A DNA stretch of 64,000 bases, taken from Candidatus Scatomonas pullistercoris. Lineage in GTDB: Bacteria > Bacillota > Clostridia > Lachnospirales > Lachnospiraceae. A model generated the notes under the pieces. It ran no database searches. It saw only the letters and a list, made by a program, of their open reading frames with translations, and was not told where the DNA came from. A program made the translations under genes and the position numbers. Location of the stretch: the NCBI GenBank assembly GCA_018713515.1, contig DVOO01000009.1:1-64000 (forward strand). Reading direction: 5' to 3'. Below, piece by piece: positions 1 through 64,000 of the stretch (positions are counted from its first letter, which is position 1; the number at the start of each line of letters is the position of its first letter).

Positions 1-86
1 TATAGGTACAGATCCACAGTGCTTGACCTGATTATACTGCAGGTAGCTACTCCTGCTGTATAACCAATTTTCGAGGAAAGGAGAAT

Positions 87-120
87 TAATAAAACCACCC
101 CTTTCGAGATGGTTTTATTA
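87..120 (+). promoter_or_regulatory. Hairpin upstream of the first gene
   Basis: A perfect 11-bp inverted repeat (TAATAAAACCA with its complement, 12-nt loop) lies 11 bases before the first start codon. It may be the terminator of an upstream gene cut by the window edge or a leader hairpin. An AAAGGAG motif sits just before it with no start codon at the right distance. The remaining first 130 bases show nothing else I can support. Confidence 0.4.
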
Positions 121-131
121 TACGTGAGAAA

Positions 132-1166
132 ATGACAGGTTTGGAACGGGCCCTGGCGTCGATCCGGGGAGAAAAGACCGACTGCAGAGCTACCTTTCTG
201 CATAATTTCCAGATGGGAGCCCAGCGCAGCGGCATGGATTTCGGCCGGTACTATCTGGACGGAGAAAAAACAGCGGAAGTGGTTCTGGCTATGCAGAAGG
301 AATTCGGGAATGATGTGATCCTGCAGGAAAACGGAACGGCTGCCCTGGCAGAGGCCCTGGGCGCCAGCGTGGTTTACCGCAGAGATCAGCCCCCGGTAGA
401 CAACCAGGTGCTGCTGGAAAAAATAGAGGATGTGGGGCGTCTTCCGGAAAAAATTGATTTTTATCAGAAACCGGCGACCTCTGCCAGCCTGAAGGCCACA
501 GCGATTTTGGCCGACAGGCTGGGAGACGCCGCCCTCCTTATGGGGCGGGGGGATCAGGGTCCCTTCAGCCTGGCAGGTCTCCTGCTGGGCATGGACAACC
601 TGATGATGGAACTGGCGGCAGGAGAGAAGGAAGAGGAGCTGCATCAGCTGCTGGAGTACTGTGCGGACATAAGCGCCGCTTACTGTGTAGCCCAGATCCG
701 GGCAGGGGCCCAGGCAACCTCCATAGGGGAGAGTCCGGCGGGGCCGGATATGATCTCTCCTGCCATGTACCGGAAATACGCCCTGCCCTATGAAAAAAAG
801 GTGATTCAGAAGGTTCACCAGGCCGGAGGGCTGATTTCCCTGCATATCTGCGGCAACGCCGATGCGATTCTGGCGGATATGGCGCAGACCGGGGCGGACA
901 TGCTGGAGATTGATCAGAAAAGCAGCCTGAGGCTGGCCAGGGAAGTGCAGCAGAAGTATCCCGTGTGCATTTTGGGAAATATTTCGCCGGAACGGCTCCG
1001 CAACGGAACCTCGGCGGAGATCCGGGAACTGACCGGAGCGGCTCTGGATATTTTTCAGGGTGAACCCCGCTATATCCTTGGCCCCGGCTGCGCCATGGCT
1101 TCCGACACGCCGGAGGCAAATGTGACCGCCATGCTGGATGCGGCCCGTATGGGTAAATTTGAGTAA
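132..1166 (+). CDS. Uroporphyrinogen decarboxylase-family (MtaA/CmuA-like) methyltransferase
   Basis: A 344-residue protein of the URO-D fold. It has the zinc-binding pattern of methylcobamide-dependent methyltransferases: H-x-C in HICGN (H238, C240) and a late cysteine in GPGCAMASDTP (C320). This H-x-C...C pattern is known from MtaA/MtbA-type enzymes that move methyl groups from corrinoid proteins to a thiol; true HemE enzymes lack it. No corrinoid protein or haem genes are nearby, so the substrate is unknown. The next gene follows after 14 bases, so the two are probably cotranscribed. The start ATG has only a weak Shine-Dalgarno (GTGAG), and the upstream gene, if any, is outside the window. 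The family is fairly sure; the function is not. Confidence 0.8.
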   Translation: MTGLERALASIRGEKTDCRATFLHNFQMGAQRSGMDFGRYYLDGEKTAEVVLAMQKEFGNDVILQENGTAALAEALGASVVYRRDQPPVDNQVLLEKIEDVGRLPEKIDFYQKPATSASLKATAILADRLGDAALLMGRGDQGPFSLAGLLLGMDNLMMELAAGEKEEELHQLLEYCADISAAYCVAQIRAGAQATSIGESPAGPDMISPAMYRKYALPYEKKVIQKVHQAGGLISLHICGNADAILADMAQTGADMLEIDQKSSLRLAREVQQKYPVCILGNISPERLRNGTSAEIRELTGAALDIFQGEPRYILGPGCAMASDTPEANVTAMLDAARMGKFE

Positions 1167-1180
1167 AGGAGACACGGAAA

Positions 1181-3841
1181 ATGGCAGAGAAGAGAAAGCG
1201 GTGGCAAGACTTTGCATGGAAGAAAGAACTGGGAGATGTAGACTGGGAGAAAGACTATGACACGCTGGCGGAGGGAAGCCAGTATGTGGACCGGACTGCG
1301 GTGGGCATTCCCTTGGGAGGTTTTGGCGCCGGAAACTTTGACTACAATATTACAGGAACGTTTGGCCCCTGGCAGATGACGCCGGGAAAGCTGGAACGGA
1401 GATTCTTGTCCGCCGCCGCCTTTCATGTGAAAGAAAAGGTACAGGACGCCGACGGCAGCGACTATGATTTTAATCCCTTCCGGGCCATGCAGGGGGCACC
1501 CAAGGATGTGGAAACCGCCAGAACCCTGGCCGGGAAAAGCAAGTTTAAAGAATCGGAAAATGTTCTCATGAAAGCCTGGAATTCCCAGCTGCTGGATATC
1601 GGCAGCGCGGACTATTACGCCTTATATCCCAAAGGTTGGGTCGATTACAAAGACAATTTCAGAACCCGCCTGAGCATGGAATTTTTCAGCCCCGTCATTG
1701 CGGATAATTACCGGGAAACCTCCCTGCCCTTGGCCTATTTTATCTTTAAAGCCCAGAATCCTACCCAGGATACCCTGCAGCTGTCCCTGATGTTTACCTT
1801 CCCAAATCTGCCGGTCTACAGGACTGCGGAAAAATGCGCCGGCATTGATAAACGGGCAGAAGAATTCGAAGTAAAAAGGTACGGCCTGGAAAATGTCCTG
1901 CGGCAGGAAAAGAACATTACAGGCATCCTTATGACCAGCAGTTCGGAGAAAAATGACAGGCAGATGCGGAATTCCGAATTCTGCATAGCCGCCCGGGAAG
2001 ATTCCGGCATAAAGATCAGCTGGTGCAGAAACTTTGACGGAGCCGGAGACGGCGGCGATATCTGGAAACAATTTGCAGGACAGGGAAGGCTGGAAGATTT
2101 TTCCCGGGAGCCGGAAGAACCGGCGGGAGCCTTGTGTGCGGAGATCACACTGGCTCCCGGAGAGGCAAAGGAGATCCCCTTTGCCCTCAGCTGGTATTTC
2201 CCCGTTACAGAGCTGGGCAGGGCCGGCAGCCAGGAGTACGCCCAGTGGTGGGAAAAATATACAGAATTTTATCCTCCATGTCCGGGAGAAAAAGACACAT
2301 GGAATCCGGACTGCATTCTTTCACAGGCATTTGCCATTGCCAGAGACGGACTGGAGCAGCTGGAAGAAAACCGCCGGGCCGTTGACGCCTGGATGGAGCC
2401 CTACCTGGAAAATGAAAAATTTGCCGGGAAAGAATGGGTGCTCACCGCCGGATTCAATGAACTGTATTACAATGCCTTTGGAGGCTCCTTTTGGGAGAAC
2501 GGCCTGATCCAGGCGGCCTACACCGACTATGACGGAAAGTCGGTGCAGACAGAAACCAAAAAATTCGGCGGCCGAAATTATGAACAGCTGCCTTTGTATC
2601 AGGAAAGCGTCCGCCAATACAGGCAGAAGGAGCAGCATCTCCACTACACCCTGGAGGCCCAGGAATTTCCCTTCGGAGAAACTTTTGATGTCCGGGCCCA
2701 TTCCCACAGAGTTTATACCGATTTGTGGCCGGAAATCGAACGGGATATCCTTCTGGTCTACAAAGACTTTATCATGGACACCCAGGACGGCTCTTGTCCC
2801 CACGATGCAGGAAACACAAACGGAAGCGTATTTTTCAAATACGATTACTACTACGATATGATCTCCCTGCTGAACCGGGAAGCCTACGAAGATGTTATCG
2901 GGAAGCGGCATACCACTCCCTGGAGCGAATACGCCCCCAAATTCATTCTCTATTCCTATGAATACTGGAAAGCCACCGGGGATCAGGGATTTCTCCGGGA
3001 TATTTGGGAGGCTGTGATCCGCAGTTATATCTATCAGAGGAAAACCGATACGGATAATGACGGCGTCACCAATATGAAAAGCTCCGAGTACGACAGAAAT
3101 GATTTGTTTAACTCAATTTTGTGGATCGGTGCCTTGGAGGCCATTCTTTCCTGGTGCGAAGCCTGTCCGGAATTGAATGAGAAAGTTGTTTATACCGTAG
3201 AAGATACTGAGGGCAACGTTCTGGAAGGGGTCAGCGATGCTATTTGTGACGACGCGAAAAAAGAACTGGCCCGCTGCAGAACCTATGTGGAAACCGTTCT
3301 GTGGGATGAGGCAAAGGGCTGTTACCTCTTTAACAGCGATACGCCGGTACTGATGGCGGACGCCTTTATCGGTGAGCGCCATGCCCACAACGCCGGTCTT
3401 GGGAACACCGTAGATCCCGAAAAACTGGCAGGCCATTATCTGAAGGTCTATGAATATAATGTGGGAGACTGCTACAGTAAAGAAAGAACCGGCTTTGGCC
3501 ACTGTGGAGCCAGAAATCTGGCCAGCCTGGACACCCGGCATACATACCGTACAGGCGACGGAGTTATTGAGCATTCTTACGATGTGTGGACAGGGGTTTC
3601 CTACGTGCTAAGCGCCAACATGTACCAGCTGGGGTGCGAGCTGGGAAGAGAAGACCTGATCCGGGCAGCCCTGGACACCGCCCACGGCGTGTATTTCACC
3701 ACATATCTGGATACGGACACCGCCTACTATTTCAATACGCCGGAGGCATGGAACGCGAAAAATCCCCGGTACAGCAGAAACCGTATGTACCAGCGGGCAC
3801 GGGGTGCCTGGGAACTACTCCGGGCAGTGGAAGAACTGTAA
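1181..3841 (+). CDS. GH116-family glycosidase (GBA2-like)
   Basis: An 886-residue protein resembling bacterial relatives of human non-lysosomal glucosylceramidase GBA2 (glycoside hydrolase family 116). Evidence is the N-terminal GIPLGGFGAGNFDYN motif, LYYNAFGGSFWENGL in the middle, and LEAQEFPFGETFDVRAHS, which matches the region of the family's catalytic nucleophile; E492 is the predicted nucleophile. TDTDNDGVTNMKSSEYDRND lies where the acid/base aspartate is expected, but that region diverges from the usual PDQTYD, so the catalytic partner is uncertain. No signal peptide is seen, implying a cytoplasmic enzyme acting on imported glucosides or xylosides. It starts after a good AAAGGAG site and ends before a strong terminator. 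Its pairing with the URO-D-like gene is unexplained. Confidence 0.8.
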   Translation: MAEKRKRWQDFAWKKELGDVDWEKDYDTLAEGSQYVDRTAVGIPLGGFGAGNFDYNITGTFGPWQMTPGKLERRFLSAAAFHVKEKVQDADGSDYDFNPFRAMQGAPKDVETARTLAGKSKFKESENVLMKAWNSQLLDIGSADYYALYPKGWVDYKDNFRTRLSMEFFSPVIADNYRETSLPLAYFIFKAQNPTQDTLQLSLMFTFPNLPVYRTAEKCAGIDKRAEEFEVKRYGLENVLRQEKNITGILMTSSSEKNDRQMRNSEFCIAAREDSGIKISWCRNFDGAGDGGDIWKQFAGQGRLEDFSREPEEPAGALCAEITLAPGEAKEIPFALSWYFPVTELGRAGSQEYAQWWEKYTEFYPPCPGEKDTWNPDCILSQAFAIARDGLEQLEENRRAVDAWMEPYLENEKFAGKEWVLTAGFNELYYNAFGGSFWENGLIQAAYTDYDGKSVQTETKKFGGRNYEQLPLYQESVRQYRQKEQHLHYTLEAQEFPFGETFDVRAHSHRVYTDLWPEIERDILLVYKDFIMDTQDGSCPHDAGNTNGSVFFKYDYYYDMISLLNREAYEDVIGKRHTTPWSEYAPKFILYSYEYWKATGDQGFLRDIWEAVIRSYIYQRKTDTDNDGVTNMKSSEYDRNDLFNSILWIGALEAILSWCEACPELNEKVVYTVEDTEGNVLEGVSDAICDDAKKELARCRTYVETVLWDEAKGCYLFNSDTPVLMADAFIGERHAHNAGLGNTVDPEKLAGHYLKVYEYNVGDCYSKERTGFGHCGARNLASLDTRHTYRTGDGVIEHSYDVWTGVSYVLSANMYQLGCELGREDLIRAALDTAHGVYFTTYLDTDTAYYFNTPEAWNAKNPRYSRNRMYQRARGAWELLRAVEEL

Positions 3842-3945
3842 GCAAGAGTGGCTTTCCAGCGGAAATGTTTCTTTGGGAATGAACATTTGCATAGCAAAGG
3901 GCTAGGGCAGCGGAAACTATATGCAGTATCTGTCAGAGCCGAGAT

Positions 3946-3985
3946 AAACCGGGTTTAGAAGATACTTAAACCCGGTTTTCTTTTT
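3946..3985 (+). terminator. Rho-independent terminator after the GH116 gene
   Basis: A perfect 12-bp stem (AAACCGGGTTTA with its complement), a 9-nt loop, then TTCTTTTT. It closes the two-gene unit above. Confidence 0.85.
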
Positions 3986-4011
3986 ACTGCGAAGGAGGAA
4001 AGAGGTTTAAA

Positions 4012-4040
4012 TTGAATAAAGAAGGGCTGCGTGCTATACT
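4012..4040 (+). promoter_or_regulatory. Sigma-A-type promoter for the 72-residue gene
   Basis: TTGAAT and TATACT hexamers separated by 17 bases, about 35 bases before the ATG of the small gene that follows. Confidence 0.6.
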
Positions 4041-4075
4041 GTTGCTGAACAATAATGAAAGGAAAGTGACGGAAC

Positions 4076-4294
4076 ATGAAACGTTATGAATTGATCCTGG
4101 AAATGTTTAATAACTGCTGCGGAAAGCCCCAGACCTTTTTCAAAGAAGTGGAGGCGGATGACCTGGATCAGTATATGCGAAGCTGCCTGCAGCCGGGAGC
4201 CGTCTGCGAGCAGATTCAGCCGGACAACGGCTCCATTATCTATGAAGTGGACAGTGCCGGGCTCAGGTCAAAGTACACATTTACAGAAATATAA
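4076..4294 (+). CDS. Small hypothetical protein (72 residues)
   Basis: I do not recognise this protein. It is a 72-residue acidic, soluble protein with two cysteines near the N-terminus (NNCCGKPQTFF) and no membrane segment or signal peptide. It has its own promoter, a GAAAGG ribosome site and a terminator just after the stop, so it looks like a real, independently transcribed gene and not a chance ORF. Similar short proteins are common as uncharacterised ORFs in Lachnospiraceae, but that is recollection only. No functional context comes from the neighbours. Confidence 0.6.
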   Translation: MKRYELILEMFNNCCGKPQTFFKEVEADDLDQYMRSCLQPGAVCEQIQPDNGSIIYEVDSAGLRSKYTFTEI

Positions 4295-4336
4295 CTGCCG
4301 GGCTGAAAGCCTTTAGATAAGCTTTCAGCCCGGCAG
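4295..4336. terminator. Bidirectional terminator between convergent genes
   Basis: A perfect 16-bp inverted repeat (CTGCCGGGCTGAAAGC) with a 10-nt loop lies directly after the small plus-strand gene and 48 bases beyond the end of minus-strand rplY. The minus-strand side is followed by a T-rich stretch, so it probably serves rplY as well. Confidence 0.75.
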
Positions 4337-4384
4337 CTATTGATAGAAGATCTGCAGCTACAGAGGTTTTCGCAGAACACAAAA

Positions 4385-4963
4385 TCAGGCTTCTTCTTCC
4401 GAAGCAGCCTCATCGGGCGCTGTGTGAACCTCTGTTACGGTTACAACATCCGCCTCGGGATCTGTCTGGAGAGAAATATTCGTATCCCGGGCGATGGGAA
4501 GATCTTTGACTTTCAGGATGTCTCCGGCCTTCATGTCTCCCACATCAACTTCAATTTTGTCCAGCAGATGGGCCGGATCCGCTTTGTAGGCGATCTCGTG
4601 CAGCAGCTGCTGCACAACGCCGGTGTTGACTTTTTCATGGTTTAGCAGGAAAATTTCTGTTACGGCGTGAACCTTTTCGCCCTTTACCAGAGCCTGGAAA
4701 TCTATCTCTTCGATTTGTCCCTTCATGGAATTGTACTGAACTTCCTTGATCAGTACGTCGTAGGAAGTTCCCTCAAGCTCGAGAAGGATCTGGCTGCCCT
4801 TATTGCTGGTCTTCAGAAGCTTTTCCGCGGCGGATTTTTCGATTTTTACGGGGATGGAACCGTTAATTTCTCTTCCAAATAAATTACCGGTTACGTAGCC
4901 TTCTCTTCTCAGTTTTTTTGCTTTGATGCTCATGTCTCTTTTTTCAGCTTTTAAAGTATTCAT
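4385..4963 (-). CDS. rplY: 50S ribosomal protein L25/general stress protein Ctc
   Basis: A 192-residue protein of the long L25 (CTC/TL5) type. The N-terminal half is the 5S rRNA-binding L25 domain (start MNTLKAEKRD, then RREGYVTGNLFG), and the C-terminal half is the TL5-like beta domain (IEVDVGDMKAGDILKVKDLP), ending in an acidic tail. It binds 5S rRNA in the large subunit; in Bacillus the homologue Ctc is stress induced. The start ATG follows TTTTGGAGGAAAAGATAA on the minus strand, a strong ribosome site. It is a single-gene unit, divergent from the acyltransferase operon. Confidence 0.95.
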   Translation of the reverse strand: MNTLKAEKRDMSIKAKKLRREGYVTGNLFGREINGSIPVKIEKSAAEKLLKTSNKGSQILLELEGTSYDVLIKEVQYNSMKGQIEEIDFQALVKGEKVHAVTEIFLLNHEKVNTGVVQQLLHEIAYKADPAHLLDKIEVDVGDMKAGDILKVKDLPIARDTNISLQTDPEADVVTVTEVHTAPDEAASEEEA

Positions 4964-5308
4964 TTATCTTTTCCTCCAAAATCTGAATGCCTGGCAGGCG
5001 GACCAAACAGGATGTTTGCGAGCGTTCTGTATGGTGCGTGTCTGAGGTGTTCCTCTTGTTACATATGTATTATAACACGCAGACGGGAATAAATTGTACC
5101 AAAAATTGTTATAAAAAACGGTATTTTTTGTCTATGATTCATGCGGAAAATTGTAAACAAAATTTTTGGTATTTTTTGTTGACATAAGTGGAAAGACCGG
5201 TATAATGATTCTTATAGCGAAACCGGCAGACCGCCGGTTTCTGAGTTCATAAAGATGGCTGTAAAGGCAGGGGAGAGTGCTTTGCGGCATTTCTATTAAG
5301 GGGTTATC
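4964..5308. promoter_or_regulatory. Divergent intergenic region (rplY / MBOAT) with leader hairpin
   Basis: This 345-base AT-rich gap has no convincing gene. It holds a minus-strand -10 box for rplY (TATAAT, 5069-5074), a plus-strand promoter for the acyltransferase operon (TTGACA 5179-5184, 16 bases, TATAAT 5201-5206), and just downstream a 9-bp hairpin (GAAACCGGC with its complement, 5219-5241) in the mRNA leader with no T-run. The motif GGTATTTTTTGT occurs twice between 5120 and 5180, and an ACCAAAAATTGTT-like segment recurs inverted, suggesting a regulator site. A 66-residue ORF here has no ribosome site and is not called. Confidence 0.6.
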
Positions 5309-6736
5309 ATGACATTTTCCAGTTTGATTTTTCTGTTTTTCTTTTTACCGGTTTTCTTACTGGTATATCATAAAGTTTCCGGAATACGCAGGAAGAATCT
5401 TGTTCTTCTGGCCGCCTCGCTGATTTTCTACTGCTGGGGAGGCGTGCGATACCTGCTCCTGCTGGCTGCCATGACAGCTGTAGGATGGATGGGAGCGCTT
5501 CAGATTGAAAAGTACCGTCCGGAGGACCGCAGGCGGAAGCGGTGGATGATTGCTTCCGTGGCGGTTTTCCTGGCTGTGCTCGGTATTTTTAAGTATACCG
5601 GCTTTTTCCTGGGGACTTTCGGCGCAATTTTCCGTCTGCCGTCCCAGGCCGAGAATATCGCTCTGCCGCTGGGCATTTCTTTTTATACCTTTAAGCTGAT
5701 ATCCTATGTGGTGGATGTGTACTGGATGAAGACGGAGGCCCAGAAAAACTACTGGATGGTTCTTCTGTATACCAGTATTTTTCACCAAAGTCTTCAGGGG
5801 CCCATTGTCCGCTACACAGAGATGGAAGAGGAGCTGACAGAACGGAGAGCCGGCCGGTCACAGTTTATGGAGGGCATGATCCGTTTCAGCGTGGGTCTGG
5901 GGAAGAAGACCATCCTGGCGGATCACTGCGGCGTGCTGGCAGAGTCCTTTCTGCCGCTGGGCAGTGTGGCTTCCGTTCCGGTTTCCGGCGTGTGGCTGGG
6001 ATCTCTCTGCTATATGCTGCAGATCTATCTGGATTTTTCGGCGTATTCGGACATGGCGCTGGGGCTTGGACGAATGATTGGCTTTCATTACCCGGAAAAC
6101 TTTAATTATCCGTATCTGGCTGTGTCCGTAAGGGACTTCTGGAAACGGTGGCATATTTCACTGAGCAGTTTTTTCCGGGACTATGTATATATTCCTCTGG
6201 GGGGCAGCCGCTGCAGTGTCAGAAGACTGCATATCAATCTTCTGGCCGTCTGGGCGCTGACCGGTCTGTGGCACGGGGCCAGCTGGAATTATGTATTGTG
6301 GGGAATTTATTATTTTGCTTTTCTTGTACTGGAAAATTACTGGAAGCGTAAAGGGATCCAGCTGCCGCCGGCTCTGGCGCGGGTGTATACCCTGGCAGTA
6401 GTCTTTTTCGGCTGGATCTTTTTCCGGTTTGAAGATTTCGGAGCCATGGGAAGAGCGTTCCTGGGGCTGTTTGGACTGAATGGAAATGGAATCGGAAGCG
6501 CGGTGGTCAGCCTGACCTTCAGAAATAATGTTTTCTTCCTGATCCTGGCGGTCCTGGCGGTGACACCTGTATGGAAGTTTGCTTTCCAATATGTGGTTTC
6601 CTATTTGAGAAGCAGGCGCATAAACAGCGGTGTGCTTCAGGGGGCAGCGATTGCCGGAGCGGCGGCGCTGCTGGTGATTTCCACGATGATGATGGCGGGA
6701 AGCAGCTATACTCCGTTTTTGTATAATCAGTTTTGA
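5309..6736 (+). CDS. MBOAT-family membrane O-acyltransferase (AlgI/PatA-like)
   Basis: A 475-residue polytopic membrane protein of the membrane-bound O-acyltransferase family. The signature SVRDFWKRWHISLSSFFRDY and the invariant catalytic histidine in LWHGASWNY (H322) are both present, as is the QGPIVRY segment. AlgI/PatA-type members carry acetyl groups across the membrane to a periplasmic or extracellular acceptor that a partner SGNH/AlgX-like protein places on a polysaccharide. The next gene encodes such a partner, so the pair probably O-acetylates a cell wall or exopolysaccharide. Length fits the family. Strong promoter upstream; the ribosome site AAGGGG precedes the ATG. Confidence 0.9.
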   Translation: MTFSSLIFLFFFLPVFLLVYHKVSGIRRKNLVLLAASLIFYCWGGVRYLLLLAAMTAVGWMGALQIEKYRPEDRRRKRWMIASVAVFLAVLGIFKYTGFFLGTFGAIFRLPSQAENIALPLGISFYTFKLISYVVDVYWMKTEAQKNYWMVLLYTSIFHQSLQGPIVRYTEMEEELTERRAGRSQFMEGMIRFSVGLGKKTILADHCGVLAESFLPLGSVASVPVSGVWLGSLCYMLQIYLDFSAYSDMALGLGRMIGFHYPENFNYPYLAVSVRDFWKRWHISLSSFFRDYVYIPLGGSRCSVRRLHINLLAVWALTGLWHGASWNYVLWGIYYFAFLVLENYWKRKGIQLPPALARVYTLAVVFFGWIFFRFEDFGAMGRAFLGLFGLNGNGIGSAVVSLTFRNNVFFLILAVLAVTPVWKFAFQYVVSYLRSRRINSGVLQGAAIAGAAALLVISTMMMAGSSYTPFLYNQF

Positions 6737-6765
6737 CAGAACGGCGCGGGCGCCGGGTGGATGGT

Positions 6766-8112
6766 ATGAACAGAGAACATTTAAAACATTACTATAAGAA
6801 ATGCAGACAGCTTAAGGATAAGATAAACCGGACAGGAATAAAGGTATTTGCCGTACTTCTGGGCGCCGGCTTTGCGGTTGGGCTCTGTCTTCCGCTGCGT
6901 CCCGAGCGGTCGGAGCTGGAAAAGAGAGATCTGGAGCAGTTCCCGGGGCTGACTGCTTCCGGGCTCTGGGACGGCACCTGGTTTGAGGGGGTCAGTACCT
7001 GGTACTCGGATACATATCCTCTGCGGGAGGCTTTGATTGCAGGTGCCTCACGGGTGGAGAACCTGTATGGCCTGCAGGGAGAGCAGATTGTGGATAATTC
7101 TGATAAAACAGGGGACGAGGTGCCGGATATCTCGGAGGAAGCCGACCCGGCGCCCGTAGTGACGGAGACTCCCGCGCCGACACCGGAGCTGGAGGACGGC
7201 ACAATCTACGAAGAGCCGGAGATGGCCGGAGATGTATATATTGCGGGAGACACGGCTTTTGAGATTTACTACTTCAATCAGGGCGGAGCGGACAGCTACG
7301 CTTCCATGATTAATACAGTTCAGGCCAGACTGGGCGGAGATACAACCGTTTATGACCTGCTGGCCCCCACCAGCTTTGGCGTATGCCTGGACGAGTCGAT
7401 TCAGGAAAATATGGGCGGATCCAGTCAGGGAGACGCCTTCCAGTACATTTACAGCCGGCTGGATCCGGAGGTGAAGAGGGTAGATGTATTTGACGAGCTG
7501 GTAAGACATAACGCGGAATACCTCTATTACCGCACAGACCACCACTGGACAGCGCTGGGGGCGTATTATGCCTACCGGGTCTTCGCAGAGCAGAAGGGGA
7601 TCACACCCCACGAGCTTTCAGAATTTGAAAAACGCGATTATGAGGGATTCCTGGGAACTTTTTACGCCTACAGCAACCAGGCGGCGGCGCTGGGAAACAA
7701 TCCGGATACGGTGGAGACTTACATCCCCATGGGAACCAATGATGCGGAGATCCAGACTGCGGAAGGGGAAACCATGCAGTGGTTTGTGGTCAGCGATGTC
7801 TCGGATTACAGTGCCGGTGCGAAATACAGCTGTTTTATCGGCGGAGACAATCCGTTTACGACCATTACAAATCCGCAGATTCAGGATGGATCCTCCTGCG
7901 TGGTTGTCAAGGAATCCTACGGAAATGCCTTTGTTCCCTGGCTGGTGGATCACTACGAGCACGTGTATGTGGTGGATTACCGCTACTATACGGGAAATCT
8001 CACACAATTCATCCGCGAAAATCAGGTGGATGATGTGATCTTTGTAAATAATGCGGAGGCAATCTCGGAAAGCAGAACCGCCCAGATGCTGGCAATCTTT
8101 CCGGAAAGCTGA
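6766..8112 (+). CDS. DHHW-family protein (AlgJ/AlgX-like acetylation partner)
   Basis: A membrane-anchored extracellular protein of about 448 residues, with an N-terminal membrane segment (KVFAVLLGAGFAVGLCLPL) and then a Pro/Glu/Thr-rich linker (PAPVVTETPAPTPELEDG). The catalytic-type motif TDHHWTALGAYYAY (DHHW at 258-261) gives the DHHW family its name; a second conserved block is VVVKESYGNAFVPWL. These resemble AlgJ/AlgX SGNH-like acetyltransferases that receive acetyl groups from an MBOAT protein. The ORF track starts at a TTG overlapping the previous stop; I prefer the ATG 33 bases later because it has a GGTGGAT-type site, though the choice is uncertain. A terminator follows. Confidence 0.85.
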   Translation: MNREHLKHYYKKCRQLKDKINRTGIKVFAVLLGAGFAVGLCLPLRPERSELEKRDLEQFPGLTASGLWDGTWFEGVSTWYSDTYPLREALIAGASRVENLYGLQGEQIVDNSDKTGDEVPDISEEADPAPVVTETPAPTPELEDGTIYEEPEMAGDVYIAGDTAFEIYYFNQGGADSYASMINTVQARLGGDTTVYDLLAPTSFGVCLDESIQENMGGSSQGDAFQYIYSRLDPEVKRVDVFDELVRHNAEYLYYRTDHHWTALGAYYAYRVFAEQKGITPHELSEFEKRDYEGFLGTFYAYSNQAAALGNNPDTVETYIPMGTNDAEIQTAEGETMQWFVVSDVSDYSAGAKYSCFIGGDNPFTTITNPQIQDGSSCVVVKESYGNAFVPWLVDHYEHVYVVDYRYYTGNLTQFIRENQVDDVIFVNNAEAISESRTAQMLAIFPES

Positions 8113-8116
8113 AAAT

Positions 8117-8155
8117 AAAAAAACAGGCTTCTCATATTTGGGGGCCTGTTTTTTT
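8117..8155 (+). terminator. Terminator after the MBOAT/DHHW operon
   Basis: The inverted repeat AAAAACAGGC with GCCTGTTTTT, a 12-base loop, and a run of T immediately after the stop codon. Confidence 0.9.
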
Positions 8156-8234
8156 GATGCCCGGAGGAATTAAAGCGGACCCTCGGGCCTGCGGCTTCTT
8201 TGTAACCGGCAGATACTTTATGCAAAAATATACA

Positions 8235-8263
8235 TTGACAGATGAGGTATAATGGAATATGAT
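8235..8263 (+). promoter_or_regulatory. Promoter of the PadR operon
   Basis: TTGACA, 17 bases, TATGAT, ending about 25 bases before the padR-like ATG. A second TATAAT lies inside the spacer. PadR proteins usually repress their own operon, so the operator is probably here, but I see no clear dyad. Confidence 0.65.
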
Positions 8264-8288
8264 ATAGGAAAGGAAAGGAGGTATATAC

Positions 8289-8612
8289 ATGTCCATTACC
8301 TCAGACATCCTCCGGGGACATACGGAGGCGATCATCCTTTCTCATCTGATGGACTGCGACAGCTACGGCTATCAGATCAACAAGGATATCCTGGAGAAAA
8401 CAGACAACCGTTACGAACTGAAGGAGGCAACCCTGTATACAGCATTCCGGAGACTGGAGCAGGCGGGTTATATTACCACCTACTGGGGTGATCAGACCAC
8501 GGGAGCCAGAAGGCGGTACTATTCGATTACGCCGGAGGGCCGGGCCGCCTACAGTGTTTACAAGCGGGACTGGGAAGAGGCCAAGGAGCTGATCGACAAA
8601 TTATTGAAATAA
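8289..8612 (+). CDS. PadR-family transcriptional regulator
   Basis: A 107-residue protein with the PadR winged-helix domain: DSYGYQINKDILEKT (recognition region), KEATLYTAFRRLEQAGYITTYW (wing entry) and GARRRYYSITPEGRAAY (wing). It is of the short (s)PadR class with a single C-terminal dimerisation helix. It starts at an ATG after GGAAAGGAGG. The next two genes follow within 15 bases each, so it most likely autoregulates an operon with the HAAS and DUF4097 proteins, a common Firmicute envelope-stress arrangement. Confidence 0.93.
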   Translation: MSITSDILRGHTEAIILSHLMDCDSYGYQINKDILEKTDNRYELKEATLYTAFRRLEQAGYITTYWGDQTTGARRRYYSITPEGRAAYSVYKRDWEEAKELIDKLLK

Positions 8613-8625
8613 GGAGAGCCGGATT

Positions 8626-9330
8626 ATGAGAGAGAGATTAAGAGCTTTTATGGATGAATTGCTGAAGGACATTCCCAAGAGCAGGAAAGTTCTGGAGCTG
8701 AAGGAAGAACTGATTGGAAATATGGAGGAGCGGTACGATGATCTGATCCGCCAGGGATACCGGGAGGAGGATGCGTATCAGTGCGCCCTGGATTCCGCAG
8801 GAGATGTGCGGGAACTGTTTCAGGAGTTTCTGGAACCGGGCAGCGGACAGGTGTCGGGGGAGGAAACCTTTGAGATACGGAGAAAGCGTTCACTTCTGAA
8901 CGCCGTTTCCGTCAGTCTGTACATTGTAGGATTTGCCGTCTGGATGATCATTGTGGCCATCGGCTACGGGGTCAGCTCCACCGGAGAAGTGAGCACGGTG
9001 TTTGGACTTTCCGGATTTATTGTAATGCTGATCTTCGTGGCCATTGCCACGGGGATTCGTGTATACTGCGCCAACATGTATCCCAGGTATCAGCGGCATG
9101 AAAAGCAGGACGATACCATTGTGGAAGAATTCAAGGCATGGAAGAGCGAATCAGACCGGAACCGGGAGATGCGAAAGGCCATTGACTCTGTCATCTGGCT
9201 GCTGGCTACGATCCTGTATTTTGTCATCAGCTTTGGAACCATGGCCTGGTATATCACCTGGGTGATCTGGCTGATTGCCCCCTGCGTGCAGACGATTGTA
9301 CACCTGCTGATGGATCAGGAGAGAAGATAA
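8626..9330 (+). CDS. HAAS/permease prefix-domain membrane protein
   Basis: A 234-residue protein. Residues 1-70 form the helical HAAS (DUF1700-like, permease prefix) domain: MRERLRAFMDELLKDIPKS, then EELIGNMEERYDDLIRQGYREEDA and DAYQCALDSAGDVRELF. Four hydrophobic membrane segments follow (about 90-115, 125-145, 185-205, 210-230). HAAS domains are typically found beside PadR regulators and DUF4097 proteins and are thought to signal from the membrane. It lies between exactly such genes. Its molecular role is not known. Confidence 0.85.
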   Translation: MRERLRAFMDELLKDIPKSRKVLELKEELIGNMEERYDDLIRQGYREEDAYQCALDSAGDVRELFQEFLEPGSGQVSGEETFEIRRKRSLLNAVSVSLYIVGFAVWMIIVAIGYGVSSTGEVSTVFGLSGFIVMLIFVAIATGIRVYCANMYPRYQRHEKQDDTIVEEFKAWKSESDRNREMRKAIDSVIWLLATILYFVISFGTMAWYITWVIWLIAPCVQTIVHLLMDQERR

Positions 9331-9342
9331 AAGGAGGCGGCT

Positions 9343-10314
9343 ATGCGGAGGGGAAAGGTTGTTTTAATTGTGATCCTGGCAGCTATAGCTTTCTTTTTTG
9401 TTACAGTTCTGATCTGGGGGATCCGGGCGGGCCAGGGAAGTTTCGGTGCTGATCTTCGGCGCAGCTTTTCAGTGGGTCAGTCAGAGCATACCCAGAATAT
9501 TGATCTGGAAGGAATTCAGAAGATCCGTCTGGACTATGACGCGGTGGATCTGACCATTGAACAGGGAAGCGGAAGCCAGATGGTCCTTACGGAATATTTC
9601 TCCGGTGACCCGAAAGAAGATAGCTATGCCAGGATCCAGAGAAATGTACAGGAAGGAGCAGTGACGGTTACCCAGGGAGATTCCTATCTTGGCTTCTGGT
9701 TTTTCAGCCTTGGAAACGGGATCCGGCGGGCGGAGATCACCATTCCGGAGGTGTATGCCGGAAAACTGGTCATACAGACAGACAGCGGCAATGTGGATGC
9801 GGAGAATCTGACCTGCGGGGAATTCACAGTGACGGCCGGAAGCGGAGATATCCGGCTGGAAGGACTGAAGGGGCAAAGCCTGGCAGTAACCACCGGGAGC
9901 GGCAATGTGACTGCATCCGAGTGCCGGGGAAGCTTTACGGTGGAGACGGGGAGCGGAGATATGCGCATTGAAGAGCAGTCCGGAGGCATCCGGGCGGAGA
10001 CGGGATCCGGAGATGTGGATCTGACGGAAGGAAGCGGAATCCGGGAAGTGAAGACGGGAAGCGGAGATATCCAGATGGACAGCGGGGAGGATGCGATCCG
10101 TGTAGAGACATCTTCCGGAGATGTCTGTATCCGGAAGCTTGAGAACAGTTCTTTCAGTCTTCAGACGGAGACAACCTCCGGGGATCTGAGCGGTTCCATT
10201 ATCCGGCAGATGGATGCGGATGAAGAGGAAAGAAATTATCAGGGCGTTTACGGGGACACTCCCCGTTTCCAGGTGGAGATTAAAACGGCAAGTGGAGATA
10301 TAAAACTGGATTAG
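9343..10314 (+). CDS. DUF4097-family surface beta-helix protein
   Basis: A 323-residue protein with one N-terminal membrane anchor (VVLIVILAAIAFFFVTVLIW) and then a long series of short beta repeats of the type TGSGD/TxSGDI about every 18-20 residues (AGSGDIRLEG, TGSGNVTASE, TGSGDMRIEE, TGSGDVDLTE, TSSGDVCIRK). This periodicity is typical of the DUF4097 beta-helix (adhesin-like) family. It is probably exposed outside the membrane and works with the preceding HAAS protein. Start GGAGG-N6-ATG. The repeats exist at protein level; the DNA is not a perfect tandem repeat. Confidence 0.85.
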   Translation: MRRGKVVLIVILAAIAFFFVTVLIWGIRAGQGSFGADLRRSFSVGQSEHTQNIDLEGIQKIRLDYDAVDLTIEQGSGSQMVLTEYFSGDPKEDSYARIQRNVQEGAVTVTQGDSYLGFWFFSLGNGIRRAEITIPEVYAGKLVIQTDSGNVDAENLTCGEFTVTAGSGDIRLEGLKGQSLAVTTGSGNVTASECRGSFTVETGSGDMRIEEQSGGIRAETGSGDVDLTEGSGIREVKTGSGDIQMDSGEDAIRVETSSGDVCIRKLENSSFSLQTETTSGDLSGSIIRQMDADEEERNYQGVYGDTPRFQVEIKTASGDIKLD

Positions 10315-10337
10315 ATGAAAACTGCGGCGGCGGGCAT

Positions 10338-10388
10338 AGAAGAAGTCTTCAGAAGAAAGCATTTGTCTTTTGAGAAGGCTTCTTTTTT
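10338..10388 (+). terminator. Probable terminator after the DUF4097 gene
   Basis: An imperfect hairpin (AGAAGTCTTCA against TGAGAAGGCTTCT) followed by TTTTTT. It separates the PadR operon from the fatty acid operon. Confidence 0.65.
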
Positions 10389-10453
10389 GCGGATATTTCC
10401 CGAAGACGGGAAGGAGGAAAGTGAAATTCCCGTGGATTTGTGCAGTTTTCAGC

Positions 10454-10495
10454 TTGACAATCCATATAAATATTATATACTTTAGGAGTCAAACT
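10454..10495 (+). promoter_or_regulatory. Fatty acid operon promoter with FabT-like operator
   Basis: TTGACA (10454-10459), 16 bases, TATACT (10476-10481). The -10 box runs straight into CTTTAGGAGTCAAACT (10480-10495). This resembles the FabT box TTTGANNNNTCAAA seen in Streptococcus and matches the site at the acpP promoter of this window in 11 of 16 positions, at the same place relative to the -10. A FabT-like MarR regulator is encoded at the end of this operon. The operator identification is inference. Confidence 0.65.
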
Positions 10496-10526
10496 ATTTT
10501 AGAATAAAAATAAATGGAGAATCAGT

Positions 10527-11486
10527 ATGAATGGAAGAATATGCGGTACGGGCTCTTATATACCCGGCAGGATACTGACCAACGATGATATCGCGCAGAT
10601 GGTGGAAACCAATGACGCCTGGATCCAGGAGCGCACCGGAATTGCCAGGCGGCACATTATTTCCGGCGACGAGTCTACCGCCACCATGTCCGCGGAGGCA
10701 TCAAAAAAGGCACTGGAGATGAGCGGTATCGCCCCGGAGGAGATCGATATGATCATCCTGTCTACGGCATCCCCCAATGCAGTAGTTCCCTGCGTGGCCT
10801 GCCAGGTCCAGGAGATGATTGGGGCAAAGAATGCGGTCTGCTACGATCTGAATGCAGCCTGCAGCGGTTTTCTGTACGCCTACTGCACCGCTCAGGCATT
10901 TATTCGCAGCGGGATTTACAAGACCATCCTGATTATCGGGGCGGAGAGCCTTTCCAATCTGGTAAACTGGAAAGACCGCAGCACCTGCATCCTCTTTGGA
11001 GACGGTGCCGGGGCTGCCGTGGTTCAGGCCGATCCGGACGCACCCTTTGAGTGCGTGCTGCATTCCGACGGATCCAAGGGAGATGCACTGGCCAAGGCAA
11101 CTCCGTACACCAAGGGTCTGCCGGAGGAAGCCTACAATATGACCATGGACGGCAAAGAAATTTTTATGTTTGCCGTGAAGCGGATTCCCGAGGTGGTGCG
11201 GGAGCTGATGGAGAAGCTGCCCATCTGCGCGGAGGATGTTGATCTTTTCGTGCTGCATCAGGCCAACGCAAGGATTGTGGAGGCGGCGGTGAAAAAGCTG
11301 AAGCTGCCTCTGGAAAAGTTCCCCATGGATATGCATGAATACGGAAATACTTCCTCGGCCAGCATTCCCATTCTGCTGGATGAGCTGAACCGGGCGGGAA
11401 GATTTAAGAAAGGCGACAAGCTGGTGATGATCGGTTTCGGCGGAGGCCTTACCTGGGGAGCCGCTTACCTGGAGTGGCAGGCGTAA
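10527..11486 (+). CDS. fabH: Beta-ketoacyl-ACP synthase III
   Basis: A 319-residue KAS III that condenses acetyl-CoA or a branched primer with malonyl-ACP to start fatty acid synthesis. The catalytic triad sits at the canonical places: C112 in NAACSGFLY, H244 in LHQANARI and N274 in GNTSSASIP. The C-terminal GFGGGLTWGA motif is also present. It is the first gene of the operon and lies behind the FabT-like operator. The 64-base gap to fabK holds no acpP, although many Clostridia carry one nearby. Start ATG after ATGGAGAATCAGT. Confidence 0.97.
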   Translation: MNGRICGTGSYIPGRILTNDDIAQMVETNDAWIQERTGIARRHIISGDESTATMSAEASKKALEMSGIAPEEIDMIILSTASPNAVVPCVACQVQEMIGAKNAVCYDLNAACSGFLYAYCTAQAFIRSGIYKTILIIGAESLSNLVNWKDRSTCILFGDGAGAAVVQADPDAPFECVLHSDGSKGDALAKATPYTKGLPEEAYNMTMDGKEIFMFAVKRIPEVVRELMEKLPICAEDVDLFVLHQANARIVEAAVKKLKLPLEKFPMDMHEYGNTSSASIPILLDELNRAGRFKKGDKLVMIGFGGGLTWGAAYLEWQA

Positions 11487-11550
11487 GTTTACTGTTCAGA
11501 AAAATCCGGTGTATATTATATAGAAGAAAGAGAGAAGAGAGGTTATCACA

Positions 11551-12489
11551 ATGCAGACAGAAGTGACGAAGTTGCTGGGAATTGAGTATCCGATTATTCA
11601 GGGCGGTATGGCCTGGGTGGCAGAGCACCATCTGGCTGCCGCTGTGTCTGAGGCCGGCGGTTTGGGTCTTATCGGCGCGGCTAACGCTCCGGCGGAGTGG
11701 GTGCGTGAAGAAATCCGCAAGGCAAAAGAACTGACAGACAAGCCTTTCGGCGTTAATATCATGCTGATGAGTCCCTATGCGGATGATGTGGCGAAGGTGG
11801 TTGCCGAGGAGGGTGTCAAGGTAGTCACCACCGGAGCCGGAAATCCCGGAAAATATCTGGCGGACTGGAAGGCGGCAGGTATCCGTGTGATCCCGGTCGT
11901 TGCTTCCGTGGCCCTGGCGAAAATGATGGAACGCGCCGGCGCTGACGCCGTAGTAGCGGAAGGAACAGAGTCCGGCGGCCATATCGGCGAGACCACCACT
12001 ATGGTTCTGGTGCCGCAGGTAGTGGACGCTGTGAAGATTCCGGTGATCGCGGCCGGCGGCATTGCTGACGGCAGAGGTATCGCGGCAGCCTTTATGCTGG
12101 GCGCCAAAGGCGTACAGCTGGGCACCCGGTTTGTGGCTTCCCAGGAGGCTGTAGTCCATCAGAACTATAAGGACTACATTGTGAAGGCAAAGGACATTGA
12201 TACGAGAGTGACCGGCCGGAGCACTGGTCATCCGGTGCGTGTTCTGCGCAATGCCGTCACCAAGGAATATCTGGAGCTGGAGAAGAAGGGGGCAACCTTC
12301 GAGGAACTGGAGCACCTGACCGTGGGAGGCCTGCGCCGGGCGGTACAGGAAGGAGATACCAGGACGGGAAGCCTGATGTCCGGACAGATCGCCGGAATGA
12401 TCCGCGACATCCCCACCTGTAAAGAGATTATCGGCCGTCTGGTAGCCGAGACTGACAAACTCATGAAAGGAACCGGAATCTATGAGTAA
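11551..12489 (+). CDS. fabK: Enoyl-ACP reductase II (FMN-dependent)
   Basis: A 312-residue flavoprotein of the NPD/FabK family that performs the last reduction in each elongation cycle, replacing FabI. Seen: IIQGGMAWVAEHHLAAAVSEAGGLGLI at the N-terminus, GTESGGHIGE and VIAAGGIADGRGIAAAF with GAKGVQLGTRF, the usual flavin and phosphate-binding blocks. FabK enzymes are known to be insensitive to triclosan. The gene overlaps fabD by 8 bases, implying translational coupling. Ribosome site GAGAGG. Confidence 0.95.
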   Translation: MQTEVTKLLGIEYPIIQGGMAWVAEHHLAAAVSEAGGLGLIGAANAPAEWVREEIRKAKELTDKPFGVNIMLMSPYADDVAKVVAEEGVKVVTTGAGNPGKYLADWKAAGIRVIPVVASVALAKMMERAGADAVVAEGTESGGHIGETTTMVLVPQVVDAVKIPVIAAGGIADGRGIAAAFMLGAKGVQLGTRFVASQEAVVHQNYKDYIVKAKDIDTRVTGRSTGHPVRVLRNAVTKEYLELEKKGATFEELEHLTVGGLRRAVQEGDTRTGSLMSGQIAGMIRDIPTCKEIIGRLVAETDKLMKGTGIYE

Positions 12490-13402
12490 GACCGCATTTA
12501 TCTTCCCGGGCCAGGGCTCGCAGAAGGCAGGCATGGGAAAAGATTTTTATGAGAGATACCCGAAGGCGGCAGAGATCTATGACATGGCCTCCGACTTTCT
12601 GAAACTGGATATGAAGGCGCTCTGCTTTGAGGAAAATGACAAGCTGGATCTCACGGAGTACACCCAGGCGGCGCTGGTAACTACCTGTCTGGCTATGGAG
12701 CGTGTACTGGCCGATGCCGGCGTAAAAGCAGATATTACCGCGGGCTTGAGTCTCGGGGAGTACTGTGCCATTCATGTGGCCGGCGGCATGAGCGCTGCCG
12801 ATGCCATCCGGACTGTCCGGGAGAGAGGAATTCTCATGCAGGATACCGTTCCCGCCGGAGAGGGCGGCATGGCGGCTGTGCTGGGCATGGACGCGGCGGC
12901 CATTGAGGAAGGACTGCAGGGCATTGAGGGAGCCTGGATTGCCAATTACAACTGTCCTGGGCAGATTGTCATCACCGGCCAAAAGGCTGCTGTGGATCAG
13001 GCGGCGGAGGTGCTGAGGGAGAAGGGGGCCAGGAGGGTGCTGCCTTTAAATGTCAGCGGTCCCTTCCATTCTCCCATGCTGGAGCCGGCGGGGGAGAAAC
13101 TTCTGGAGACGCTGAATCAGGTGGAGTTCACATCCCTTCAGATTCCCTACGTGACCAACGTGACGGCGGAGCCTGTAACGGATATCCGTCAGACAAAGGA
13201 TCTGCTGAAGCGCCAGGTATATTCTTCTGTGCGCTGGCAGCAGAGCATGGAGTACATGCTGGCAAACGGAGTGGATACTTTTGTGGAGATCGGGCCGGGC
13301 AAGACTCTGACCGGATTCCTGCGCAAAATTGACAGAAGCGCCGCTGTCTATCAGGTGGGCTGCTGCGAGGATATTGAGAAAGTGGCTGCGGCCTTAGTCT
13401 AG
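12482..13402 (+). CDS. fabD: Malonyl-CoA:ACP transacylase
   Basis: A 306-residue acyltransferase that loads malonate onto acyl carrier protein. Motifs are [12 protein letters not shown] at the N-terminus, the nucleophile elbow [10 protein letters not shown] (Leu where GHSLGE is usual) and the catalytic histidine in [12 protein letters not shown]. The C-terminal [13 protein letters not shown] is typical. Length is normal. It overlaps fabK and precedes fabG by 10 bases. Confidence 0.96.
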
Positions 13403-13412
13403 GAGGATAGGA

Positions 13413-14153
13413 ATGACTGATAAGAAAGTTGCTGTAGTGACGGGAGCTTCCCGGGGAATCGGGAGAGCCATTGCCCTGGAGCTGGGCAGAAGAGGAATTT
13501 TTGTGGTGGTCAACTACAATGGGTCCGCAGAAAAAGCGGAGGCTGTCAGAGAGGAGATCGCGGCAGCAGGGGGCGAGGCCTGCGTCATGCAGTGCGATGT
13601 GTCCGACTACGGGGCCTGTGAGACGTTTCTCAAACAGGTGATCAAAGAATATAAGCGCATTGATATCTTGGTCAACAACGCGGGCGTCACCCGGGACGGC
13701 CTGCTGATGCAGATGAAGGAGGAGGACTTCGATGTGGTGCTGAATACCAATCTGAAGGGAGCTTTCCACACAATCCGGTTTGCCGCCCGGCAGATGCTGA
13801 AGCAGAGAAGCGGGCGGATCATCAACCTGTCCTCCGTAGTGGGAATCCGCGGGAACGGCGGCCAGGTGAACTACAGCGCCTCCAAGGCGGGCGTCATCGG
13901 TCTTACCAAGTCAGCAGCCAAGGAGCTGGCTTCCAGAGGAATCACAGTCAACGCCATCGCTCCGGGCTTTATCGAAACGGAGATGACAGAAGTCCTGCCG
14001 GAGGAGGTCAAGGAGGCAACTCTGAAGGAAATTCCCCTGCAGAAATTCGGAAAACCGGAAGATGTGGCAAAGACTGTGGCCTTTCTGGCCTCGGATGAGG
14101 CAGCATATATTACCGGTCAGGTGCTGTGCGTAGACGGCGGCATGGCGATGTAA
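13413..14153 (+). CDS. fabG: 3-oxoacyl-ACP reductase
   Basis: A 246-residue short-chain dehydrogenase/reductase that reduces beta-ketoacyl-ACP with NADPH. Seen: the Rossmann motif [16 protein letters not shown], the catalytic serine region NLSSVVG, YSASKAG (YxxxK) and the C-terminal [14 protein letters not shown]. Its place between fabD and fabF fixes its role. GGAGG precedes the ATG. Confidence 0.96.
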
Positions 14154-14168
14154 AGGAGATAGAGAGAA

Positions 14169-15407
14169 ATGAAAAGAAGAGTTGTAATCACCGGCCTTGG
14201 CGCCGTAACTCCCCTGGGAAATAATGTGGACGACTTCTGGGCAGGCATTCAGGCAGGAAAAGTGGGCATCGGCCCCATCACAAAGTTTGATACCGCAGAT
14301 TATAAGGTAAAGATCGCGGCGGAGGTGAAGGATTTTAAAGCCGCTGACCATATGGATTTCAAGGCCGCCAAGAGGATGGAAAATTTTTCTCAGTACGCGG
14401 TGGCGGCTGCAAAGGAAGCCTTTGCAATGGCAGGGCTTGATATGAGCAAGGAGGATCCTTTCCGGGTAGGCGTAATCGTGGGCTCCGGCGTGGGAAGCCT
14501 GCAGGCCATTGAGAGAGAATACAAAAAACTGCTGGAGAAAGGGCCTTCCCGGGTCAATCTGATGCTGGTTCCCATGATGATCTCCAACATGGCGGCGGGG
14601 AATGTCTCCATTCAGCTGGGCGCAAAAGGCAAGTGCACCGATGTGGTGACGGCCTGCGCTTCCGGCACCCATAGCATCGGCGATGCCTTCCGGGCCATTG
14701 AGTACGGCGATGCCGATGTAATGATCGCCGGAGGAACCGAGAATGCCATTACACCGGTGGGTGTTTCCGGATTTACCAACATGACCGCTCTGACTACCTG
14801 CAACGATCCTGAGCGGGCATCTATCCCCTTTGACAAGGACAGGAGCGGCTTCGTCCTGGGCGAGGGCGCAGGCATCGTGATCCTGGAGGAGCTGGAGCAC
14901 GCACGGGCCAGGGGAGCAAAGATCCTGGCCGAAATGGTGGGCTACGGCGCCACCGGCGATGCGTACCATATCACCGCGCCCATTGAGGACGGTTCCGGCG
15001 CGGCCAAGGCCATGAGTCTGGCCATGGAGGAGGCTGGGGTGAAGCCGGAGGAAGTGGACTATGTAAACGCCCATGGAACCAGCACGCCCTTAAACGACCT
15101 GTCTGAGACCAGGGCCATCAAGCTGGCCTTCGAGGATGCGGCATACAAGCTGAAAATTAATTCCACCAAATCCATGATCGGCCATCTGCTGGGAGCAGCC
15201 GGCGGCGTGGAGTGCGTGGTCTGCGTCAAGAGCCTGATGGAAGGCTTTATACATCAGACCGTTGGAAGCAGAGAGACTGAGGGCGAGTGCGATCTGGATT
15301 ACTGCATCGGCGCGCCGGTGAAGCAGGATATCCGCTATGCCATGACCAATTCTCTGGGATTCGGCGGACACAACGCTACCCTGCTTCTGAAAAAATGGGA
15401 AGGCTGA
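14169..15407 (+). CDS. fabF: Beta-ketoacyl-ACP synthase II
   Basis: A 412-residue KAS II that elongates acyl-ACP chains. The cysteine-histidine-histidine triad is visible in TACASGTHSIGDAF, NAHGTSTPLND and KSMIGHLLGAAGG. NSLGFGGHNATLLLKKWE ends the protein, as usual. It is the only elongating KAS in the window. AAAGGAGATAGAGAGAA precedes the ATG. Confidence 0.97.
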   Translation: MKRRVVITGLGAVTPLGNNVDDFWAGIQAGKVGIGPITKFDTADYKVKIAAEVKDFKAADHMDFKAAKRMENFSQYAVAAAKEAFAMAGLDMSKEDPFRVGVIVGSGVGSLQAIEREYKKLLEKGPSRVNLMLVPMMISNMAAGNVSIQLGAKGKCTDVVTACASGTHSIGDAFRAIEYGDADVMIAGGTENAITPVGVSGFTNMTALTTCNDPERASIPFDKDRSGFVLGEGAGIVILEELEHARARGAKILAEMVGYGATGDAYHITAPIEDGSGAAKAMSLAMEEAGVKPEEVDYVNAHGTSTPLNDLSETRAIKLAFEDAAYKLKINSTKSMIGHLLGAAGGVECVVCVKSLMEGFIHQTVGSRETEGECDLDYCIGAPVKQDIRYAMTNSLGFGGHNATLLLKKWEG

Positions 15408-15423
15408 CGGAGGTGCCGGTAAG

Positions 15424-15885
15424 ATGAATGTAGAAGAAATCAGTAAACTGATCGAAGTATTTGCAAAATCAGGACTTCAGGAATTTACTTATGAGGAGGA
15501 GGGCATGAAGCTGTCTCTCCAGGGAAAGCAGAATACCGTTGCGGTCAGCGCTGCTCCGGCTACTGCGCCGGAGACGGCTGTGCAGACAGCGGCTCTGGCG
15601 CCAGTCCCGGCTGAACAGCCGGCCGCTCCGGCTGTTGAGAAAAAGGAGGGAATGATCATTACCTCCCCGCTGGTGGGCGTATTTTACGCAGCTCCTTCTG
15701 AGGACGCGGCTCCTTATGTATCCGTGGGCGACGCGGTGAAGCAGGGCCAGGTGGTGGCCATTGTGGAGGCCATGAAGCTGATGAATGAGATTGAGAGCGA
15801 TTACAGCGGAACTGTGGCCGAGATCCTGGTGGAAAACGGCCAGGCTGTGGAGTACGGCCAGCCCCTGTTCCGGATTGTGCCGTAA
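15424..15885 (+). CDS. accB: Biotin carboxyl carrier protein of acetyl-CoA carboxylase
   Basis: A 153-residue BCCP. An N-terminal helical part ([21 protein letters not shown]) leads through an Ala/Pro/Glu-rich linker (about residues 40-75) to the biotinyl domain with [12 protein letters not shown], whose lysine carries biotin. It acts with AccC and the carboxyltransferase encoded just downstream to make malonyl-CoA. Length and order are typical. Confidence 0.96.
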
Positions 15886-15898
15886 GGAGGACGAGAAT

Positions 15899-16327
15899 AT
15901 GAACAGTCTTGGAATTGAAGAAATCAAACAGATCATTCCCCACCGACATCCGTTTCTGCTGGTGGATGCCATTGAAGATTACAAACCCGGAGAGTACGCC
16001 GTGGGATATAAATGCGTAACTTACCGGGAAGACTTTTTCGCAGGCCATTTTCCAGAAGAGCCGGTGATGCCCGGAGTGCTCATTATTGAGGCACTGGCCC
16101 AGGTGGGCGCCGTGGCTATCCTTTCGCTGGAAGAAAACAAGGGAAAGATTGCCTTTTTCGGCGGCATCGATAAATGCCGCTTCAAAAATAAAGTCCGCCC
16201 CGGCGACAAGCTGCGGCTGGAGACAAAGATCATTAAACGAAAAGGGCCTGTGGGCATCGGCGAGGCGGTGGCCACAGTGGACGGCCGGGTCGCGGCGAAG
16301 GCAGAGCTTACCTTTATGATCGGTTAA
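15899..16327 (+). CDS. fabZ: 3-hydroxyacyl-ACP dehydratase
   Basis: A 142-residue hot-dog fold dehydratase. The true start is the ATG ([20 protein letters not shown]) after AAGGAGG; the ORF track begins 38 codons too early, inside accB in another frame. The catalytic histidine is in [22 protein letters not shown], and the glutamate lies in [13 protein letters not shown]. It removes water to make enoyl-ACP for FabK. No fabA/fabM-like isomerase is in the operon, so the route to unsaturated fatty acids is not visible here. Confidence 0.96.
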
Positions 16328-16383
16328 AAAATTATCCTGAAAAGCTGCGGGCCGCAAAGGCCCCAGGTAAAAAAGAGGAAACT

Positions 16384-17724
16384 ATGATAAAAAAGATTTT
16401 GATTGCAAACCGGGGAGAGATTGCTGTGCGGATCATCCGGGCCTGCCGGGAAATGGGTATTGCCACGGTGGCCGTCTATTCCGAAGCGGACCGGGACGCG
16501 CTTCACACCCAGCTGGCGGATGAAGCCATCTGTATCGGTCCGGCCCCCTCTTCCCAGAGTTATCTGAACATGCAGCAGATCATCAGCGCAACGATTGTGT
16601 CCGGGGCGGACGCTATCCATCCCGGGTTTGGCTTCCTGTCAGAGAACAGCCGTTTTGTAAAGCTCTGCGAGGAGTGCAATATTACCTTTATCGGCCCGGA
16701 TTCCGAGACTATCGAGAAGCTGGGCAACAAGTCTGAGGCAAGAAACACCATGATGGCGGCAGGTGTGCCGGTCATACCGGGAACAACGGAGCCCATCTAT
16801 GACGTCCGGAACGGAAAGAAAGAGGCGGAGCGCATCGGCTATCCGGTGATGATCAAGGCGGCTCTGGGCGGCGGAGGAAAGGGCATGCGCACCGCCTTCA
16901 CCCCGGAGGAATTTGAAAATGCTTTCCAGACTGCCCAGACTGAGGCAAAAAAGGCCTTTGGGGACGATACCATGTATATTGAACATTTCGTGGAACATCC
17001 CCGGCATATCGAATTTCAGATCCTGGCAGATAGCAGGGGCAATGTGATTCATCTGGGCGAGAGAGACTGTTCCATCCAGAGAAATCATCAGAAGGTCATC
17101 GAGGAGGCGCCCTGCACGGCTATTTCCGACAAACTGCGGAAGAAAATGGGGGAGGCGGCCGTGAAGGCCGCGAAGGCTGCCCATTACGTGAACGCGGGAA
17201 CCATCGAGTTTCTGCTGGAGAAAAATGAGCAGTTTTATTTCATGGAAATGAACACCCGGATCCAGGTAGAGCACCCGGTGACGGAGTGGGTGACAGGTCT
17301 GGATCTTATCAAGGAGCAGATCCGCATTGCCTCCGGGCTTCCCCTGACGGTATCCCAGAAGGACATCCGGATTTCCGGACATGCCATCGAGTGCCGGATC
17401 AATGCAGAGAATCCGGATAAAAATTTCCGCCCTTCCCCTGGACAGATTGAGACGCTGTATCTGCCGGGCGGCTGCGGCGTGCGGATGGATACGGCCGTGT
17501 ACTGCGGCTATACCATCCCGCCCTATTACGATTCCATGATCGCCAAGCTCATCGTCCATGGCAGAGACAGAAAAGAGGCCATTGCCAAGATGATCAGCGC
17601 TCTGGGAGAAGTGATTGTGGAGGGCATCGACACCAATGTGGATTATCTTTACCGGATCCTGAACGAGCCGGATTATCAGGCGGGCCGGACAGATATTGAG
17701 TATCTGAACACCCACCATATCTGA
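16384..17724 (+). CDS. accC: Biotin carboxylase subunit of acetyl-CoA carboxylase
   Basis: A 446-residue ATP-grasp enzyme that carboxylates biotin on AccB using bicarbonate and ATP. Seen: [24 protein letters not shown] at the N-terminus, the glycine-rich ATP loop [29 protein letters not shown], and the active-site [16 protein letters not shown]. Normal length. It is preceded by 56 untranslated bases after fabZ. Confidence 0.97.
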
Positions 17725-17742
17725 AAGCAGGAATAACAGGTT

Positions 17743-19455
17743 ATGGAATGGAAAGAACTGTTTAAAAAGACCATCCGGCCGGAGAGCGGGTCCCGGGCTG
17801 CCCGGGGAGCCCATCCGGAGGTGCCGGAAGGTCTGATGAAAAAGTGCAACGCCTGTAAGGCGGCTATCCTCACGGAGGATGTAAAGAAGAATTACTATAT
17901 CTGCCCGAAATGCCATAATTATTTCCGGGTTCACGCCTACCGCAGGATAGAAATGATCGGTGATCCGAGAAGCTTCGAAGAATGGGACCGGGGCATTGCG
18001 GAGACGAATCCCTTAAATTTCAGCGGCTATCCGGAGAAGCTGGAGTATATGAAGCAGAAAACCAGGCTGGATGAGGCGGTAACCACCGGAAAGCTTGCCG
18101 TCAACGGGAGCCCGGCGGCAGTGGCCGTCTGTGACGGCCGCTTTATGATGGCCAGCATGGGGGAAGTGGTGGGTGAAAAGATTACCCGGATGGTGGAGCG
18201 GGCCACCCGGGAGCGCCTGCCGGTAATCATTTTCACCTGCTCCGGCGGAGCCAGGATGCAGGAGGGAATCATATCCCTGATGCAGATGGCAAAAACTTCC
18301 GCGGCCCTGAAGCGCCACAGCGAGGCGGGACTTCTGTATATTACTGTGCTGACAGACCCCACCACCGGCGGTGTAACCGCCAGCTTTGCCATGCTGGGGG
18401 ATATTATTCTGGCGGAGCCGGGAGCCCTGATCGGGTTTGCAGGGCCAAGAGTAATCGAACAGACCATCGGACAGAAGCTGCCCAAGGGATTTCAGAGATC
18501 GGAATTCCTGCTGGAGCACGGCTTCGTAGACCGGATCGTGGAGCGGGAAGAGCTGAAGGATGTACTCTCCCAGATTCTGAAGCTTCATGAAGACTCCGGA
18601 AAAGTGGCTTTTGAGATGGATACAGATGTGCAGGCTTCTCCGGAAAAACGGATCCCGCACAAAACAGAGAAAAATTTAAGCGCCTGGGAACGAGTGCAGC
18701 TTTCCAGAAGAAAAGACCGTCCCGTGGGCACGGACTATATTCAGGGCCTGTTTACAGATTTTATGGAGTTCCACGGAGACAGATACTGTAAGGACGACAA
18801 GGCGATTGTGGGCGGCGTTGCCCGGTTTCACGGGACCCCTGTGACAGTCATCGCCCAGGAGAAGGGAAAAAATACAAAAGAAAACATGATGCGGAACTTC
18901 GGCATGCCTTCCCCGGACGGATACCGGAAAGCGCTGCGGCTGATGAAGGAGGCGGAAAAATTCCACCGGCCGGTGATCTGTTTTGTGGACACACCGGGAG
19001 CCTTCTGCGGCATGGAAGCGGAGGAACGGGGGCAGGGAGAGGCCATCGCCCGGAATCTCTATGAAATGTCGGCCATCCAGACGCCTATCCTTACCCTGAT
19101 GATCGGAGAAGGAGGAAGCGGCGGTGCTCTGGCCATGGCTGTGGCCAATGAAGTATGGATGATGGAAAACGCCACGTATTCCATTCTTTCTCCGGAAGGA
19201 TTTGCCTCCATCCTCTGGAAGGACAGCAAGCTGGCGCCGGAGGCGGCGGAAGTCATGAAGATAACCTCCGGGAATCTGAAAGAGCTGGGGGTTATTGAAG
19301 CTGTGATTCAGGAGCCGGAGGGACTCTGCCTGGAGAACATGCAGCCGGTGCTCTGTACCCTGCGGGTAAAAATCGACGGATTCCTTCAGAAGTATAAGAC
19401 CATGTCCGGACCGGAACTGGCCGAGCAGAGGTATCAGCGGTTCAGAAAAATGTAA
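17743..19455 (+). CDS. accDA: Acetyl-CoA carboxylase carboxyltransferase, fused beta-alpha
   Basis: A 570-residue fusion of AccD and AccA. Residues 1-290 are AccD with the four-cysteine zinc ribbon (C35, C38, C54, C57 in KKCNACKA...YICPKCHNY) and the crotonase-fold part ([23 protein letters not shown]). After a short linker, residues 300-570 are AccA ([45 protein letters not shown]). Fusions fix the 1:1 ratio of the two chains and occur in several Clostridia and actinobacteria. It transfers the carboxyl group from biotin to acetyl-CoA. No stop codon or frameshift lies at the junction. Confidence 0.95.
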
Positions 19456-19461
19456 GTATAT

Positions 19462-19490
19462 GCTTTTCCGCGGCATTTTGCGGGAAAAGC
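19462..19490 (+). other. Hairpin between accDA and the MarR regulator
   Basis: GCTTTTCCGC and GCGGGAAAAGC form a stem with one bulge, 6 bases after the accDA stop. There is no T-run, so it may be an RNA processing or stability element rather than a full terminator. Confidence 0.4.
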
Positions 19491-19522
19491 AGAAGATCTA
19501 TTTGTAAAGCGGGAGAAAAAGG

Positions 19523-19966
19523 TTGAGCGCACGGGAAACGATCAACGGGGTGCTGGTCTACCTGTTCAATGAAATCTGGGAACTGGAAGAGCAGGCCATT
19601 ATAACAGAAGAATTTAAAGACATCACCAATAACGATATGCATGTCATTGAGGCTGTAGGTCTGGAGGGCAACAATATGTCCGCCATTGCGAAAAAGCTGA
19701 ACATCACCATGGGCTCTCTGTCCACAGCCATGAACAGCCTGGTCAAGAAACATTACGCGGAGCGGAACCGGAGCGAGCGGGACCGCCGGGTGGTCAACAT
19801 CCGTCTGACGGCCAAGGGCCGGAAGGCGTATGCTTCCCACCGGGAGTTCCATGACCGCATGACGGATGCCGTTCTGGCTCATTTAAATGAGGAGCAGGTA
19901 AAGGTGCTGGCACAAGCCCTGGAAAATCTGACGGATTTCTTTAAAAATTACGGAAAGGAGAGCTGA
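19523..19966 (+). CDS. fabT: MarR-family regulator, probable FabT
   Basis: A 147-residue MarR-type winged helix: LEGNNMSAIAKKLNITMGSLSTAMNSLVKKHYAER (HTH) and RSERDRRVVNIRLTAKGRKAY (wing). FabT is the MarR regulator of fatty acid genes in many Firmicutes and works with acyl-ACP as corepressor. Its place right after accDA and the FabT-like boxes at fabH and acpP support this role. It begins at TTG, 7 bases after GGGAG; no better start is present. In streptococci the gene is at the front of the cluster, here at the end. The symbol is inferred from context. Confidence 0.75.
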   Translation: MSARETINGVLVYLFNEIWELEEQAIITEEFKDITNNDMHVIEAVGLEGNNMSAIAKKLNITMGSLSTAMNSLVKKHYAERNRSERDRRVVNIRLTAKGRKAYASHREFHDRMTDAVLAHLNEEQVKVLAQALENLTDFFKNYGKES

Positions 19967-19976
19967 GAAGACGCCT

Positions 19977-20834
19977 ATGGTATTTACTGAATGTTTACTG
20001 GACGCTCTGGTGGATACCCTGCGTCTCCTTCCCTTTCTGTTCCTGACGTATCTGGCCATGGAATATCTGGAACACCGGGCCGGAAACAAGTCTGTCCGGA
20101 TCATCCGGAAAACGGGACGGCTTGGCCCACTGGTAGGAGCGGCGGCCGGCGTGGTGCCTCAGTGCGGCTTTTCTGCGGCGGCATCCAGCCTCTATTCCGG
20201 CGGTCTGATCACCACGGGAACCCTGCTGGCAGTTCTCCTTTCCACTTCGGATGAGATGCTGCCGATTTTTATCTCTGAGGCTGTGCGGATCCCCACGATC
20301 CTGAAGATCCTGGGGACCAAAGTTCTTCTTGCCGCAGTCACAGGTTTTCTTCTGGATCTGATTCTCCGCCGTTTCCGGAAGCAGGAGGTTCATAAGGACA
20401 TCCACGATCTCTGTGAACATGAGCACTGCCACTGTGAGGATGGAATCTGGAAATCAGCCCTGCGCCATACCCTGCAGATTACACTGTTTCTGTTTTTGAT
20501 TACCCTTGCCCTGGGACTCTGCATTCAGTTTCTGGGGGAGGATACTATTTCCGGATTTTTGACCGGACAGCCGGTGCCGGGCGTCTTTCTGGCGGCTCTG
20601 GTGGGCCTGATCCCCAACTGCGCTTCCTCGGTGATCATCACACAGCTTTATCTGTCCGGCCTGCTGGGCGCCGGCCAGATGATGGGGGGACTCCTGGTGA
20701 GCTGCGGCGTTGGCCTGCTGGTGCTGTTCCGCACCAACCAGAAACTGAAAGAAAACCTGAAAATTACGGCCGCCCTTTACGTGACCGGCGTACTATGGGG
20801 GCTTCTCATTGAAGGCATGGGAGTTACATTCTGA
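19977..20834 (+). CDS. Putative 10-TM heavy-metal (manganese-type) exporter, ArsP_2 family
   Basis: A 285-residue polytopic membrane protein with two repeated halves, each carrying a PxCG/PNC-type motif in a membrane segment: GVVPQCGFSAAASSLYSGG in the first and GLIPNCASSVIITQLYLSG in the second. Between them is a His/Cys-rich cytosolic loop (CEHEHCHCEDG) likely to bind metal. This matches the Pfam ArsP_2 family, annotated in many Firmicutes as a putative manganese transporter. The substrate is not established. It lies 10 bases after the fabT-like gene and overlaps the next gene by one base (ATGA). Confidence 0.75.
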   Translation: MVFTECLLDALVDTLRLLPFLFLTYLAMEYLEHRAGNKSVRIIRKTGRLGPLVGAAAGVVPQCGFSAAASSLYSGGLITTGTLLAVLLSTSDEMLPIFISEAVRIPTILKILGTKVLLAAVTGFLLDLILRRFRKQEVHKDIHDLCEHEHCHCEDGIWKSALRHTLQITLFLFLITLALGLCIQFLGEDTISGFLTGQPVPGVFLAALVGLIPNCASSVIITQLYLSGLLGAGQMMGGLLVSCGVGLLVLFRTNQKLKENLKITAALYVTGVLWGLLIEGMGVTF

Positions 20835-22000
20835 TGAGCATCGGGACGAACAAGAGCCCGGAAGCCTGTCCCGCCGCGAAAAAGTGCGGCGGCTGCGCTT
20901 ACCAGGGAATTTCTTATGAAGAACAGCTGAAAATTAAGACAGATAAAGTAAGACGGCTTCTCCGGGATCTCTGTCCCGTGAGGGCCGTTGTCGGTATGGA
21001 GAATCCCTATCATTACCGCAACAAGATCCACGCAGCTTTCGGCCGGCTGCGGGACGGCCGGATTATCTCCGGCATCTACCAGGAGGGCACCCACAAAATT
21101 GTGCCGGTGGATGACTGTCTCATCGAGGACGAGACGGCGGACGCCATTATCCGGGATATCCGGGGACTGCTCCCCTCCTTTAAAATCCAGATCTACAATG
21201 AGGACAGCGGCCGCGGCCTCCTGCGCCATGTGCTGATCCGCCGCGGCTTTGCCACCGGTCAGGTACTGGTGGCGCTGGTACTGGCCTCGCCCATTCTCCC
21301 TTCCAAAAACAATTTTGTCAGGGCTCTGCGTAAGCTTCATCCGGAGATTGCCACAATCGTTCTGAATATAAACGATAAAAAAACCAGTATGGTTCTGGGA
21401 GAGCGGAATATTACCCTCTATGGAAAAGGGTATATAGAGGATATTCTCTGCGGCAAAACCTTCCGGATTTCGCCGAATTCTTTCTATCAGGTGAATCCGG
21501 TACAGACGGAGCGCCTGTACCGGAAGGCCGTGGAGCTGGCGGGACTGACAGGAAAGGAGCGGGTGATGGACGCCTACTGCGGCATCGGCACCATCGGCAT
21601 GGCCGCTGCGGATCAGGCAGGAGAGGTTATCGGCGTGGAGCTGAACCGGGCCGCTGTCCGGGACGCCATCAGCAGCGCAAAGGCCAACGGCGTGAAGAAT
21701 ATCCGCTTCATGGCCGGGGATGCCGGGGAGTTCCTGGAGGATATGGCTGCCCGGGGAGAGAGGGCCGATGTGGTCTTCATGGATCCGCCCCGGGCCGGCA
21801 GCACGGAGAAATTCATGGACTCCGTGGCGAAAATGGGAGCAGGGCGGGTGGTGTACGTGTCCTGTAATCCGGAGACCCTGGCCAGGGATCTGAAATATCT
21901 GAAGAGAAAAGGATACGTGGCAGAAGAGGCCTGGGTGGTGGATATGTTCCCGTGGACGGAGAGCATAGAGACTGTGTGCCTCTTGAAGTCAAATAAATAA
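20834..22000 (+). CDS. 23S rRNA (uracil-C5)-methyltransferase, RlmD/RlmCD type
   Basis: A 388-residue TrmA/RumA-family enzyme that methylates uracil C5 in 23S rRNA with S-adenosylmethionine. The N-terminus carries cysteines of an iron-sulfur cluster (CPAAKKCGGCAYQG). The SAM site is VMDAYCGIGTIG, followed by FMDPPRAG and the catalytic cysteine in VYVSCNPETLARDL. It lacks the N-terminal TRAM domain found in some members, as many Firmicute paralogues do. Start ATG overlaps the previous stop (ATGA). Confidence 0.9.
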   Translation: MSIGTNKSPEACPAAKKCGGCAYQGISYEEQLKIKTDKVRRLLRDLCPVRAVVGMENPYHYRNKIHAAFGRLRDGRIISGIYQEGTHKIVPVDDCLIEDETADAIIRDIRGLLPSFKIQIYNEDSGRGLLRHVLIRRGFATGQVLVALVLASPILPSKNNFVRALRKLHPEIATIVLNINDKKTSMVLGERNITLYGKGYIEDILCGKTFRISPNSFYQVNPVQTERLYRKAVELAGLTGKERVMDAYCGIGTIGMAAADQAGEVIGVELNRAAVRDAISSAKANGVKNIRFMAGDAGEFLEDMAARGERADVVFMDPPRAGSTEKFMDSVAKMGAGRVVYVSCNPETLARDLKYLKRKGYVAEEAWVVDMFPWTESIETVCLLKSNK

Positions 22001-22020
22001 TAAACGGAACTTAAATCAGC

Positions 22021-22056
22021 AGCAGCTGATGCGTAATGCATTGGCAGCTGCTTTTT
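22021..22056 (+). terminator. Terminator after the rRNA methyltransferase
   Basis: AGCAGCTG and CAGCTGCT arms with a 16-base loop, followed by TTTT. It ends the long fab/fabT/exporter/methyltransferase stretch. Confidence 0.65.
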
Positions 22057-22109
22057 AGCCGGGAAAAGGCTGATTTTTCAGCGGAAAGACAGACGTTGGA
22101 GAGAAAAAG

Positions 22110-22679
22110 ATGGAAAAAATAGAGGCGCTTGAACTCTCTGCTTTAAAGTTATTGCAGCAAAATCTTTCAGAAGCAAAGACAATAATTCATAACGAATATC
22201 CATTCCGTAAAATTACTGCACAGGGAAGAAATTATTCGGATAGAGAAAAGATGGAGCAATTTATAAGGGATGGATTCATTGACAGGTACAGCGGAAAAAA
22301 ATTGGTAAATCCGGGTATATTGAAGGTTCTGTCCCATTATATGCCTGAGACATTTCCATATCATTCGCATTGGAAGATGGAGGAATGTCATAATGCTTAT
22401 TGGGAATTTGTACCCACAGTGGATCATATTTATCCGGTGGCGCTTGGCGGAGCGGATTCAATGGAAAATTGGGCGACGACATCTATGCTTCATAACTCGA
22501 TTAAAAGCAGCTGGACTCTGGAACAGCTGGAATGGAAACTTTATGACGCCGGAGATTATTCACAGTATGATGGATTGACGGAATTGTTTATAAAGCTGGT
22601 TCGTGCCGATGAAGAGTTGTTAAAGGATACATATATTAAGCGGTGGTATAAATTATCGGTAGATTGTGATAAGGTATAG
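22110..22679 (+). CDS. Stand-alone HNH-type endonuclease domain protein
   Basis: A 189-residue protein whose second half holds an HNH-like core: FVPTVDHIYPVALGGADSMENWATTSMLHNSIKSSW, with D/H, N and H residues in the usual order (DHI...NW...HN). The N-terminal 80 residues are helical and unassigned. There is no restriction methylase, phage terminase or intron beside it, so its target is unknown. Codon and base use are clearly AT-richer than the upstream operon, and the gene opens the accessory zone. Start ATG follows GGAGAGAAAAAG. Confidence 0.75.
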   Translation: MEKIEALELSALKLLQQNLSEAKTIIHNEYPFRKITAQGRNYSDREKMEQFIRDGFIDRYSGKKLVNPGILKVLSHYMPETFPYHSHWKMEECHNAYWEFVPTVDHIYPVALGGADSMENWATTSMLHNSIKSSWTLEQLEWKLYDAGDYSQYDGLTELFIKLVRADEELLKDTYIKRWYKLSVDCDKV

Positions 22680-22722
22680 CAGAAATTATATTTATGACTG
22701 GTTAAGATGAATCGAAAAATAT

Positions 22723-22872
22723 ATGCAGCCCCATGCCACGGAGGAACTGGAGACTGTGGCGGAGGCAGGCAGAACGGCGCCTTCCAGCTTCGCCTGGATG
22801 TATTGCGGCAATTTTCTTTGGAGTGCTTCATCAGAAGCAGATGCAGCAGGGCGGATTGCGTACAATACATAG
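22723..22872 (+). pseudogene. Possible remnant ORF between HNH and Crp/Fnr genes
   Basis: A 49-codon open stretch (MQPHATEELETVAEAGR... to GRIAYNT) with GC-rich, coding-like composition but no ribosome site and no recognisable family. It could be the tail of a lost gene. The surrounding 208-base gap holds nothing else. Low confidence. Confidence 0.2.
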
Positions 22873-22887
22873 TGTAGTCAGAGCATG

Positions 22888-23559
22888 CTACATTGTTTCT
22901 TCTGTGCAGAGGGATGCCAGCGCCGGAAGGTCTGTGATTATCAATTTGCCGCGGGCAGTGGACAAAATTCCCCTGCTGCGCAAATCAGCCAGTTCCCGCG
23001 TGATTTGCACACGGCTCATACCGAGAATGTCCGCAATCTCTTCCTGCGTCATTTCAATGGTCAATCCGGAGTCAGACGGTTGATTCATGGTCAGCAGATA
23101 TAGCAGGTTGCAGAGCTTTACTTGTGATGAATTGAACTCCTGATGGATCGTTTCAAATAGAAAAAGGTTTACATACTTTGAATACCAGTTAATGACGCTT
23201 TCGGCAAGATCCCTGTTCGCCTGAAACATTGCGCGGAACTGCGGGATGGTAAACTCCAGCACCTTGACTTCAGAAAGTGCAATAGTGGTCAGGGATAGTT
23301 CAATACGGAAATTCGTTGTGTGATAACCGGGAAAAATTGTTCCCGGCCCATGAAAACTGATAATCTTTCGGCGTCCGCTTTCATGATCGGAAAAATGAAC
23401 AGATGCACCGGTAATATAGTATTGGATGCGGTCATAGGGCTGTCCGGGCTTCCAGAGATAGTCTCCCGTTCGGAAAGTCCGACAGGTATGGGGCCGGGAG
23501 AGAAAATATTCATAAAAGGCGCGGAAGTCATCCGCAAAGTAATATCGTGGTTTAAGCAT
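22888..23559 (-). CDS. Crp/Fnr-family transcriptional regulator
   Basis: About 223 residues: an N-terminal cyclic-nucleotide-binding-type beta barrel (FRTGDYLWKPGQPYDRIQYYITGASVHFSD, then GPGTIFPGY) and a C-terminal winged helix (TQEEIADILGMSRVQITRELADLRSRGIL). No cysteine pattern for an Fnr iron-sulfur cluster is seen, so it likely binds a small effector. I start at MLKPRYY; the longer ORF begins at a TTG that overlaps the promoter-like TATAAT (23598-23603). It is divergent from the TIGR04076 gene, which it probably regulates. Confidence 0.85.
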   Translation of the reverse strand: MLKPRYYFADDFRAFYEYFLSRPHTCRTFRTGDYLWKPGQPYDRIQYYITGASVHFSDHESGRRKIISFHGPGTIFPGYHTTNFRIELSLTTIALSEVKVLEFTIPQFRAMFQANRDLAESVINWYSKYVNLFLFETIHQEFNSSQVKLCNLLYLLTMNQPSDSGLTIEMTQEEIADILGMSRVQITRELADLRSRGILSTARGKLIITDLPALASLCTEETM

Positions 23560-23705
23560 GATAGCTGCCTCACTCTCGGAAAAGTTCAAGATATTATATC
23601 ACGAGCTGAAGAACTTTTCTATGTGAGACTGTTAAAAACAGGAGAATAGGATGCATATTGTAATGATTACCGGAAGGCATATAAATCGGAAAAGGAGGAA
23701 ATAAG

Positions 23706-24122
23706 ATGCAGCATAAAGTGAAAGTTACCGTTCTGGATAAAAAGTTATATCCGGAATTGCAGCAGGAGTATTGCGCCGTTCCGGACAGCGGAAAATGTCC
23801 GTGTTACTATGTTGGAGATGAATTTATTTTCTGCAGGAATGACGAGCAGGATGATTTCTGGCATTGCGGCGAGGGGACGCTTGTGAAGTCTGGCCAGCCG
23901 GACGAGGGCTGCCTGCAGTCGCCGGGTACTGCGCATTGCGGAACAAAGGGTGTTCCCTTCTGCGCAGAAGCATGGGATGCCATTAGCCGCTATATCTATA
24001 CGGCTCTGCAGGGCGGGAGCATTATGCACGGCGGGACGAAAGACGACAGGGTCATGATTGCCTGCTGCAACGATGGCACAAGACCGGTTATTTTTAAGAT
24101 TGAGAGAATTGATTGTGAGTAA
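23706..24122 (+). CDS. TIGR04076-family protein
   Basis: A 138-residue small protein resembling the TIGR04076 family of unknown function. It begins with a short beta segment (KVKVTVLDKKLYPEL), contains several cysteines (GKCPCYYVGDEFIF, FCAEAWDAISRYIYTAL) and ends in MIACCNDGTRPVIFKIERID. The cysteine distribution suggests a redox or metal role, but that is unproven. It has a TTGTAA/TATAAA promoter with a 16-base spacer and a strong AAAAGGAGG site, and is divergent from a Crp/Fnr regulator. Confidence 0.75.
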   Translation: MQHKVKVTVLDKKLYPELQQEYCAVPDSGKCPCYYVGDEFIFCRNDEQDDFWHCGEGTLVKSGQPDEGCLQSPGTAHCGTKGVPFCAEAWDAISRYIYTALQGGSIMHGGTKDDRVMIACCNDGTRPVIFKIERIDCE

Positions 24123-24224
24123 GCTGCTTCTATAAACGAGAGCAATCTTCGCCAACGCCGGGTTTCATCACGGCATCTTCCCGACTGGAATCAACGGTGC
24201 GGATTTCAGGTGATATATTTCTTA

Positions 24225-24283
24225 TTGACAAAACAATAGTAACATGTTACCTTTAAGAAAAGGTAACATGTTACTATTGTTTT
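24225..24283 (+). promoter_or_regulatory. MarR promoter with twin palindromic operators in a large inverted repeat
   Basis: A TTGACA -35 box (24225-24230) precedes two copies of the perfect 12-bp palindrome GTAACATGTTAC (24239-24250 and 24263-24274). Together they are part of a perfect 25-bp inverted repeat with a 4-base loop (24230-24254 / 24259-24283). Each palindrome fits a MarR dimer, and the first would cover the promoter spacer. The larger hairpin would also hold the leader and end at the ribosome site. Autoregulation by the next gene is inferred. Confidence 0.8.
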
Positions 24284-24293
24284 GGAGAAGAAA

Positions 24294-24776
24294 ATGAATA
24301 TCAGAGAAGTTATTAACAGCGATAAAATGAATTTTACCGAAATCGAATCATCCTATTTTCTGCTTGGATTGCTGAGCGCATTTGAGAATCGGTTTCAGAC
24401 CGTGGCAGACAGCACGATGAAGGAAATCAGCTGGAAACAGTTTTTTGCGGTCATATGTATCAACATGTGCAAAGAAGATCCTACGGTAAGAGAGCTTGCT
24501 GAGATTATGGGGAGCTCACACCAGAATGTAAAGCAGATTTTGCTGAAGTTGGAAAAGAAAGGTTTTGTTTCCATTCTGGCAGATGAAAAGGATAAGAGAA
24601 AGCAGCGCATCCGGCTTACCGATTACTGCAGGCGGTTTTGCTCAGAAAATGAAGATAAGACGGCTGCCGTTATGAAGAAGATGTTTATGGATATTTCCGG
24701 GGAACAGATTCAGGTGACAATTCAGACAATTATTCAGATGGGAGATAATCTTAAAGAGATCAAAGAATATGAGTAA
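24294..24776 (+). CDS. MarR-family transcriptional regulator
   Basis: A 160-residue regulator. The winged helix is REDPTVRELAEIMGSSHQNVKQ-like (TVRELAEIMGSSHQNVKQILLKLEKKGFV), with the wing DEKDKRKQRIRLTDYCR. The ATG chosen follows GGAGAAGAAA; the ORF track's earlier TTG lies in the inverted repeat. The twin operators upstream argue for tight autorepression. The next gene, a small membrane protein, is the likeliest cotranscribed target. Confidence 0.9.
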   Translation: MNIREVINSDKMNFTEIESSYFLLGLLSAFENRFQTVADSTMKEISWKQFFAVICINMCKEDPTVRELAEIMGSSHQNVKQILLKLEKKGFVSILADEKDKRKQRIRLTDYCRRFCSENEDKTAAVMKKMFMDISGEQIQVTIQTIIQMGDNLKEIKEYE

Positions 24777-24909
24777 GGGTGGCTAAAAATATGCCCGATG
24801 GCCGATGGGGGAAAAACGGTTATGATCCTATGGACGCGTTCTGCCGGTCAGAAATGTGATTGGACAAAGAGTATTTGAAGCCTTTACTGGCTTATCTGGA
24901 GGAGGGGTG

Positions 24910-25320
24910 ATGATTAGAGTGAAGAAATACGGAACAGCGGTTCTGATATGGATGCTCCTGATTCCCATTGCGATTCTGAACGGGGGATTGCGGGAATATG
25001 TGCTTGTTCATCTTGGCGTAATAGCGCAGCCGTTAAGCGGTATAATTTTGAGCGCCTGCATATTTGCAGCGGCATTTTTCCTGCTTCCCAAAATCAGAAG
25101 CTGCAGCAAATTCGACTATTTCCTGATTGGAATCCTTTGGTTTATTTTAACAAATATATTTGATCTGGTTATGTATATAAAAGATGGGGGCGGTTTCAGC
25201 GACCTGCTGCAGTCTTACGATATTTCGACAGGAAACACCTGGATGATCGTTGTTTTAACTGCGCTGCTGTCCCCGTTAATCGTCATGAAAATACGAAGCC
25301 GCAGCCGTGCGGAAGGATGA
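24910..25320 (+). CDS. Small four-helix membrane protein, unknown function
   Basis: A protein of about 136 residues with four hydrophobic segments (TAVLIWMLLIPIAILNGGL, LSGIILSACIFAAAFFLLP, FLIGILWFILTNIFDLVMYI and MIVVLTALLSPLIVM) and basic ends. I do not recognise a specific family. Start ATG after GGAGGAGGGGTG. It lies 133 bases after the MarR gene with no terminator seen, so it may belong to that regulator's unit. The bases between the two hold no gene I can support. Confidence 0.6.
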   Translation: MIRVKKYGTAVLIWMLLIPIAILNGGLREYVLVHLGVIAQPLSGIILSACIFAAAFFLLPKIRSCSKFDYFLIGILWFILTNIFDLVMYIKDGGGFSDLLQSYDISTGNTWMIVVLTALLSPLIVMKIRSRSRAEG

Positions 25321-25440
25321 ATCAAATTTTGAGGGATCAGACAACCATGTCTATCTGACGAAAAACAATATTTCTCGCTTTGTGTCGTGTTCAAAATCAG
25401 AAAACCATACTATGGTGGAAGGGAAAGGGGGTATGCTGGA

Positions 25441-25959
25441 GTGGATCAAAGAAAAATCGGAGAATTTTTGAAAGGTCTCCACAAAGAAAAGAATCTGACG
25501 CAGGAACAATTAGCAGAACAGCTGAATGTTTCCAGCCGCAGTGTATCCAGATGGGAAACGGGAAGGAACATGCCATATATAGGATTGCTGGCAGAGCTTG
25601 CGAAACTATATGATGTCAGTATTCCTGAAATCATCGATGGGAAAAGGAGAAGCGAGAAAATGAATGAGGAAGTAAAGGAAACAGCATTAAAATTATCTGA
25701 TTATGCAGAGGCAGTCAATCAGAAAATTAAGAGAAGATTATTCTGGTTGACGATAGCGGCATTGCTCGGAATGATTGTATTTGTAATAATTGAGGCATTA
25801 GGCTTAGATACCCCGGGCAGCATATTTGAACGAATCGCAAGCGCAGGTCTTGGTTTTGTTTTCGGCATGTTGATCGTTATTGCCCTGTATTTATCCGGTA
25901 TTCTTGGAAAGATAAAAGCAGGACGAATGATTTTCAGAAATAATCGAAGAATGTCTTGA
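25441..25959 (+). CDS. XRE-family helix-turn-helix protein with membrane tail
   Basis: About 172 residues. An N-terminal XRE domain (KIGEFLKGLHKEKNLTQEQLAEQLNVSSRSVSRWETG) is followed by a linker and two membrane segments (RLFWLTIAALLGMIVFVIIEAL and AGLGFVFGMLIVIALYLSGIL). This architecture is frequent in Clostridia. The start is taken as GTG 8 bases after AAAGGGGG, because the longer ORF has no ribosome site. A short hairpin terminator follows. A membrane-tethered regulator is inferred; the target is unknown. Confidence 0.8.
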   Translation: MDQRKIGEFLKGLHKEKNLTQEQLAEQLNVSSRSVSRWETGRNMPYIGLLAELAKLYDVSIPEIIDGKRRSEKMNEEVKETALKLSDYAEAVNQKIKRRLFWLTIAALLGMIVFVIIEALGLDTPGSIFERIASAGLGFVFGMLIVIALYLSGILGKIKAGRMIFRNNRRMS

Positions 25960-25983
25960 GAGTCGTGCAGCAGCGGCTCTTTT
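25960..25983 (+). terminator. Short terminator after the XRE gene
   Basis: GAGTCG and CGGCTC (one G-T pair) around an 8-base loop, followed by TTTT. Confidence 0.5.
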
Positions 25984-26013
25984 CTGCAGCTGGCCAGGGC
26001 AGCTTCTCCAACT

Positions 26014-26145
26014 ATGCTATATTTTGGTGCGCAGCCGGGTGTTGAATTATTTTATGAAAAAAATGGGTGTGAAAAAAGTTTACAGTCGTATATGATAGAA
26101 AAAGATAACAGCGGATTGTCATCACCAGGCGCTGATAATTCCTGA
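26014..26145 (+). pseudogene. 3' remnant of a GNAT acetyltransferase gene
   Basis: An open frame without a start or ribosome site reads MLYFGAQPGVELFYEKNG and continues to CEKSLQSYMIEK before a stop. This is the typical C-terminal end of GNAT-fold N-acetyltransferases (beta strand, then FYEKxGF..). The upstream three quarters, including the acetyl-CoA binding loop, are missing. It appears to be the scar of a deletion in the 241-base gap between the XRE and DUF3795 genes. Confidence 0.65.
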
Positions 26146-26200
26146 GCCGCAGCCACGGTTTGCTGCAGCCGCAGGAAAAGCAACAGGAGGAAAATAATCT

Positions 26201-26533
26201 ATGAAAGATATGATAGGATACTGCGGTCTGGACTGCGAAAAATGCGATGCATATCTTGCGACCGTCCATGACGATCAGGCGCTGCGGGAGAAGACTGCGA
26301 AATTATGGGCAGAGCAAAATAATGCGCCTATTCTGCCGGAACATATTAACTGTGAGGGATGCCACGTGAATGGAGTGAAAACGGTATTTTGCGAGCATAT
26401 GTGTGAAATTTGGAAATGTGCACGGAAAAAAGGCGTATCTACCTGCGGCCACTGTCCTGAAATAGAAACATGCCTGACTGTTGGAGCAATTTTCAAAAAT
26501 TGTCCAGATGCCATGGAAAATTTGAAAGCATAA
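26201..26533 (+). CDS. DUF3795-family cysteine-rich protein
   Basis: A 110-residue protein of the DUF3795 family. It has the signature start GYCGLDCEKCDAYLAT and many cysteines in pairs (INCEGCHVNG, FCEHMCEIWKCARKKG, TCGHCPEIETC), probably binding zinc or an iron-sulfur cluster. Function is unknown. AACAGGAGGAAAATAATCT precedes the ATG. It heads a run of three Cys-rich or thiol-based genes (DUF3795, DUF5714, ArsC-like). Confidence 0.85.
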   Translation: MKDMIGYCGLDCEKCDAYLATVHDDQALREKTAKLWAEQNNAPILPEHINCEGCHVNGVKTVFCEHMCEIWKCARKKGVSTCGHCPEIETCLTVGAIFKNCPDAMENLKA

Positions 26534-26595
26534 ATGCGCAGCGGAGATGATAAAGGAAAGGGTTTCGGCAATAAGCCGGAATAGTGGTGGAATAG

Positions 26596-27129
26596 ATGAA
26601 GGAAGAATGCCTGATCTGCAGGGCACCCCTGGAATATCTGCAGGAAGATATCGAAATGGAGTGTGAATTATGCCATAAAAAAGAAAAAAGTAAAACCAGA
26701 TGTATCAATGGACACTATGTATGCAATGAATGCCATATGCAGGGGATCGACAGCCTTCTTGGGATATGCATGGGTGAGACATCGAAAAACCCGGTGATTA
26801 TTCTTAATCAGATGATGTCCCGGCCCTCCTGCCACATGCATGGCCCTGAACACCATACCATGGTGGGAATGGCACTTCTGGCAGCCTACAGAAATTCGGG
26901 CGGGAACATCGACCTGAAAAAGGCTCTGGCGGAGATGAGCAACAGAGGAAGGTCGGTGCCGGGAGGTGCCTGCGGATTCTGGGGAGCCTGCGGCGCCGGG
27001 ATCAGCACGGGAATGTTTCTCTCCATTGTCACCGGTTCCACACCCCTGGGAAAGGATAATTTCGGTCTGGCCCATAAGATGTCCTTTCTGCAAAAAGAAG
27101 ATGAAGATTGCTTTTATCTGTGTCCATAA
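26596..27129 (+). CDS. DUF5714 protein, probably 3'-truncated
   Basis: A 177-residue protein. The N-terminus carries zinc-finger cysteine pairs (CLICRAPLEY, MECELCHKKEKSKTRC, YVCNECHMQG), followed by the conserved core NPVIILNQMMSRPSCHMHGPEHH and RSVPGGACGFWGACGAGISTGMF. As I recall, members then continue with a GGPRCCKRDS-type segment. Here that part is absent: after GSTPLGKDNFGLAHKMS the frame ends in unrelated residues inside arsC, overlapping it by 29 bases. A deletion seems to have joined the two genes. It may be non-functional. Confidence 0.7.
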   Translation: MKEECLICRAPLEYLQEDIEMECELCHKKEKSKTRCINGHYVCNECHMQGIDSLLGICMGETSKNPVIILNQMMSRPSCHMHGPEHHTMVGMALLAAYRNSGGNIDLKKALAEMSNRGRSVPGGACGFWGACGAGISTGMFLSIVTGSTPLGKDNFGLAHKMSFLQKEDEDCFYLCP

Positions 27130-27478
27130 TTCCTGCCGGAGCCAGATGGCTGAAGCGCTGGGGAAGAAGTATTTATCCGATTTTTGTGACTGCTATTCTG
27201 CCGGAACGGAAATCAGGCCGCGGATTAATCCGGATGCGGTGCGGCTGATGAAGCAGGAATATGGGATTGATATGGAAAAGGAGCAGTACTCAAAACTGAT
27301 CCGGGATATACCGGAGGCGGATCTCTATGTGTCTATGGGCTGCAACGTGGCCTGCCCCAGTATTCCCGGCAAGCCGGTGGTTAACTGGGGCCTGGAGGAT
27401 CCAACGGGAAAGAATGATGCCGTTTTTCTGGATGTCATCCGGCAGATAGAGAAAAATATCCGGCATTTAAGAGAATGA
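27101..27478 (+). CDS. ArsC-like low-molecular-weight phosphatase/arsenate reductase
   Basis: A 125-residue protein with the phosphatase P-loop CVHNSCRSQ (C-x5-R) near the N-terminus and a second cysteine pair in SMGCNVACPSIPGKP, as in arsenate reductases of the low-molecular-weight phosphatase fold. The C-terminal block VNWGLEDPTGKNDAVFLDVIRQIE is typical. It would reduce arsenate to arsenite through a cysteine relay. No arsR or arsB gene is nearby. The ATG chosen follows AAAAAGAAG, and the longer ORF is read-through from the DUF5714 region. Confidence 0.85.
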   Translation: MKIAFICVHNSCRSQMAEALGKKYLSDFCDCYSAGTEIRPRINPDAVRLMKQEYGIDMEKEQYSKLIRDIPEADLYVSMGCNVACPSIPGKPVVNWGLEDPTGKNDAVFLDVIRQIEKNIRHLRE

Positions 27479-27585
27479 AACAATTAAGGAAATAAGATTG
27501 AGGTTCAGCAAAAAATTGGACAGGAATTTCCGGCGGGAGGGTGAGAACAATGTGTCAGAACAAAAAACGGAGCAACGATGCATGG

Positions 27586-27625
27586 CTCCACGCAAAACCA
27601 GTAATACAGCGACATTTGCGTGGAG
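27586..27625. promoter_or_regulatory. Inverted repeat upstream of the CD3324-like gene
   Basis: A perfect 11-bp inverted repeat (CTCCACGCAAA with its complement) with an 18-base loop lies 76 bases before the next ATG. There is no T-run in the plus direction. It could be an operator or leader hairpin. The rest of the 222-base gap after arsC shows nothing else. Confidence 0.35.
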
Positions 27626-27700
27626 AAATCTTTTATAGTTGCTGACAGGATAAGGCTGGCTTTGCTGCTTGAGCTTGTTAGTCAAGGAGGAAGCCTGCAT

Positions 27701-27964
27701 ATGAAATACGTAAATGCAAAACAGATTCTTCCGGATAAGCTGTTCAGGGAGCTGCAGGGTTATTTCCAGGGAGGATACATTTATATTCCCATTGAACAGA
27801 ATCGGCAGAAAAGCTGGGGAGAGGTATCCGGCTACCGGAGGGAATTACAGAAACGGAATGCGCAGATTACAGAGAACTTCAAAGCTGGTGTTTCTGTGGA
27901 AAAACTGGCGGAAAAATATTGCTTGTCCGTACATGCAATCCGGAAAATCATATACCAGAAATAA
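27701..27964 (+). CDS. CD3324-like Mor-type DNA-binding protein
   Basis: An 87-residue protein of the CD3324 family common in Clostridia. It has YVNAKQILPDKLFRELQGYFQGGYIYIP, matching the Mor/C-type activator N-terminus, and a C-terminal helix-turn-helix (VEKLAEKYCLSVHAIRKIIYQK). It probably binds DNA. The ATG follows AAGGAGG with 10 bases spacing; the ORF track's earlier start has no ribosome site. A perfect terminator hairpin follows. Confidence 0.8.
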   Translation: MKYVNAKQILPDKLFRELQGYFQGGYIYIPIEQNRQKSWGEVSGYRRELQKRNAQITENFKAGVSVEKLAEKYCLSVHAIRKIIYQK

Positions 27965-27970
27965 GTGTCG

Positions 27971-27998
27971 GGAGCTGCAGTTGATGCAGCTCCTTTTT
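27971..27998 (+). terminator. Terminator after the CD3324-like gene
   Basis: A perfect 9-bp stem (GGAGCTGCA with TGCAGCTCC), a 5-base loop and TTTTT. Confidence 0.9.
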
Positions 27999-28040
27999 AT
28001 ACAGATTGTTTCTGGAATATCCGGTAGATAGAAAAAGGAG

Positions 28041-28571
28041 ATGTACCATGATTTCGTAAATGATCCGCGGGAATTTGAAAAGAATAATGTTCTGTATTAC
28101 TATCCGATTAACCGGGATAAACTTATAATCGGGAAGTTTTGCTCCATTGCCTGCGGAGCAAAATTTCTATTTACCGGTGCCAACCATGCGATGAAATCTC
28201 TGTCTACCTATCCGTTCCCGATCTTTTTTGAAGAATGGGGTCTGAACATTCACAATGTGGCAGATGCATGGGACAACAAAGGTGATATTGTCATTGGCCA
28301 TGATGTCTGGATAGGATATGAGGCCGTTATCCTTGCAGGCGTTACAATCGGAGACGGGGCGATCATCGGTTCCCGTGCAGTTGTGACAAAAGATGTAGAG
28401 CCCTATACGATCGTGGGCGGCGTACCGGCCAAACCCATACGAAAACGTTTTTCGGAGAGGACGGTTGAAGCTTTGAAAAAAATAAAATGGTGGGACTGGA
28501 CGCCGGAAAAAATCAGGCAGTGCATTCCGGAAATTCAGGCGGGCCGGATGGAAAAACTGACGGCCAAATAG
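28041..28571 (+). pseudogene. 5'-truncated Vat/CatB-family xenobiotic acetyltransferase
   Basis: A 176-residue frame matching the left-handed beta-helix acetyltransferases of the CatB/Vat group: LIIGKFCSIACGAKFLFTGANHAMKSLSTYPF, GDIVIGHDVWIGYEAVILAGVTIGDGAIIGSRAVVTKDV, and VGGVPAKPIRKRF. The catalytic histidine (GANHAM) is present. Family members usually have 30-45 more residues before the YYHDF-like point; here the frame starts exactly there (MYHDFVNDP), with a stop three codons upstream and an AGGAG touching the ATG, too close for initiation. The gene looks cut by a deletion. Residual expression is not excluded. Confidence 0.65.
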
Positions 28572-28761
28572 AAAAAGGCTTCAGCTTTCGGGAAATTCAG
28601 GGAATCAGGCGAAAGAGACAGGATTTTCCAGGGCGGCTAAAAGAAAAAAGGAATTTCAATAGACAGAGATTCAGTTCCGGTTGTATAATAAAAACATCGT
28701 CGGCCGAGGAAGAAAACAGTCCAGAGTGCCTGCCATATACACAACTGCAGAGGAAACCGAT

Positions 28762-29190
28762 ATGTTAGTTTATGACGGAACGAAAAAGGATTTTCTAAGA
28801 AGCGTGGAACAGGATACCATCGCTCTGGAAATTGAAAATAAAATTTATGAGAAAATGCGGCACCGCACGGCAAAGAATGAGTTTCGTTCCTGGGAAAATT
28901 CCATGGAATATATGTATAAGGTACTGAATGACAGGGAAATTCCCCAGGATGCATGGATTGCCATTGAATACAATATTCCGCAGACTTCTAAACGGGTAGA
29001 TTTTCTGATTTCCGGCTATGATAAAAAACGGGATGCCAATGTTGTGCTGATCGAGTTAAAGCAGTGGGATGAGCTCCGGGCGGTTCCCGGGCGTGACGGG
29101 CTGGTGGAAACGTATACCGGGAACGGCCTGCGGCGCGCCTGTCTGAATGAAAGAGAAAAGGAGAATTCCCATGACAGAGGAAACCATTGA
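28762..29190 (+). pseudogene. N-terminal fragment of a DUF2075/helicase-type protein
   Basis: A 142-residue frame with a PD-(D/E)xK-like nuclease core: EFRSWENSMEYMYKVL, then IAIEYNIPQTSKRVDFLISG and NVVLIELKQW. In large DUF2075 (DNA/RNA helicase-like) proteins of Clostridia this domain precedes an ATPase domain of several hundred residues. Here the frame collapses after YTGNGLRRA and runs into the next gene, overlapping its start by 20 bases. It is probably an inactive stub of a defence-like protein. GAGGAAACCGAT precedes the ATG. Confidence 0.6.
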
Positions 29191-29512
29191 GCAGGTATTA
29201 AAATTCAGAGATGACCGGAACTGGAAGCAGTTTCACAACCCCAAGGATCTTGCCATCTCCATCAGCCTGGAGGCTGCGGAACTCCTGGAGGTATTCCAGT
29301 GGAGCGGCGGTGATCTGACCTGTGCAGGAAAAATGGACAGGATCCGTGAGGAGCTGGCCGATGTGGTCAATTACTGTATTCTCATGGCCGATGCCTGCGG
29401 ACTGGATCTGGATGAGATTGTGCGGGAGAAGGTTACGCGCAACGCGCGGAAATATCCGGTGGAAAAAGCCTTCGGGCGGAAAGAAAAATATACAGAACTG
29501 AAAGATTTATAA
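29171..29512 (+). CDS. MazG-like nucleotide pyrophosphohydrolase
   Basis: A 113-residue single-domain MazG/dCTPase-type enzyme. The magnesium-binding acidic motifs are visible: SLEAAELLEVFQW and REELADVVNYCILMADACGLD. Such enzymes hydrolyse (deoxy)nucleoside triphosphates to monophosphates and are considered house-cleaning. The start ATG follows AAAAGGAGAATTCCC within the end of the DUF2075 fragment. It lies just upstream of the alarmone synthetase gene. Confidence 0.85.
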   Translation: MTEETIEQVLKFRDDRNWKQFHNPKDLAISISLEAAELLEVFQWSGGDLTCAGKMDRIREELADVVNYCILMADACGLDLDEIVREKVTRNARKYPVEKAFGRKEKYTELKDL

Positions 29513-29555
29513 AAATAAAAAATAGAACAGGACAGAATAATTGCGAGGATAAGAT

Positions 29556-30269
29556 ATGGCAACTTTATTTGATACAAGAACAAAAGAGCGCCGGGAGACC
29601 TTCCGGGATTTTTTTGGCGTGGAGGAAGATGAGGAATTTACCGAAGAATCCCTGGAGCGGCTTCTTCAGTTTGAGGATCTGATGCTGAAATACCGCTCGG
29701 CCATCCGGGAGGTCACTACGAAACTGGAAGTGCTGAACGATGAGCTGAGTGTTTCCAGAGAACACAATCCTATTTCCAGCATCCATTCCCGGGTGAAACG
29801 CCCCTACAGCATCGCGGAAAAACTGCGCCGGAACCATCTGCCGGTTTCCGTAGAGTCCGTGCAGGCGAACCTGAACGATGTGGCGGGGATACGGGTGATC
29901 TGCTCTTTTATCAATGATATTTATGATATTGCAGATATGCTGCTGGCCCAGGATGATATCCGCCTGGTTACCAGAAAGGATTATATTAAAAATCCCAAGC
30001 CCGGCGGTTACCGGAGCCTGCATCTGATCGTGGAAGTTCCGGTGTTCTTTTCCACCGGCAAGGAGCCGGTCCGGGTGGAGGTGCAGATCCGGACGGTGGC
30101 CATGGATTTCTGGGCCAGCCTGGAGCACCAGATCCGGTACAAAAATGATTCTCCGGAGGTAAAGGCCATTGCGGAAGAGCTGCGGGTGTGCGCGGATACC
30201 ATCGCGGCCACAGATGTAAAGATGCAGGAACTGAAGCTTCGGATTGAGGCAAAGACGAAAATACCCTGA
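29556..30269 (+). CDS. Small alarmone synthetase (RelQ/YjbM-like)
   Basis: A 237-residue single-domain (p)ppGpp synthetase without hydrolase or regulatory domains. Seen: RVKRPYSIAEKLRR, NDVAGIRVICSFINDIYDIADML, KDYIKNPKPGGYRSLHLIV and EVQIRTVAMDFWASLEHQIRYK, which hold the GTP and magnesium-binding residues of the RelA/SpoT synthetase fold. It makes the alarmone (p)ppGpp from ATP and GTP/GDP. GAGGATAAGAT precedes the ATG. It is a single-gene unit before a convergent terminator. Confidence 0.92.
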   Translation: MATLFDTRTKERRETFRDFFGVEEDEEFTEESLERLLQFEDLMLKYRSAIREVTTKLEVLNDELSVSREHNPISSIHSRVKRPYSIAEKLRRNHLPVSVESVQANLNDVAGIRVICSFINDIYDIADMLLAQDDIRLVTRKDYIKNPKPGGYRSLHLIVEVPVFFSTGKEPVRVEVQIRTVAMDFWASLEHQIRYKNDSPEVKAIAEELRVCADTIAATDVKMQELKLRIEAKTKIP

Positions 30270-30366
30270 GGGGAACAGGGCATGGAATATGAAAAGGACG
30301 AGAAAGCGCAGATATTGAAGAAGATCCTGTGAGATCTTTTTATACACAGAAGAGATCCAGAGATAT

Positions 30367-30412
30367 CTGGTCAGGAGGGTGGAGAAATTTATTTCCCCAC
30401 CCTCCTGACCAG
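30367..30412. terminator. Convergent terminator hairpin overlapping the permease 3' end
   Basis: A perfect 16-bp inverted repeat (CTGGTCAGGAGGGTGG) with a 14-base AT-rich loop lies between the alarmone synthetase and the convergent ABC permease. It includes the permease's last codons and stop. Confidence 0.75.
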
Positions 30413-31102
30413 AAACAGGCACACAGATGCCGAGGCAGCCAGGATTACCAGCAGCGCTCTCAGATTTGCCGCCGGAGATCCGCTTTCTGCCAGCAGACGG
30501 TATCCCCATGCGGCGGGAAAGATATTTCCCGCGGTCTGCAGCCCGCCCGGAAGGAGCTCCGGAGGGAACATGATCCCGGAGAGCATAATGGAGGGAAGAA
30601 AAACCAGGATGGAGAACATGGGGGTTTTCGCAGGATCTTTGACAGCCAGTCCGATGACGGCGGCGGCAGCCAGGGATACCAGGATGAACAGAGCAAGCCC
30701 GGCGAAATAGAAGGCCGGATGCTCCGGCAGGCTGGCGTCAAAGGCCAGGGGAGCGGCGGCGTAGAGAAGCAGGCTCATAAGAAACAGGTGGAGAAAAGCG
30801 GAGGTGCCGGAGAGTGCCAGGCCAAGCCAGTCCGGTACGCCGCCCGCCCTGTATACTTTTCGGATACTGCCGCCATAGATTTCTACCAGAGAAGGAGGCA
30901 GTCCGATAAAAGCGCCCATGGATACGCCGAAAACGGTCATGGAAGGAATCAGGGTCCTCCGGGCTTCCGGGTTGACCGAGGTAAAGATGCCGCCCATCAG
31001 CGCGAAGAAAAGAAGCGGCACCAGATAACAGGTAATCAGAAGAGTTTTGCTGCGGATGTCCAGTTTCCACTGCAGGGATACGCCGTAAAAAAATGCTTTC
31101 AT
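30389..31102 (-). CDS. ABC-2-type transporter permease
   Basis: A 237-residue membrane protein with six hydrophobic segments of the ABC-2 exporter type (LLITCYLVPLLFFALMGG, FGVSMGAFIGLP, FLHLFLMSLLLYAAAP, LALFILVSLAAAAVIGLAV, ILVFLPSIMLSGIMFPPELLP and ALLVILAASASVCLFLV). The true start is MKAFFYGV after GCAAAGGAGG; the ORF track extends too far upstream. It overlaps the ATPase stop (ATGA). It completes a MerR-ATPase-permease operon, likely for drug or peptide export. The MxFPPEllP turn is typical of the family. Confidence 0.88.
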   Translation of the reverse strand: MKAFFYGVSLQWKLDIRSKTLLITCYLVPLLFFALMGGIFTSVNPEARRTLIPSMTVFGVSMGAFIGLPPSLVEIYGGSIRKVYRAGGVPDWLGLALSGTSAFLHLFLMSLLLYAAAPLAFDASLPEHPAFYFAGLALFILVSLAAAAVIGLAVKDPAKTPMFSILVFLPSIMLSGIMFPPELLPGGLQTAGNIFPAAWGYRLLAESGSPAANLRALLVILAASASVCLFLVRRVGK

Positions 31103-31917
31103 GAATTTGTCTCCTCCTTTGCAATCTGCATAAAGTGCTGTTCCAGAGAACCGCGGTCCACATGGAGATCGGAAATTACGGTTCCGGTTTTGCGGCACCG
31201 TTCCAGAACCGCAGTCAGTGTTTCCAGAATATCGGAGGTTTCCAGCTGCTCCGTTCCGGCACTGGTGCGGATGGAAATGTTGTAGCGGCGGCCCAGCTTT
31301 TCACTCAGATCCGCAGCCGTTCCGGTAAAGGCCAGGATCCCGTCCTTTAAAATAGCCATGCGGTCACACAGGGCCTCCACCTCATTCATATCGTGGCTGG
31401 CCAGGAGAATGGTTTTTCCGCCGCGCTTCAGCCGGCGGATTAACTCATGGAGATTTGCGCGGCCTTCCACATCCAGGCCTGCGGTGGGCTCATCGAGGAA
31501 CAGAATATCCGGATCCCCGGTCAGGGCCAGAGCCAGATGCAGACGCCGTTTCTGCCCGGTGGACAGATGGCGGTACTGCTTTTTCCCGAGAGCGGGGATG
31601 CCAAGCGCTTCCAGAATAGAAGGGGAGGGGCCGGTCCGGTTCCAGGCGGCGAACAGGCGGACCGCCTCCATGGGACGGATATGATCCGGAAGGGAGGAGG
31701 ACTGGAGCTGGACACCGGTGCTGCCATGCCTGGTTATATGGCCGGCATCATAGCTCCGGAGGCCTTCGATACATTCCAGCGCCGTGGTCTTCCCGGCGCC
31801 GTTGGCGCCCAGGAGGGCGAAAATTTCTCCCGGGCGTACCTGAAAGTCAAGGCCTTTCAGCACCCGGCGGCTTCCATAGCTTTTTTTCAGTCCGCAGACT
31901 TCCAGTGCATGCTTCAT
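31099..31917 (-). CDS. ABC transporter ATP-binding protein
   Basis: A 272-residue ATPase of the drug/DRA exporter type: Walker A GANGAGKTT, Q-loop region GVQLQSSSLPDHIRPME, signature LSTGQKRRLHLALAL, Walker B ILFLDEPTAGLD and H-loop LASHD. It powers the permease encoded immediately downstream. The start ATG overlaps the stop of the MerR gene (ATGA), so all three genes are translationally coupled. Confidence 0.94.
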   Translation of the reverse strand: MKHALEVCGLKKSYGSRRVLKGLDFQVRPGEIFALLGANGAGKTTALECIEGLRSYDAGHITRHGSTGVQLQSSSLPDHIRPMEAVRLFAAWNRTGPSPSILEALGIPALGKKQYRHLSTGQKRRLHLALALTGDPDILFLDEPTAGLDVEGRANLHELIRRLKRGGKTILLASHDMNEVEALCDRMAILKDGILAFTGTAADLSEKLGRRYNISIRTSAGTEQLETSDILETLTAVLERCRKTGTVISDLHVDRGSLEQHFMQIAKEETNS

Positions 31918-32729
31918 TTTGTTTCCTCCTGAAATGGATTAATTCCCAGACGGGAAAAATAGGCTTCCAGAGCCGGTTCAATAAAGGCATTGGCCAGGTC
32001 CTGCTTTTCCTTCCATTTTTGATCTAAATTCTCCGCGGCGGCCAACTCCATAAGCTTGGAGAGCAGGGAAAAGTCTCCGCCGGTAAATTCCGTGATCATG
32101 TTCCAGTATTTTTCAGCAAAGCACAGAGCCTCTGGGCTTCCCGGATCGGTGCCTGCTTCCCTAAGACGGATGGCCTTCTCCTGCAGGTCCAGGAACTGCC
32201 GCATAAAGGCTTCTCCGCTTTCCCGGTTGAAACGGCTGCGGATATGATCCAGAATCTGGTCATCAAAGTGTTTGATCAGCCAGTAGAAATCATTTTTCAT
32301 CTGCAGATTTACAATAATATCCGCGTATTTCTTAAAATTGACGGTCTGCATCTGGAGGACCTCCTCCCGCAGCGCGGTCAGCTCCCGCAGAGATTCCGAC
32401 AGACGTTCAATCTGCTGCTGCAGAGCCAGCGCCTGGTCAGCCAGGACCTGCGCTACCTCACCGGGTGTATCCAGAGGAATCAGGCGGTTTTTGATGTCTC
32501 CGAGGGAAAAACCAAGATGCTTCAGGGAGAGAATCTGATGCAGCTTCAGAATATCCCGGTCCGTGTAGAGCCTGCGCCCGCCCTCACTGACCGCAGAGGG
32601 AGACAGGAGACCTTCCCGGTCATAGTACTGCAGGGTGCGGACGGTAATATGCATCTTTCTGGCTGCCTCTCCGGCAGTCATGTAACCTTCGGGAATTGCT
32701 TTTTGACGATTCGTAGTTTTCATTTTCAA
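31914..32729 (-). CDS. MerR-family transcriptional regulator
   Basis: A 271-residue regulator. The N-terminal MerR winged helix reads MTAGEAARKMHITVRTLQYYDREGLLSPS, with GGRRLYTDRDILKLHQILSLKHLGFSLGDIKNRL. A coiled-coil (ALALQQQIERLSESLRELTALREEVLQM) and a long helical C-terminal effector domain of about 140 residues follow. It has no cysteines of the metal-sensing kind, so it probably senses an organic compound. The promoter upstream has the MerR-type 19-bp spacer with an embedded dyad, indicating control of the exporter operon. Confidence 0.92.
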   Translation of the reverse strand: MKMKTTNRQKAIPEGYMTAGEAARKMHITVRTLQYYDREGLLSPSAVSEGGRRLYTDRDILKLHQILSLKHLGFSLGDIKNRLIPLDTPGEVAQVLADQALALQQQIERLSESLRELTALREEVLQMQTVNFKKYADIIVNLQMKNDFYWLIKHFDDQILDHIRSRFNRESGEAFMRQFLDLQEKAIRLREAGTDPGSPEALCFAEKYWNMITEFTGGDFSLLSKLMELAAAENLDQKWKEKQDLANAFIEPALEAYFSRLGINPFQEETK

Positions 32730-32748
32730 TTTTCTCCTCTCTGCAAAG

Positions 32749-32779
32749 AGTATAACTCATGACGCCGCGTCACAAGCAA
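32749..32779 (-). promoter_or_regulatory. MerR-type promoter with 19-bp spacer and operator dyad
   Basis: On the minus strand, TTGCTT and TATACT hexamers are separated by 19 bases, the unusual spacing typical of MerR-activated promoters. The spacer contains the dyad TGACGCGGCGTCA (6-bp arms, one central base), where a MerR dimer would twist the DNA. It lies 20 bases before the merR-like start. Confidence 0.8.
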
Positions 32780-32802
32780 GAGGTATTTAAAAAAATCTGC
32801 GG

Positions 32803-32874
32803 TTGACAAAAACAGCGCTGCTCCGTATAGTAAGACAGAAATTTTTTTGCGAAAAGATTAGTTATGTCTAACTA
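32803..32874 (+). promoter_or_regulatory. Strong promoter with DtxR/Fur-like dyad, no intact gene
   Basis: TTGACA (32803-32808), 17 bases, TATAGT (32826-32831), followed at 32859-32874 by the dyad TAGTTATGTCTAACTA (6-bp arms, 4-base centre). The dyad resembles iron-regulator sites of the DtxR type, but this is by eye. Only a broken ORF lies downstream. The whole 348-base gap between the MerR gene and the YczE-like gene is covered by this entry, the MerR promoter and the broken ORF. Confidence 0.55.
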
Positions 32875-32893
32875 GAGAAAAAGGAATGGTGGA

Positions 32894-33115
32894 TGAAACA
32901 GAAGGTACAAGAAATTTTGGAAGGAATCAGCCGGAAACCTGAGATTTTGCAGGCCTGCCCTGATCCGCCGCAACCGCCGGGGTACTGTTTATAACTACCT
33001 GCAGTGTGGGGAGAATCCACATGCCGGAAAGTACGGCGCGGCTTGTGTTCTGGCTGTGAACCCGGAGATACAGGGGATCATTGAGAGACAGTTCCGGAGC
33101 GGCGGTGATGGATAA
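32894..33115 (+). pseudogene. Broken ORF behind the dyad, unrecognised
   Basis: After a good ribosome site (GGAATGGTGG) the frame reads MKQKVQEILEGISRKPEILQ and soon hits a stop. A second frame continues with coding-like residues (RRGTVYNYLQCGENPHAGKY...) to a stop at 33115, inside the 3' end of the convergent gene. It looks like a frameshifted or internally deleted small gene. I cannot name the family. Confidence 0.35.
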
Positions 33116-33764
33116 CAAAACGGAACCGCCGGTCCAGGGCCTGTCCGGTCAGACCGATCACCTTGCCCATGGTGAGGGCAGCCAGTATGGTGCCTATGCC
33201 GAGTCCGTCCAGACGCCCCAGAAAGAAAAAGGTCAGGCAGGCCGTAATCAGCAGGCAGGAGGCGTCAAAGCCAATTTTGATCCGCGAATAGAGGATTCCG
33301 GTAATAGAGGAAAGCTCCCGAGGGAAAAGATCTGTGGGGATAATCGGAAGGCCGCAGCGGTTGGACAGTGCAATTCCCAGGCAGATGATTCCATAGCTGA
33401 CTGCAAAATACAGAATGCGCCAGGCCGGAGAGAGAGGAAGCAGAGAGATCCAGGATTCATAAAAATCCAGAAGTTTACTGAACAGAAATCCGACTGCGAA
33501 GCTGAACAGGTATGAAGGAATAAAACGGCGCCGCAGAACCATCAGACTGAAAACGAGCATACCCTGAAAAATGTAGGTCCATGTGCCGAGGGATAACCGG
33601 GGAAGCACCTGGGAGAAAGCGAAGGGAACGCTGGAAATAGCCGAGATACCGGCTCCGGAATACAGCATAAGAACAACGCCGAAGCTGTTCAGGGCCACAG
33701 CGGCAGCCAGAGCCAGCTCACCGCGGAATATATGGATATGTGCAGGTACAGATGAATCAGTCAT
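33078..33764 (-). CDS. YczE/YitT-like membrane protein (DUF6198 type)
   Basis: A 228-residue membrane protein with five or more hydrophobic segments and the motifs LNSFGVVLMLYSGAGISAISSVPF and LSNRCGLPIIPTDLFPRELS, seen in the YczE/YyaS/YitT group. Function is unknown; members are often placed beside LysR or GntR regulators. It is divergent from a LysR gene 138 bases away, which probably controls it. The start ATG is the first of the ORF. Confidence 0.75.
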   Translation of the reverse strand: MTDSSVPAHIHIFRGELALAAAVALNSFGVVLMLYSGAGISAISSVPFAFSQVLPRLSLGTWTYIFQGMLVFSLMVLRRRFIPSYLFSFAVGFLFSKLLDFYESWISLLPLSPAWRILYFAVSYGIICLGIALSNRCGLPIIPTDLFPRELSSITGILYSRIKIGFDASCLLITACLTFFFLGRLDGLGIGTILAALTMGKVIGLTGQALDRRFRFVIHHRRSGTVSQ

Positions 33765-33902
33765 GGGAAAAACCTCGTTTCTTTTAGTCTGCTTTTTATT
33801 ACCATACGGCAGAAATAAAGAAAGAACAAATGAATCGTTTTGATAAAATAATAGTTTTTATCTATGGATTATGGTACAATGGCAGCAGGAGGGGGAAATC
33901 CT

Positions 33903-34787
33903 ATGAATCTGGATTATCTGAGATATTTCGTAAAGCTGGCGGAGGTCAGACATTACACGAAAGCGGCCGAACAGCTCTGCATTTCCCAGCCAAGCTTAAG
34001 CCACGCGATCCGGCAGATGGAAGAGGAACTGGGCGTGCCGCTGTTTGAAAAGACAGGCAGGAATACAGCGCTGACACAGTTCGGAGAAAAATTTCTGGAC
34101 TGTGCCAGGCGTACGCTCCTTACGCTGGATGGAGGGGTGGAGGCCCTGCGCAGGAGCGCCCGGGGAGAAGGTCTGATCCGTCTGGGATTTCTGCGGGTAC
34201 TGGGCATCCATTATATTCCGCAGATGGCGGCAGAATTTTTATCTGCCAATCCGGATAAAAATATCCGTTTTTCCTTCCACAGCGGACGAACCAGCGAGCT
34301 TCTGGACGGACTGGAGAGCCAGAAGTTCGATCTGATTTTCTGTTCCCGGCCGTTTGGGAGGCCGCATCTGTCTGCATTTCCGGTGCGGCAGCAGGATCTG
34401 GTGCTGATCGTTCCCAGAGATCATCCTCTGGCGGACCGGCGCAGGATCGGCCTGGAAGAAACCGTTTCTTACCCGATGGTCTGCTTTTCGGAGGGATCCG
34501 GTCTCCGGAAGGTGATTGACGGGCTTTTTGAACAGATCGGTGCGGCGCCGCCCGTGGCCTGTGAGACAGAAGAAGACCAGGTTATAGCCGGACTGGTGGC
34601 CCGGGGATTCGGCATCGCGGTTGTCCCCTATATGGATCTGCTTCTGAAGCTGGATCTGTCTATTCTTGAGATACAGTCCCCGGCATACCGGTGGGATTTT
34701 TTTATGGTCAGGGACAGCCGGGCCTATCTGACGCCGGCGGCACAGAATTTTCAGCGGTTTATTTTGGACAGAACGCCCGGAGTATAA
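33903..34787 (+). CDS. LysR-family transcriptional regulator
   Basis: A 294-residue LysR-type regulator. The N-terminal winged helix is MNLDYLRYFVKLAEVRHYTKAAEQLCISQPSLSHAIRQMEEELGVPLFEKTGR. The effector domain starts with GLIRLGFLRVLGIHYIPQMAAEFLS, as in the CynR/YtlI group. The ATG follows AGGAGGGGGAAATCCT; the earlier ORF start lacks a ribosome site. Divergent from the YczE-like membrane protein, its expected target. Confidence 0.93.
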   Translation: MNLDYLRYFVKLAEVRHYTKAAEQLCISQPSLSHAIRQMEEELGVPLFEKTGRNTALTQFGEKFLDCARRTLLTLDGGVEALRRSARGEGLIRLGFLRVLGIHYIPQMAAEFLSANPDKNIRFSFHSGRTSELLDGLESQKFDLIFCSRPFGRPHLSAFPVRQQDLVLIVPRDHPLADRRRIGLEETVSYPMVCFSEGSGLRKVIDGLFEQIGAAPPVACETEEDQVIAGLVARGFGIAVVPYMDLLLKLDLSILEIQSPAYRWDFFMVRDSRAYLTPAAQNFQRFILDRTPGV

Positions 34788-34858
34788 CAGATGTGAATGA
34801 AAGTATAGAGAAAATATATATAGAAAGGAAGCCCGATGCAGACGGGAGGGAGGATACT

Positions 34859-35539
34859 ATGCGAAAAGCAGTGTTTATGGATTATAATGGGACGATTATC
34901 CGGGAGGGCGGAAAGGAGATGGAAGAGATCCTGGCGAGAATCTGCCGGGGCAGCGACCTGCATACGCCTGAGGAGGCGGTAAATTACTGGTACCGGAATC
35001 TCGGGATAATGGAACAGAAATACTATGGAGAAAATTTTATCTCAGAGGAGGAGATCGTGACTGCCTTGCTCCGGCAGTGCAGGGAGGAGATTCATCTGCA
35101 GGACAATCCGGAGGAATTTAAGGAGCTGTTCCGGGGATACTGGGCCAATGCCCCGGTATTTGAAGACGCGGAAATATTTATAAAATCCTGTCCGCTTCCG
35201 GTCTATGTGCTCACCAATAACAGCGTGCTCTATGTGAAACGCTGCCTGGACCGCTGCCATCTGAAGCCTGCGGGCATCATTACCGCCGACATGGCCAGAG
35301 CCTATAAGCCTCACAGAGAGGTGTTTCTGAAGGCTCTGGAGATCAGCGGATGCCGCCCGGAGGAAGTGATCCATGTGGGGGATTCTCTGGAATCGGATGT
35401 GAAAGGTGCCAGATCCGCCGGCATCACGCCCGTTCTGGTGGACAGAAGAGGAAAGCATGAAGGGGCGGACTGCCTGTCCGTAAAGACATTAACGGAGCTC
35501 CTGGCACCTTCCGGGGAACTTATACTTCCAGTACGCTAG
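34859..35539 (+). CDS. HAD-superfamily hydrolase with altered motif I
   Basis: A 226-residue HAD protein. Motif I is FMDYNGT: the nucleophile D8 is kept, but the second aspartate expected two residues later is asparagine. Motif II is VLTNN, motif III lysine lies in AYKPHREVF and motif IV is VGDSLESDVKGA. The cap is of the C1 type between motifs I and II. Loss of the general acid aspartate is unusual for a phosphatase, so activity is doubtful or different. The ATG follows GGGAGGGAGGATACT. Its end overlaps the convergent aldo-keto reductase by 20 bases. Confidence 0.85.
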   Translation: MRKAVFMDYNGTIIREGGKEMEEILARICRGSDLHTPEEAVNYWYRNLGIMEQKYYGENFISEEEIVTALLRQCREEIHLQDNPEEFKELFRGYWANAPVFEDAEIFIKSCPLPVYVLTNNSVLYVKRCLDRCHLKPAGIITADMARAYKPHREVFLKALEISGCRPEEVIHVGDSLESDVKGARSAGITPVLVDRRGKHEGADCLSVKTLTELLAPSGELILPVR

Positions 35540-36635
35540 CCGCGTCCTCCAGATACTTCCGGATCGTCAGATGCTGCGGACAGCGCTCCTCGCACCTGCC
35601 GCATTGGATGCAGTCAGAGGGCCTGCCGTTTTTCTCAGTCAGCTGTTTAAAACGGCGGCGGACATTCCGCATCTGAGAGGGTCCGAACCGCTTCAGATCG
35701 TTGTAGAAGCCGAAATACTCCGGTATCGCGATATGCTGCGGACATCCCTCTGTGCAGTAGCGGCAGGCCGTGCAGGGAATGGCGATGGATGTCTGGATAA
35801 TCTCCCTTACCTGAGCCAGAATGGCTGTCTCCTCCGGCGTAACAGGCTGGAAATCCTTCATATAGCTTAAATTATCCTCCATCTGCCCTTCCTCGCTCAT
35901 GCCGGAGAGAACCACCATAACATTCTCCTGGCTGGCGGCAAAGCGGATGGCCCAGGAAGCGGCGGACTGCTCCGGATGAAAACGGCGCAGAAGCTTCTCT
36001 GCTTCCTCAGGGACGGAAGCCAGACATCCGCCTTTTACAGGTTCCATAACGATTACAGGCTTTCCGTGTCTGGCGGCTGTCTCGCAGCAGAGCCGGGACT
36101 GGACATGGGCATCCTCCCAGTCCAGATAATTCAGCTGCAGCTGTACATACTCCAGATAGGGATAGCGGCTCAGAATTTCCTCCAGCATGGCGGCGTCGCC
36201 GTGGAAGGAGAAGCCGATGTGTTTTACTTTTCCCTCCTCCTTCAGCTTCCGGACAAAGTCAAAGGCGTGCAGCGCTTCCGCTTTCGGATAAGAGTTTTTT
36301 TCCAGGCCGTGGAGCCAGTAGTAGTCTATATAATCCACGCCCAGGCGTTCCAGCTGTCCGGCAAAGAAACCGGGAAAATCCTCCTCCGAATCCACCATGA
36401 ACATGGTCAGCTTATCTGTGATCGTATAGGCCTCCCGGGGATACCGCCTGGCCACGGCTTCCCGGAAAGCCGTTTCACTGTGGCCATCGTGGTAGCAGGC
36501 GGCCGTATCGAAGTATGTAAAACCTGCGGCCAGAAAAGCATCGGCCATCTTCTTCACAGTTTCAATATCAATACTGCTCTCATCTTCCGGGTTCAGCAGC
36601 GGCAGGCGCATGAGCCCAAATCCCAGTTTTTTCAT
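35520..36635 (-). CDS. Aldo-keto reductase with C-terminal 4Fe-4S domain
   Basis: A 371-residue protein. Residues 1-270 form the AKR barrel with the tetrad visible as D and Y in YFDTAACYHDGH, K in ITDKLTMF and H in DYYWLHGLEKN. Residues 280-371 carry two cysteine clusters, CTACRYCTEGCPQHIAIP and CIQCGRCEERCPQHL, of the dicluster ferredoxin type. Such fusions are common in anaerobic Firmicutes and probably take electrons from ferredoxin-like donors. Its ATG follows GAAGGGAGTGTACGCAT. The neighbouring AraC regulator is broken. Confidence 0.9.
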   Translation of the reverse strand: MKKLGFGLMRLPLLNPEDESSIDIETVKKMADAFLAAGFTYFDTAACYHDGHSETAFREAVARRYPREAYTITDKLTMFMVDSEEDFPGFFAGQLERLGVDYIDYYWLHGLEKNSYPKAEALHAFDFVRKLKEEGKVKHIGFSFHGDAAMLEEILSRYPYLEYVQLQLNYLDWEDAHVQSRLCCETAARHGKPVIVMEPVKGGCLASVPEEAEKLLRRFHPEQSAASWAIRFAASQENVMVVLSGMSEEGQMEDNLSYMKDFQPVTPEETAILAQVREIIQTSIAIPCTACRYCTEGCPQHIAIPEYFGFYNDLKRFGPSQMRNVRRRFKQLTEKNGRPSDCIQCGRCEERCPQHLTIRKYLEDAASVLEV

Positions 36636-36716
36636 ATGCGTACACTCCCTTCAAAATAGATTCTTATTTTATTATAATCCCTGGAAATGAAAATGGAAAG
36701 CAGAAACTTATGCTGT

Positions 36717-37378
36717 TTATACGCGGACAGAGGGTTCTTTGGTTCTGCGGCTTCTCCGGTAATCCCCGGGGGTACAGTGGAAATATTTCCGAAACAGTTC
36801 GGAATAATAACTGGGGCTGCCAATCCCGATGCTGTTCCGGGCTCTGCCGGCGCCGTGTGGCGGTAGAGCAGCCCCCACAGGCGGAGCAGCTGCTGCTGGA
36901 TTTCCAGAAAGTGATTTTTTTCCCTGCTTTCCCGGAAAATATCCCGCAGGCAGTCCAGCATGCCCTGCTGCCAGTCTGTTTCCGGTGACAGGAGGAGCCA
37001 GGGGAAATCTTCGTTTTTCAGGATCGGTGCAATGTAGGTCCTCTCAAAGTATTCATTTGCAGACAGCAACAGGGGGCTTACGATGATGCAGATAAATTCA
37101 CAGTCAGAGCCGTCCGCGGAAAAGCCATGGTGAAACTGGCAGCTGTTTACCAGAATGCCGGAACCCTCCGTCAGATGGATCCGCCGTCCGTTGACGTTGT
37201 AGACCATGTGTCCGGACAGGATCAGAATAAACTCGGGGTCCTCGTGCCAGTGAGCAGTGCCGGAATAGTTGGGATACTGAGAGAGGTGATCTCTGCGGAT
37301 ATAAACAGGATAATCGCTGAAATTGTAATGGATTTTTTCCGGGGCGGCAGGGGCTGCGGTCCTGGGAGGTCTGTGCAT
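36717..37378 (-). pseudogene. AraC-family regulator, frameshifted and internally deleted
   Basis: The first 170 residues form an AraC-type cupin sensor (YPNYSGTAHWHEDPEFILILSGHMVYNVNG). The HTH region should span about 100 residues, but after RLWGLLYRHTAPAEPG the frame reads nonsense. In the next frame the last HTH helix is intact: SIGIGSPSYYSELFRKYFHC, then TPGDYRRSRRTKEPSVRV and a stop. So the first HTH is missing and a frameshift separates the rest. It would have regulated the adjacent aldo-keto reductase. Confidence 0.85.
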
Positions 37379-37504
37379 GGCGGCAGGAATCCTTTCTTGT
37401 AATTGATATGGAGAATTGTTATATAAATATAAGATATTACGATAGAAAAAGCAAGAAGAATGGAATATAATAACAGAATCTACAGCAGAACCATGGAGGA
37501 TATC

Positions 37505-38146
37505 ATGATGAAAATGACAGAAAGAAGAGACGCCGGACTGGCGTATATTTCAGACGGAGATGTGCTGGAGGAGCAGGCCGTATGTCGGAAAATACTGCAG
37601 AAGCTGAACTTTATGGACCGCTCCGATTTTGACGGAATTGCGGAGGTTGTCAGGGAGCTCCTGGGCAAATCCGAGGGGGCCTGGATCAACCCGCCTTTTT
37701 ACTGTGATTACGGCAAACACATAGAAGTGGGAAAGAATTTTTTCGCAAATTATAACTGCACAATCCTGGATGTGGCCAGAGTAAAAATCGGTGATAACTG
37801 TCAGATGGCGCCCAATGTGGCCATCTACACGGCAGGACATCCGGTATATCCAACCACCAGAAATTCCATGTACGAGTACGGAAAAGAGGTCACCATCGGC
37901 GATAATGTCTGGATCGGCGGCAATACGGTGATCTGTCCCGGCGTTCATGTGGGCAGTCATGTGGTGATCGGCGCCGGCAGTGTGGTGACCAGGGATATTC
38001 CGGACTGGAGCTTTGCCGCGGGAAATCCCTGCCGCGTGATCCGGAAGATCACAGAAGCGGATAAAAGAAAGCTGTTCCGCCAGGAAGAGATAGACGAAGA
38101 GGCCTGGGCGGATATTGAAGAAAAAATGAAAGGCCGGTGGCTGTAA
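37505..38146 (+). CDS. Maltose/galactoside-type O-acetyltransferase (LacA/Maa)
   Basis: A protein of about 213 residues with an N-terminal helical part and a left-handed beta-helix: INPPFYCDYGKHIEVGKNFFANYNCTILDVARVKIGD, the catalytic histidine in YTAGHPVYP, and VTIGDNVWIGGNTVICPGVHVGSHVVIGAGSVVTRDIP. It acetylates a sugar with acetyl-CoA; the sugar is unknown. I choose the ATG 5 bases after GGAGG (in ATGGAGGATATC) rather than the earlier ones. A strong terminator follows. Confidence 0.9.
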   Translation: MMKMTERRDAGLAYISDGDVLEEQAVCRKILQKLNFMDRSDFDGIAEVVRELLGKSEGAWINPPFYCDYGKHIEVGKNFFANYNCTILDVARVKIGDNCQMAPNVAIYTAGHPVYPTTRNSMYEYGKEVTIGDNVWIGGNTVICPGVHVGSHVVIGAGSVVTRDIPDWSFAAGNPCRVIRKITEADKRKLFRQEEIDEEAWADIEEKMKGRWL

Positions 38147-38167
38147 TTTCTGATCCGTCCAGCATTT

Positions 38168-38211
38168 CAGGGGCGGGCGTGACTCATGTGGGTCGCGCCC
38201 GCCCCTGTTTT
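38168..38211. terminator. Terminator between convergent acetyltransferase and XRE genes
   Basis: A perfect 12-bp GC-rich stem (CAGGGGCGGGCG with its complement), a 16-base loop and TTTT in the plus direction. The XRE gene ends inside it, so the last codons of that gene are part of the hairpin. Confidence 0.8.
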
Positions 38212-38543
38212 GGCTCATCTGTTTCTTCTCTGTGATTTATACGGACAAATACTTTACATTGTTCTATACAGATTATCTGTTGTTCTTCCGTCAGAGAACG
38301 GAAAATTCGTATCAGTTCATTTTCATTTCGGGAAGGCCCGTTTCCTGTATGATTATCTAGGAGATAATCGATAGAAACATGAAAATACTGGGCCAGCAAT
38401 TTCAAAGTAGAGAAATCAGGTTCCCGTGTATTCTGAACATAGCTCCCAATAGTAGAAGGGGCAATATTTAACTGCTTGGCCAATTCTTTTTGAGTCATAT
38501 TTCGTTCTTCAATTAAAGTGCGCAGATGTTCACCAAAACTCAT
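38184..38543 (-). CDS. XRE-family transcriptional regulator
   Basis: A 119-residue protein with an N-terminal XRE domain (FGEHLRTLIEERNMTQKELAKQLNIAPSTIGSYVQNTREPDFSTLKLLAQYF) and a short C-terminal helix. MSFGEHL is taken as start because it follows GAAGGGAGGTATAAAC. It is divergent from the zinc-ribbon gene cluster, with 122 bases between the starts, and is a likely repressor of it. The shared region carries ACGC-TAATT-GCGT (38597-38609), a possible operator. Confidence 0.88.
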   Translation of the reverse strand: MSFGEHLRTLIEERNMTQKELAKQLNIAPSTIGSYVQNTREPDFSTLKLLAQYFHVSIDYLLDNHTGNGPSRNENELIRIFRSLTEEQQIICIEQCKVFVRINHREETDEPKQGRARPT

Positions 38544-38596
38544 GTTTATACCTCCCTTCACATACTAAATGATATGCGGAGTAAAATCTGGTATAT

Positions 38597-38637
38597 ACGC
38601 TAATTGCGTTGACAAAACACGATACGAGTTTTATAAT
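38597..38637 (+). promoter_or_regulatory. Perfect consensus promoter with possible operator
   Basis: TTGACA (38609-38614), exactly 17 bases, TATAAT (38632-38637): a full sigma-A consensus in both boxes and spacing. The small dyad ACGC-N5-GCGT ends at the -35 box. A promoter this strong normally needs a repressor, for which the divergent XRE protein is the natural candidate. Confidence 0.8.
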
Positions 38638-38665
38638 TTATATATTAACAAAAGGAGGAACCGGT

Positions 38666-39502
38666 ATGGCTAGCCAAAGGACTTTTGCACTTGTAAATGG
38701 CATGACAGTTGAAAAAATAGGGGAGCATCTGGTGGACTGGTTTCAGATGAATAAGAATATGGTGGCGGAAGGCGGCAGAGCCCAGGGAGGTGGCTATTTT
38801 GTTCAGGCGAAGGATCAAGAAGATGGGTGGAAAAAGATTTCAGGATTGACGAAGGCTATCCATGTGCAATTGATAAAGGCTGACAACAATGTGATTGTCA
38901 GCTGTGATTTTGGAAAATGGTCCGATAAGGTCGGAGCGGGTGCGCTGGGATTTTTTGTTTTTGCCCCTCTTGCTGCAACGGCCGCCTATGGCGCAGTAAA
39001 ACAGTCCCGATTGCCCGAGGAAATATTTGCAGAAATCGAAAAGTTCATCGTGTATGGTGGAAATTCTGTTGTTGTGTCTATGGGCGGAAGGTTGAAGGAG
39101 AATGAAATTGACTGTCCTGTATGTAAAGCTAAAAACCCAAAAGGACAGAAGTTCTGTAAAGAATGCGGAGCAAAACTGGGAAAGACGTGTCCCAACTGCG
39201 GTGCTGAGATTGACAATTCTGTGAAATTTTGTCCAGAATGTGGCGGCGCTGTCGAGGTGGTTCATACATGCGTTCGATGTGGGCGGCCGCTTTCAGAAGG
39301 AGAAAAATTTTGTCATTTTTGCGGAGCAAAACAGGAAAACTTGTGTCCGCAGTGTGGGGCTGTAGTCGAAAAGGGTATTGCTTTCTGTCCGGCCTGTGGA
39401 GCCAAAATGTCCGGGAAAAAACTGTGTAAAAACTGTAAAGCGGAAGTGCAGCCGGGTGAAAAGTTTTGTAAAGCGTGCGGAACCAAAGTAGATGAAGAAT
39501 AA
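38666..39502 (+). CDS. Protein with five tandem zinc ribbons
   Basis: A 278-residue protein. The N-terminal 150 residues hold an unassigned alpha/beta domain (SQRTFALVNGMTVEKIGEHLVDWFQ...) and a hydrophobic, glycine/alanine-rich segment (VGAGALGFFVFAPLAATAAYGAV). The C-terminal half is five zinc ribbons in a row, each C-x2-C...C-x2-C (CPVCKAKNPKGQKFCKECG, CPNCGAEIDNSVKFCPECG, CVRCGRPLSEGEKFCHFCG, CPQCGAVVEKGIAFCPACG, CKNCKAEVQPGEKFCKACG). Such ribbons bind protein or nucleic acid. The start ATG follows AAAAGGAGG. The function is unknown. Confidence 0.8.
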   Translation: MASQRTFALVNGMTVEKIGEHLVDWFQMNKNMVAEGGRAQGGGYFVQAKDQEDGWKKISGLTKAIHVQLIKADNNVIVSCDFGKWSDKVGAGALGFFVFAPLAATAAYGAVKQSRLPEEIFAEIEKFIVYGGNSVVVSMGGRLKENEIDCPVCKAKNPKGQKFCKECGAKLGKTCPNCGAEIDNSVKFCPECGGAVEVVHTCVRCGRPLSEGEKFCHFCGAKQENLCPQCGAVVEKGIAFCPACGAKMSGKKLCKNCKAEVQPGEKFCKACGTKVDEE

Positions 39503-39533
39503 GGGCTATAGGATTAGCCCTGTAGAGGTGAAA

Positions 39534-40091
39534 ATGAGTAAAATATGTATTAATTGTGGCGGAATTTTGGATGATGGATTGCATTTTTGTCCAGGATGCG
39601 GACGGAAAATAGAAATAATACGGGAAGACAGAAGGATGCAATGTAAAAACTGCGGATGTAAATTATCTCCTTTTTTTAATTTCTGCCCCAAATGTGGGAC
39701 CCCATTTGGAAGTGCAGCGCTTGTACTGAGTCAGGGAAAGGCATTTAAGGATTATACAGATTTTAATCTGATTAGAGATGCAGCGGCCGAACTTATCGGA
39801 AAGAGTAATGGCCATTCAGTCAGCATAAAATCTTGTAGAATAATAGGAAAATCGTATACGGAGGACAACTGCGGGGCAGGCCAGTGGATTTATTATATGG
39901 TAGCAGAAATCTCTGATTCTGAAGCTGAAAACCGGAGGTATGGAATCCTGCTTTGGAATCCGAAAAGAATGGGAAAGAATATAAGTTATCATTATCTGTC
40001 ATCGGCAATAGAATGCGGGGATATGAATACGGATGAAATAAAGGAGCTGTTATGGGATTTCGTAGAAAATAATTGCGGATGCATATGCTAA
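39534..40091 (+). CDS. Zinc-ribbon protein with unassigned C-terminal domain
   Basis: A 185-residue protein with two N-terminal zinc ribbons (CINCGGILDDGLHFCPGCG and CKNCGCKLSPFFNFCPKCG), followed by a 120-residue soluble domain (GKAFKDYTDFNLIRDAAAELIGKSNG..., ending ENNCGCIC) that I do not recognise. There is no membrane segment. It begins at the ATG after GTAGAGGTGAAA, 31 bases after the previous stop, and is followed 30 bases later by a membrane zinc-ribbon protein, so the three probably form one operon. Confidence 0.75.
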   Translation: MSKICINCGGILDDGLHFCPGCGRKIEIIREDRRMQCKNCGCKLSPFFNFCPKCGTPFGSAALVLSQGKAFKDYTDFNLIRDAAAELIGKSNGHSVSIKSCRIIGKSYTEDNCGAGQWIYYMVAEISDSEAENRRYGILLWNPKRMGKNISYHYLSSAIECGDMNTDEIKELLWDFVENNCGCIC

Positions 40092-40121
40092 AAGACAGAG
40101 GTTATTTGAGGAGAACCAGAT

Positions 40122-40739
40122 ATGTTTTGCGGAAGCTGTGGAAGAAAGATAAAGGAGCAGGCGAAATTCTGCCCTTATTGCGGGCAGCCTGTTCGGACAG
40201 AAACAGAACAAAATGCAACCCCCTTTTATAAAAAAGATTTTGGAAGAGGCAAATTTGATTTTAAAGCAAGTTCGCGTTCTCTTTGGGAAGATTTGTTTCC
40301 AAGCGGAAATCCGTCCATGAACTGGTACCAGTTTCTGATATGGGGATATTTGTTTTTTGTGGCATTTTTCGAGTTTATCACAGGCATTCGATATTTAATA
40401 AGCGTTTTGCGTATGTTTATGAATCGTTTTTTCTATGGAGGCATAATAACCGTCTATTTTATTTACATACTCTATTCATTTGGCGTGGCCGTATCGGCAA
40501 TTTATGTGCGGCAGCGGTTAATTCATTACAGGACGGATGCGCCAAAAGCCTTTTTAGTATGGTCAGGCGTATTTACGGTTGGAAATATTTTAATAATCGT
40601 TATTTCAGCGGCATTGAATGTATATGGGATGACAAAGACGCAGGCTGAAACGCTTCTCATGTGGATTGTCGGCGGATGCCTGATGGTTTTATTAAATTAT
40701 CTATATTTCAAGAAACGAAAATTTATGTTTGTTCATTAA
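40122..40739 (+). CDS. Membrane protein with N-terminal zinc ribbon
   Basis: A 205-residue protein with a zinc ribbon at its extreme N-terminus (MFCGSCGRKIKEQAKFCPYCG), a polar linker, and four membrane segments (FLIWGYLFFVAFFEFITGI, IITVYFIYILYSFGVAVSAIYV, AFLVWSGVFTVGNILIIVISAAL and LLMWIVGGCLMVLLNYLYF). The ribbon would face the cytoplasm. Proteins of this shape are common in Firmicutes and uncharacterised. It ends the zinc-ribbon gene cluster before a long hairpin. Confidence 0.8.
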   Translation: MFCGSCGRKIKEQAKFCPYCGQPVRTETEQNATPFYKKDFGRGKFDFKASSRSLWEDLFPSGNPSMNWYQFLIWGYLFFVAFFEFITGIRYLISVLRMFMNRFFYGGIITVYFIYILYSFGVAVSAIYVRQRLIHYRTDAPKAFLVWSGVFTVGNILIIVISAALNVYGMTKTQAETLLMWIVGGCLMVLLNYLYFKKRKFMFVH

Positions 40740-40811
40740 ATTTGTCAGATGGCATTTGCGTGCGGTCCGGCTATTCAGAAAAAAATAAAGGATTTATTAA
40801 GGAAATCCGTG

Positions 40812-40856
40812 CAGAAAGAACAGCGTATACCTGAAGGGTATGCGCTGTTCTTTCTG
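40812..40856 (+). terminator. Long hairpin terminator after the zinc-ribbon cluster
   Basis: A 19-bp stem (CAGAAAGAACAGCGTATAC against its complement, one G-T pair) with a 7-base loop. Its 3' arm contains TTCTTT but no long T-run follows. An ORF reading through it is not called. Confidence 0.6.
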
Positions 40857-41004
40857 GGAACGGGTACATTTTTCCTCCTTGAAAATGCTGCCTTCGGGCT
40901 GTATCATATAGGAAAATCAGGTTTTTCAAAAGATTTCACAGAGCCGTCATAATCAACTGCTATGATAAGAATAAATGTGAACAGTACGTGCAGGGAGGTG
41001 CGTT

Positions 41005-41682
41005 ATGGATAAATTAAAGATTCTGGTGGTGGACGATGAAAGCCGTATGAGAAAGCTGGTGCGGGACTTTCTGGTAAAAAGCGGTTTTGATGTGGTGGAG
41101 GCCGGAGACGGAGAAGCAGCTCTGGACCTTTTTTATGAGGATAAGGAAATTGCCCTGATTATTCTGGATGTTATGATGCCGAAGATGGACGGCTGGGAGG
41201 TATGCCGGGAGATCCGTCAGCATTCAAAGGTGCCGATTATCATGCTGACAGCCAAGGGTGAAGAGCGGGATGAGCTTCTGGGCTTTGAGCTGGGAGTCGA
41301 TGAATATATTTCCAAGCCCTTCAGCCCCAAGATTCTGGTGGCCCGGGTGGAGGCGATTCTGCGGAGAACCAGCCAGATGAATCCGGGAGGCACCCTGGAG
41401 GCTGGAGGAATTGTGATCGATAAAGCCGCCCACATGGCCACCATCGATGGCCAGGCCATGGAATTAAGCTACAAGGAGTTCGAATTGCTGGCTTATTTCC
41501 TGGAAAATCAGGGGATCGCCCTTTCCCGGGAGAAGATTCTGAACAATGTATGGAATTACGATTATTTTGGGGATGCCAGAACCATAGATACCCACGTGAA
41601 GAAACTGAGAAGCAAAATGGGTGAAAAGGGCAGATATATCAAGACCATCTGGGGCATGGGATACAAGTTTGAGGTGGACTGA
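41005..41682 (+). CDS. OmpR-type response regulator
   Basis: A 225-residue two-component regulator. The receiver domain (1-120) has the acidic pair D10/D11, the phosphoacceptor D55 in LIILDVMMPK and K104 in EYISKPFSP. The C-terminal winged helix contains ELSYKEFELLAYFLENQG and the recognition helix TIDTHVKKLRSKMGEKGRYIKTIWGMGYKF. GCAGGGAGGTGCGTT precedes the ATG. The cognate kinase starts 2 bases after the stop. Confidence 0.95.
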   Translation: MDKLKILVVDDESRMRKLVRDFLVKSGFDVVEAGDGEAALDLFYEDKEIALIILDVMMPKMDGWEVCREIRQHSKVPIIMLTAKGEERDELLGFELGVDEYISKPFSPKILVARVEAILRRTSQMNPGGTLEAGGIVIDKAAHMATIDGQAMELSYKEFELLAYFLENQGIALSREKILNNVWNYDYFGDARTIDTHVKKLRSKMGEKGRYIKTIWGMGYKFEVD

Positions 41683-41684
41683 CC

Positions 41685-43151
41685 ATGAAGCGCTCAATCA
41701 AAAGAAGAGTGGCCGTGACATTTATCAGTGTTATGGTCATAACACTGGTGGCAATCGGCGTGTTCCACTGGGCCTTTATGGAACGCTTCTACCTGTCCAA
41801 GAAGATGGATGTCCTGGCTGACAGCTGGGATAATGTGAACGCTCTGGAGGATCCCATCGGCGGACTGAGCCAGGAGTTTAACCAGTTCTGCAGTTCCAAT
41901 AATCTGACCTATGCGGTGGTGAATCTGTCCTCCAATCCGCTGCAGATCACCACAAACTCCGCGGGAGACTACTCTCTGGCCAACCGCCTGGTGGGAAACA
42001 TCATGGGGCAGGAGGACGGCAATACAGAGGTGCTGAAGGTGGGAGATAACGGCCAGTACAGGATCTCGAAAAGCCATGACCGCTTTGTGGAAACGAATTT
42101 TCTGGAAATGTGGGGGCGGCTGGATAACGGGGAATTTTTCATCGTCCGCTGTCCGCTGGAGAGTATAGAGGAATCCGCGGCCATCTCCAATCAGTTTTAT
42201 ATTTATATCGGCGTGCTGGTGATCCTTGTAAGCACGGTGATCATCTGGCTTCTGGCCAGAAGAATGGTCAAGCCGCTGCAGGAGCTGACAGCCCTGTCAG
42301 AGAGGATGGCAAATCTGGATTTTAATGCAAAATACACCAGCGGCGGAGAAGATGAGATAGGAGAGCTGGGACAGAATTTTAATATTATGTCCGGGAAACT
42401 GGAAAAATCCATCTCGGAGCTGAAAAGCGCCAATCTGCAGCTGCAGAAGGATATTGAAGAGAGGGTACAGATTGATGAAATGCGGACAGAATTTCTCTCA
42501 AACGTGTCCCATGAGCTGAAGACTCCGATTGCCCTGATCCAGGGCTATGCGGAAGGGCTGAAGGACAACATCAGCGATGATGCGGAGAGCCGGGAATTTT
42601 ACTGCGATGTAATCATAGATGAGTCGGCGAAGATGAATAAAATGGTAAAGCAGCTGCTGACGCTGAATCAGCTGGAGTCCGGAAACGACCAGCTGGCCCT
42701 GGAACGCTTTGATCTGGCTGAGCTGATCCGGGGCGTACTGCAGGCTTCCCATATTCTGATCGGGCAGAAGGAGGCCAGGATCCTCTTTGAACAGAGAGAG
42801 CCTGTTCCGGTCTGGGGGGATGAATTTAAAATCGAGGAGGTGGTCACGAATTATCTCACTAATGCTCTGAATCATCTGGAGGGTGAAAAAGTTATAGAAA
42901 TCAAGTGTGAGGAAGAAGACGGAATTGTGACCACCACAGTGTTCAATACGGGGAAGCCGATTCCTGAGGAAGATCTTGATAAAATCTGGGACAAATTCTA
43001 TAAGGTGGATAAGGCCAGAACACGTGAATATGGCGGCAGCGGCATCGGCCTTTCCATTGTAAAGGCCATTATGGACAGTCATCAGCAGAAATGCTGGGCC
43101 CGAAACTATAAAAACGGCGTTGCTTTTGCGTTCACGCTGGAAAGCAGATAG
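41685..43151 (+). CDS. Sensor histidine kinase
   Basis: A 488-residue membrane kinase. First membrane segment at about 9-30, an extracytoplasmic sensor of about 130 residues, second membrane segment at about 168-188 (QFYIYIGVLVILVSTVIIWLLARR), then a HAMP linker (RMVKPLQELTALSERMANLDF), a coiled coil, the HisKA box with H276 in NVSHELKTPIALIQGYAEGL, and an ATPase domain (NYLTNALNHL, EDLDKIWDKFYKVDKARTREYGGSGIGLSIV). The signal is unknown. It pairs with the preceding regulator. Confidence 0.94.
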   Translation: MKRSIKRRVAVTFISVMVITLVAIGVFHWAFMERFYLSKKMDVLADSWDNVNALEDPIGGLSQEFNQFCSSNNLTYAVVNLSSNPLQITTNSAGDYSLANRLVGNIMGQEDGNTEVLKVGDNGQYRISKSHDRFVETNFLEMWGRLDNGEFFIVRCPLESIEESAAISNQFYIYIGVLVILVSTVIIWLLARRMVKPLQELTALSERMANLDFNAKYTSGGEDEIGELGQNFNIMSGKLEKSISELKSANLQLQKDIEERVQIDEMRTEFLSNVSHELKTPIALIQGYAEGLKDNISDDAESREFYCDVIIDESAKMNKMVKQLLTLNQLESGNDQLALERFDLAELIRGVLQASHILIGQKEARILFEQREPVPVWGDEFKIEEVVTNYLTNALNHLEGEKVIEIKCEEEDGIVTTTVFNTGKPIPEEDLDKIWDKFYKVDKARTREYGGSGIGLSIVKAIMDSHQQKCWARNYKNGVAFAFTLESR

Positions 43152-43161
43152 GGCAAAAAAC

Positions 43162-43190
43162 TTCACAAATTTCTGAAAATATGCTATGAT
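43162..43190 (+). promoter_or_regulatory. Promoter of the TetR gene
   Basis: TTCACA, 17 bases, TATGAT, then AAGAA. The 14-mer TGCTATGATAAGAA here also occurs upstream of the response regulator (40958-40971). Confidence 0.55.
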
Positions 43191-43245
43191 AAGAAAAGAT
43201 GTTCCGGCCCTCTCCGGAGGTTACAACAGGAATGGGAGTGATACA

Positions 43246-43803
43246 ATGCCTGATGCTAACATAACGAAAAACGCCCTGGCCTCGTCCATGAAAAAGCTGA
43301 TGAAAGAAAAGGCTTTTTCAAAAATCAGCGTGATTGATATCTGCGAAGGCTGTGGGATGAACCGCAAAAGTTTTTACTACCATTTTAAAGACAAATATGA
43401 TCTGGTAAACTGGATTTTTTATATGGATTTTATCGGTTTGGTGAATACAAAACAGTATCAGAACGGCTGGGATCTTCTTGTTTCAGTGGGAGAATTATTC
43501 TACCGGGATCAGGAATTTTACCGGGCCGCTCTGAAGATAGAGGGGCAGAATTCTTTCAGTGAATATTTCCATGAATCGATGACTCCGATTGTTTCATTTT
43601 TCCTGCGGGACATCTGTGATGTGGATGAGGATGCAGATCAGGAAATATTTATTACTTTTTTCTGTGATGCATATCTGGCAGCGGTCGTTCACTGGCTGGA
43701 AGACGGATGCCAGATGCGGCCGGAGGAGTTCATCGGCAATCTGAAAAAAATGATCCTGGGAATAGCCAGGCAGATCCAAAAGGAGGAGGCGGAAGCCGGT
43801 TAA
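43246..43803 (+). CDS. TetR-family transcriptional regulator
   Basis: A 185-residue TetR protein with the N-terminal HTH KNALASSMKKLMKEKAFSKISVIDICEGCGMNRKSFYYHFKDKYDLVNW and a C-terminal helical domain resembling the DhaS/TetR_C_7 type. The start is the ATG after GGGAGTGATACA. It is convergent with the radical-SAM-like gene, separated by a terminator, and follows the two-component genes with its own promoter. The target is not evident. Confidence 0.88.
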   Translation: MPDANITKNALASSMKKLMKEKAFSKISVIDICEGCGMNRKSFYYHFKDKYDLVNWIFYMDFIGLVNTKQYQNGWDLLVSVGELFYRDQEFYRAALKIEGQNSFSEYFHESMTPIVSFFLRDICDVDEDADQEIFITFFCDAYLAAVVHWLEDGCQMRPEEFIGNLKKMILGIARQIQKEEAEAG

Positions 43804-43848
43804 AGCGCAGCCATCTCTGCTGCAGGAGCAGAGGGGCTGCGCTTTTTT
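43803..43848. terminator. Terminator after the TetR gene
   Basis: AAGCGCAGCC and GGCTGCGCTT arms enclose an inner hairpin (CTCTGCTGCAGGAGCAGAG) and are followed by TTTTTT. Confidence 0.9.
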
Positions 43849-43872
43849 ATGCAAACCTCTATATCCGGATGG

Positions 43873-44904
43873 TCATTCGGGTGCCTTTTTGGGGAGAGCC
43901 AGAGTGAACAGACGATCCAGGGAACTGGTTCGGTGATAATCCTGTATGTACCCGTCCTGGGTGTGGATGGTTCCGTCCTCCATAAGTTCAAAAAAGCAGG
44001 GCTCATTGGAAATGCTGCGGTCAATCTGATAAATATCTGAATAAAGATTCAGCAGAACAAAGGGATGCAGCTGCTGGATGCGGACGGAGCGGATATACTG
44101 ATCGATCTCTTCGCGGTATTCGCTGCTGCAGTCGTCTCTGGGAACCATCAGGACAAAAGATGACTCGTAGGATCCGAAATTCTGGCAGCGGTTTCTGCGT
44201 ATCCAGCTGTCACCGTCAGCGTCCCCGTAGTATGCATAAATGCCGTACAGAGACTTCTGCCGGCGCATGCTGCGGGTATTGATATCGGTGTACGTTCCTT
44301 CCGCCGCGAACATGGACATGATATTGGTGCAGCGCTTCAGCAGCGCGAGATGTTCTGCGGAGAGCTTTTCATCCGGAAGGAAAAAGATAAAGGAGCAGCG
44401 GGAATATTTGCGGAAAATCTCCGTCAGCGCGGAAAGATCCGGAAATTCTCCCCTGCAGCGGAGAATATATGTATATATGCCCAGCTCTGTTCCCTGGCGG
44501 AGAAGAAGCCGCAGCTCCGAGGCATCAATGCTGTTGGGCAGCCGGGGATTCATGCGGAGAACCAGGGCCCAGGGAATCTGGTAATCCCGGTGCCTTTCGT
44601 TGGTCCGGATCAGATTGGCGCCGTAGGTCAGGCTGGTATAGCCGATATTGATTCCAAAATCTTTCAGCGCTTTGCGCTCTGTGTTGCGGAGCAGATGTTC
44701 AATTGCTGTATAATAGGGGCTGTCATCATTCCGCAGAAGCTCCTGAAACAGGGTGTACAGATCCTGAACGAAGCGGCCCCTGGAAAAGCGCTTGCCCATA
44801 TCGGCCAGTTTCCGGATACTGCGTTTGGGATCTTCTTCTATTTCGCGAAGTCCCCGGTCCAGTGTTGCGTCAATAATTGCTCTTGTAATTTCATTTGGTT
44901 TCAA
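43873..44904 (-). CDS. Radical SAM-like protein that lacks the cluster motif
   Basis: A 343-residue protein. By eye it follows the order of a common Clostridial radical SAM family: an N-terminal helical part, IPWAL at the first strand, QGTELGIYTYILRCRGEFP at the second (QGKELGIYxYIYTGGEPL in active members), then KYSRCSFIFFLPDEKLSAEHLALLKRC, and an ending like the substrate region (FFELMEDGTIHTQDGYI). The CxxxCxxC loop is replaced by RMNPRLPNSI (about 117-126), and GGEP by CRGE. It cannot hold the 4Fe-4S cluster in the usual way, so it is probably a pseudo-enzyme. The start is TTG after AGGGGAGGTAACACC; the ORF track's longer start overlaps that site. Confidence 0.6.
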   Translation of the reverse strand: MKPNEITRAIIDATLDRGLREIEEDPKRSIRKLADMGKRFSRGRFVQDLYTLFQELLRNDDSPYYTAIEHLLRNTERKALKDFGINIGYTSLTYGANLIRTNERHRDYQIPWALVLRMNPRLPNSIDASELRLLLRQGTELGIYTYILRCRGEFPDLSALTEIFRKYSRCSFIFFLPDEKLSAEHLALLKRCTNIMSMFAAEGTYTDINTRSMRRQKSLYGIYAYYGDADGDSWIRRNRCQNFGSYESSFVLMVPRDDCSSEYREEIDQYIRSVRIQQLHPFVLLNLYSDIYQIDRSISNEPCFFELMEDGTIHTQDGYIQDYHRTSSLDRLFTLALPKKAPE

Positions 44905-45154
44905 GGTGTTACCTCCCCTGTACGCATATGTTGCAGACAAATCTATTATAACAAAAATACGTCGGAGAAACTGTTAAAAAAGTATGAAGAATCCGGGCGG
45001 ATTCTAGGCAAAGAGAAATTGTATGTGTTATAATAAATAAAACCAGCAGACGGGCTGGTTTGGCATCTGGCGGTTAGTAATGACAAAGTTTTGCCTGAAG
45101 GGGCGGAAAGATACTGAATAATACTATATTTGCGGCGGAAAAGGAGCAGATCGT

Positions 45155-46021
45155 ATGAAATTTGATATGCATTGTCATACGAAAGAAGGATCGACAGACG
45201 GCAGAGTAATGATTGAAGAGTATATCCGGCGTCTGCGGGGAATGGGATTTGGAGGCATGATGGTGACAGATCACAATTCCTATGACGGGTACAGAGAATG
45301 GAAGAATTCTCTGAAGGGAAAAGAATACACAGATTTTGTGGTACTGAAGGGGATTGAATACGATACCCTGGACTGCGGCCATATGCTGGTGGTCATGCCG
45401 GTGGGAGTTAAGCTGCGGATTCTGGAGATGCGGGGACTTCCCATTGCGCTGTTGGTGAAGATTGTGCACAGGTACGGAGGAATCCTGGGGCCGGCCCATC
45501 CCTATGGGGAGAAGTATCTGAGCGTGTTCACAACGAGAGAGCGGAAGCGCAAGTATTCCAGGCAGGGAAATAAGAAGCTGATTGAGCAGTTTGATTTCAT
45601 AGAAATATACAATGCCTGTGAAAGAGATGAGATAAATATTAAAGCGGCAAAGCTGGCGAAGAAATACGGGCGGCCCGGCTTTGGGGGCAGTGACGCCCAT
45701 AAGCTGGAGTGTATCGGAAAAGGCTGGGCGGATCTCCCGGATACCATAAAAAACGAAAATGATCTTATTGCGTTCGTGAAGAGCAGTCCGGAAATCCGCT
45801 GCGGGGGCAGCTTCTACAATAAAACGGTCCGGGATAAACTGGGAAAATGGAATGTAATCCGTATAGACTCGTTTTTCCTTTACAATAAAATGGGGGCTTT
45901 CGGCAAATTTCTGAAAAGACGGAAGGAATTGAAGAAGCTGTATCCGGAGTACAAGGATACCATGAAGGGGGAAGAGGAGCCGGAGGTTTCCCTGGATATG
46001 AGAAATATGCAGAATTTATAA
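45155..46021 (+). CDS. PHP-domain metal-dependent phosphoesterase
   Basis: A 288-residue protein of the PHP superfamily: FDMHCHTKEGSTDG, MMVTDHNSYDGY, GIEYDTLDCGHMLVVM and FGGSDAHKLECIG hold the histidine and aspartate ligands of a trinuclear metal site. It resembles stand-alone phosphoesterases (PHP-type, TrpH-like) and not the polymerase domain. The C-terminal 70 residues are unassigned. AAAGGAGCAGATCGT precedes the ATG. A leader hairpin (AAACCAGC with its complement, 45040-45061) follows a TATAAT box upstream. Confidence 0.85.
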   Translation: MKFDMHCHTKEGSTDGRVMIEEYIRRLRGMGFGGMMVTDHNSYDGYREWKNSLKGKEYTDFVVLKGIEYDTLDCGHMLVVMPVGVKLRILEMRGLPIALLVKIVHRYGGILGPAHPYGEKYLSVFTTRERKRKYSRQGNKKLIEQFDFIEIYNACERDEINIKAAKLAKKYGRPGFGGSDAHKLECIGKGWADLPDTIKNENDLIAFVKSSPEIRCGGSFYNKTVRDKLGKWNVIRIDSFFLYNKMGAFGKFLKRRKELKKLYPEYKDTMKGEEEPEVSLDMRNMQNL

Positions 46022-46028
46022 TTTGTTC

Positions 46029-46057
46029 TTTACTTTTTGGGGTGTGTATGATACAAT
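46029..46057 (+). promoter_or_regulatory. rpsF promoter
   Basis: TTTACT, 17 bases, TACAAT, followed by an 80-base leader before rpsF. Leaders of this operon often hold the S6:S18-binding RNA motif, which I cannot confirm by eye. Confidence 0.55.
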
Positions 46058-46137
46058 AACTCCCTGTGGGAATAACCCCCAATCCTTGTTTCCTGGGAAG
46101 TATCAGGAAGCCAAAAGACCAGAAGGAGGAAAGCAGC

Positions 46138-46428
46138 ATGAACAAGTATGAATTAGCATTAGTTGTGAGTGCCAAACTGGAAGACGAGGAGAGAGCAGCT
46201 GTAGTGGAGAAGGCCAAGGGATATATCACCCGCTACAACGGAGTAATCTCTGAGGTGGAAGAGTGGGGCAAGAAGAGACTTGCCTACGAGATCCAGCACC
46301 AGAAAGAGGGATTCTACTACTTTATTCAGTTTGAGGCAGATGCAGCTTGTCCGGCGGAAGTGGAGAGACACGTACGCATTATGGACAATGTGCTGAGATA
46401 CCTGGTTGTCCGCAAGGATGCCGAGTAA
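46138..46428 (+). CDS. rpsF: 30S ribosomal protein S6
   Basis: A 96-residue S6: MNKYELALVVSAKLEDEERAAVVEKAKGYI, then EEWGKKRLAYEIQHQKEGFYYFIQFEA and DNVLRYLVVRKD. It binds S18 in the small subunit. The ATG follows AGAAGGAGGAAAGCAGC; the ORF track starts upstream of this site. Next is rpsR, with only 42 bases between and no ssb, unlike the usual Firmicute order rpsF-ssb-rpsR. Confidence 0.97.
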   Translation: MNKYELALVVSAKLEDEERAAVVEKAKGYITRYNGVISEVEEWGKKRLAYEIQHQKEGFYYFIQFEADAACPAEVERHVRIMDNVLRYLVVRKDAE

Positions 46429-46470
46429 ACCGAAGGTTGAATAAGAAAATTGTAGAAGGAGGATCAAGAG

Positions 46471-46734
46471 ATGGCATTCGAGAACAATAATGAAAGAGAA
46501 GAAGCTCCGGTAAGGAAGAGAACTCCCCGCAGAAGAAGAAAAGTATGTGTATTCTGCGGAAAAGATAACGTAATTGATTACAAAGATGTGAACAAGCTGA
46601 AGAGATACGTGTCCGAGAGAGGAAAAATCCTTCCCAGAAGAGTGACCGGGAACTGCGCAAAGCATCAGAGAGCTGTGACCGCCGCTGTAAAGCGCGCAAG
46701 ACATATGGCTATCATGCCCTACGTACAGGATTAA
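46471..46734 (+). CDS. rpsR: 30S ribosomal protein S18
   Basis: An 87-residue S18. The N-terminal tail is long and charged ([20 protein letters not shown]), followed by [60 protein letters not shown]. The cysteines (CVFCG..C) are of the C+ zinc-binding type found in some S18 paralogues. GAAGGAGGATCAAGAG precedes the ATG. A terminator follows, so no rplI lies in this unit. Confidence 0.97.
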
Positions 46735-46750
46735 TCTGAAACGGAAAAAT

Positions 46751-46778
46751 GGGATTCCCCAGTGGGGAGTCCCTTTTT
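46751..46778 (+). terminator. Terminator after rpsR
   Basis: GGGATTCCCC and GGGGAGTCCC around a 3-base loop, followed by TTTTTT. Confidence 0.9.
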
Positions 46779-46858
46779 TGTGAGGCGTGCCCGGAAAGAA
46801 AAAAGAATGACTTTTTTGAGATTTTCGCATATACTGGGTGATAAGGAGGGAACTGAAT

Positions 46859-47641
46859 ATGAGCGGTGAGGTTTTTGCGGGGATTTTGATTCCTCTCTTG
46901 GGCACTGCAGCCGGCGCGGGCTGCGTGTTTTTCATGCGCAAAAGTTTAAGCGGGAGTCTTGAGAAGGCGCTTCTTGGGTTTGCGTCCGGAGTTATGGTTG
47001 CGGCCTCGGTCTGGTCTCTGCTGATACCTGCCATGGATATGGCGGAAAATATGGGAAAATTCGCGTGGGTTCCCGCGGCGGCGGGCTTTTTGCTGGGCAT
47101 TGTTTTTTTAATGATCATGGATAAAGCTGTGCCCCATCTGCATCTGAATGCGGAGCAGCCGGAGGGACCAAGGAGCAGTCTCAGCAAAACCATGATGATG
47201 GTCATGGCGGTGGTACTCCATAATATCCCGGAGGGCATGGCCGTGGGCGTGGTCTTTGCCGGGGTGCTTACCGGAGAAAATGACATGACCCTGGCGGCAG
47301 CCATGGTGCTGGCGCTGGGAATCGCTATCCAGAACTTTCCGGAGGGAGCGATTATTTCCCTGCCTCTGCGGGGCGCCGGCCTGTCCAGGAGAAAGTCATT
47401 TCTGTACGGGCTGCTTTCCGGGGTGGTGGAGCCGCTGGCTGCGCTGGTGACGATCCTTCTGACAGGAGTGATCACGCCGGCGCTGCCCTACCTGCTTGCC
47501 TTTGCGGCGGGTGCCATGCTCTTTGTTGTTGTGGAAGAACTGATTCCGGAGAGTTCCGCCGGAGAACACTCCAATCTCGGGACCGTGGGCTTTGCTGCAG
47601 GTTTCGTGATCATGATGATTCTGGATGTGGCTCTGGGATAA
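46859..47641 (+). CDS. ZIP-family metal transporter
   Basis: A 260-residue membrane protein with eight hydrophobic segments. The metal-binding motifs are HNIPEGMAVGVVF (fourth segment) and NFPEGAIISLPLRGAGLSRRKSF (fifth), with VVEPLAAL following and VVVEELIPE near the end. A His-rich cytosolic loop (DKAVPHLHLNAEQPEG) lies between segments 3 and 4. Members take up zinc or other divalent cations. The ATG follows ATAAGGAGGGAACTGAAT. Confidence 0.92.
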   Translation: MSGEVFAGILIPLLGTAAGAGCVFFMRKSLSGSLEKALLGFASGVMVAASVWSLLIPAMDMAENMGKFAWVPAAAGFLLGIVFLMIMDKAVPHLHLNAEQPEGPRSSLSKTMMMVMAVVLHNIPEGMAVGVVFAGVLTGENDMTLAAAMVLALGIAIQNFPEGAIISLPLRGAGLSRRKSFLYGLLSGVVEPLAALVTILLTGVITPALPYLLAFAAGAMLFVVVEELIPESSAGEHSNLGTVGFAAGFVIMMILDVALG

Positions 47642-47683
47642 GAGCGCATCTGCAAAATATTGAAAGACAGAGGTGACAGAAGA

Positions 47684-48076
47684 ATGGATTATGAACAGGA
47701 TTATATTATGCGGATGGTCAGGGATATGGCCAGAATGATCGGAAAAATGCTTCTGGGCAGGGAAAATCCGGAATATGTGCTTCCGGAAAAGGAAGACGCG
47801 TACGGGGAAAGTGACCGCATGTATCTTCATCTGACTGCTCTGGCAGATGCGGGAGAGATCAACCAGGCGGAAAATGAACTCTCAGATTATCTGGAAGGCG
47901 GGAGTGGGAGCAGCGGTGAGCTGCGCACCGCACTGGGATTTTATATGCACATCAATGAATTTTCCAATGATTTTCTGGATGAGCATGATTATTCCAGAGA
48001 GGAAATTTACCAGGGCGTGGAAGATCTGTCAGCCCGGTTTGGGGTTTCCGGGCTGAACATACATCTTCCAAACTGA
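47684..48076 (+). CDS. DUF6483-like protein
   Basis: A 130-residue acidic soluble protein: MDYEQDYIMRMVRDMARMIGKMLLGRENPEY, then YLHLTALADAGEINQAENELSDYL and GFYMHINEFSNDFLDEHDYSREEIYQGVEDLSARFG. This matches my recollection of the DUF6483 family of Clostridia, unknown in function. The predicted structure is all-helical. The start ATG follows AGAGGTGACAGAAGA, 42 bases after the ZIP gene. Confidence 0.65.
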   Translation: MDYEQDYIMRMVRDMARMIGKMLLGRENPEYVLPEKEDAYGESDRMYLHLTALADAGEINQAENELSDYLEGGSGSSGELRTALGFYMHINEFSNDFLDEHDYSREEIYQGVEDLSARFGVSGLNIHLPN

Positions 48077-48085
48077 AAGAGCGCG

Positions 48086-48706
48086 TTATTTGCAGGAGGG
48101 ACAGGAGGCCGGCGCATCGAAGGAGGGGTTAAAAGCATAGAAATTTTTGGAATCCAGCTCATCCTGAACACTGCGGATGGCCTCTCCGAAGCGCTGGAAA
48201 TGCACGATTTCTCTGGCTCGCAGGAAGCGGATGGGATCAGCGACCTCCGGATCCTTGACCAGCCGCAGAATATTGTCATAAGTGCTTCGCGCCTTCTGCT
48301 CTGCCGCAAGATCTTCAAACAGATCTGTCAGTGAATCGCCCTTGGATTGAAATTCACAGGCGTTGAAGGGAATGCCGCCGGCGGCCTGGGGCCAGATGCC
48401 GGCAGTGTGATCTACATAGTAGTTGGCAAAGCCGGACTTTTCAATTTCCTCCATGGTCATATTGCAGGTGAGCTGATGGACAATGGTGGCCACCATCTCA
48501 AGATGGGCCAGCTCCTCGGTGCCGATATCATTGAGGATGCCCATGGTGATGCGGTTGGGAGCGGCAAAGCGCTGAGACAGGTAGCGCATGGATGCACCCA
48601 TTTCGCCGTCCGGTCCGCCGTACTGGCTGATGATAATCTGAGCCAGCTTCGGATTTGGTTTCGTGATATGAACGGGGTACTGCAGCCTTTTTTCATAGTT
48701 CCACAT
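48086..48706 (-). CDS. cotJC: Spore coat protein CotJC, manganese catalase family
   Basis: A 206-residue ferritin-like protein of the manganese catalase fold: MWNYEKRLQYPVHITKPNPKLAQIIISQYGGPDGEMGASMRYLSQRF, glutamates in GTEELAHLEMVATI and DLAAEQKARSTYDNIL as metal ligands. In Bacillus CotJC is a coat component made in the mother cell. It is the last gene of a cotJA-cotJB-cotJC operon. It indicates a spore-forming host. Confidence 0.95.
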   Translation of the reverse strand: MWNYEKRLQYPVHITKPNPKLAQIIISQYGGPDGEMGASMRYLSQRFAAPNRITMGILNDIGTEELAHLEMVATIVHQLTCNMTMEEIEKSGFANYYVDHTAGIWPQAAGGIPFNACEFQSKGDSLTDLFEDLAAEQKARSTYDNILRLVKDPEVADPIRFLRAREIVHFQRFGEAIRSVQDELDSKNFYAFNPSFDAPASCPSCK

Positions 48707-48994
48707 TCAGCGGCATCCTCCTTTCAGCGGCAGCTCCCAGGGCCAGGGCTGCTGGACCCATTCCCAGGAGCGTGAACAGGTATCGTTGGCGGTGTCGATG
48801 GTGAGAGGGCCGTACAGCTTTGCGTATTCTTCCAGTGCTTCGTTCCGCAGCGCTGATTTTTCTTCAAAGTAAGCGCGTGCCTCCTCATTGTCCGGGTGCG
48901 TGTCAAGAAAAAGGATCATTTCGTCAACAGCGAAGCTGACCTGATTGATCCGGTTCAGCAGCTGCTCCCGGGTCATCCGTCCATTTACCGGCAT
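48707..48994 (-). CDS. cotJB: Spore coat protein CotJB
   Basis: A 95-residue protein (MPVNGRMTREQLLNRINQVSFAVDEMILFLDTHPDNEEARAYFEEKSALRNEALEEYAKLYGPLT...). Helical, with the conserved YGPLTIDTAND and WEWVQQPWPWE ending. The chosen start is MPVNGRM after GAAAAGGAGGTGCCAT; the ORF track extends upstream into cotJA in another frame. It ends directly before cotJC and overlaps cotJA by 10 bases. Confidence 0.93.
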   Translation of the reverse strand: MPVNGRMTREQLLNRINQVSFAVDEMILFLDTHPDNEEARAYFEEKSALRNEALEEYAKLYGPLTIDTANDTCSRSWEWVQQPWPWELPLKGGCR

Positions 48995-49248
48995 ATGGCA
49001 CCTCCTTTTCCGCAGAAGGGTTTGCAGAGCTCCGGAAAGATTGTGCCCATCTGCAGGGCCTTGCAGAGGTCGAAGGGGTGTGACCACTTCTGGACGGGTA
49101 CATAGCCCATGGCGATGGGAAGATGATCATCCAGATGGCTGTATACATCAGTGGAATCCGCAGGACAGCCTGAACGGCGGCATATATTCTGGGAACCGGC
49201 GCAGAGAGGTCTGTGGCAGGTATTCCGGTTCATACGGCAATTATCCAT
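48985..49248 (-). CDS. cotJA: Spore coat-associated protein CotJA
   Basis: An 87-residue protein. The C-terminal half is the CotJA signature: LPIAMGYVPVQKWSHPFDLCKALQMGTIFPELCKPFCGKGG. The N-terminal half carries many cysteines (CHRPLCAGSQNICRRSGCP), more than usual, which might support cross-linking in the coat. AGAAAGGATTTCTCTAATT precedes the ATG. It is the first gene of the coat operon. No clear sigma-E or sigma-K promoter could be identified by eye. Confidence 0.92.
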   Translation of the reverse strand: MDNCRMNRNTCHRPLCAGSQNICRRSGCPADSTDVYSHLDDHLPIAMGYVPVQKWSHPFDLCKALQMGTIFPELCKPFCGKGGAICR

Positions 49249-49349
49249 AATTAGAGAAATCCTTTCTGAATCTTTTTGCTTCTTTATTAGTTTATGACGG
49301 AAGAAGCAAAATGCCAGCGGAAGAAGGAAAATTCGTTGGAATTTTCGGC

Positions 49350-49387
49350 AAAAAAAGCTCCGGAATTCCCCAGGGGAATCCGGAGCC
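49350..49387 (-). terminator. Terminator after the DUF47 gene
   Basis: On the minus strand GGCTCCGGATTCCCC pairs with GGGGAATTCCGGAGC and is followed by TTTTTTT. It closes the phosphate transporter operon. Confidence 0.9.
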
Positions 49388-49402
49388 TAAAGGCCGGAAA
49401 GC

Positions 49403-50026
49403 TTATGTGTTTTTCAGAATGACAGTCTCTACCACATCGGAAATATGCTCACAGGCGTCCACACAATCTTCCAGATATTTGAAGACGTCCCGCCAGACAA
49501 TGATTTCCACCGGATCCTTGGAGGTGGAATGGAGTGTGCGCATGGAATCCATATACAGGCGATCGCCCTCATCTTCCAGACGGTTGATTTCGATGAGTGT
49601 CTGCCGGAGCTCCTTGGACTTTTTGAAATTGGAGAACTCCTCCATGGACAGTTTTACCATCTCACAGCAGCGGATCACCAGCTTGGCAAAACGGACCGCC
49701 TCCTGGCGGATGGATGAGACGTTGCACATGTACAGACGAAGTACAACATCCTCGATTTTGTCGGTGATATCGTCCAGATACTGGCTGATGGACATGATAT
49801 CTTCCCGCTCAATGGGGGTGATAAAGGCGCGCATCAGTTCTTCCATCAGATCGTGCTTCTTGACATCGGCCGTATGCTCCACCTCATGAATTTCATCAAT
49901 CCACTCGCTGAGATGTTCCGGCTCAAAATTTTCCACGATTCTCTCAAGAATTTTTGCGGCCTGCACTGCGCAGTCGGCGCAGGCAACGAAATTATCGAAA
50001 TAAATCATATCGCTTTTTTTGGACAT
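49403..50026 (-). CDS. DUF47/PhoU-like Pit accessory protein
   Basis: A 207-residue all-helical protein of the TIGR00153/DUF47 family: CADCAVQAAKILERIVENFEP, EIHEVEHTADVKKHDLMEELMRAFITPIEREDIMSISQYLDDITDKIEDVV (the ExxaD...D metal-binding repeat as in PhoU), then EINRLEDEGDRLYMD and WRDVFKYLEDCVDACEHISDVVE. It is encoded 28 bases after a Pit-type phosphate transporter, with which such proteins usually act. Confidence 0.94.
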   Translation of the reverse strand: MSKKSDMIYFDNFVACADCAVQAAKILERIVENFEPEHLSEWIDEIHEVEHTADVKKHDLMEELMRAFITPIEREDIMSISQYLDDITDKIEDVVLRLYMCNVSSIRQEAVRFAKLVIRCCEMVKLSMEEFSNFKKSKELRQTLIEINRLEDEGDRLYMDSMRTLHSTSKDPVEIIVWRDVFKYLEDCVDACEHISDVVETVILKNT

Positions 50027-50054
50027 TTTAGATACCTCTTCTTCAAAATAAATG

Positions 50055-51119
50055 TTATGCTGCTCCGCCGAACAAAGCCATGAACAGCTTTGCCATCAGA
50101 AAACCGATGATGCCGCAGCCCGGGAAGGTAAGAATCCAGGTCATAACCATATCCTGAACAACCTTCAGGTTGATGGAAGACAGGCGTTTGACTGCGCCGA
50201 CCCCCATAATGGCGGTTGTCTTGGTGTGGGTGGTGCTGACAGGAATACCAAAAAGGGAGGAAACCAGAAGGCACAGGGAGGCCGCGATATCAGCGGAAAA
50301 GCCCTGATACTTCTCAAGCTTTACCATATCCATTCCCACGGACTTGATGATCTTCTTGCCTCCGACGCTCGTTCCCAGCCCCATGACTACAGAACAGAGT
50401 ATCATCATCCAGATCGGAAGGACCGCTCCGTCAGTAGTATCCTGCCCATTCATGAGAAAGACACCCAGAAGCAGGACGCCCATAAATTTCTGTCCGTCCT
50501 GTGCGCCGTGCATGAAAGCCGTCATGGAAGCACTGGCAATCTGTCCGTACCTGAAAAAGGTGTTGGACTTGCGGCGGTCAAAACCACGGCAGATAATTGT
50601 TGTCAGTTTACAGACAGCAAAGCCCAGCGCAAACCCCAGAAGCGCGGAGAGCAGCAGCCCGTAAATGACTTTGATCCATTCGCTGCCGTTTATGCCGGAA
50701 AGGTTTCCCTGCAGCGCAATTGCAGCGCCGGAAAGACCGGCGATCAGAGCATGGCTTTCACTGGTCGGTATGCCGAAATACCAGGCAGCTACCGCCCAGA
50801 CAACAATCGCGACCAGCGCCGCGCACAGTGCTACGAGAGCATTTCGATTGTCGCTGTTGAAGTTTACCATGTCTTTGATGGTCATGGCGACCGATGAGTT
50901 GATCAGTGTCATCACAAGCACGCCGAGAAAGTTGAAGGCTGCGGCCATTAAAATGGCGGGCTTTGCCTCCATACAGCGGGTGGTGACACAGGTTGCGATT
51001 GCGTTGGGAGCGTCTGTCCAGCCGTTGACAAATATGACGGCCAGTGTCAGAATGACAGAGACCATCAGAATGGGGTTTGATGTCACCTGCTCCCAAAAGA
51101 CTAGAAAAGATGTGTCCAT
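50055..51119 (-). CDS. PiT-family inorganic phosphate transporter
   Basis: A membrane protein of about 354 residues with the two PiT repeats. The first is FVNGWTDAPNAIATCVTTRCM near the N-terminus, the second FMHGAQDGQKFMGVLLLGV in the second half, each with GxNDxxN/GAQDGQ-type phosphate and cation site residues. The protein is a low-affinity phosphate (metal phosphate) symporter. I prefer the second ATG (third codon of the ORF) because AGGGG lies 8 bases before it and only 2 before the first. A minus-strand TATAAT (51160-51165) may be its promoter. Confidence 0.93.
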   Translation of the reverse strand: MDTSFLVFWEQVTSNPILMVSVILTLAVIFVNGWTDAPNAIATCVTTRCMEAKPAILMAAAFNFLGVLVMTLINSSVAMTIKDMVNFNSDNRNALVALCAALVAIVVWAVAAWYFGIPTSESHALIAGLSGAAIALQGNLSGINGSEWIKVIYGLLLSALLGFALGFAVCKLTTIICRGFDRRKSNTFFRYGQIASASMTAFMHGAQDGQKFMGVLLLGVFLMNGQDTTDGAVLPIWMMILCSVVMGLGTSVGGKKIIKSVGMDMVKLEKYQGFSADIAASLCLLVSSLFGIPVSTTHTKTTAIMGVGAVKRLSSINLKVVQDMVMTWILTFPGCGIIGFLMAKLFMALFGGAA

Positions 51120-51125
51120 GTTCAT

Positions 51126-51549
51126 TTCCCCTATTCATGAGTGGTAATATTGCAGACTTATTATATCATGGTTTGTTAAGAAATGGAAAAGAAAAACGAA
51201 AATTTAAGTAAAAAAATGTCGCGTTCTATTTGATCTGTGAAAGAACGGAAAGAGATCTGACTGTCAATGAAGAGGTTTTTAATAAAAAAATAAAAAACAG
51301 ACGGTTGACGGTGGATAATTTCTATATAATAATGAATAGGATCAAACAGGGAAAAGAGAAGTGAAAAAAGGAGGGCCAGCACTCCTGCAGGAGTACTGGC
51401 ATATGAAAAAGAAAATTATATATGAAAAAGTCAGTAAGCTTTTATTTGCTATAATCTTACAGAAGAAGTATGAGAAAAGTGTGATTGGGCTTTGAAAGAT
51501 TTGTGAAAAGTTTGTTGACAAAATATGAACAAACGAAAGATGGTGAACT
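51126..51549. other. AT-rich intergenic region with one inverted repeat
   Basis: This 424-base gap has no gene I can support. It contains the PiT promoter region, poly-A/T tracts, and a hairpin (GCCAGCACTCC with a near-perfect complement, 51375-51400) followed on the minus strand by TTTTTT, so it may terminate antisense transcripts or be part of a small RNA. TATAAT at 51450-51455 and TTGACA at 51515-51520 are possible promoter elements of the next gene but have poor partners. A 30-codon ORF at 51403 lacks a ribosome site. Confidence 0.4.
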
Positions 51550-53355
51550 GTGAAGTATTTTTTGAAATCGGCAAGGGAGATCCTGAAAAAGAATTTTATC
51601 AGCCTGTTTCTGTTTGAACTGACATTCCGGGTGCTTACGGCGGTTTTTCTCCTGCGGGCGGGGAACCGGATTATTGACCTCCTTCTGGAGTATCAGGGTT
51701 TCAGCTATCTGACCATGGATAATTATGAACAGTTTATAACACATCCGCTGACGATTCTGACTGCGGCCGGTATTCTGCTCCTGGTTTTCCTGGGCGTTTT
51801 GTTTGAGACATGCGGGATTCTGGCCTGCTTTGAGAGAAGCTGGAGAAAGGAAAAGATCACGCTGCCGGGGATAGTCCGTTCCGCCCTGAAGGGAGGTCTC
51901 CGCTTTATACGGAAATATCCCCTGCGGTGGATTCTGTATATGGCCGGCTGCACGCCATTTCTTACCCTCCATCTTGTTATATGGGAGATGACCAGAGCCA
52001 AGCTGGCGGCGGTGACACTGCAGAAGCTGGCGGCGGCGGTTCCCGTATGGGCGCTGGCGGTGATCCTGACGGTAATCTTTACAGCATCCATGTTTTTTTC
52101 TTTTACGATGCCCCAGAGACTTCTTCGGCTGGAGGAGGGGAAAACGGTGCGGGAGGATACCAGGTCGGCACTCCGGGGATGTTTTGGCCGCAGAATCGGC
52201 TGCGCCCTGCTGGTTCAGGTGCTGGCCTTTGCGCTGGTGCTGGTCCTGTTTCTGGCTGCAGTTGCAGTCATGACAGCGGCAGTAAAATTTGGACGAAGTC
52301 CCGGCAGTGCGGTCAGCGCCGTCCTGGTATACGGCAGATGGATTCGTCTGACAGCGGGGATGGCGGCAGGCGCAGTGGGTATGACGGCCGCGCTTCTGTA
52401 TCTGTATACGTTTTTTGCCCGGTCGGACAAAACGGAAAAGTCAGCCGCGCCGCAGGAGAAACGTGGACGGCTCATGCAGTTTTTTGCAAAGCCCAGGATG
52501 GTCAGCCTGCTGACCGCCCTGATTATACTGGCCGAAAGTCTGTTTGTCCTGCTGCTTATGCGGGAGAGCATCCTGGACAAAACTGCGGGCCGGGGAAGTA
52601 CGGAAGTGACTGCGCACAGAGGAGGAGCCAGAGTTGCGCCGGAAAATACCATCAGTGCTCTGGAAGCGGCCGTGGATGCGCTGGCCGATTATGCGGAAAT
52701 TGATGTGCAGGAAACAAAGGACGGAGAGATTGTCCTGCTGCACGATACAAATCTGCAGCGGGTCACAGGGCTGAACGCCAATATCTGGGATCTGACCTAC
52801 GAAGAGGTCAGCCAGCTGGATGCCGGAATCAAGTTTCATAAAAAGTTCAGAGGGGAGAAAATACCAACCCTGGCGGAGGCGCTGGAATGCTGCCAGGGCA
52901 GAATCCGGCTGAACATTGAGCTGAAGTATAACGGTCACAATGCGCAGATTGTTCCCAAAGTCCTGAAAATTATAGAAGAGTACGGGTTTGAGGAGAATTG
53001 TGTGGTCACTTCCATGAATTATAAGTATCTGGAGCAGATTAAAGAGCTGAATCCCGGCATAGTAACGGGCTACACACTTTCTATGGTATACGGCAATCTG
53101 TCACAGATGACGGCGGCGGACTTCTTCAGCGTAAAGCACACGTATCTGAACAGCATTTTCGTCCGGAGAGCCCATGCCCTGGGAAAGGAAGTCTGTGCCT
53201 GGACGCTGAATTACCAGGGGGATATTCAGCAGATGATTGACTGCGGCGTAGATAACATTATCACGGATGATCCGGAGCTGGTCCGGAAGGTAATTCTGGG
53301 AGAAGTGGAGGCCAATCCCTCTTACTGGGATCTGCTGAACTATGCGCTGCGGTAG
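51550..53355 (+). CDS. Membrane glycerophosphodiester phosphodiesterase
   Basis: A 601-residue protein. Residues 1-350 form a membrane domain with about seven hydrophobic segments (the GPDPase_memb type). Residues 355-590 are a GDPD barrel with TAHRGGARVAPENTISALEAA, EIDVQETKDGEIVLLHDTNLQRVTG, IRLNIELKYN and CAWTLNYQGDIQQMIDCGVDNIITDDPEL, containing the catalytic histidines and metal ligands. It hydrolyses glycerophosphodiesters or lipoteichoic acid-like polymers outside the membrane. It starts at GTG, and GATGGTG precedes it weakly. Length fits the long membrane class. Confidence 0.92.
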   Translation: MKYFLKSAREILKKNFISLFLFELTFRVLTAVFLLRAGNRIIDLLLEYQGFSYLTMDNYEQFITHPLTILTAAGILLLVFLGVLFETCGILACFERSWRKEKITLPGIVRSALKGGLRFIRKYPLRWILYMAGCTPFLTLHLVIWEMTRAKLAAVTLQKLAAAVPVWALAVILTVIFTASMFFSFTMPQRLLRLEEGKTVREDTRSALRGCFGRRIGCALLVQVLAFALVLVLFLAAVAVMTAAVKFGRSPGSAVSAVLVYGRWIRLTAGMAAGAVGMTAALLYLYTFFARSDKTEKSAAPQEKRGRLMQFFAKPRMVSLLTALIILAESLFVLLLMRESILDKTAGRGSTEVTAHRGGARVAPENTISALEAAVDALADYAEIDVQETKDGEIVLLHDTNLQRVTGLNANIWDLTYEEVSQLDAGIKFHKKFRGEKIPTLAEALECCQGRIRLNIELKYNGHNAQIVPKVLKIIEEYGFEENCVVTSMNYKYLEQIKELNPGIVTGYTLSMVYGNLSQMTAADFFSVKHTYLNSIFVRRAHALGKEVCAWTLNYQGDIQQMIDCGVDNIITDDPELVRKVILGEVEANPSYWDLLNYALR

Positions 53356-53372
53356 AGCCGGAGCATCCGGGG

Positions 53373-53402
53373 TTGCCCTGGCAGGGCCGTCTGTGCTATA
53401 AT
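53373..53402 (+). promoter_or_regulatory. Extended -10 promoter of the SEDS gene
   Basis: TTGCCC, 18 bases, TATAAT preceded by TGC (extended -10), ending 22 bases before the start codon of the next gene. Confidence 0.55.
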
Positions 53403-53424
53403 CAGAAAAACGGGGAGTGAGTTT

Positions 53425-54582
53425 ATGCGGGAAATGACTGCGGAAAGAGCAGTTCGCAGCCGCAGAAAAAGGGGATATTACGATTATAATCTGCTGGCTG
53501 TTGTAATTATTTTAATCTGTTTCGGGCTTATGATGCTGTACAGTGCCAGTGCCTATGAGGCTTCCAATACTTTTGGCGATGACATGTACTATTTTGGGCG
53601 CCAGGCGGTGATCAGCGCAGGAGCGGTTGCCATGGCGCTGATCGTATCAAGGATCGATTACCACGTGTTTATGAAGTGGTCGCCGCTTCTGTATGTGCTG
53701 GCGTTGGTTCTGATGGCGATGGTCAAGTTTACCCCCCTGGGTGTCTCCGCAGGAGGCGCCAGACGCTGGCTGAATCTGGGCATGCAGTTCCAGCCGTCAG
53801 AGATCGCCAAGATCGCCGTGATCCTTTTTATTCCTTATGTGATCCTGAAGATGGGCAAACAGGCGAAGCGGGCCAAGGCGACGGTTGTGCTTCTGGTACT
53901 GGGCCTGCTGCAGGCGGGTGAAGCGTATCTGTTTACAGAGAATCTGAGTACGGCCATTATTATTATGGCCATCAGCTGCGTGATTATCTTCCTGTCGCAT
54001 CCCAGGACAAGGCCCTTTCTGCTGATCCTTCTGATAGCGGCGGCGGTTATTGCGGCAGTTTTGTTTTTCCTTTATCAGAACGTGGAGAGCAGCACGGACT
54101 TCCGGTTAAACCGGGTGCTGACCTGGCTGCATCCGGAGGATCATCAGGATTCCGGAGGCTATCAGGTACTGCAGGCTCTGTATGCCATTGGTTCGGGAGG
54201 ATTTTTCGGTAAAGGTCTGGGAAACAGTACCCAGAAGCTGACCAGGATCCCGGAAGCGCAGAACGACATGATCTTTTCCATTGTCTGCGAGGAGCTGGGG
54301 CTGTTCGGCGCGATTATTCTTCTTCTGCTGTTCGGATACCTTCTGTACCGGCTGTTCTTTATTGCACAGAATGCGCCGGATCTGTACGGAACGCTGATCG
54401 TCAGCGGTATTTTCGCGCATATTGCCCTGCAGGTAATTCTGAATATCTGTGTGGTTTTAAATGTAATTCCCACCACAGGCGTTACGCTTCCCTTTGTCAG
54501 CTACGGGGGGACATCGATTTTGTTCCTGATGGCAGAAATAGGGGTGGCGCTGGGGGTGGCCAGGCGGATCCGGCTGGAATAG
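53425..54582 (+). CDS. SEDS-family peptidoglycan glycosyltransferase (FtsW/RodA/SpoVE)
   Basis: A 385-residue protein with ten membrane segments. Motifs are LMMLYSASAYEA, RWLNLGMQFQPSEIAKIAVILF, the loop DSGGYQVLQALYAIGSGGFFGKGLGNSTQK, and IPTTGVTLPFVSYGGTSILF. SEDS proteins polymerise peptidoglycan from lipid II. A short cytosolic N-terminus and the FVSYGGTS motif do not by themselves distinguish FtsW from RodA. No cognate class B penicillin-binding protein is adjacent. The GGGGAGTGAGTTT site precedes the ATG. Two copies of a structured repeat follow at once. Confidence 0.92.
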   Translation: MREMTAERAVRSRRKRGYYDYNLLAVVIILICFGLMMLYSASAYEASNTFGDDMYYFGRQAVISAGAVAMALIVSRIDYHVFMKWSPLLYVLALVLMAMVKFTPLGVSAGGARRWLNLGMQFQPSEIAKIAVILFIPYVILKMGKQAKRAKATVVLLVLGLLQAGEAYLFTENLSTAIIIMAISCVIIFLSHPRTRPFLLILLIAAAVIAAVLFFLYQNVESSTDFRLNRVLTWLHPEDHQDSGGYQVLQALYAIGSGGFFGKGLGNSTQKLTRIPEAQNDMIFSIVCEELGLFGAIILLLLFGYLLYRLFFIAQNAPDLYGTLIVSGIFAHIALQVILNICVVLNVIPTTGVTLPFVSYGGTSILFLMAEIGVALGVARRIRLE

Positions 54583-54696
54583 CCGCCGAGTGAATTCGCA
54601 GTACGGGCTGCGCCCTGCCTGCTCATTCACCCGGTCCCGTCCAATGTCTGCACGCCGCGGCATGCCGGCATGCCGCGGCATCCAGCCGCTGTCCGG
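54581..54696. repeat. 116-bp structured repeat, copy 1
   Basis: Identical over 116 bases to copy 2, 167 bases further on. It starts at the stop codon of the SEDS gene. It contains GTGAAT...ATTCAC arms around an inner hairpin (CGGGC-TGC-GCCC), and a perfect 26-bp palindrome built on GCCGCGGCATGCC. It encodes only spurious ORFs on both strands. Likely a dispersed, palindromic intergenic repeat; it may also terminate the upstream gene. Confidence 0.9.
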
Positions 54697-54747
54697 TCCG
54701 GAAAGTTTTTTATAAAAGCTGGCTGCTTCGGGGATTCCCCCTGCCGC

Positions 54748-54863
54748 AGCCGCCGAGTGAATTCGCAGTACGGGCTGCGCCCTGCCTGCTCATTCACCCG
54801 GTCCCGTCCAATGTCTGCACGCCGCGGCATGCCGGCATGCCGCGGCATCCAGCCGCTGTCCGG
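54748..54863. repeat. 116-bp structured repeat, copy 2
   Basis: An exact second copy, separated from the first by 51 unique bases. Both copies are followed by a run containing TTTTATAAAA. The acpP promoter begins 20 bases after this copy. Perfect identity suggests recent duplication or gene conversion. Confidence 0.9.
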
Positions 54864-54882
54864 GACTTTTATAAAAAATGTG

Positions 54883-54925
54883 TTGACAAATGGGGTATTA
54901 ACCATTACACTTTGATTGTCAAATT
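54883..54925 (+). promoter_or_regulatory. acpP promoter with FabT-like operator
   Basis: TTGACA (54883-54888), 17 bases, TACACT (54906-54911), running straight into CTTTGATTGTCAAATT (54910-54925), a near-perfect match to the FabT consensus TTTGATTATCAAA with dyad TTTGA-TTG-TCAAA. The same arrangement occurs at fabH. This links acpP to the distant fab operon. Confidence 0.75.
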
Positions 54926-54955
54926 AATTTGGAACAAATTGGAGGAAAGAGATTC

Positions 54956-55189
54956 ATGTTGGAGAAAATGCGTCAGATCCTCGCTGAGCAGTTTAACTGC
55001 GAAGAGGATTCTATCACGGAAGAGACAAATTTTAAAGATGATCTGGGAGCCGATTCACTGGACCTGTTTGAGTTGGTGATGGCGCTGGAGGAGGAGTACT
55101 CCATTGAGATTCCGGCGGATGATCTGACAAATCTGACAACTGTAGGCGATGTAATTGAGTATTTGAAGGACAAAGGTGTGGAGGCATAA
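54956..55189 (+). CDS. acpP: Acyl carrier protein
   Basis: A 77-residue ACP: MLEKMRQILAEQFNCEEDSITEETNFKDDLGADSLDLFELVMALEEEYSIEIPADDLTNLTTVGDVIEYL. The phosphopantetheine serine is in GADSLDLFEL. The start is the ATG after GGAGGAAAGAGATTC, nine codons inside the ORF track. It is the only ACP gene in the window and lies 35 kb from the fab operon, but its promoter shares the operon's FabT-like operator. The next gene follows after 76 bases. Confidence 0.97.
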   Translation: MLEKMRQILAEQFNCEEDSITEETNFKDDLGADSLDLFELVMALEEEYSIEIPADDLTNLTTVGDVIEYLKDKGVEA

Positions 55190-55265
55190 ATCCACACCTT
55201 TATCTCTTTACCGGCAAAGGCTGCGGGACGGCGCCGATGCAGGGGGAACGGAAGGAGGTATTCGG

Positions 55266-56036
55266 ATGAGTGTTGCATATTTGAAACAGATACTTACGGG
55301 CAGCAGGGATATTGTGTGCCTGCTGGGCCGGGCGCCCGCGATTGCGGGAGGCTGCGATTTTTACCGGGAGGATTATGCCTATGAGATTGAGACAAAGTAC
55401 GGGCGTTCTCCGGGAGAGATTTTTTCGAGCTCTTTTTTTATCAATCGTCCGAAGGCCTTTTATGAATGTTACCGGGAAGAAGTCCTGAAAAGGCGGGGCG
55501 GCCCGGATGCCTGTAATTACGCCCTGAAAAGGATGGAGGAGGACGGCCGCCTGCTGGGGATCATCACAAGAGGCTTTTTTAACCATTCAAGGATGGTGGG
55601 ATGCAAAAATGTGATCCAGCTGTACGGAAATATTGATGCGAATACCTGTCCCCACTGCGGGAAAGTTTACGATGCCGACTACATCCTGGAGCATACGCCG
55701 CTTCCCTGCTGCGAGAACTGCGGTTCCCTGATCCATCCCGGCATTGCTCTTCAGGGGGAAATACTGGACAATCTGCAGATCACCAGGGCGGCAGACCTGA
55801 TCGCGAGAGCAAGGGTTCTGCTGGTGCTGGGCACCAGCCTGCACTCAACCCTGGGTGAGCTGGTAAAGTATTTTAAGGGCTCTTTTCTTGCTGTAGTCAA
55901 CAGCGTGGAAGAGTTCGCAGATCATAAGGCCGACTGCTTCTGCGCCGGCAATGTGGCGGAGATCATGGGAGAGGCGTATCCGGGGCATCATCCCATTGGC
56001 GGAGCCGAAACAATAGAAAAGGACAGGAGAATGTGA
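55266..56036 (+). CDS. Sir2-like protein without catalytic residues
   Basis: A 256-residue protein with the Sir2 deacylase layout: an NAD-binding start ([20 protein letters not shown]), the zinc module [15 protein letters not shown]...CENCG, and [17 protein letters not shown] near the end. All active-site motifs are altered: the GAGxS loop reads LGRAPA, TQNIDxLH is [11 protein letters not shown], and the catalytic histidine is tyrosine (QLYGN, Y120). Zinc cysteines are kept. It is therefore probably not a deacylase. Start ATG after GGAAGGAGGTATTCGG. It ends one base before gltX, suggesting co-expression with translation genes. Confidence 0.75.
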
Positions 56037-56037
56037 C

Positions 56038-57489
56038 ATGAGTACAACAGTTAGAACAAGATTTGCGCCCAGCCCCACAGGCAGAATGCATGTGGGAAAT
56101 CTGCGGACGGCGCTGTATGCATATCTGATCGCGAAGCACGCGGGAGGACAGTTTATTCTGCGGATTGAAGATACGGACCAGGAACGATTTATGGAGGGCG
56201 CCCTGGATATTATCCGGCACACCCTGCGGGAGACAGGACTTTTCCACGATGAAGGTCCGGATAAGGACGGGGGTGTGGGCCCCTATGTGCAGAGTGAACG
56301 CTGCCGGCAGGGAATCTATATGAAATACGCGAAGCAGCTGATCGAGCAGGGAGACGCTTATTACTGTTTCTGCGACAAGGAGAGGCTGGAATCCCTTCGC
56401 ACAAATGTGGCCGGAAAGGATATTGTGGTGTACGACAAGCACTGCCTGCATCTTTCGAAAGAGGAGATCGAGGCCAATCTGGCCGCCGGAAAGCCTTACG
56501 TAATCCGCATGAATATGCCCACAGAAGGGACTACAAGCTTCCACGATGAAATATACGGGAATATCACTGTAGACAATGCGGAGCTGGATGATATGATCCT
56601 GATTAAATCGGACGGCTATCCCACCTATAATTTTGCCAATGTGGTGGACGACCATCTTATGGGGATTACCCATGTGGTCAGAGGAAATGAATACCTGTCT
56701 TCCACACCCAAGTACAACCGGATTTATGAGGCCTTTGGCTGGGAGATTCCGGTTTATGTCCACTGTCCGCTGATCACCAACGAAGAACATCAGAAGCTCA
56801 GCAAGAGAAGCGGGCATTCTTCCTATGAAGATCTGATTGATCAGGGGTTCCTGACGGAAGCGGTGGTGAATTTTGTGGCGCTGCTGGGCTGGAGCCCTGC
56901 GGAGGACCGGGAGATCTACAGCCTGCAGGAGCTGGTGGAGGCATTTGATTACACCCGGATCAGCAAATCCCCGGCCGTCTTTGACATGACCAAGCTGAAA
57001 TGGATGAACGGCGAATATATGAAGGCCATGGACGAGGAGGAATTCTATGAAAGAGCGCTTCCTTATATGCAGAAGGCCGTATCCAAAGATTACGACTTCC
57101 GCAGGCTGGCGGCCATGGTCAAGACAAGAATTGAAATTTTTCCGGATATCCCGGAACTGCTGGATTTCTTCGAGGCAGTGCCGGAGTATGACAGCTCCAT
57201 GTACAGGCATAAAAAGATGAAAACAACGGAGGAAACATCGCTGGCTGTTCTGCAGGATACCCTTCCGATCCTGGAAGCCCAGGAGGATTACAGCAATGAT
57301 GCGCTGTTTGCGGTGTTATCGGCCTATGGCGCTGAAAAAGGGTACAAAACGGGGTATATTATGTGGCCGCTGCGTACCGCGCTGTCCGGCAAGCAGACGA
57401 CACCGGCGGGAGCAACGGAAATTATGGAGATCCTGGGAAGGGATGAGACTGTGCGGAGAATCCGCGCGGCCATTGAGAAGCTCAGCTGA
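56038..57489 (+). CDS. gltX: Glutamate-tRNA ligase
   Basis: A 483-residue class I aminoacyl-tRNA synthetase. The HIGH motif is [19 protein letters not shown] and the KMSKS motif is [12 protein letters not shown] near residue 252. Zinc-type cysteines of the bacterial enzyme ([10 protein letters not shown]) are partly present. The C-terminal anticodon domain is complete. It charges tRNA-Glu. Start ATG one base after the Sir2-like stop and stop overlapping the helicase start (TGATG), so all three genes are probably coupled. No T-box is seen. Confidence 0.96.
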
Positions 57490-59330
57490 TGCAGTATAAC
57501 GAAGCACAGAAAAGGGCGGTTGCCCACGGAGAGGGGCCCATGCTGGTACTGGCGGGCCCCGGATCCGGAAAAACAGCAGTGATCACAGGGCGAACGGCCC
57601 GGCTGGTTCGGGAGGGCGTTCCGGCCTCCCGGATTCTGGTTGTAACCTTTACAAGAGCAGCGGCCGCGGAAATGAAAAGCCGCTTTCTGAAACTGGCAGG
57701 TTCGTCAGCCGGCCAGGTCACTTTCGGCACCTTTCACGGTGTGTTCTACGGGATTCTCCGCAATGTTTACCATATTAACGGGAATAATATTTTAAGTGAG
57801 GAAGAAAAGAAAAGGCTTCTTCTGGAACTTTTGGACCAGTTCTGTCCGGATGAAGAGAGGGATCCGGAACTGCCTTCCGGAGTGGCCAGGGAGATCAGCA
57901 CGGTCAAGTGCGGACGGATCGAGGTGGAACATTTTTACTCCTCGCTGTTGCCGGAGCAGGATTTTCGCAGGGTTTACCGGGAATACAGGAAATGGATGCG
58001 GGAAAAGCGAAAGCTGGATTTTGATGATATTATGGCGGAGTGCTACGGCCTGTTCCGGAGACATCCGGAAATTCTGGCCATGTGGCAGAGAAAATTCCAG
58101 TATATTCTGGTGGATGAATTTCAGGATATCAGTCCGATCCAGTACGATGTAGTGAAAATGCTGGCTGCTCCTGAAAATAATCTTTTCATTGTGGGAGATG
58201 ATGATCAGTCCATCTACCGTTTTCGGGGTGCCAGCCCGGAGATTATGCTGAACTTTCCAAAGGATTATCCCGGGGCAGAGGTGGTTCAGTTAAATATCAA
58301 TTACCGCTGTACCAGGGAAATACTGGAGACTGCAGGAAAACTGATCCAAAAAAACAGCAGGCGTTTTCCGAAAAGCCTGGAGGCGGCGGGAGAGAGAGGA
58401 GAACCGGTGAGACTTTTTGGCTTTGCGGACAGCAGAGAGGAGATGGAGGCCGCAGTCAGGGAGATCCGACGGGACATGGAGAAGGGAGAGCCGCCGGAGG
58501 AGGCTGCCCTTCTGTTCCGGACGAATCTGGGATGCCGGCAGGCCGTGGAGCAGCTGATGGCCTACCAGATTCCTTTTGTCATGCGTGACAGGATTCCCTG
58601 TATTTTTGATCACTGGATTGCAAAGCAGATCTGCGCCTATCTGCGGCTGGGAGCCGGAAGCCGCCGGAGAAGCGATTTCCTCCTGACGGCCAATAAACCC
58701 AACCGTTATCTGTCCCGGGAGGCGTTTGCAGATCCGGAGATTTCTTTTGAAGACCTGTACCGGTTCTATGAAGACAAGCACTGGATGACAGAGAGGATTG
58801 AAAAGCTGGAGGCTGATATTCTGGCCCTGGGCCATCTGGCGCCTTTCGGCGCCATCCAGTATATCCGGAAAATTATCGGATACGAAACGTATCTGCGGGA
58901 ATATGCGGCCGAGCGGAGGATTCCTCCGGAGGAGCTGATCCGGGTACTGGAAGAACTCAGTGACAGCGCCCGGGGCTTCGACAGCGGGGAAGACTGGTTT
59001 CAGCATATGAATGAGTACCGGGAGCAGCTGGAGAGGCATTCCGGAAAAAACGCGGCAGAACAGAAGGGAGTCGCGCTTTCTACCCTTCACGGAGCCAAAG
59101 GAATGGAATATGACAGAGTATACATTCTGGATGTCTGCGAGGGCGTGATCCCCTGGCACAAGGCAGTTCTGCCGGAGGATCTGGAAGAGGAGCGGAGGAT
59201 GTTTTATGTGGGAATGACAAGAGCCAGGAAGAAGCTCTGGCTGTCCTGGGCGGAGAGCCGTATGGGAAAAGCGGCGGAACCCTCCCGCTTTTTAAAAGAA
59301 ATTTTCGGCTCCGGCCCATTATCCCGCTGA
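57489..59330 (+). CDS. UvrD/PcrA-like ATP-dependent DNA helicase
   Basis: A 613-residue superfamily I helicase. Motifs in order are AGPGSGKTAVITGR (I), RILVVTFTRAAAAEM (Ia), ILVDEFQDI (II), VGDDDQSIYRFRGA (III), NINYRCTREIL (IV), STLHGAKGMEYDRVYIL (V) and EERRMFYVGMTRARKKLWLSWA (VI). It is about 100 residues shorter than UvrD/PcrA and lacks the C-terminal tail that in PcrA binds RNA polymerase. It is common in Clostridia as a second UvrD-like helicase. Its start overlaps the gltX stop. Confidence 0.93.
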   Translation: MQYNEAQKRAVAHGEGPMLVLAGPGSGKTAVITGRTARLVREGVPASRILVVTFTRAAAAEMKSRFLKLAGSSAGQVTFGTFHGVFYGILRNVYHINGNNILSEEEKKRLLLELLDQFCPDEERDPELPSGVAREISTVKCGRIEVEHFYSSLLPEQDFRRVYREYRKWMREKRKLDFDDIMAECYGLFRRHPEILAMWQRKFQYILVDEFQDISPIQYDVVKMLAAPENNLFIVGDDDQSIYRFRGASPEIMLNFPKDYPGAEVVQLNINYRCTREILETAGKLIQKNSRRFPKSLEAAGERGEPVRLFGFADSREEMEAAVREIRRDMEKGEPPEEAALLFRTNLGCRQAVEQLMAYQIPFVMRDRIPCIFDHWIAKQICAYLRLGAGSRRRSDFLLTANKPNRYLSREAFADPEISFEDLYRFYEDKHWMTERIEKLEADILALGHLAPFGAIQYIRKIIGYETYLREYAAERRIPPEELIRVLEELSDSARGFDSGEDWFQHMNEYREQLERHSGKNAAEQKGVALSTLHGAKGMEYDRVYILDVCEGVIPWHKAVLPEDLEEERRMFYVGMTRARKKLWLSWAESRMGKAAEPSRFLKEIFGSGPLSR

Positions 59331-59403
59331 CAGCCGTATGGTTTGCAGATCCGGAGGAAATACTCCAAAGAAAAGAACAGATTACCGAAAAGGAGGCAGC
59401 GCT

Positions 59404-60396
59404 GTGAAAATATTATTTTATGACACAAAAAGCTATGATCAGCAATTTTTTGAAATTGCGGGAGAAAAATATCCGGAAATCGAAATAGAGTATCTGAAAA
59501 CCGACCTGGCGCCCCGGACGGCGCCGCTGGCCGCCGGGTACGACGCGGTCTGCGGATTTGTAAATTCAGATATCGGAGCGGGAACCATACGGGCGCTGAA
59601 GGACGCCGGGGTAAAGCTGATCCTGATGCGCTGTGCCGGTTTCAATAATGTGGATCTGGAATGGGCTGGAAAATGTGGGATTACGGTCATGCGCGTGCCG
59701 GGATATTCCCCCGAGGCAGTGGCCGAGCACGCCATGGCGCTGGCCCTGGCTGTAAACAGGAGACTCCACAAGGCATATGTAAAGGTCAGAGAAAATGATT
59801 TTTCCCTGAACGGGCTGCTGGGCTTCAATTTTTACGGGAAAACGGCGGGCATTATCGGAACCGGAAAGATTGGAGCCGCCATGGTGCGGATCTGCCGGGG
59901 ATTCGGCATGCGTGTGCTGGCCTATGATGTTTGTCAGAATCCGGCGATTGCCGGCCTGGCGGAATATACGGAGCTTGCCGTGCTGCTTAGGGAGAGCGAT
60001 CTGGTTTCCCTTCACTGTCCGCTTACGGACGACACCTATCATCTGATCTGCCGGGACACCATAGCGCAGATCAAGGAGGGGGCGATCCTGGTGAACACTT
60101 CCCGGGGAGCCCTGGTGAAGACGGAAGATCTGATTGAAGGAATCCGGGCGCGGAAATTTTTCGGAGTAGGCCTGGATGTATACGAGGAGGAGACGCCCAA
60201 TGTGTTTGAGGACCGTTCGGATCAGATTCTGGAACATTCCGTAACCGCCCGCCTTCTGTCGTTCCCCAACGTGATCATTACTTCCCATCAAGGATTTTTC
60301 ACAAAGGAAGCGCTGGAGGCCATTGCTCACACAACTCTGTTAAACAGCCTGGCCTGGGAGAGAGGAGAAAAGAGTCCCAATACAGTTGAAGGTTGA
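59404..60396 (+). CDS. D-2-hydroxyacid dehydrogenase (D-lactate dehydrogenase type)
   Basis: A 330-residue NAD-dependent enzyme. The NAD-binding motif is GIIGTGKIGAAM. The catalytic residues are R in VNTSRGALV, E in DVYEEETPN and H in ITSHQGFFT. It follows the D-lactate/hydroxyisocaproate group by VRLMRCAGFNNVDL-like and VPGYSPEAVAEHAMAL motifs. It probably interconverts pyruvate and D-lactate. It starts at GTG after AAAAGGAGGCAGCGCT; the ORF track's ATG is too far upstream. The gene lies 73 bases after the helicase. Confidence 0.9.
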   Translation: MKILFYDTKSYDQQFFEIAGEKYPEIEIEYLKTDLAPRTAPLAAGYDAVCGFVNSDIGAGTIRALKDAGVKLILMRCAGFNNVDLEWAGKCGITVMRVPGYSPEAVAEHAMALALAVNRRLHKAYVKVRENDFSLNGLLGFNFYGKTAGIIGTGKIGAAMVRICRGFGMRVLAYDVCQNPAIAGLAEYTELAVLLRESDLVSLHCPLTDDTYHLICRDTIAQIKEGAILVNTSRGALVKTEDLIEGIRARKFFGVGLDVYEEETPNVFEDRSDQILEHSVTARLLSFPNVIITSHQGFFTKEALEAIAHTTLLNSLAWERGEKSPNTVEG

Positions 60397-60421
60397 TTCT
60401 GTTTCCCGTGCATGTTAGAAT
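60393..60421 (+). promoter_or_regulatory. Promoter of the zf-HC2 gene
   Basis: TTGATT, 17 bases, TAGAAT, overlapping the end of the dehydrogenase gene. Confidence 0.5.
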
Positions 60422-60447
60422 AAAACAGCATAAAGGAGCTGTAAGAT

Positions 60448-60801
60448 ATGGAATGTAAGCATGCACAGAGTCTGATTCCGCAGTACCTTACGGACCGGCT
60501 CTCCCCCGGGGAACTGGAAGCGTTTATCCGGCATGTGGAGGAATGTCCCGAATGTTATGATGAGCTGGAAACGTATTTTCTGCTGAACCGGGCACTGAAA
60601 TTTCTGGACGAGGAAAATGGAACCTCCTATAATCTGAAAAGCCTTCTGGTGAAGGATCTTAAGGCAAAGAAGCACCGGCTGGCCAGACGGAAAAGGAGAC
60701 AGAAGATTTGGGTTGCTTTCTGTGCCCTGAGCATACTGGCACTGCTGGCCGCCTGTCTGGATGCGGCAGGCGTGCTGAAATTTCCATATTTTCCGCTGTA
60801 G
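60448..60801 (+). CDS. zf-HC2 (anti-sigma-type) membrane protein
   Basis: A 117-residue protein. The N-terminal zinc-finger-type domain (CKHAQSLIPQYLTDRLSPGELEAFIRHVEECPECYDEL) holds the H-x3-C-x2-C pattern of anti-sigma factors. A basic linker (KAKKHRLARRKRRQK) leads to one membrane segment (WVAFCALSILALLAACL). Such proteins hold an ECF sigma factor at the membrane, but no sigma gene lies in the window, so it is an orphan or has a different partner. AAAGGAGCTGTAAGAT precedes the ATG. Confidence 0.85.
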   Translation: MECKHAQSLIPQYLTDRLSPGELEAFIRHVEECPECYDELETYFLLNRALKFLDEENGTSYNLKSLLVKDLKAKKHRLARRKRRQKIWVAFCALSILALLAACLDAAGVLKFPYFPL

Positions 60802-60847
60802 CCGGGGGCAGCGCTCCGGAGGGCGGAATCAGGGGAAAGGAGAAGCC

Positions 60848-63481
60848 ATGAAGGAAAAATTAGTTCTGATTGACGGACACAGTATTTTAAACCGCGCTTT
60901 TTACGGGATGCCGGCTCTGACCAATTCAGAGGGAAAGCCTACGGGGGCTGTGTACGGTTTTTTAAATATTCTGTTTAAAATTCTGGAGGAGGAGAAGCCG
61001 CAGTATCTTGCTGTGGCTTTTGACCTTCCTGCGCCGACCTTCCGGCACAGAATGTATGAAGCGTACAAGGGAACCAGAAAGCCCATGCCGGAGGAGCTGC
61101 GGGAACAGGTGCCCCTCATCAAGGAGGTACTGGGTGCCATGCAGATCTGCATGGTGGAGCAGGAGGGCTATGAAGCGGATGATATTCTGGGAACTTTTGC
61201 GCGGAGCGGCGAGGACAGAGGTCTCCAGGTCACCATCGTTTCCGGGGACAGGGACCTGCTGCAGCTGGCCACGGATTCTGTGCTGGTGCGAATACCCAAG
61301 ACCCGGGGCGGAAAAACGGTCATTGAGGATTACCATACGAAAGAGGTGGTGGAAAAATACCAGCTGACTCCGCCTCAGATCATAGATCTGAAGTCCCTGA
61401 TGGGGGATGCTTCGGATAATATTCCGGGAATCCCCGGTGTGGGAGAGAAGACGGCCACAAAGCTGGTGGCGGCCTATGGAAGCCTGGAGGAGGCCCATGC
61501 GCATCTGGAGGAGATCAAGCCGAAGAAAGCCATGGAATCGCTGCGGGACCACTATGATCTGGCGCAGCTGTCCAAGAAGCTGGCCACTATCTGTACGGAG
61601 AGCCCCATACAGATAGACTGGGAGAAGGCGGCGCTTCCTGAAATGTACACGGAAGAGGCCTATGAGCTGTTCCGCAGACTGGATTTCAAGAATTTTCTGC
61701 CGAGATTCGAGGGACGGGCGGGGCAGGGCCTGCAGGAGCCGTCCTTTGAGCGGGCCGAGGATTTTCGGCGGGCTGAGGAGATATTCAGAAAGGCAGCCGG
61801 GGCTGCGGAGATAGGTTTTTCGGTGCTGGCGGACCGGGAAATTACCGGACTGGCTGTTTCTCTGTCGGAAAAAGAAAATTACTATATTCCGGCAGGAGGA
61901 TTCTTAAGCGGGGCGTACCTGGCAGATGCTGCCCTGCGGATTATGGAAGGGGCGGACCGGATCTGTGTATTTGACCTGAAACCGATCCTGGAATTTGCGG
62001 ATCCGGAGAAAAGAGGGCAGTTTTTTGATGCCAGAATCGGCGCGTATCTTCTGAATCCCCTAAAATCCGCCTATACTTATGATGATATCGCAAAAGAGTT
62101 TCTGGGAATGTCCATACCTTCTGCAGAGGATATTTTCGGAAGCGGAAAACTTCCGGCGGTTTCCGCCATGGAGCCGGAAGCCGCGGGCCGCTGGTGTGTT
62201 CTGACCGCCTGGGTTTCCCGGGCAGTCAGGGAGCCCATGGAAAACAGACTGCGGGAGCTTGGAATGGAAGAGCTTTTCAGGACTGTAGAGATGCCGCTGA
62301 TTTTTACGCTGCATGATATGGAAACGGCGGGAATTTCCGTAAAGGGAGAAGCGCTGGCCGAGTACGGAAATAAACTGCAGGAGGGAATCCGCGCCCTGGA
62401 GACGAAAATCTATGAACAGGCCGGAGAAACCTTCAATATAAATTCTCCAAAGCAGCTGGGAGTCATCCTGTTTGAAAAAATGAAGCTGCCAGGGGGGAAG
62501 AAAACAAAAAGCGGGTACTCCACGGCGGCGGATGTTCTGGAGAAGCTGGCGGGGGATGCCCCCATTGTGGCAGATGTTCTCGAATACCGCCAGCTGGCCA
62601 AGCTGAAGTCTACCTATGCGGACGGTCTGGCAGCCTGTATCGCGGCGGACGGGCGGATTCATTCTAACTTTAATCAGACCATTACCGCCACCGGACGGAT
62701 CAGCAGTACGGAGCCCAATCTCCAGAACATTCCCGTGCGGATGGAGCTGGGACGCCAGATCCGGAAGGTTTTTGTGCCAAAAGAAGGCTGCCTTTTTATA
62801 GATGCGGATTATTCTCAGATAGAACTGCGTGTGCTGGCACATCTGTCAGGGGATGAGAAGCTGATTGAAGCGTACCGGGAGGCTAAGGATATCCACAGAA
62901 TTACTGCTTCGGAGGTGTTCCATGTGCCTTTCGATCAGGTGACGCCTCTGCAGAGACGGAACGCTAAGGCGGTGAATTTTGGAATTGTATATGGTATCAG
63001 TTCCTTTGGCTTAAGCCAGGACCTGAGCATCAGCCGGAAGGAAGCGGCGGAGTATATCGAAAAATACTTCCACACCTATCCAAAGATCAAGGAATTTCTG
63101 GACCGGACTGTGGAGCAGGCCAGGAAAGACGGTTATGTGACAACGCTGTTCGGGCGCCGCAGGCCGGTGCCGGAGCTTGCCTCCAGCAATTATATGCAGC
63201 GTTCTTTCGGGGAGCGGGTGGCCATGAATTCCCCGATCCAGGGAACAGCGGCGGATATTATAAAAATAGCCATGGTGCGGGTCAATGAAAGACTGTCCAG
63301 AGAGGGATTTGCATCGCGGCTTCTGCTGCAGGTGCACGATGAGCTCCTGGTGGAGGCGCCGGAGGCAGAAGTAGAAGCCGTGTCCCGGCTGCTGGAGGAG
63401 GAGATGAAGGGCGCGGCCAGTCTGTCTGTAGAGCTGGAAGTGGATATGCACACAGGAAAAAGCTGGTATGAGGCAAAATAG
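60848..63481 (+). CDS. polA: DNA polymerase I
   Basis: An 877-residue polymerase. Residues 1-290 are the 5'-3' exonuclease (GHSILNRAFYGMPALTN, EADDILGTFA, SGDRDLLQLA, GIPGVGEKTA). Residues about 300-470 correspond to the 3'-5' exonuclease, but the acidic DxE motif is not recognisable (EIGFSVLADREITGL), so proofreading is probably lost, as in several Firmicute and Thermus enzymes. The polymerase domain has motif A DADYSQIELRVLAHLS (about 652), motif B RRNAKAVNFGIVYG (about 702) and motif C QVHDELLVEAP (about 827). AGGGGAAAGGAGAAGCC precedes the ATG. coaE follows after 20 bases. Confidence 0.97.
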   Translation: MKEKLVLIDGHSILNRAFYGMPALTNSEGKPTGAVYGFLNILFKILEEEKPQYLAVAFDLPAPTFRHRMYEAYKGTRKPMPEELREQVPLIKEVLGAMQICMVEQEGYEADDILGTFARSGEDRGLQVTIVSGDRDLLQLATDSVLVRIPKTRGGKTVIEDYHTKEVVEKYQLTPPQIIDLKSLMGDASDNIPGIPGVGEKTATKLVAAYGSLEEAHAHLEEIKPKKAMESLRDHYDLAQLSKKLATICTESPIQIDWEKAALPEMYTEEAYELFRRLDFKNFLPRFEGRAGQGLQEPSFERAEDFRRAEEIFRKAAGAAEIGFSVLADREITGLAVSLSEKENYYIPAGGFLSGAYLADAALRIMEGADRICVFDLKPILEFADPEKRGQFFDARIGAYLLNPLKSAYTYDDIAKEFLGMSIPSAEDIFGSGKLPAVSAMEPEAAGRWCVLTAWVSRAVREPMENRLRELGMEELFRTVEMPLIFTLHDMETAGISVKGEALAEYGNKLQEGIRALETKIYEQAGETFNINSPKQLGVILFEKMKLPGGKKTKSGYSTAADVLEKLAGDAPIVADVLEYRQLAKLKSTYADGLAACIAADGRIHSNFNQTITATGRISSTEPNLQNIPVRMELGRQIRKVFVPKEGCLFIDADYSQIELRVLAHLSGDEKLIEAYREAKDIHRITASEVFHVPFDQVTPLQRRNAKAVNFGIVYGISSFGLSQDLSISRKEAAEYIEKYFHTYPKIKEFLDRTVEQARKDGYVTTLFGRRRPVPELASSNYMQRSFGERVAMNSPIQGTAADIIKIAMVRVNERLSREGFASRLLLQVHDELLVEAPEAEVEAVSRLLEEEMKGAASLSVELEVDMHTGKSWYEAK

Positions 63482-63501
63482 TCTTCGGAGGAAAACAAAA
63501 G

Positions 63502-64000
63502 ATGAGAATGATTGGAATTACCGGCGGCGTGGGCTCCGGGAAAAGTGAAGTGCTTTCCTATCTGCAGGAGCATTACGGCGGACGTGCTATTGAGGCGGAC
63601 AAGGCCGGCCATCTTCTGATGAAAAAGGGGGGCCGCTGCTACCGGCCCATTGTGGAGCTGTTCGGAAGAGAAGTTCTGGACGGGGAGGGAGAGCTGGACA
63701 GAAAAAAGCTGGGAGCCATTGTCTTCCGGCACGCGGATCTTCTGGAAAAGCTGAACCGCATTGTACACCCTGCAGTAAAAAACTATATTCTGGAGGAGAC
63801 GGAGAAGGCCCGGGAAGCGGGAGAAAAATTCGTGTTTCTGGAAGCAGCGCTGCTGATTGAAGAAAAATATGATGAAATTTGCGATGAATTGTGGTATGTT
63901 TATGCAGAAGAGGGCGTCAGAAGGGAGCGGCTGAAGCGGAGCCGGCAGTATTCGGATGAGAAAATCCGGGATATGATGGCCAGCCAGCTTACGGAGGAAG
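63502..64000 (+). CDS. coaE: Dephospho-CoA kinase, partial (runs off the window)
   Basis: At least 166 residues are visible. The P-loop GGVGSGKSEVL, then IEADKAGHLLMKKGG, LDRKKLGAIVF, LEKLNRIVHPAVKNYI and FLEAALLIEEKYDEICDELWYVYAEEG are typical of dephospho-CoA kinase, which phosphorylates dephospho-CoA in the last step of coenzyme A synthesis. The ORF is not in the track because it has no stop in the window. CGGAGGAAAACAAAAG precedes the ATG. The order polA-coaE is common in Firmicutes. Confidence 0.95.
   Translation, partial: MRMIGITGGVGSGKSEVLSYLQEHYGGRAIEADKAGHLLMKKGGRCYRPIVELFGREVLDGEGELDRKKLGAIVFRHADLLEKLNRIVHPAVKNYILEETEKAREAGEKFVFLEAALLIEEKYDEICDELWYVYAEEGVRRERLKRSRQYSDEKIRDMMASQLTEE

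Follow-up and report, generated by a model that had tools for sequence, protein, structure and literature searches.

A cluster-less radical SAM family tied to DhaS-like TetR regulators may provide ligand-sensing co-regulators in Clostridia

Introduction

The DhaQ/DhaS module of Lactococcus lactis, which acts on dhaKLM (DhaS structure, PDB 2iu5), combines a DhaS-family TetR regulator with an enzyme-derived coactivator. DhaQ is an inactive paralogue of DhaK, and the published DhaS operator reportedly reads GGACACAT-N6-ATTTGTCC, matching the GGACA-N12-TGTCC repeat described below in both half-sites and spacing. DhaQ has been annotated as the coactivator of the DhaKLM operon (PMC8952416). In the accessible part of another report, SPV_0647 of Streptococcus pneumoniae, a TetR regulator of the 4mk6/DhaS fold, is tied to membrane fatty-acid genes, and that part mentions neither a pseudo-enzyme partner nor a radical SAM target (PMC12647141). 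For radical SAM homologues that lack the iron-sulfur cluster, the named precedent is the NCBIfam family TIGR04347 (pseudo-SAM/SPASM). Precedents thus exist both for pseudo-radical-SAM proteins and for a pseudo-enzyme that works with a TetR protein as its co-regulator; a radical SAM fold in the latter role would be new. Our literature searches on pseudo-radical-SAM families returned nothing relevant.

Here we analyze a gene in a 64,000-nucleotide stretch of DNA (the window) from the Lachnospiraceae member Candidatus Scatomonas pullistercoris. An earlier note, made from the sequence alone, had read its product as a radical SAM-like protein without the cluster motif, encoded convergently with a TetR gene. 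The arrangement that characterizes the DhaQ-DhaS module, an inactive enzyme-derived paralogue that lies beside a DhaS-like TetR regulator and co-occurs with it, is found for this gene and its relatives. The two systems differ in that DhaQ is related to DhaK and the window protein has a radical SAM fold, and in that DhaS targets a kinase operon, whereas the regulator studied here is predicted to target radical SAM and lipase genes.

Results

A conserved radical SAM family without the cluster

The reading frame is intact, as the earlier note had stated: all 343 codons are open, and AGGGGAGG precedes the TTG start (Table 1). Searched alone, the protein has no significant Pfam or NCBIfam match by sequence, is unmatched by any NCBIfam model, TIGR04347 included, in a search with E up to 1, and finds no useful match in a PDB sequence search. 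A search of related genomes with the same protein recovered full-length relatives at 30-72% identity. It also recovered, more weakly, genuine radical SAM proteins that are 450-490 aa long and contain Radical_SAM and SPASM domains. Scanning GTDB genomes yielded 80 pseudo-enzyme loci, ranging from Lachnospiraceae as far as Acetobacterium, Fusibacter and Tissierellia, with the nearest relatives of the window gene in Candidatus Scatomonas, its own genus. The Pfam Radical_SAM model detects none of the 80 family members, and no database family that we searched describes these proteins.

Table 1. Positions of the pseudo-radical-SAM gene, its parts and its neighbors in the window
Feature	Position	Strand	Remarks
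DhaS-like TetR regulator gene (TetR_N + TetR_C_8)	43246..43803	+	convergent with the pseudo-radical-SAM gene
Pseudo-radical-SAM gene	43873..44904	-	encodes 343 aa from a TTG start codon at 44904
Shortened radical SAM-like barrel, residues 105-343	43876..44592	-	cluster loop, GGEP and SPASM cysteines all absent
Five-helix N-terminal domain, residues 1-104	44593..44904	-	most conserved part of the family; AlphaFold2 model
Ribosome-binding site region	44905..44917	-	AGGGGAGG read on the minus strand
PHP-domain gene (CehA/McbA-like metallohydrolase)	45155-46021		divergent from the pseudo-radical-SAM gene

Descent from the clostridial radical SAM/SPASM enzymes, which are unnamed (profile A4), is firmly supported. 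An hhalign comparison of 80 pseudo-enzyme family members with 19 true enzymes gave a probability of 100 and an E-value of 3.2e-41 over 332 columns, a span that includes the N-terminal helical domain. The block-by-block resemblance claimed in the earlier note was borne out: IPWAL aligns with IPWAI or IPWTI of the true enzymes, QGTELGIYTYILRCRGEFP with QGKELGIYMYIYTGGEPLV, KYSRCSFIFF with KHNDCAFLSF, and FFELMEDGTI with YLHINANGDI. In the joint alignment, the three CxxxCxxC columns are gaps in 81/81 pseudo proteins and cysteines in 39/39 true enzymes, and the GGEP motif and the serine of the ribose motif are unconserved in the 81, in agreement with the loss of CxxxCxxC and GGEP reported for the window protein. 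Compared with the profile A4 enzymes, the family has its cluster loop deleted and has lost GGEP and the SPASM cysteines 349, 368 and 409 (numbered as in locus L115), which are replaced or deleted; the IPW directly ahead of the loop is retained, and the proteins are about 110 residues shorter. The family therefore belongs to the radical SAM superfamily by homology and lacks its catalytic CxxxCxxC, GGEP and ribose motifs and SPASM cysteines, and the window gene encodes a pseudo-enzyme.

Frames of about 340 aa are open in the relatives across Clostridia, and the window gene gives dN/dS values of 0.12-0.30 when compared with its closest relatives. These two results exclude an origin by frameshift or as a pseudogene and demonstrate that the gene is maintained by selection, as had been proposed for its cluster-less form. 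Maximum-likelihood analysis placed the pseudo proteins together on one side of a branch with 100/100 support; a single origin is likely and not proved, because the tree is unrooted. With the loop absent from every aligned member, that branch, those dN/dS values and no Pfam or NCBIfam model, the cluster loss defines an old, undescribed family and is not local decay.

The window protein was modeled by AlphaFold2 with a pLDDT of 91.3 and a pTM of 0.91 as a five-helix N-terminal domain followed by a shortened barrel. The top Foldseek matches are the radical SAM enzymes SuiB, SkfB and HydE, at TM-scores of only 0.33-0.45. A structure without a radical SAM fold, or homologues with the cysteines in place, would have spoken against the original interpretation; the model is radical SAM-like, and no member of the family has the cysteines. 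Residue conservation is highest in the helical domain and not at the former active site, and we infer, in the absence of contact data, that residues 1-104 are a candidate TetR interface.

We also considered whether further pseudo-enzymes were present among 39 genomes with weaker radical SAM matches, and rejected this for most of the 16 checked. Fourteen loci encode ordinary radical SAM proteins with CxxxCxxC (e.g., CNLHCAGCY), genomes G418 and G172 have only partial matches, and G148 has one ordinary enzyme plus a separate degenerate homologue. In the latter (L141:5913-6908, G148:C133), CxxxCxxC has become TASEKGRYL and GGEP has become SDAEP, and the SPASM part is lost. It falls inside the true radical SAM clade (83/92, on a long branch), apart from the pseudo-enzyme family, and a TetR gene (L141:5240-5791, plus strand) lies directly upstream. 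This pair is possibly an independent origin of the pseudo-radical-SAM/TetR arrangement.

Linkage to a DhaS-like TetR subfamily

The convergent TetR gene noted in the window is a recurrent partner: a TetR gene is convergent and adjoining in 56/80 pseudo-enzyme loci and lies farther downstream in 11 more. A true radical SAM gene is divergent and adjoining in 28/80, so that the typical cassette reads rSAM <- -> pseudo, <- TetR. Recurrent additions are a DegV gene next to the radical SAM gene and, at some loci, a patatin-like lipase gene between the pseudo-enzyme and TetR genes; LPG_synthase_TM, DUF308 and MATE proteins are also encoded at these loci. In the genus of the window, the PHP-domain gene occupies the usual place of the radical SAM gene, and two true radical SAM genes lie elsewhere in the genome; a PHP-domain gene takes the same place in the Fusicatenibacter loci L066 and L069. 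Elsewhere in the window, three successive genes (38609-40739) code for proteins with many zinc-ribbon-like CxxC motifs.

The TetR proteins linked to the pseudo-enzyme are all of a single subfamily. On the profile of that subfamily they score 187-273 bits, the bottom value coming from a truncated copy, compared with at most 159 bits for most other TetR proteins nearby; four more distant TetR proteins in pseudo-enzyme loci also reach 243-274 bits. All 32 sampled subfamily members match TIGR02366 (DhaS) at E <= 1e-10. The window protein, the only member in its genome, scores 121.8 bits on this model, under the 129-bit cut-off; among solved structures, 4mk6 and DhaS itself (2iu5) come nearest to it.

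Across 397 genomes of the family, the TetR subfamily (>=219 bits) occurs in 31 and the pseudo-enzyme in 35, and 29 genomes have the two together (Fisher, 8e-36). For the true radical SAM enzyme (E <= 1e-150), the count is 125 genomes, 29 of them shared with the pseudo-enzyme (Fisher, 7e-11). The pseudo-enzyme count leaves out G148, with its one short true-like protein, and the counts are uncorrected for relatedness. The pseudo-enzyme is much more tightly linked to TetR than to the radical SAM enzyme. For ten loci that lack an adjacent TetR gene, eight genomes have a gene of the subfamily elsewhere, and five genomes keep the pseudo-enzyme and TetR with no true radical SAM enzyme of the family found. 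In the reduced genome G001, from the genus of the window, the pseudo-enzyme and radical SAM genes are absent and the TetR gene has an in-frame stop; at this locus (L200, G001:C5:18500-25000), the TetR gene and an adjoining sensor kinase gene look broken, with PHP and ribosomal genes intact.

Pairwise distances over 36 loci gave partial correlations of 0.67 for pseudo-enzyme and TetR, 0.60 for pseudo-enzyme and radical SAM, and -0.06 for TetR and radical SAM. These values fit a position of the pseudo-enzyme between the other two and are confounded by shared ancestry. The statistical linkage establishes coupling of the pseudo-enzyme to the DhaS-like TetR; that the two proteins touch is an inference.

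An operator-like repeat

The sequence GGACA-N12-TGTCC stands exactly upstream of 23/80 pseudo-enzyme genes, and of 44/80 with at most one mismatch. Upstream of the same 80 genes, no exact repeat was found at spacings of 4-11 or 13-22 or in shuffles. Since the repeat had been discovered in this set, it was tested on other gene sets. It also precedes many of the adjoining TetR genes. Among radical SAM genes located apart from the pseudo-enzyme gene, it is exact upstream of 7/19 and within one mismatch upstream of 13/19, compared with 0/36 and 2/36 in genomes without a pseudo-enzyme (Fisher, 2e-4 and 1e-6, respectively).

In the genome of the window, the highest-scoring of the sites examined precede radical SAM gene 1 (23.8 bits), a patatin gene of the same family as the cassette patatin of other genomes (21.6) and radical SAM gene 2 (17.4). 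A further site in this top group, of 21.9 bits, lies between a permease gene and metK (G000:C32:149113-149134), 317 bases upstream of the start of metK, which encodes S-adenosylmethionine synthetase; its role as an operator is unproven. Separately, locus L092 has a distant metK-like gene beyond TetR, with an exact site between them. The remaining exact repeats in the genome of the window score 13-15 bits and lie inside predicted frames. At locus L118, two exact sites upstream of the patatin gene are common to it and the divergent TetR gene. No operator was found directly upstream of the DegV genes that accompany radical SAM genes. The repeat thus connects TetR, pseudo-enzyme, radical SAM and patatin genes; its function as an operator is inferred from sequence.

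Discussion

Our analysis identifies an old, selected family of cluster-less radical SAM homologues coupled to a DhaS-like TetR subfamily. By analogy with DhaQ and DhaS, and without contact or ligand data, we consider it somewhat probable that the pseudo-enzyme senses a ligand and serves TetR as a co-regulator. In this model, the DhaS-like TetR would most likely bind GGACA-N12-TGTCC, as inferred from the position, fixed spacing and phylogenetic linkage of the motif, and would control the genes for the true radical SAM enzyme and the patatin-like lipase; in most relatives, it would also control its own gene and that of the pseudo-enzyme. The empty barrel is inferred to bind a compound that the true enzyme consumes or produces, probably an acyl lipid, and a putative contact with TetR would pass on the signal. 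The earlier proposal of a SAM- or peptide-binding regulator survives in part: TetR co-occurrence and the operator-like repeat support a regulator, SAM binding is unsupported because neither GGEP nor the ribose motif is retained, and nothing points to a peptide. The recurring DegV, patatin and LPG_synthase_TM neighbors suggest a lipid-type ligand instead.

Several observations do not favor the co-regulator model. The promoters of the window's own pseudo-enzyme and TetR genes have no recognisable site, so the pseudo-enzyme may be expressed independently in this species, and genomes G132, G270 and G345 have the pseudo-enzyme with no TetR match and no site upstream of the radical SAM gene. The distance correlations also couple the pseudo-enzyme to the radical SAM enzyme, as would be expected of a subunit. 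The chief rival accordingly takes the protein for a non-catalytic partner of the true enzyme, acting as a scaffold, substrate presenter or allosteric subunit, and merely co-regulated by TetR. Their divergent adjacency in 28 loci, the operator-like repeat that they have in common, their co-occurrence and the correlation of their distances are all compatible with such a subunit. It nevertheless remains unlikely in our judgment: the linkage to TetR is the tighter one, in five genomes that keep the pseudo-enzyme and TetR no radical SAM enzyme of the family was found, and many genomes have the radical SAM enzyme without the pseudo-enzyme, so that the former does not require the latter.

We give still less credence to an independent effector of the regulon, such as a lipid carrier or a non-radical barrel enzyme, that takes no direct part in either regulation or the radical SAM reaction. 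The location among lipid-linked genes and a conservation pattern that does not single out the former active site would suit such a protein, but this reading leaves unexplained the near-absence of the TetR subfamily from genomes that lack the pseudo-enzyme. A decaying pseudogene or a chance resemblance, to which the absence of any Pfam or NCBIfam match for the window protein might point, is scarcely credible given the dN/dS values, the frames open across Clostridia, the hhalign E-value of 3e-41 and the confident structural model.

The Mss family of membrane-spanning lipid synthases has been reported from 561 Lachnospiraceae species (PMC13274423). The overlapping family distribution makes the true radical SAM enzyme a candidate Mss; this is a lead only, as it involves no comparison with an Mss sequence.

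For the group as a whole, we regard it as an evenly balanced proposition that radical SAM pseudo-enzymes act as ligand-sensing TetR co-regulators across Clostridia, with the dead copy reporting lipid status and controlling the live one. The label 'dihydroxyacetone kinase regulator' that databases attach to DhaS-like TetR proteins is probably wrong in these genomes, and our analysis supplies a predicted operator for this large class. A common, unnamed clostridial radical SAM enzyme can also be assigned a proposed regulator, a predicted operator and co-targets linked to lipids, and its function thereby becomes testable. If the co-regulator model is true, the radical SAM fold would be added to the few enzyme folds that have been converted into co-regulators of transcription, and the degenerate homologue beside another TetR at L141 would indicate that this evolutionary route has been taken repeatedly.
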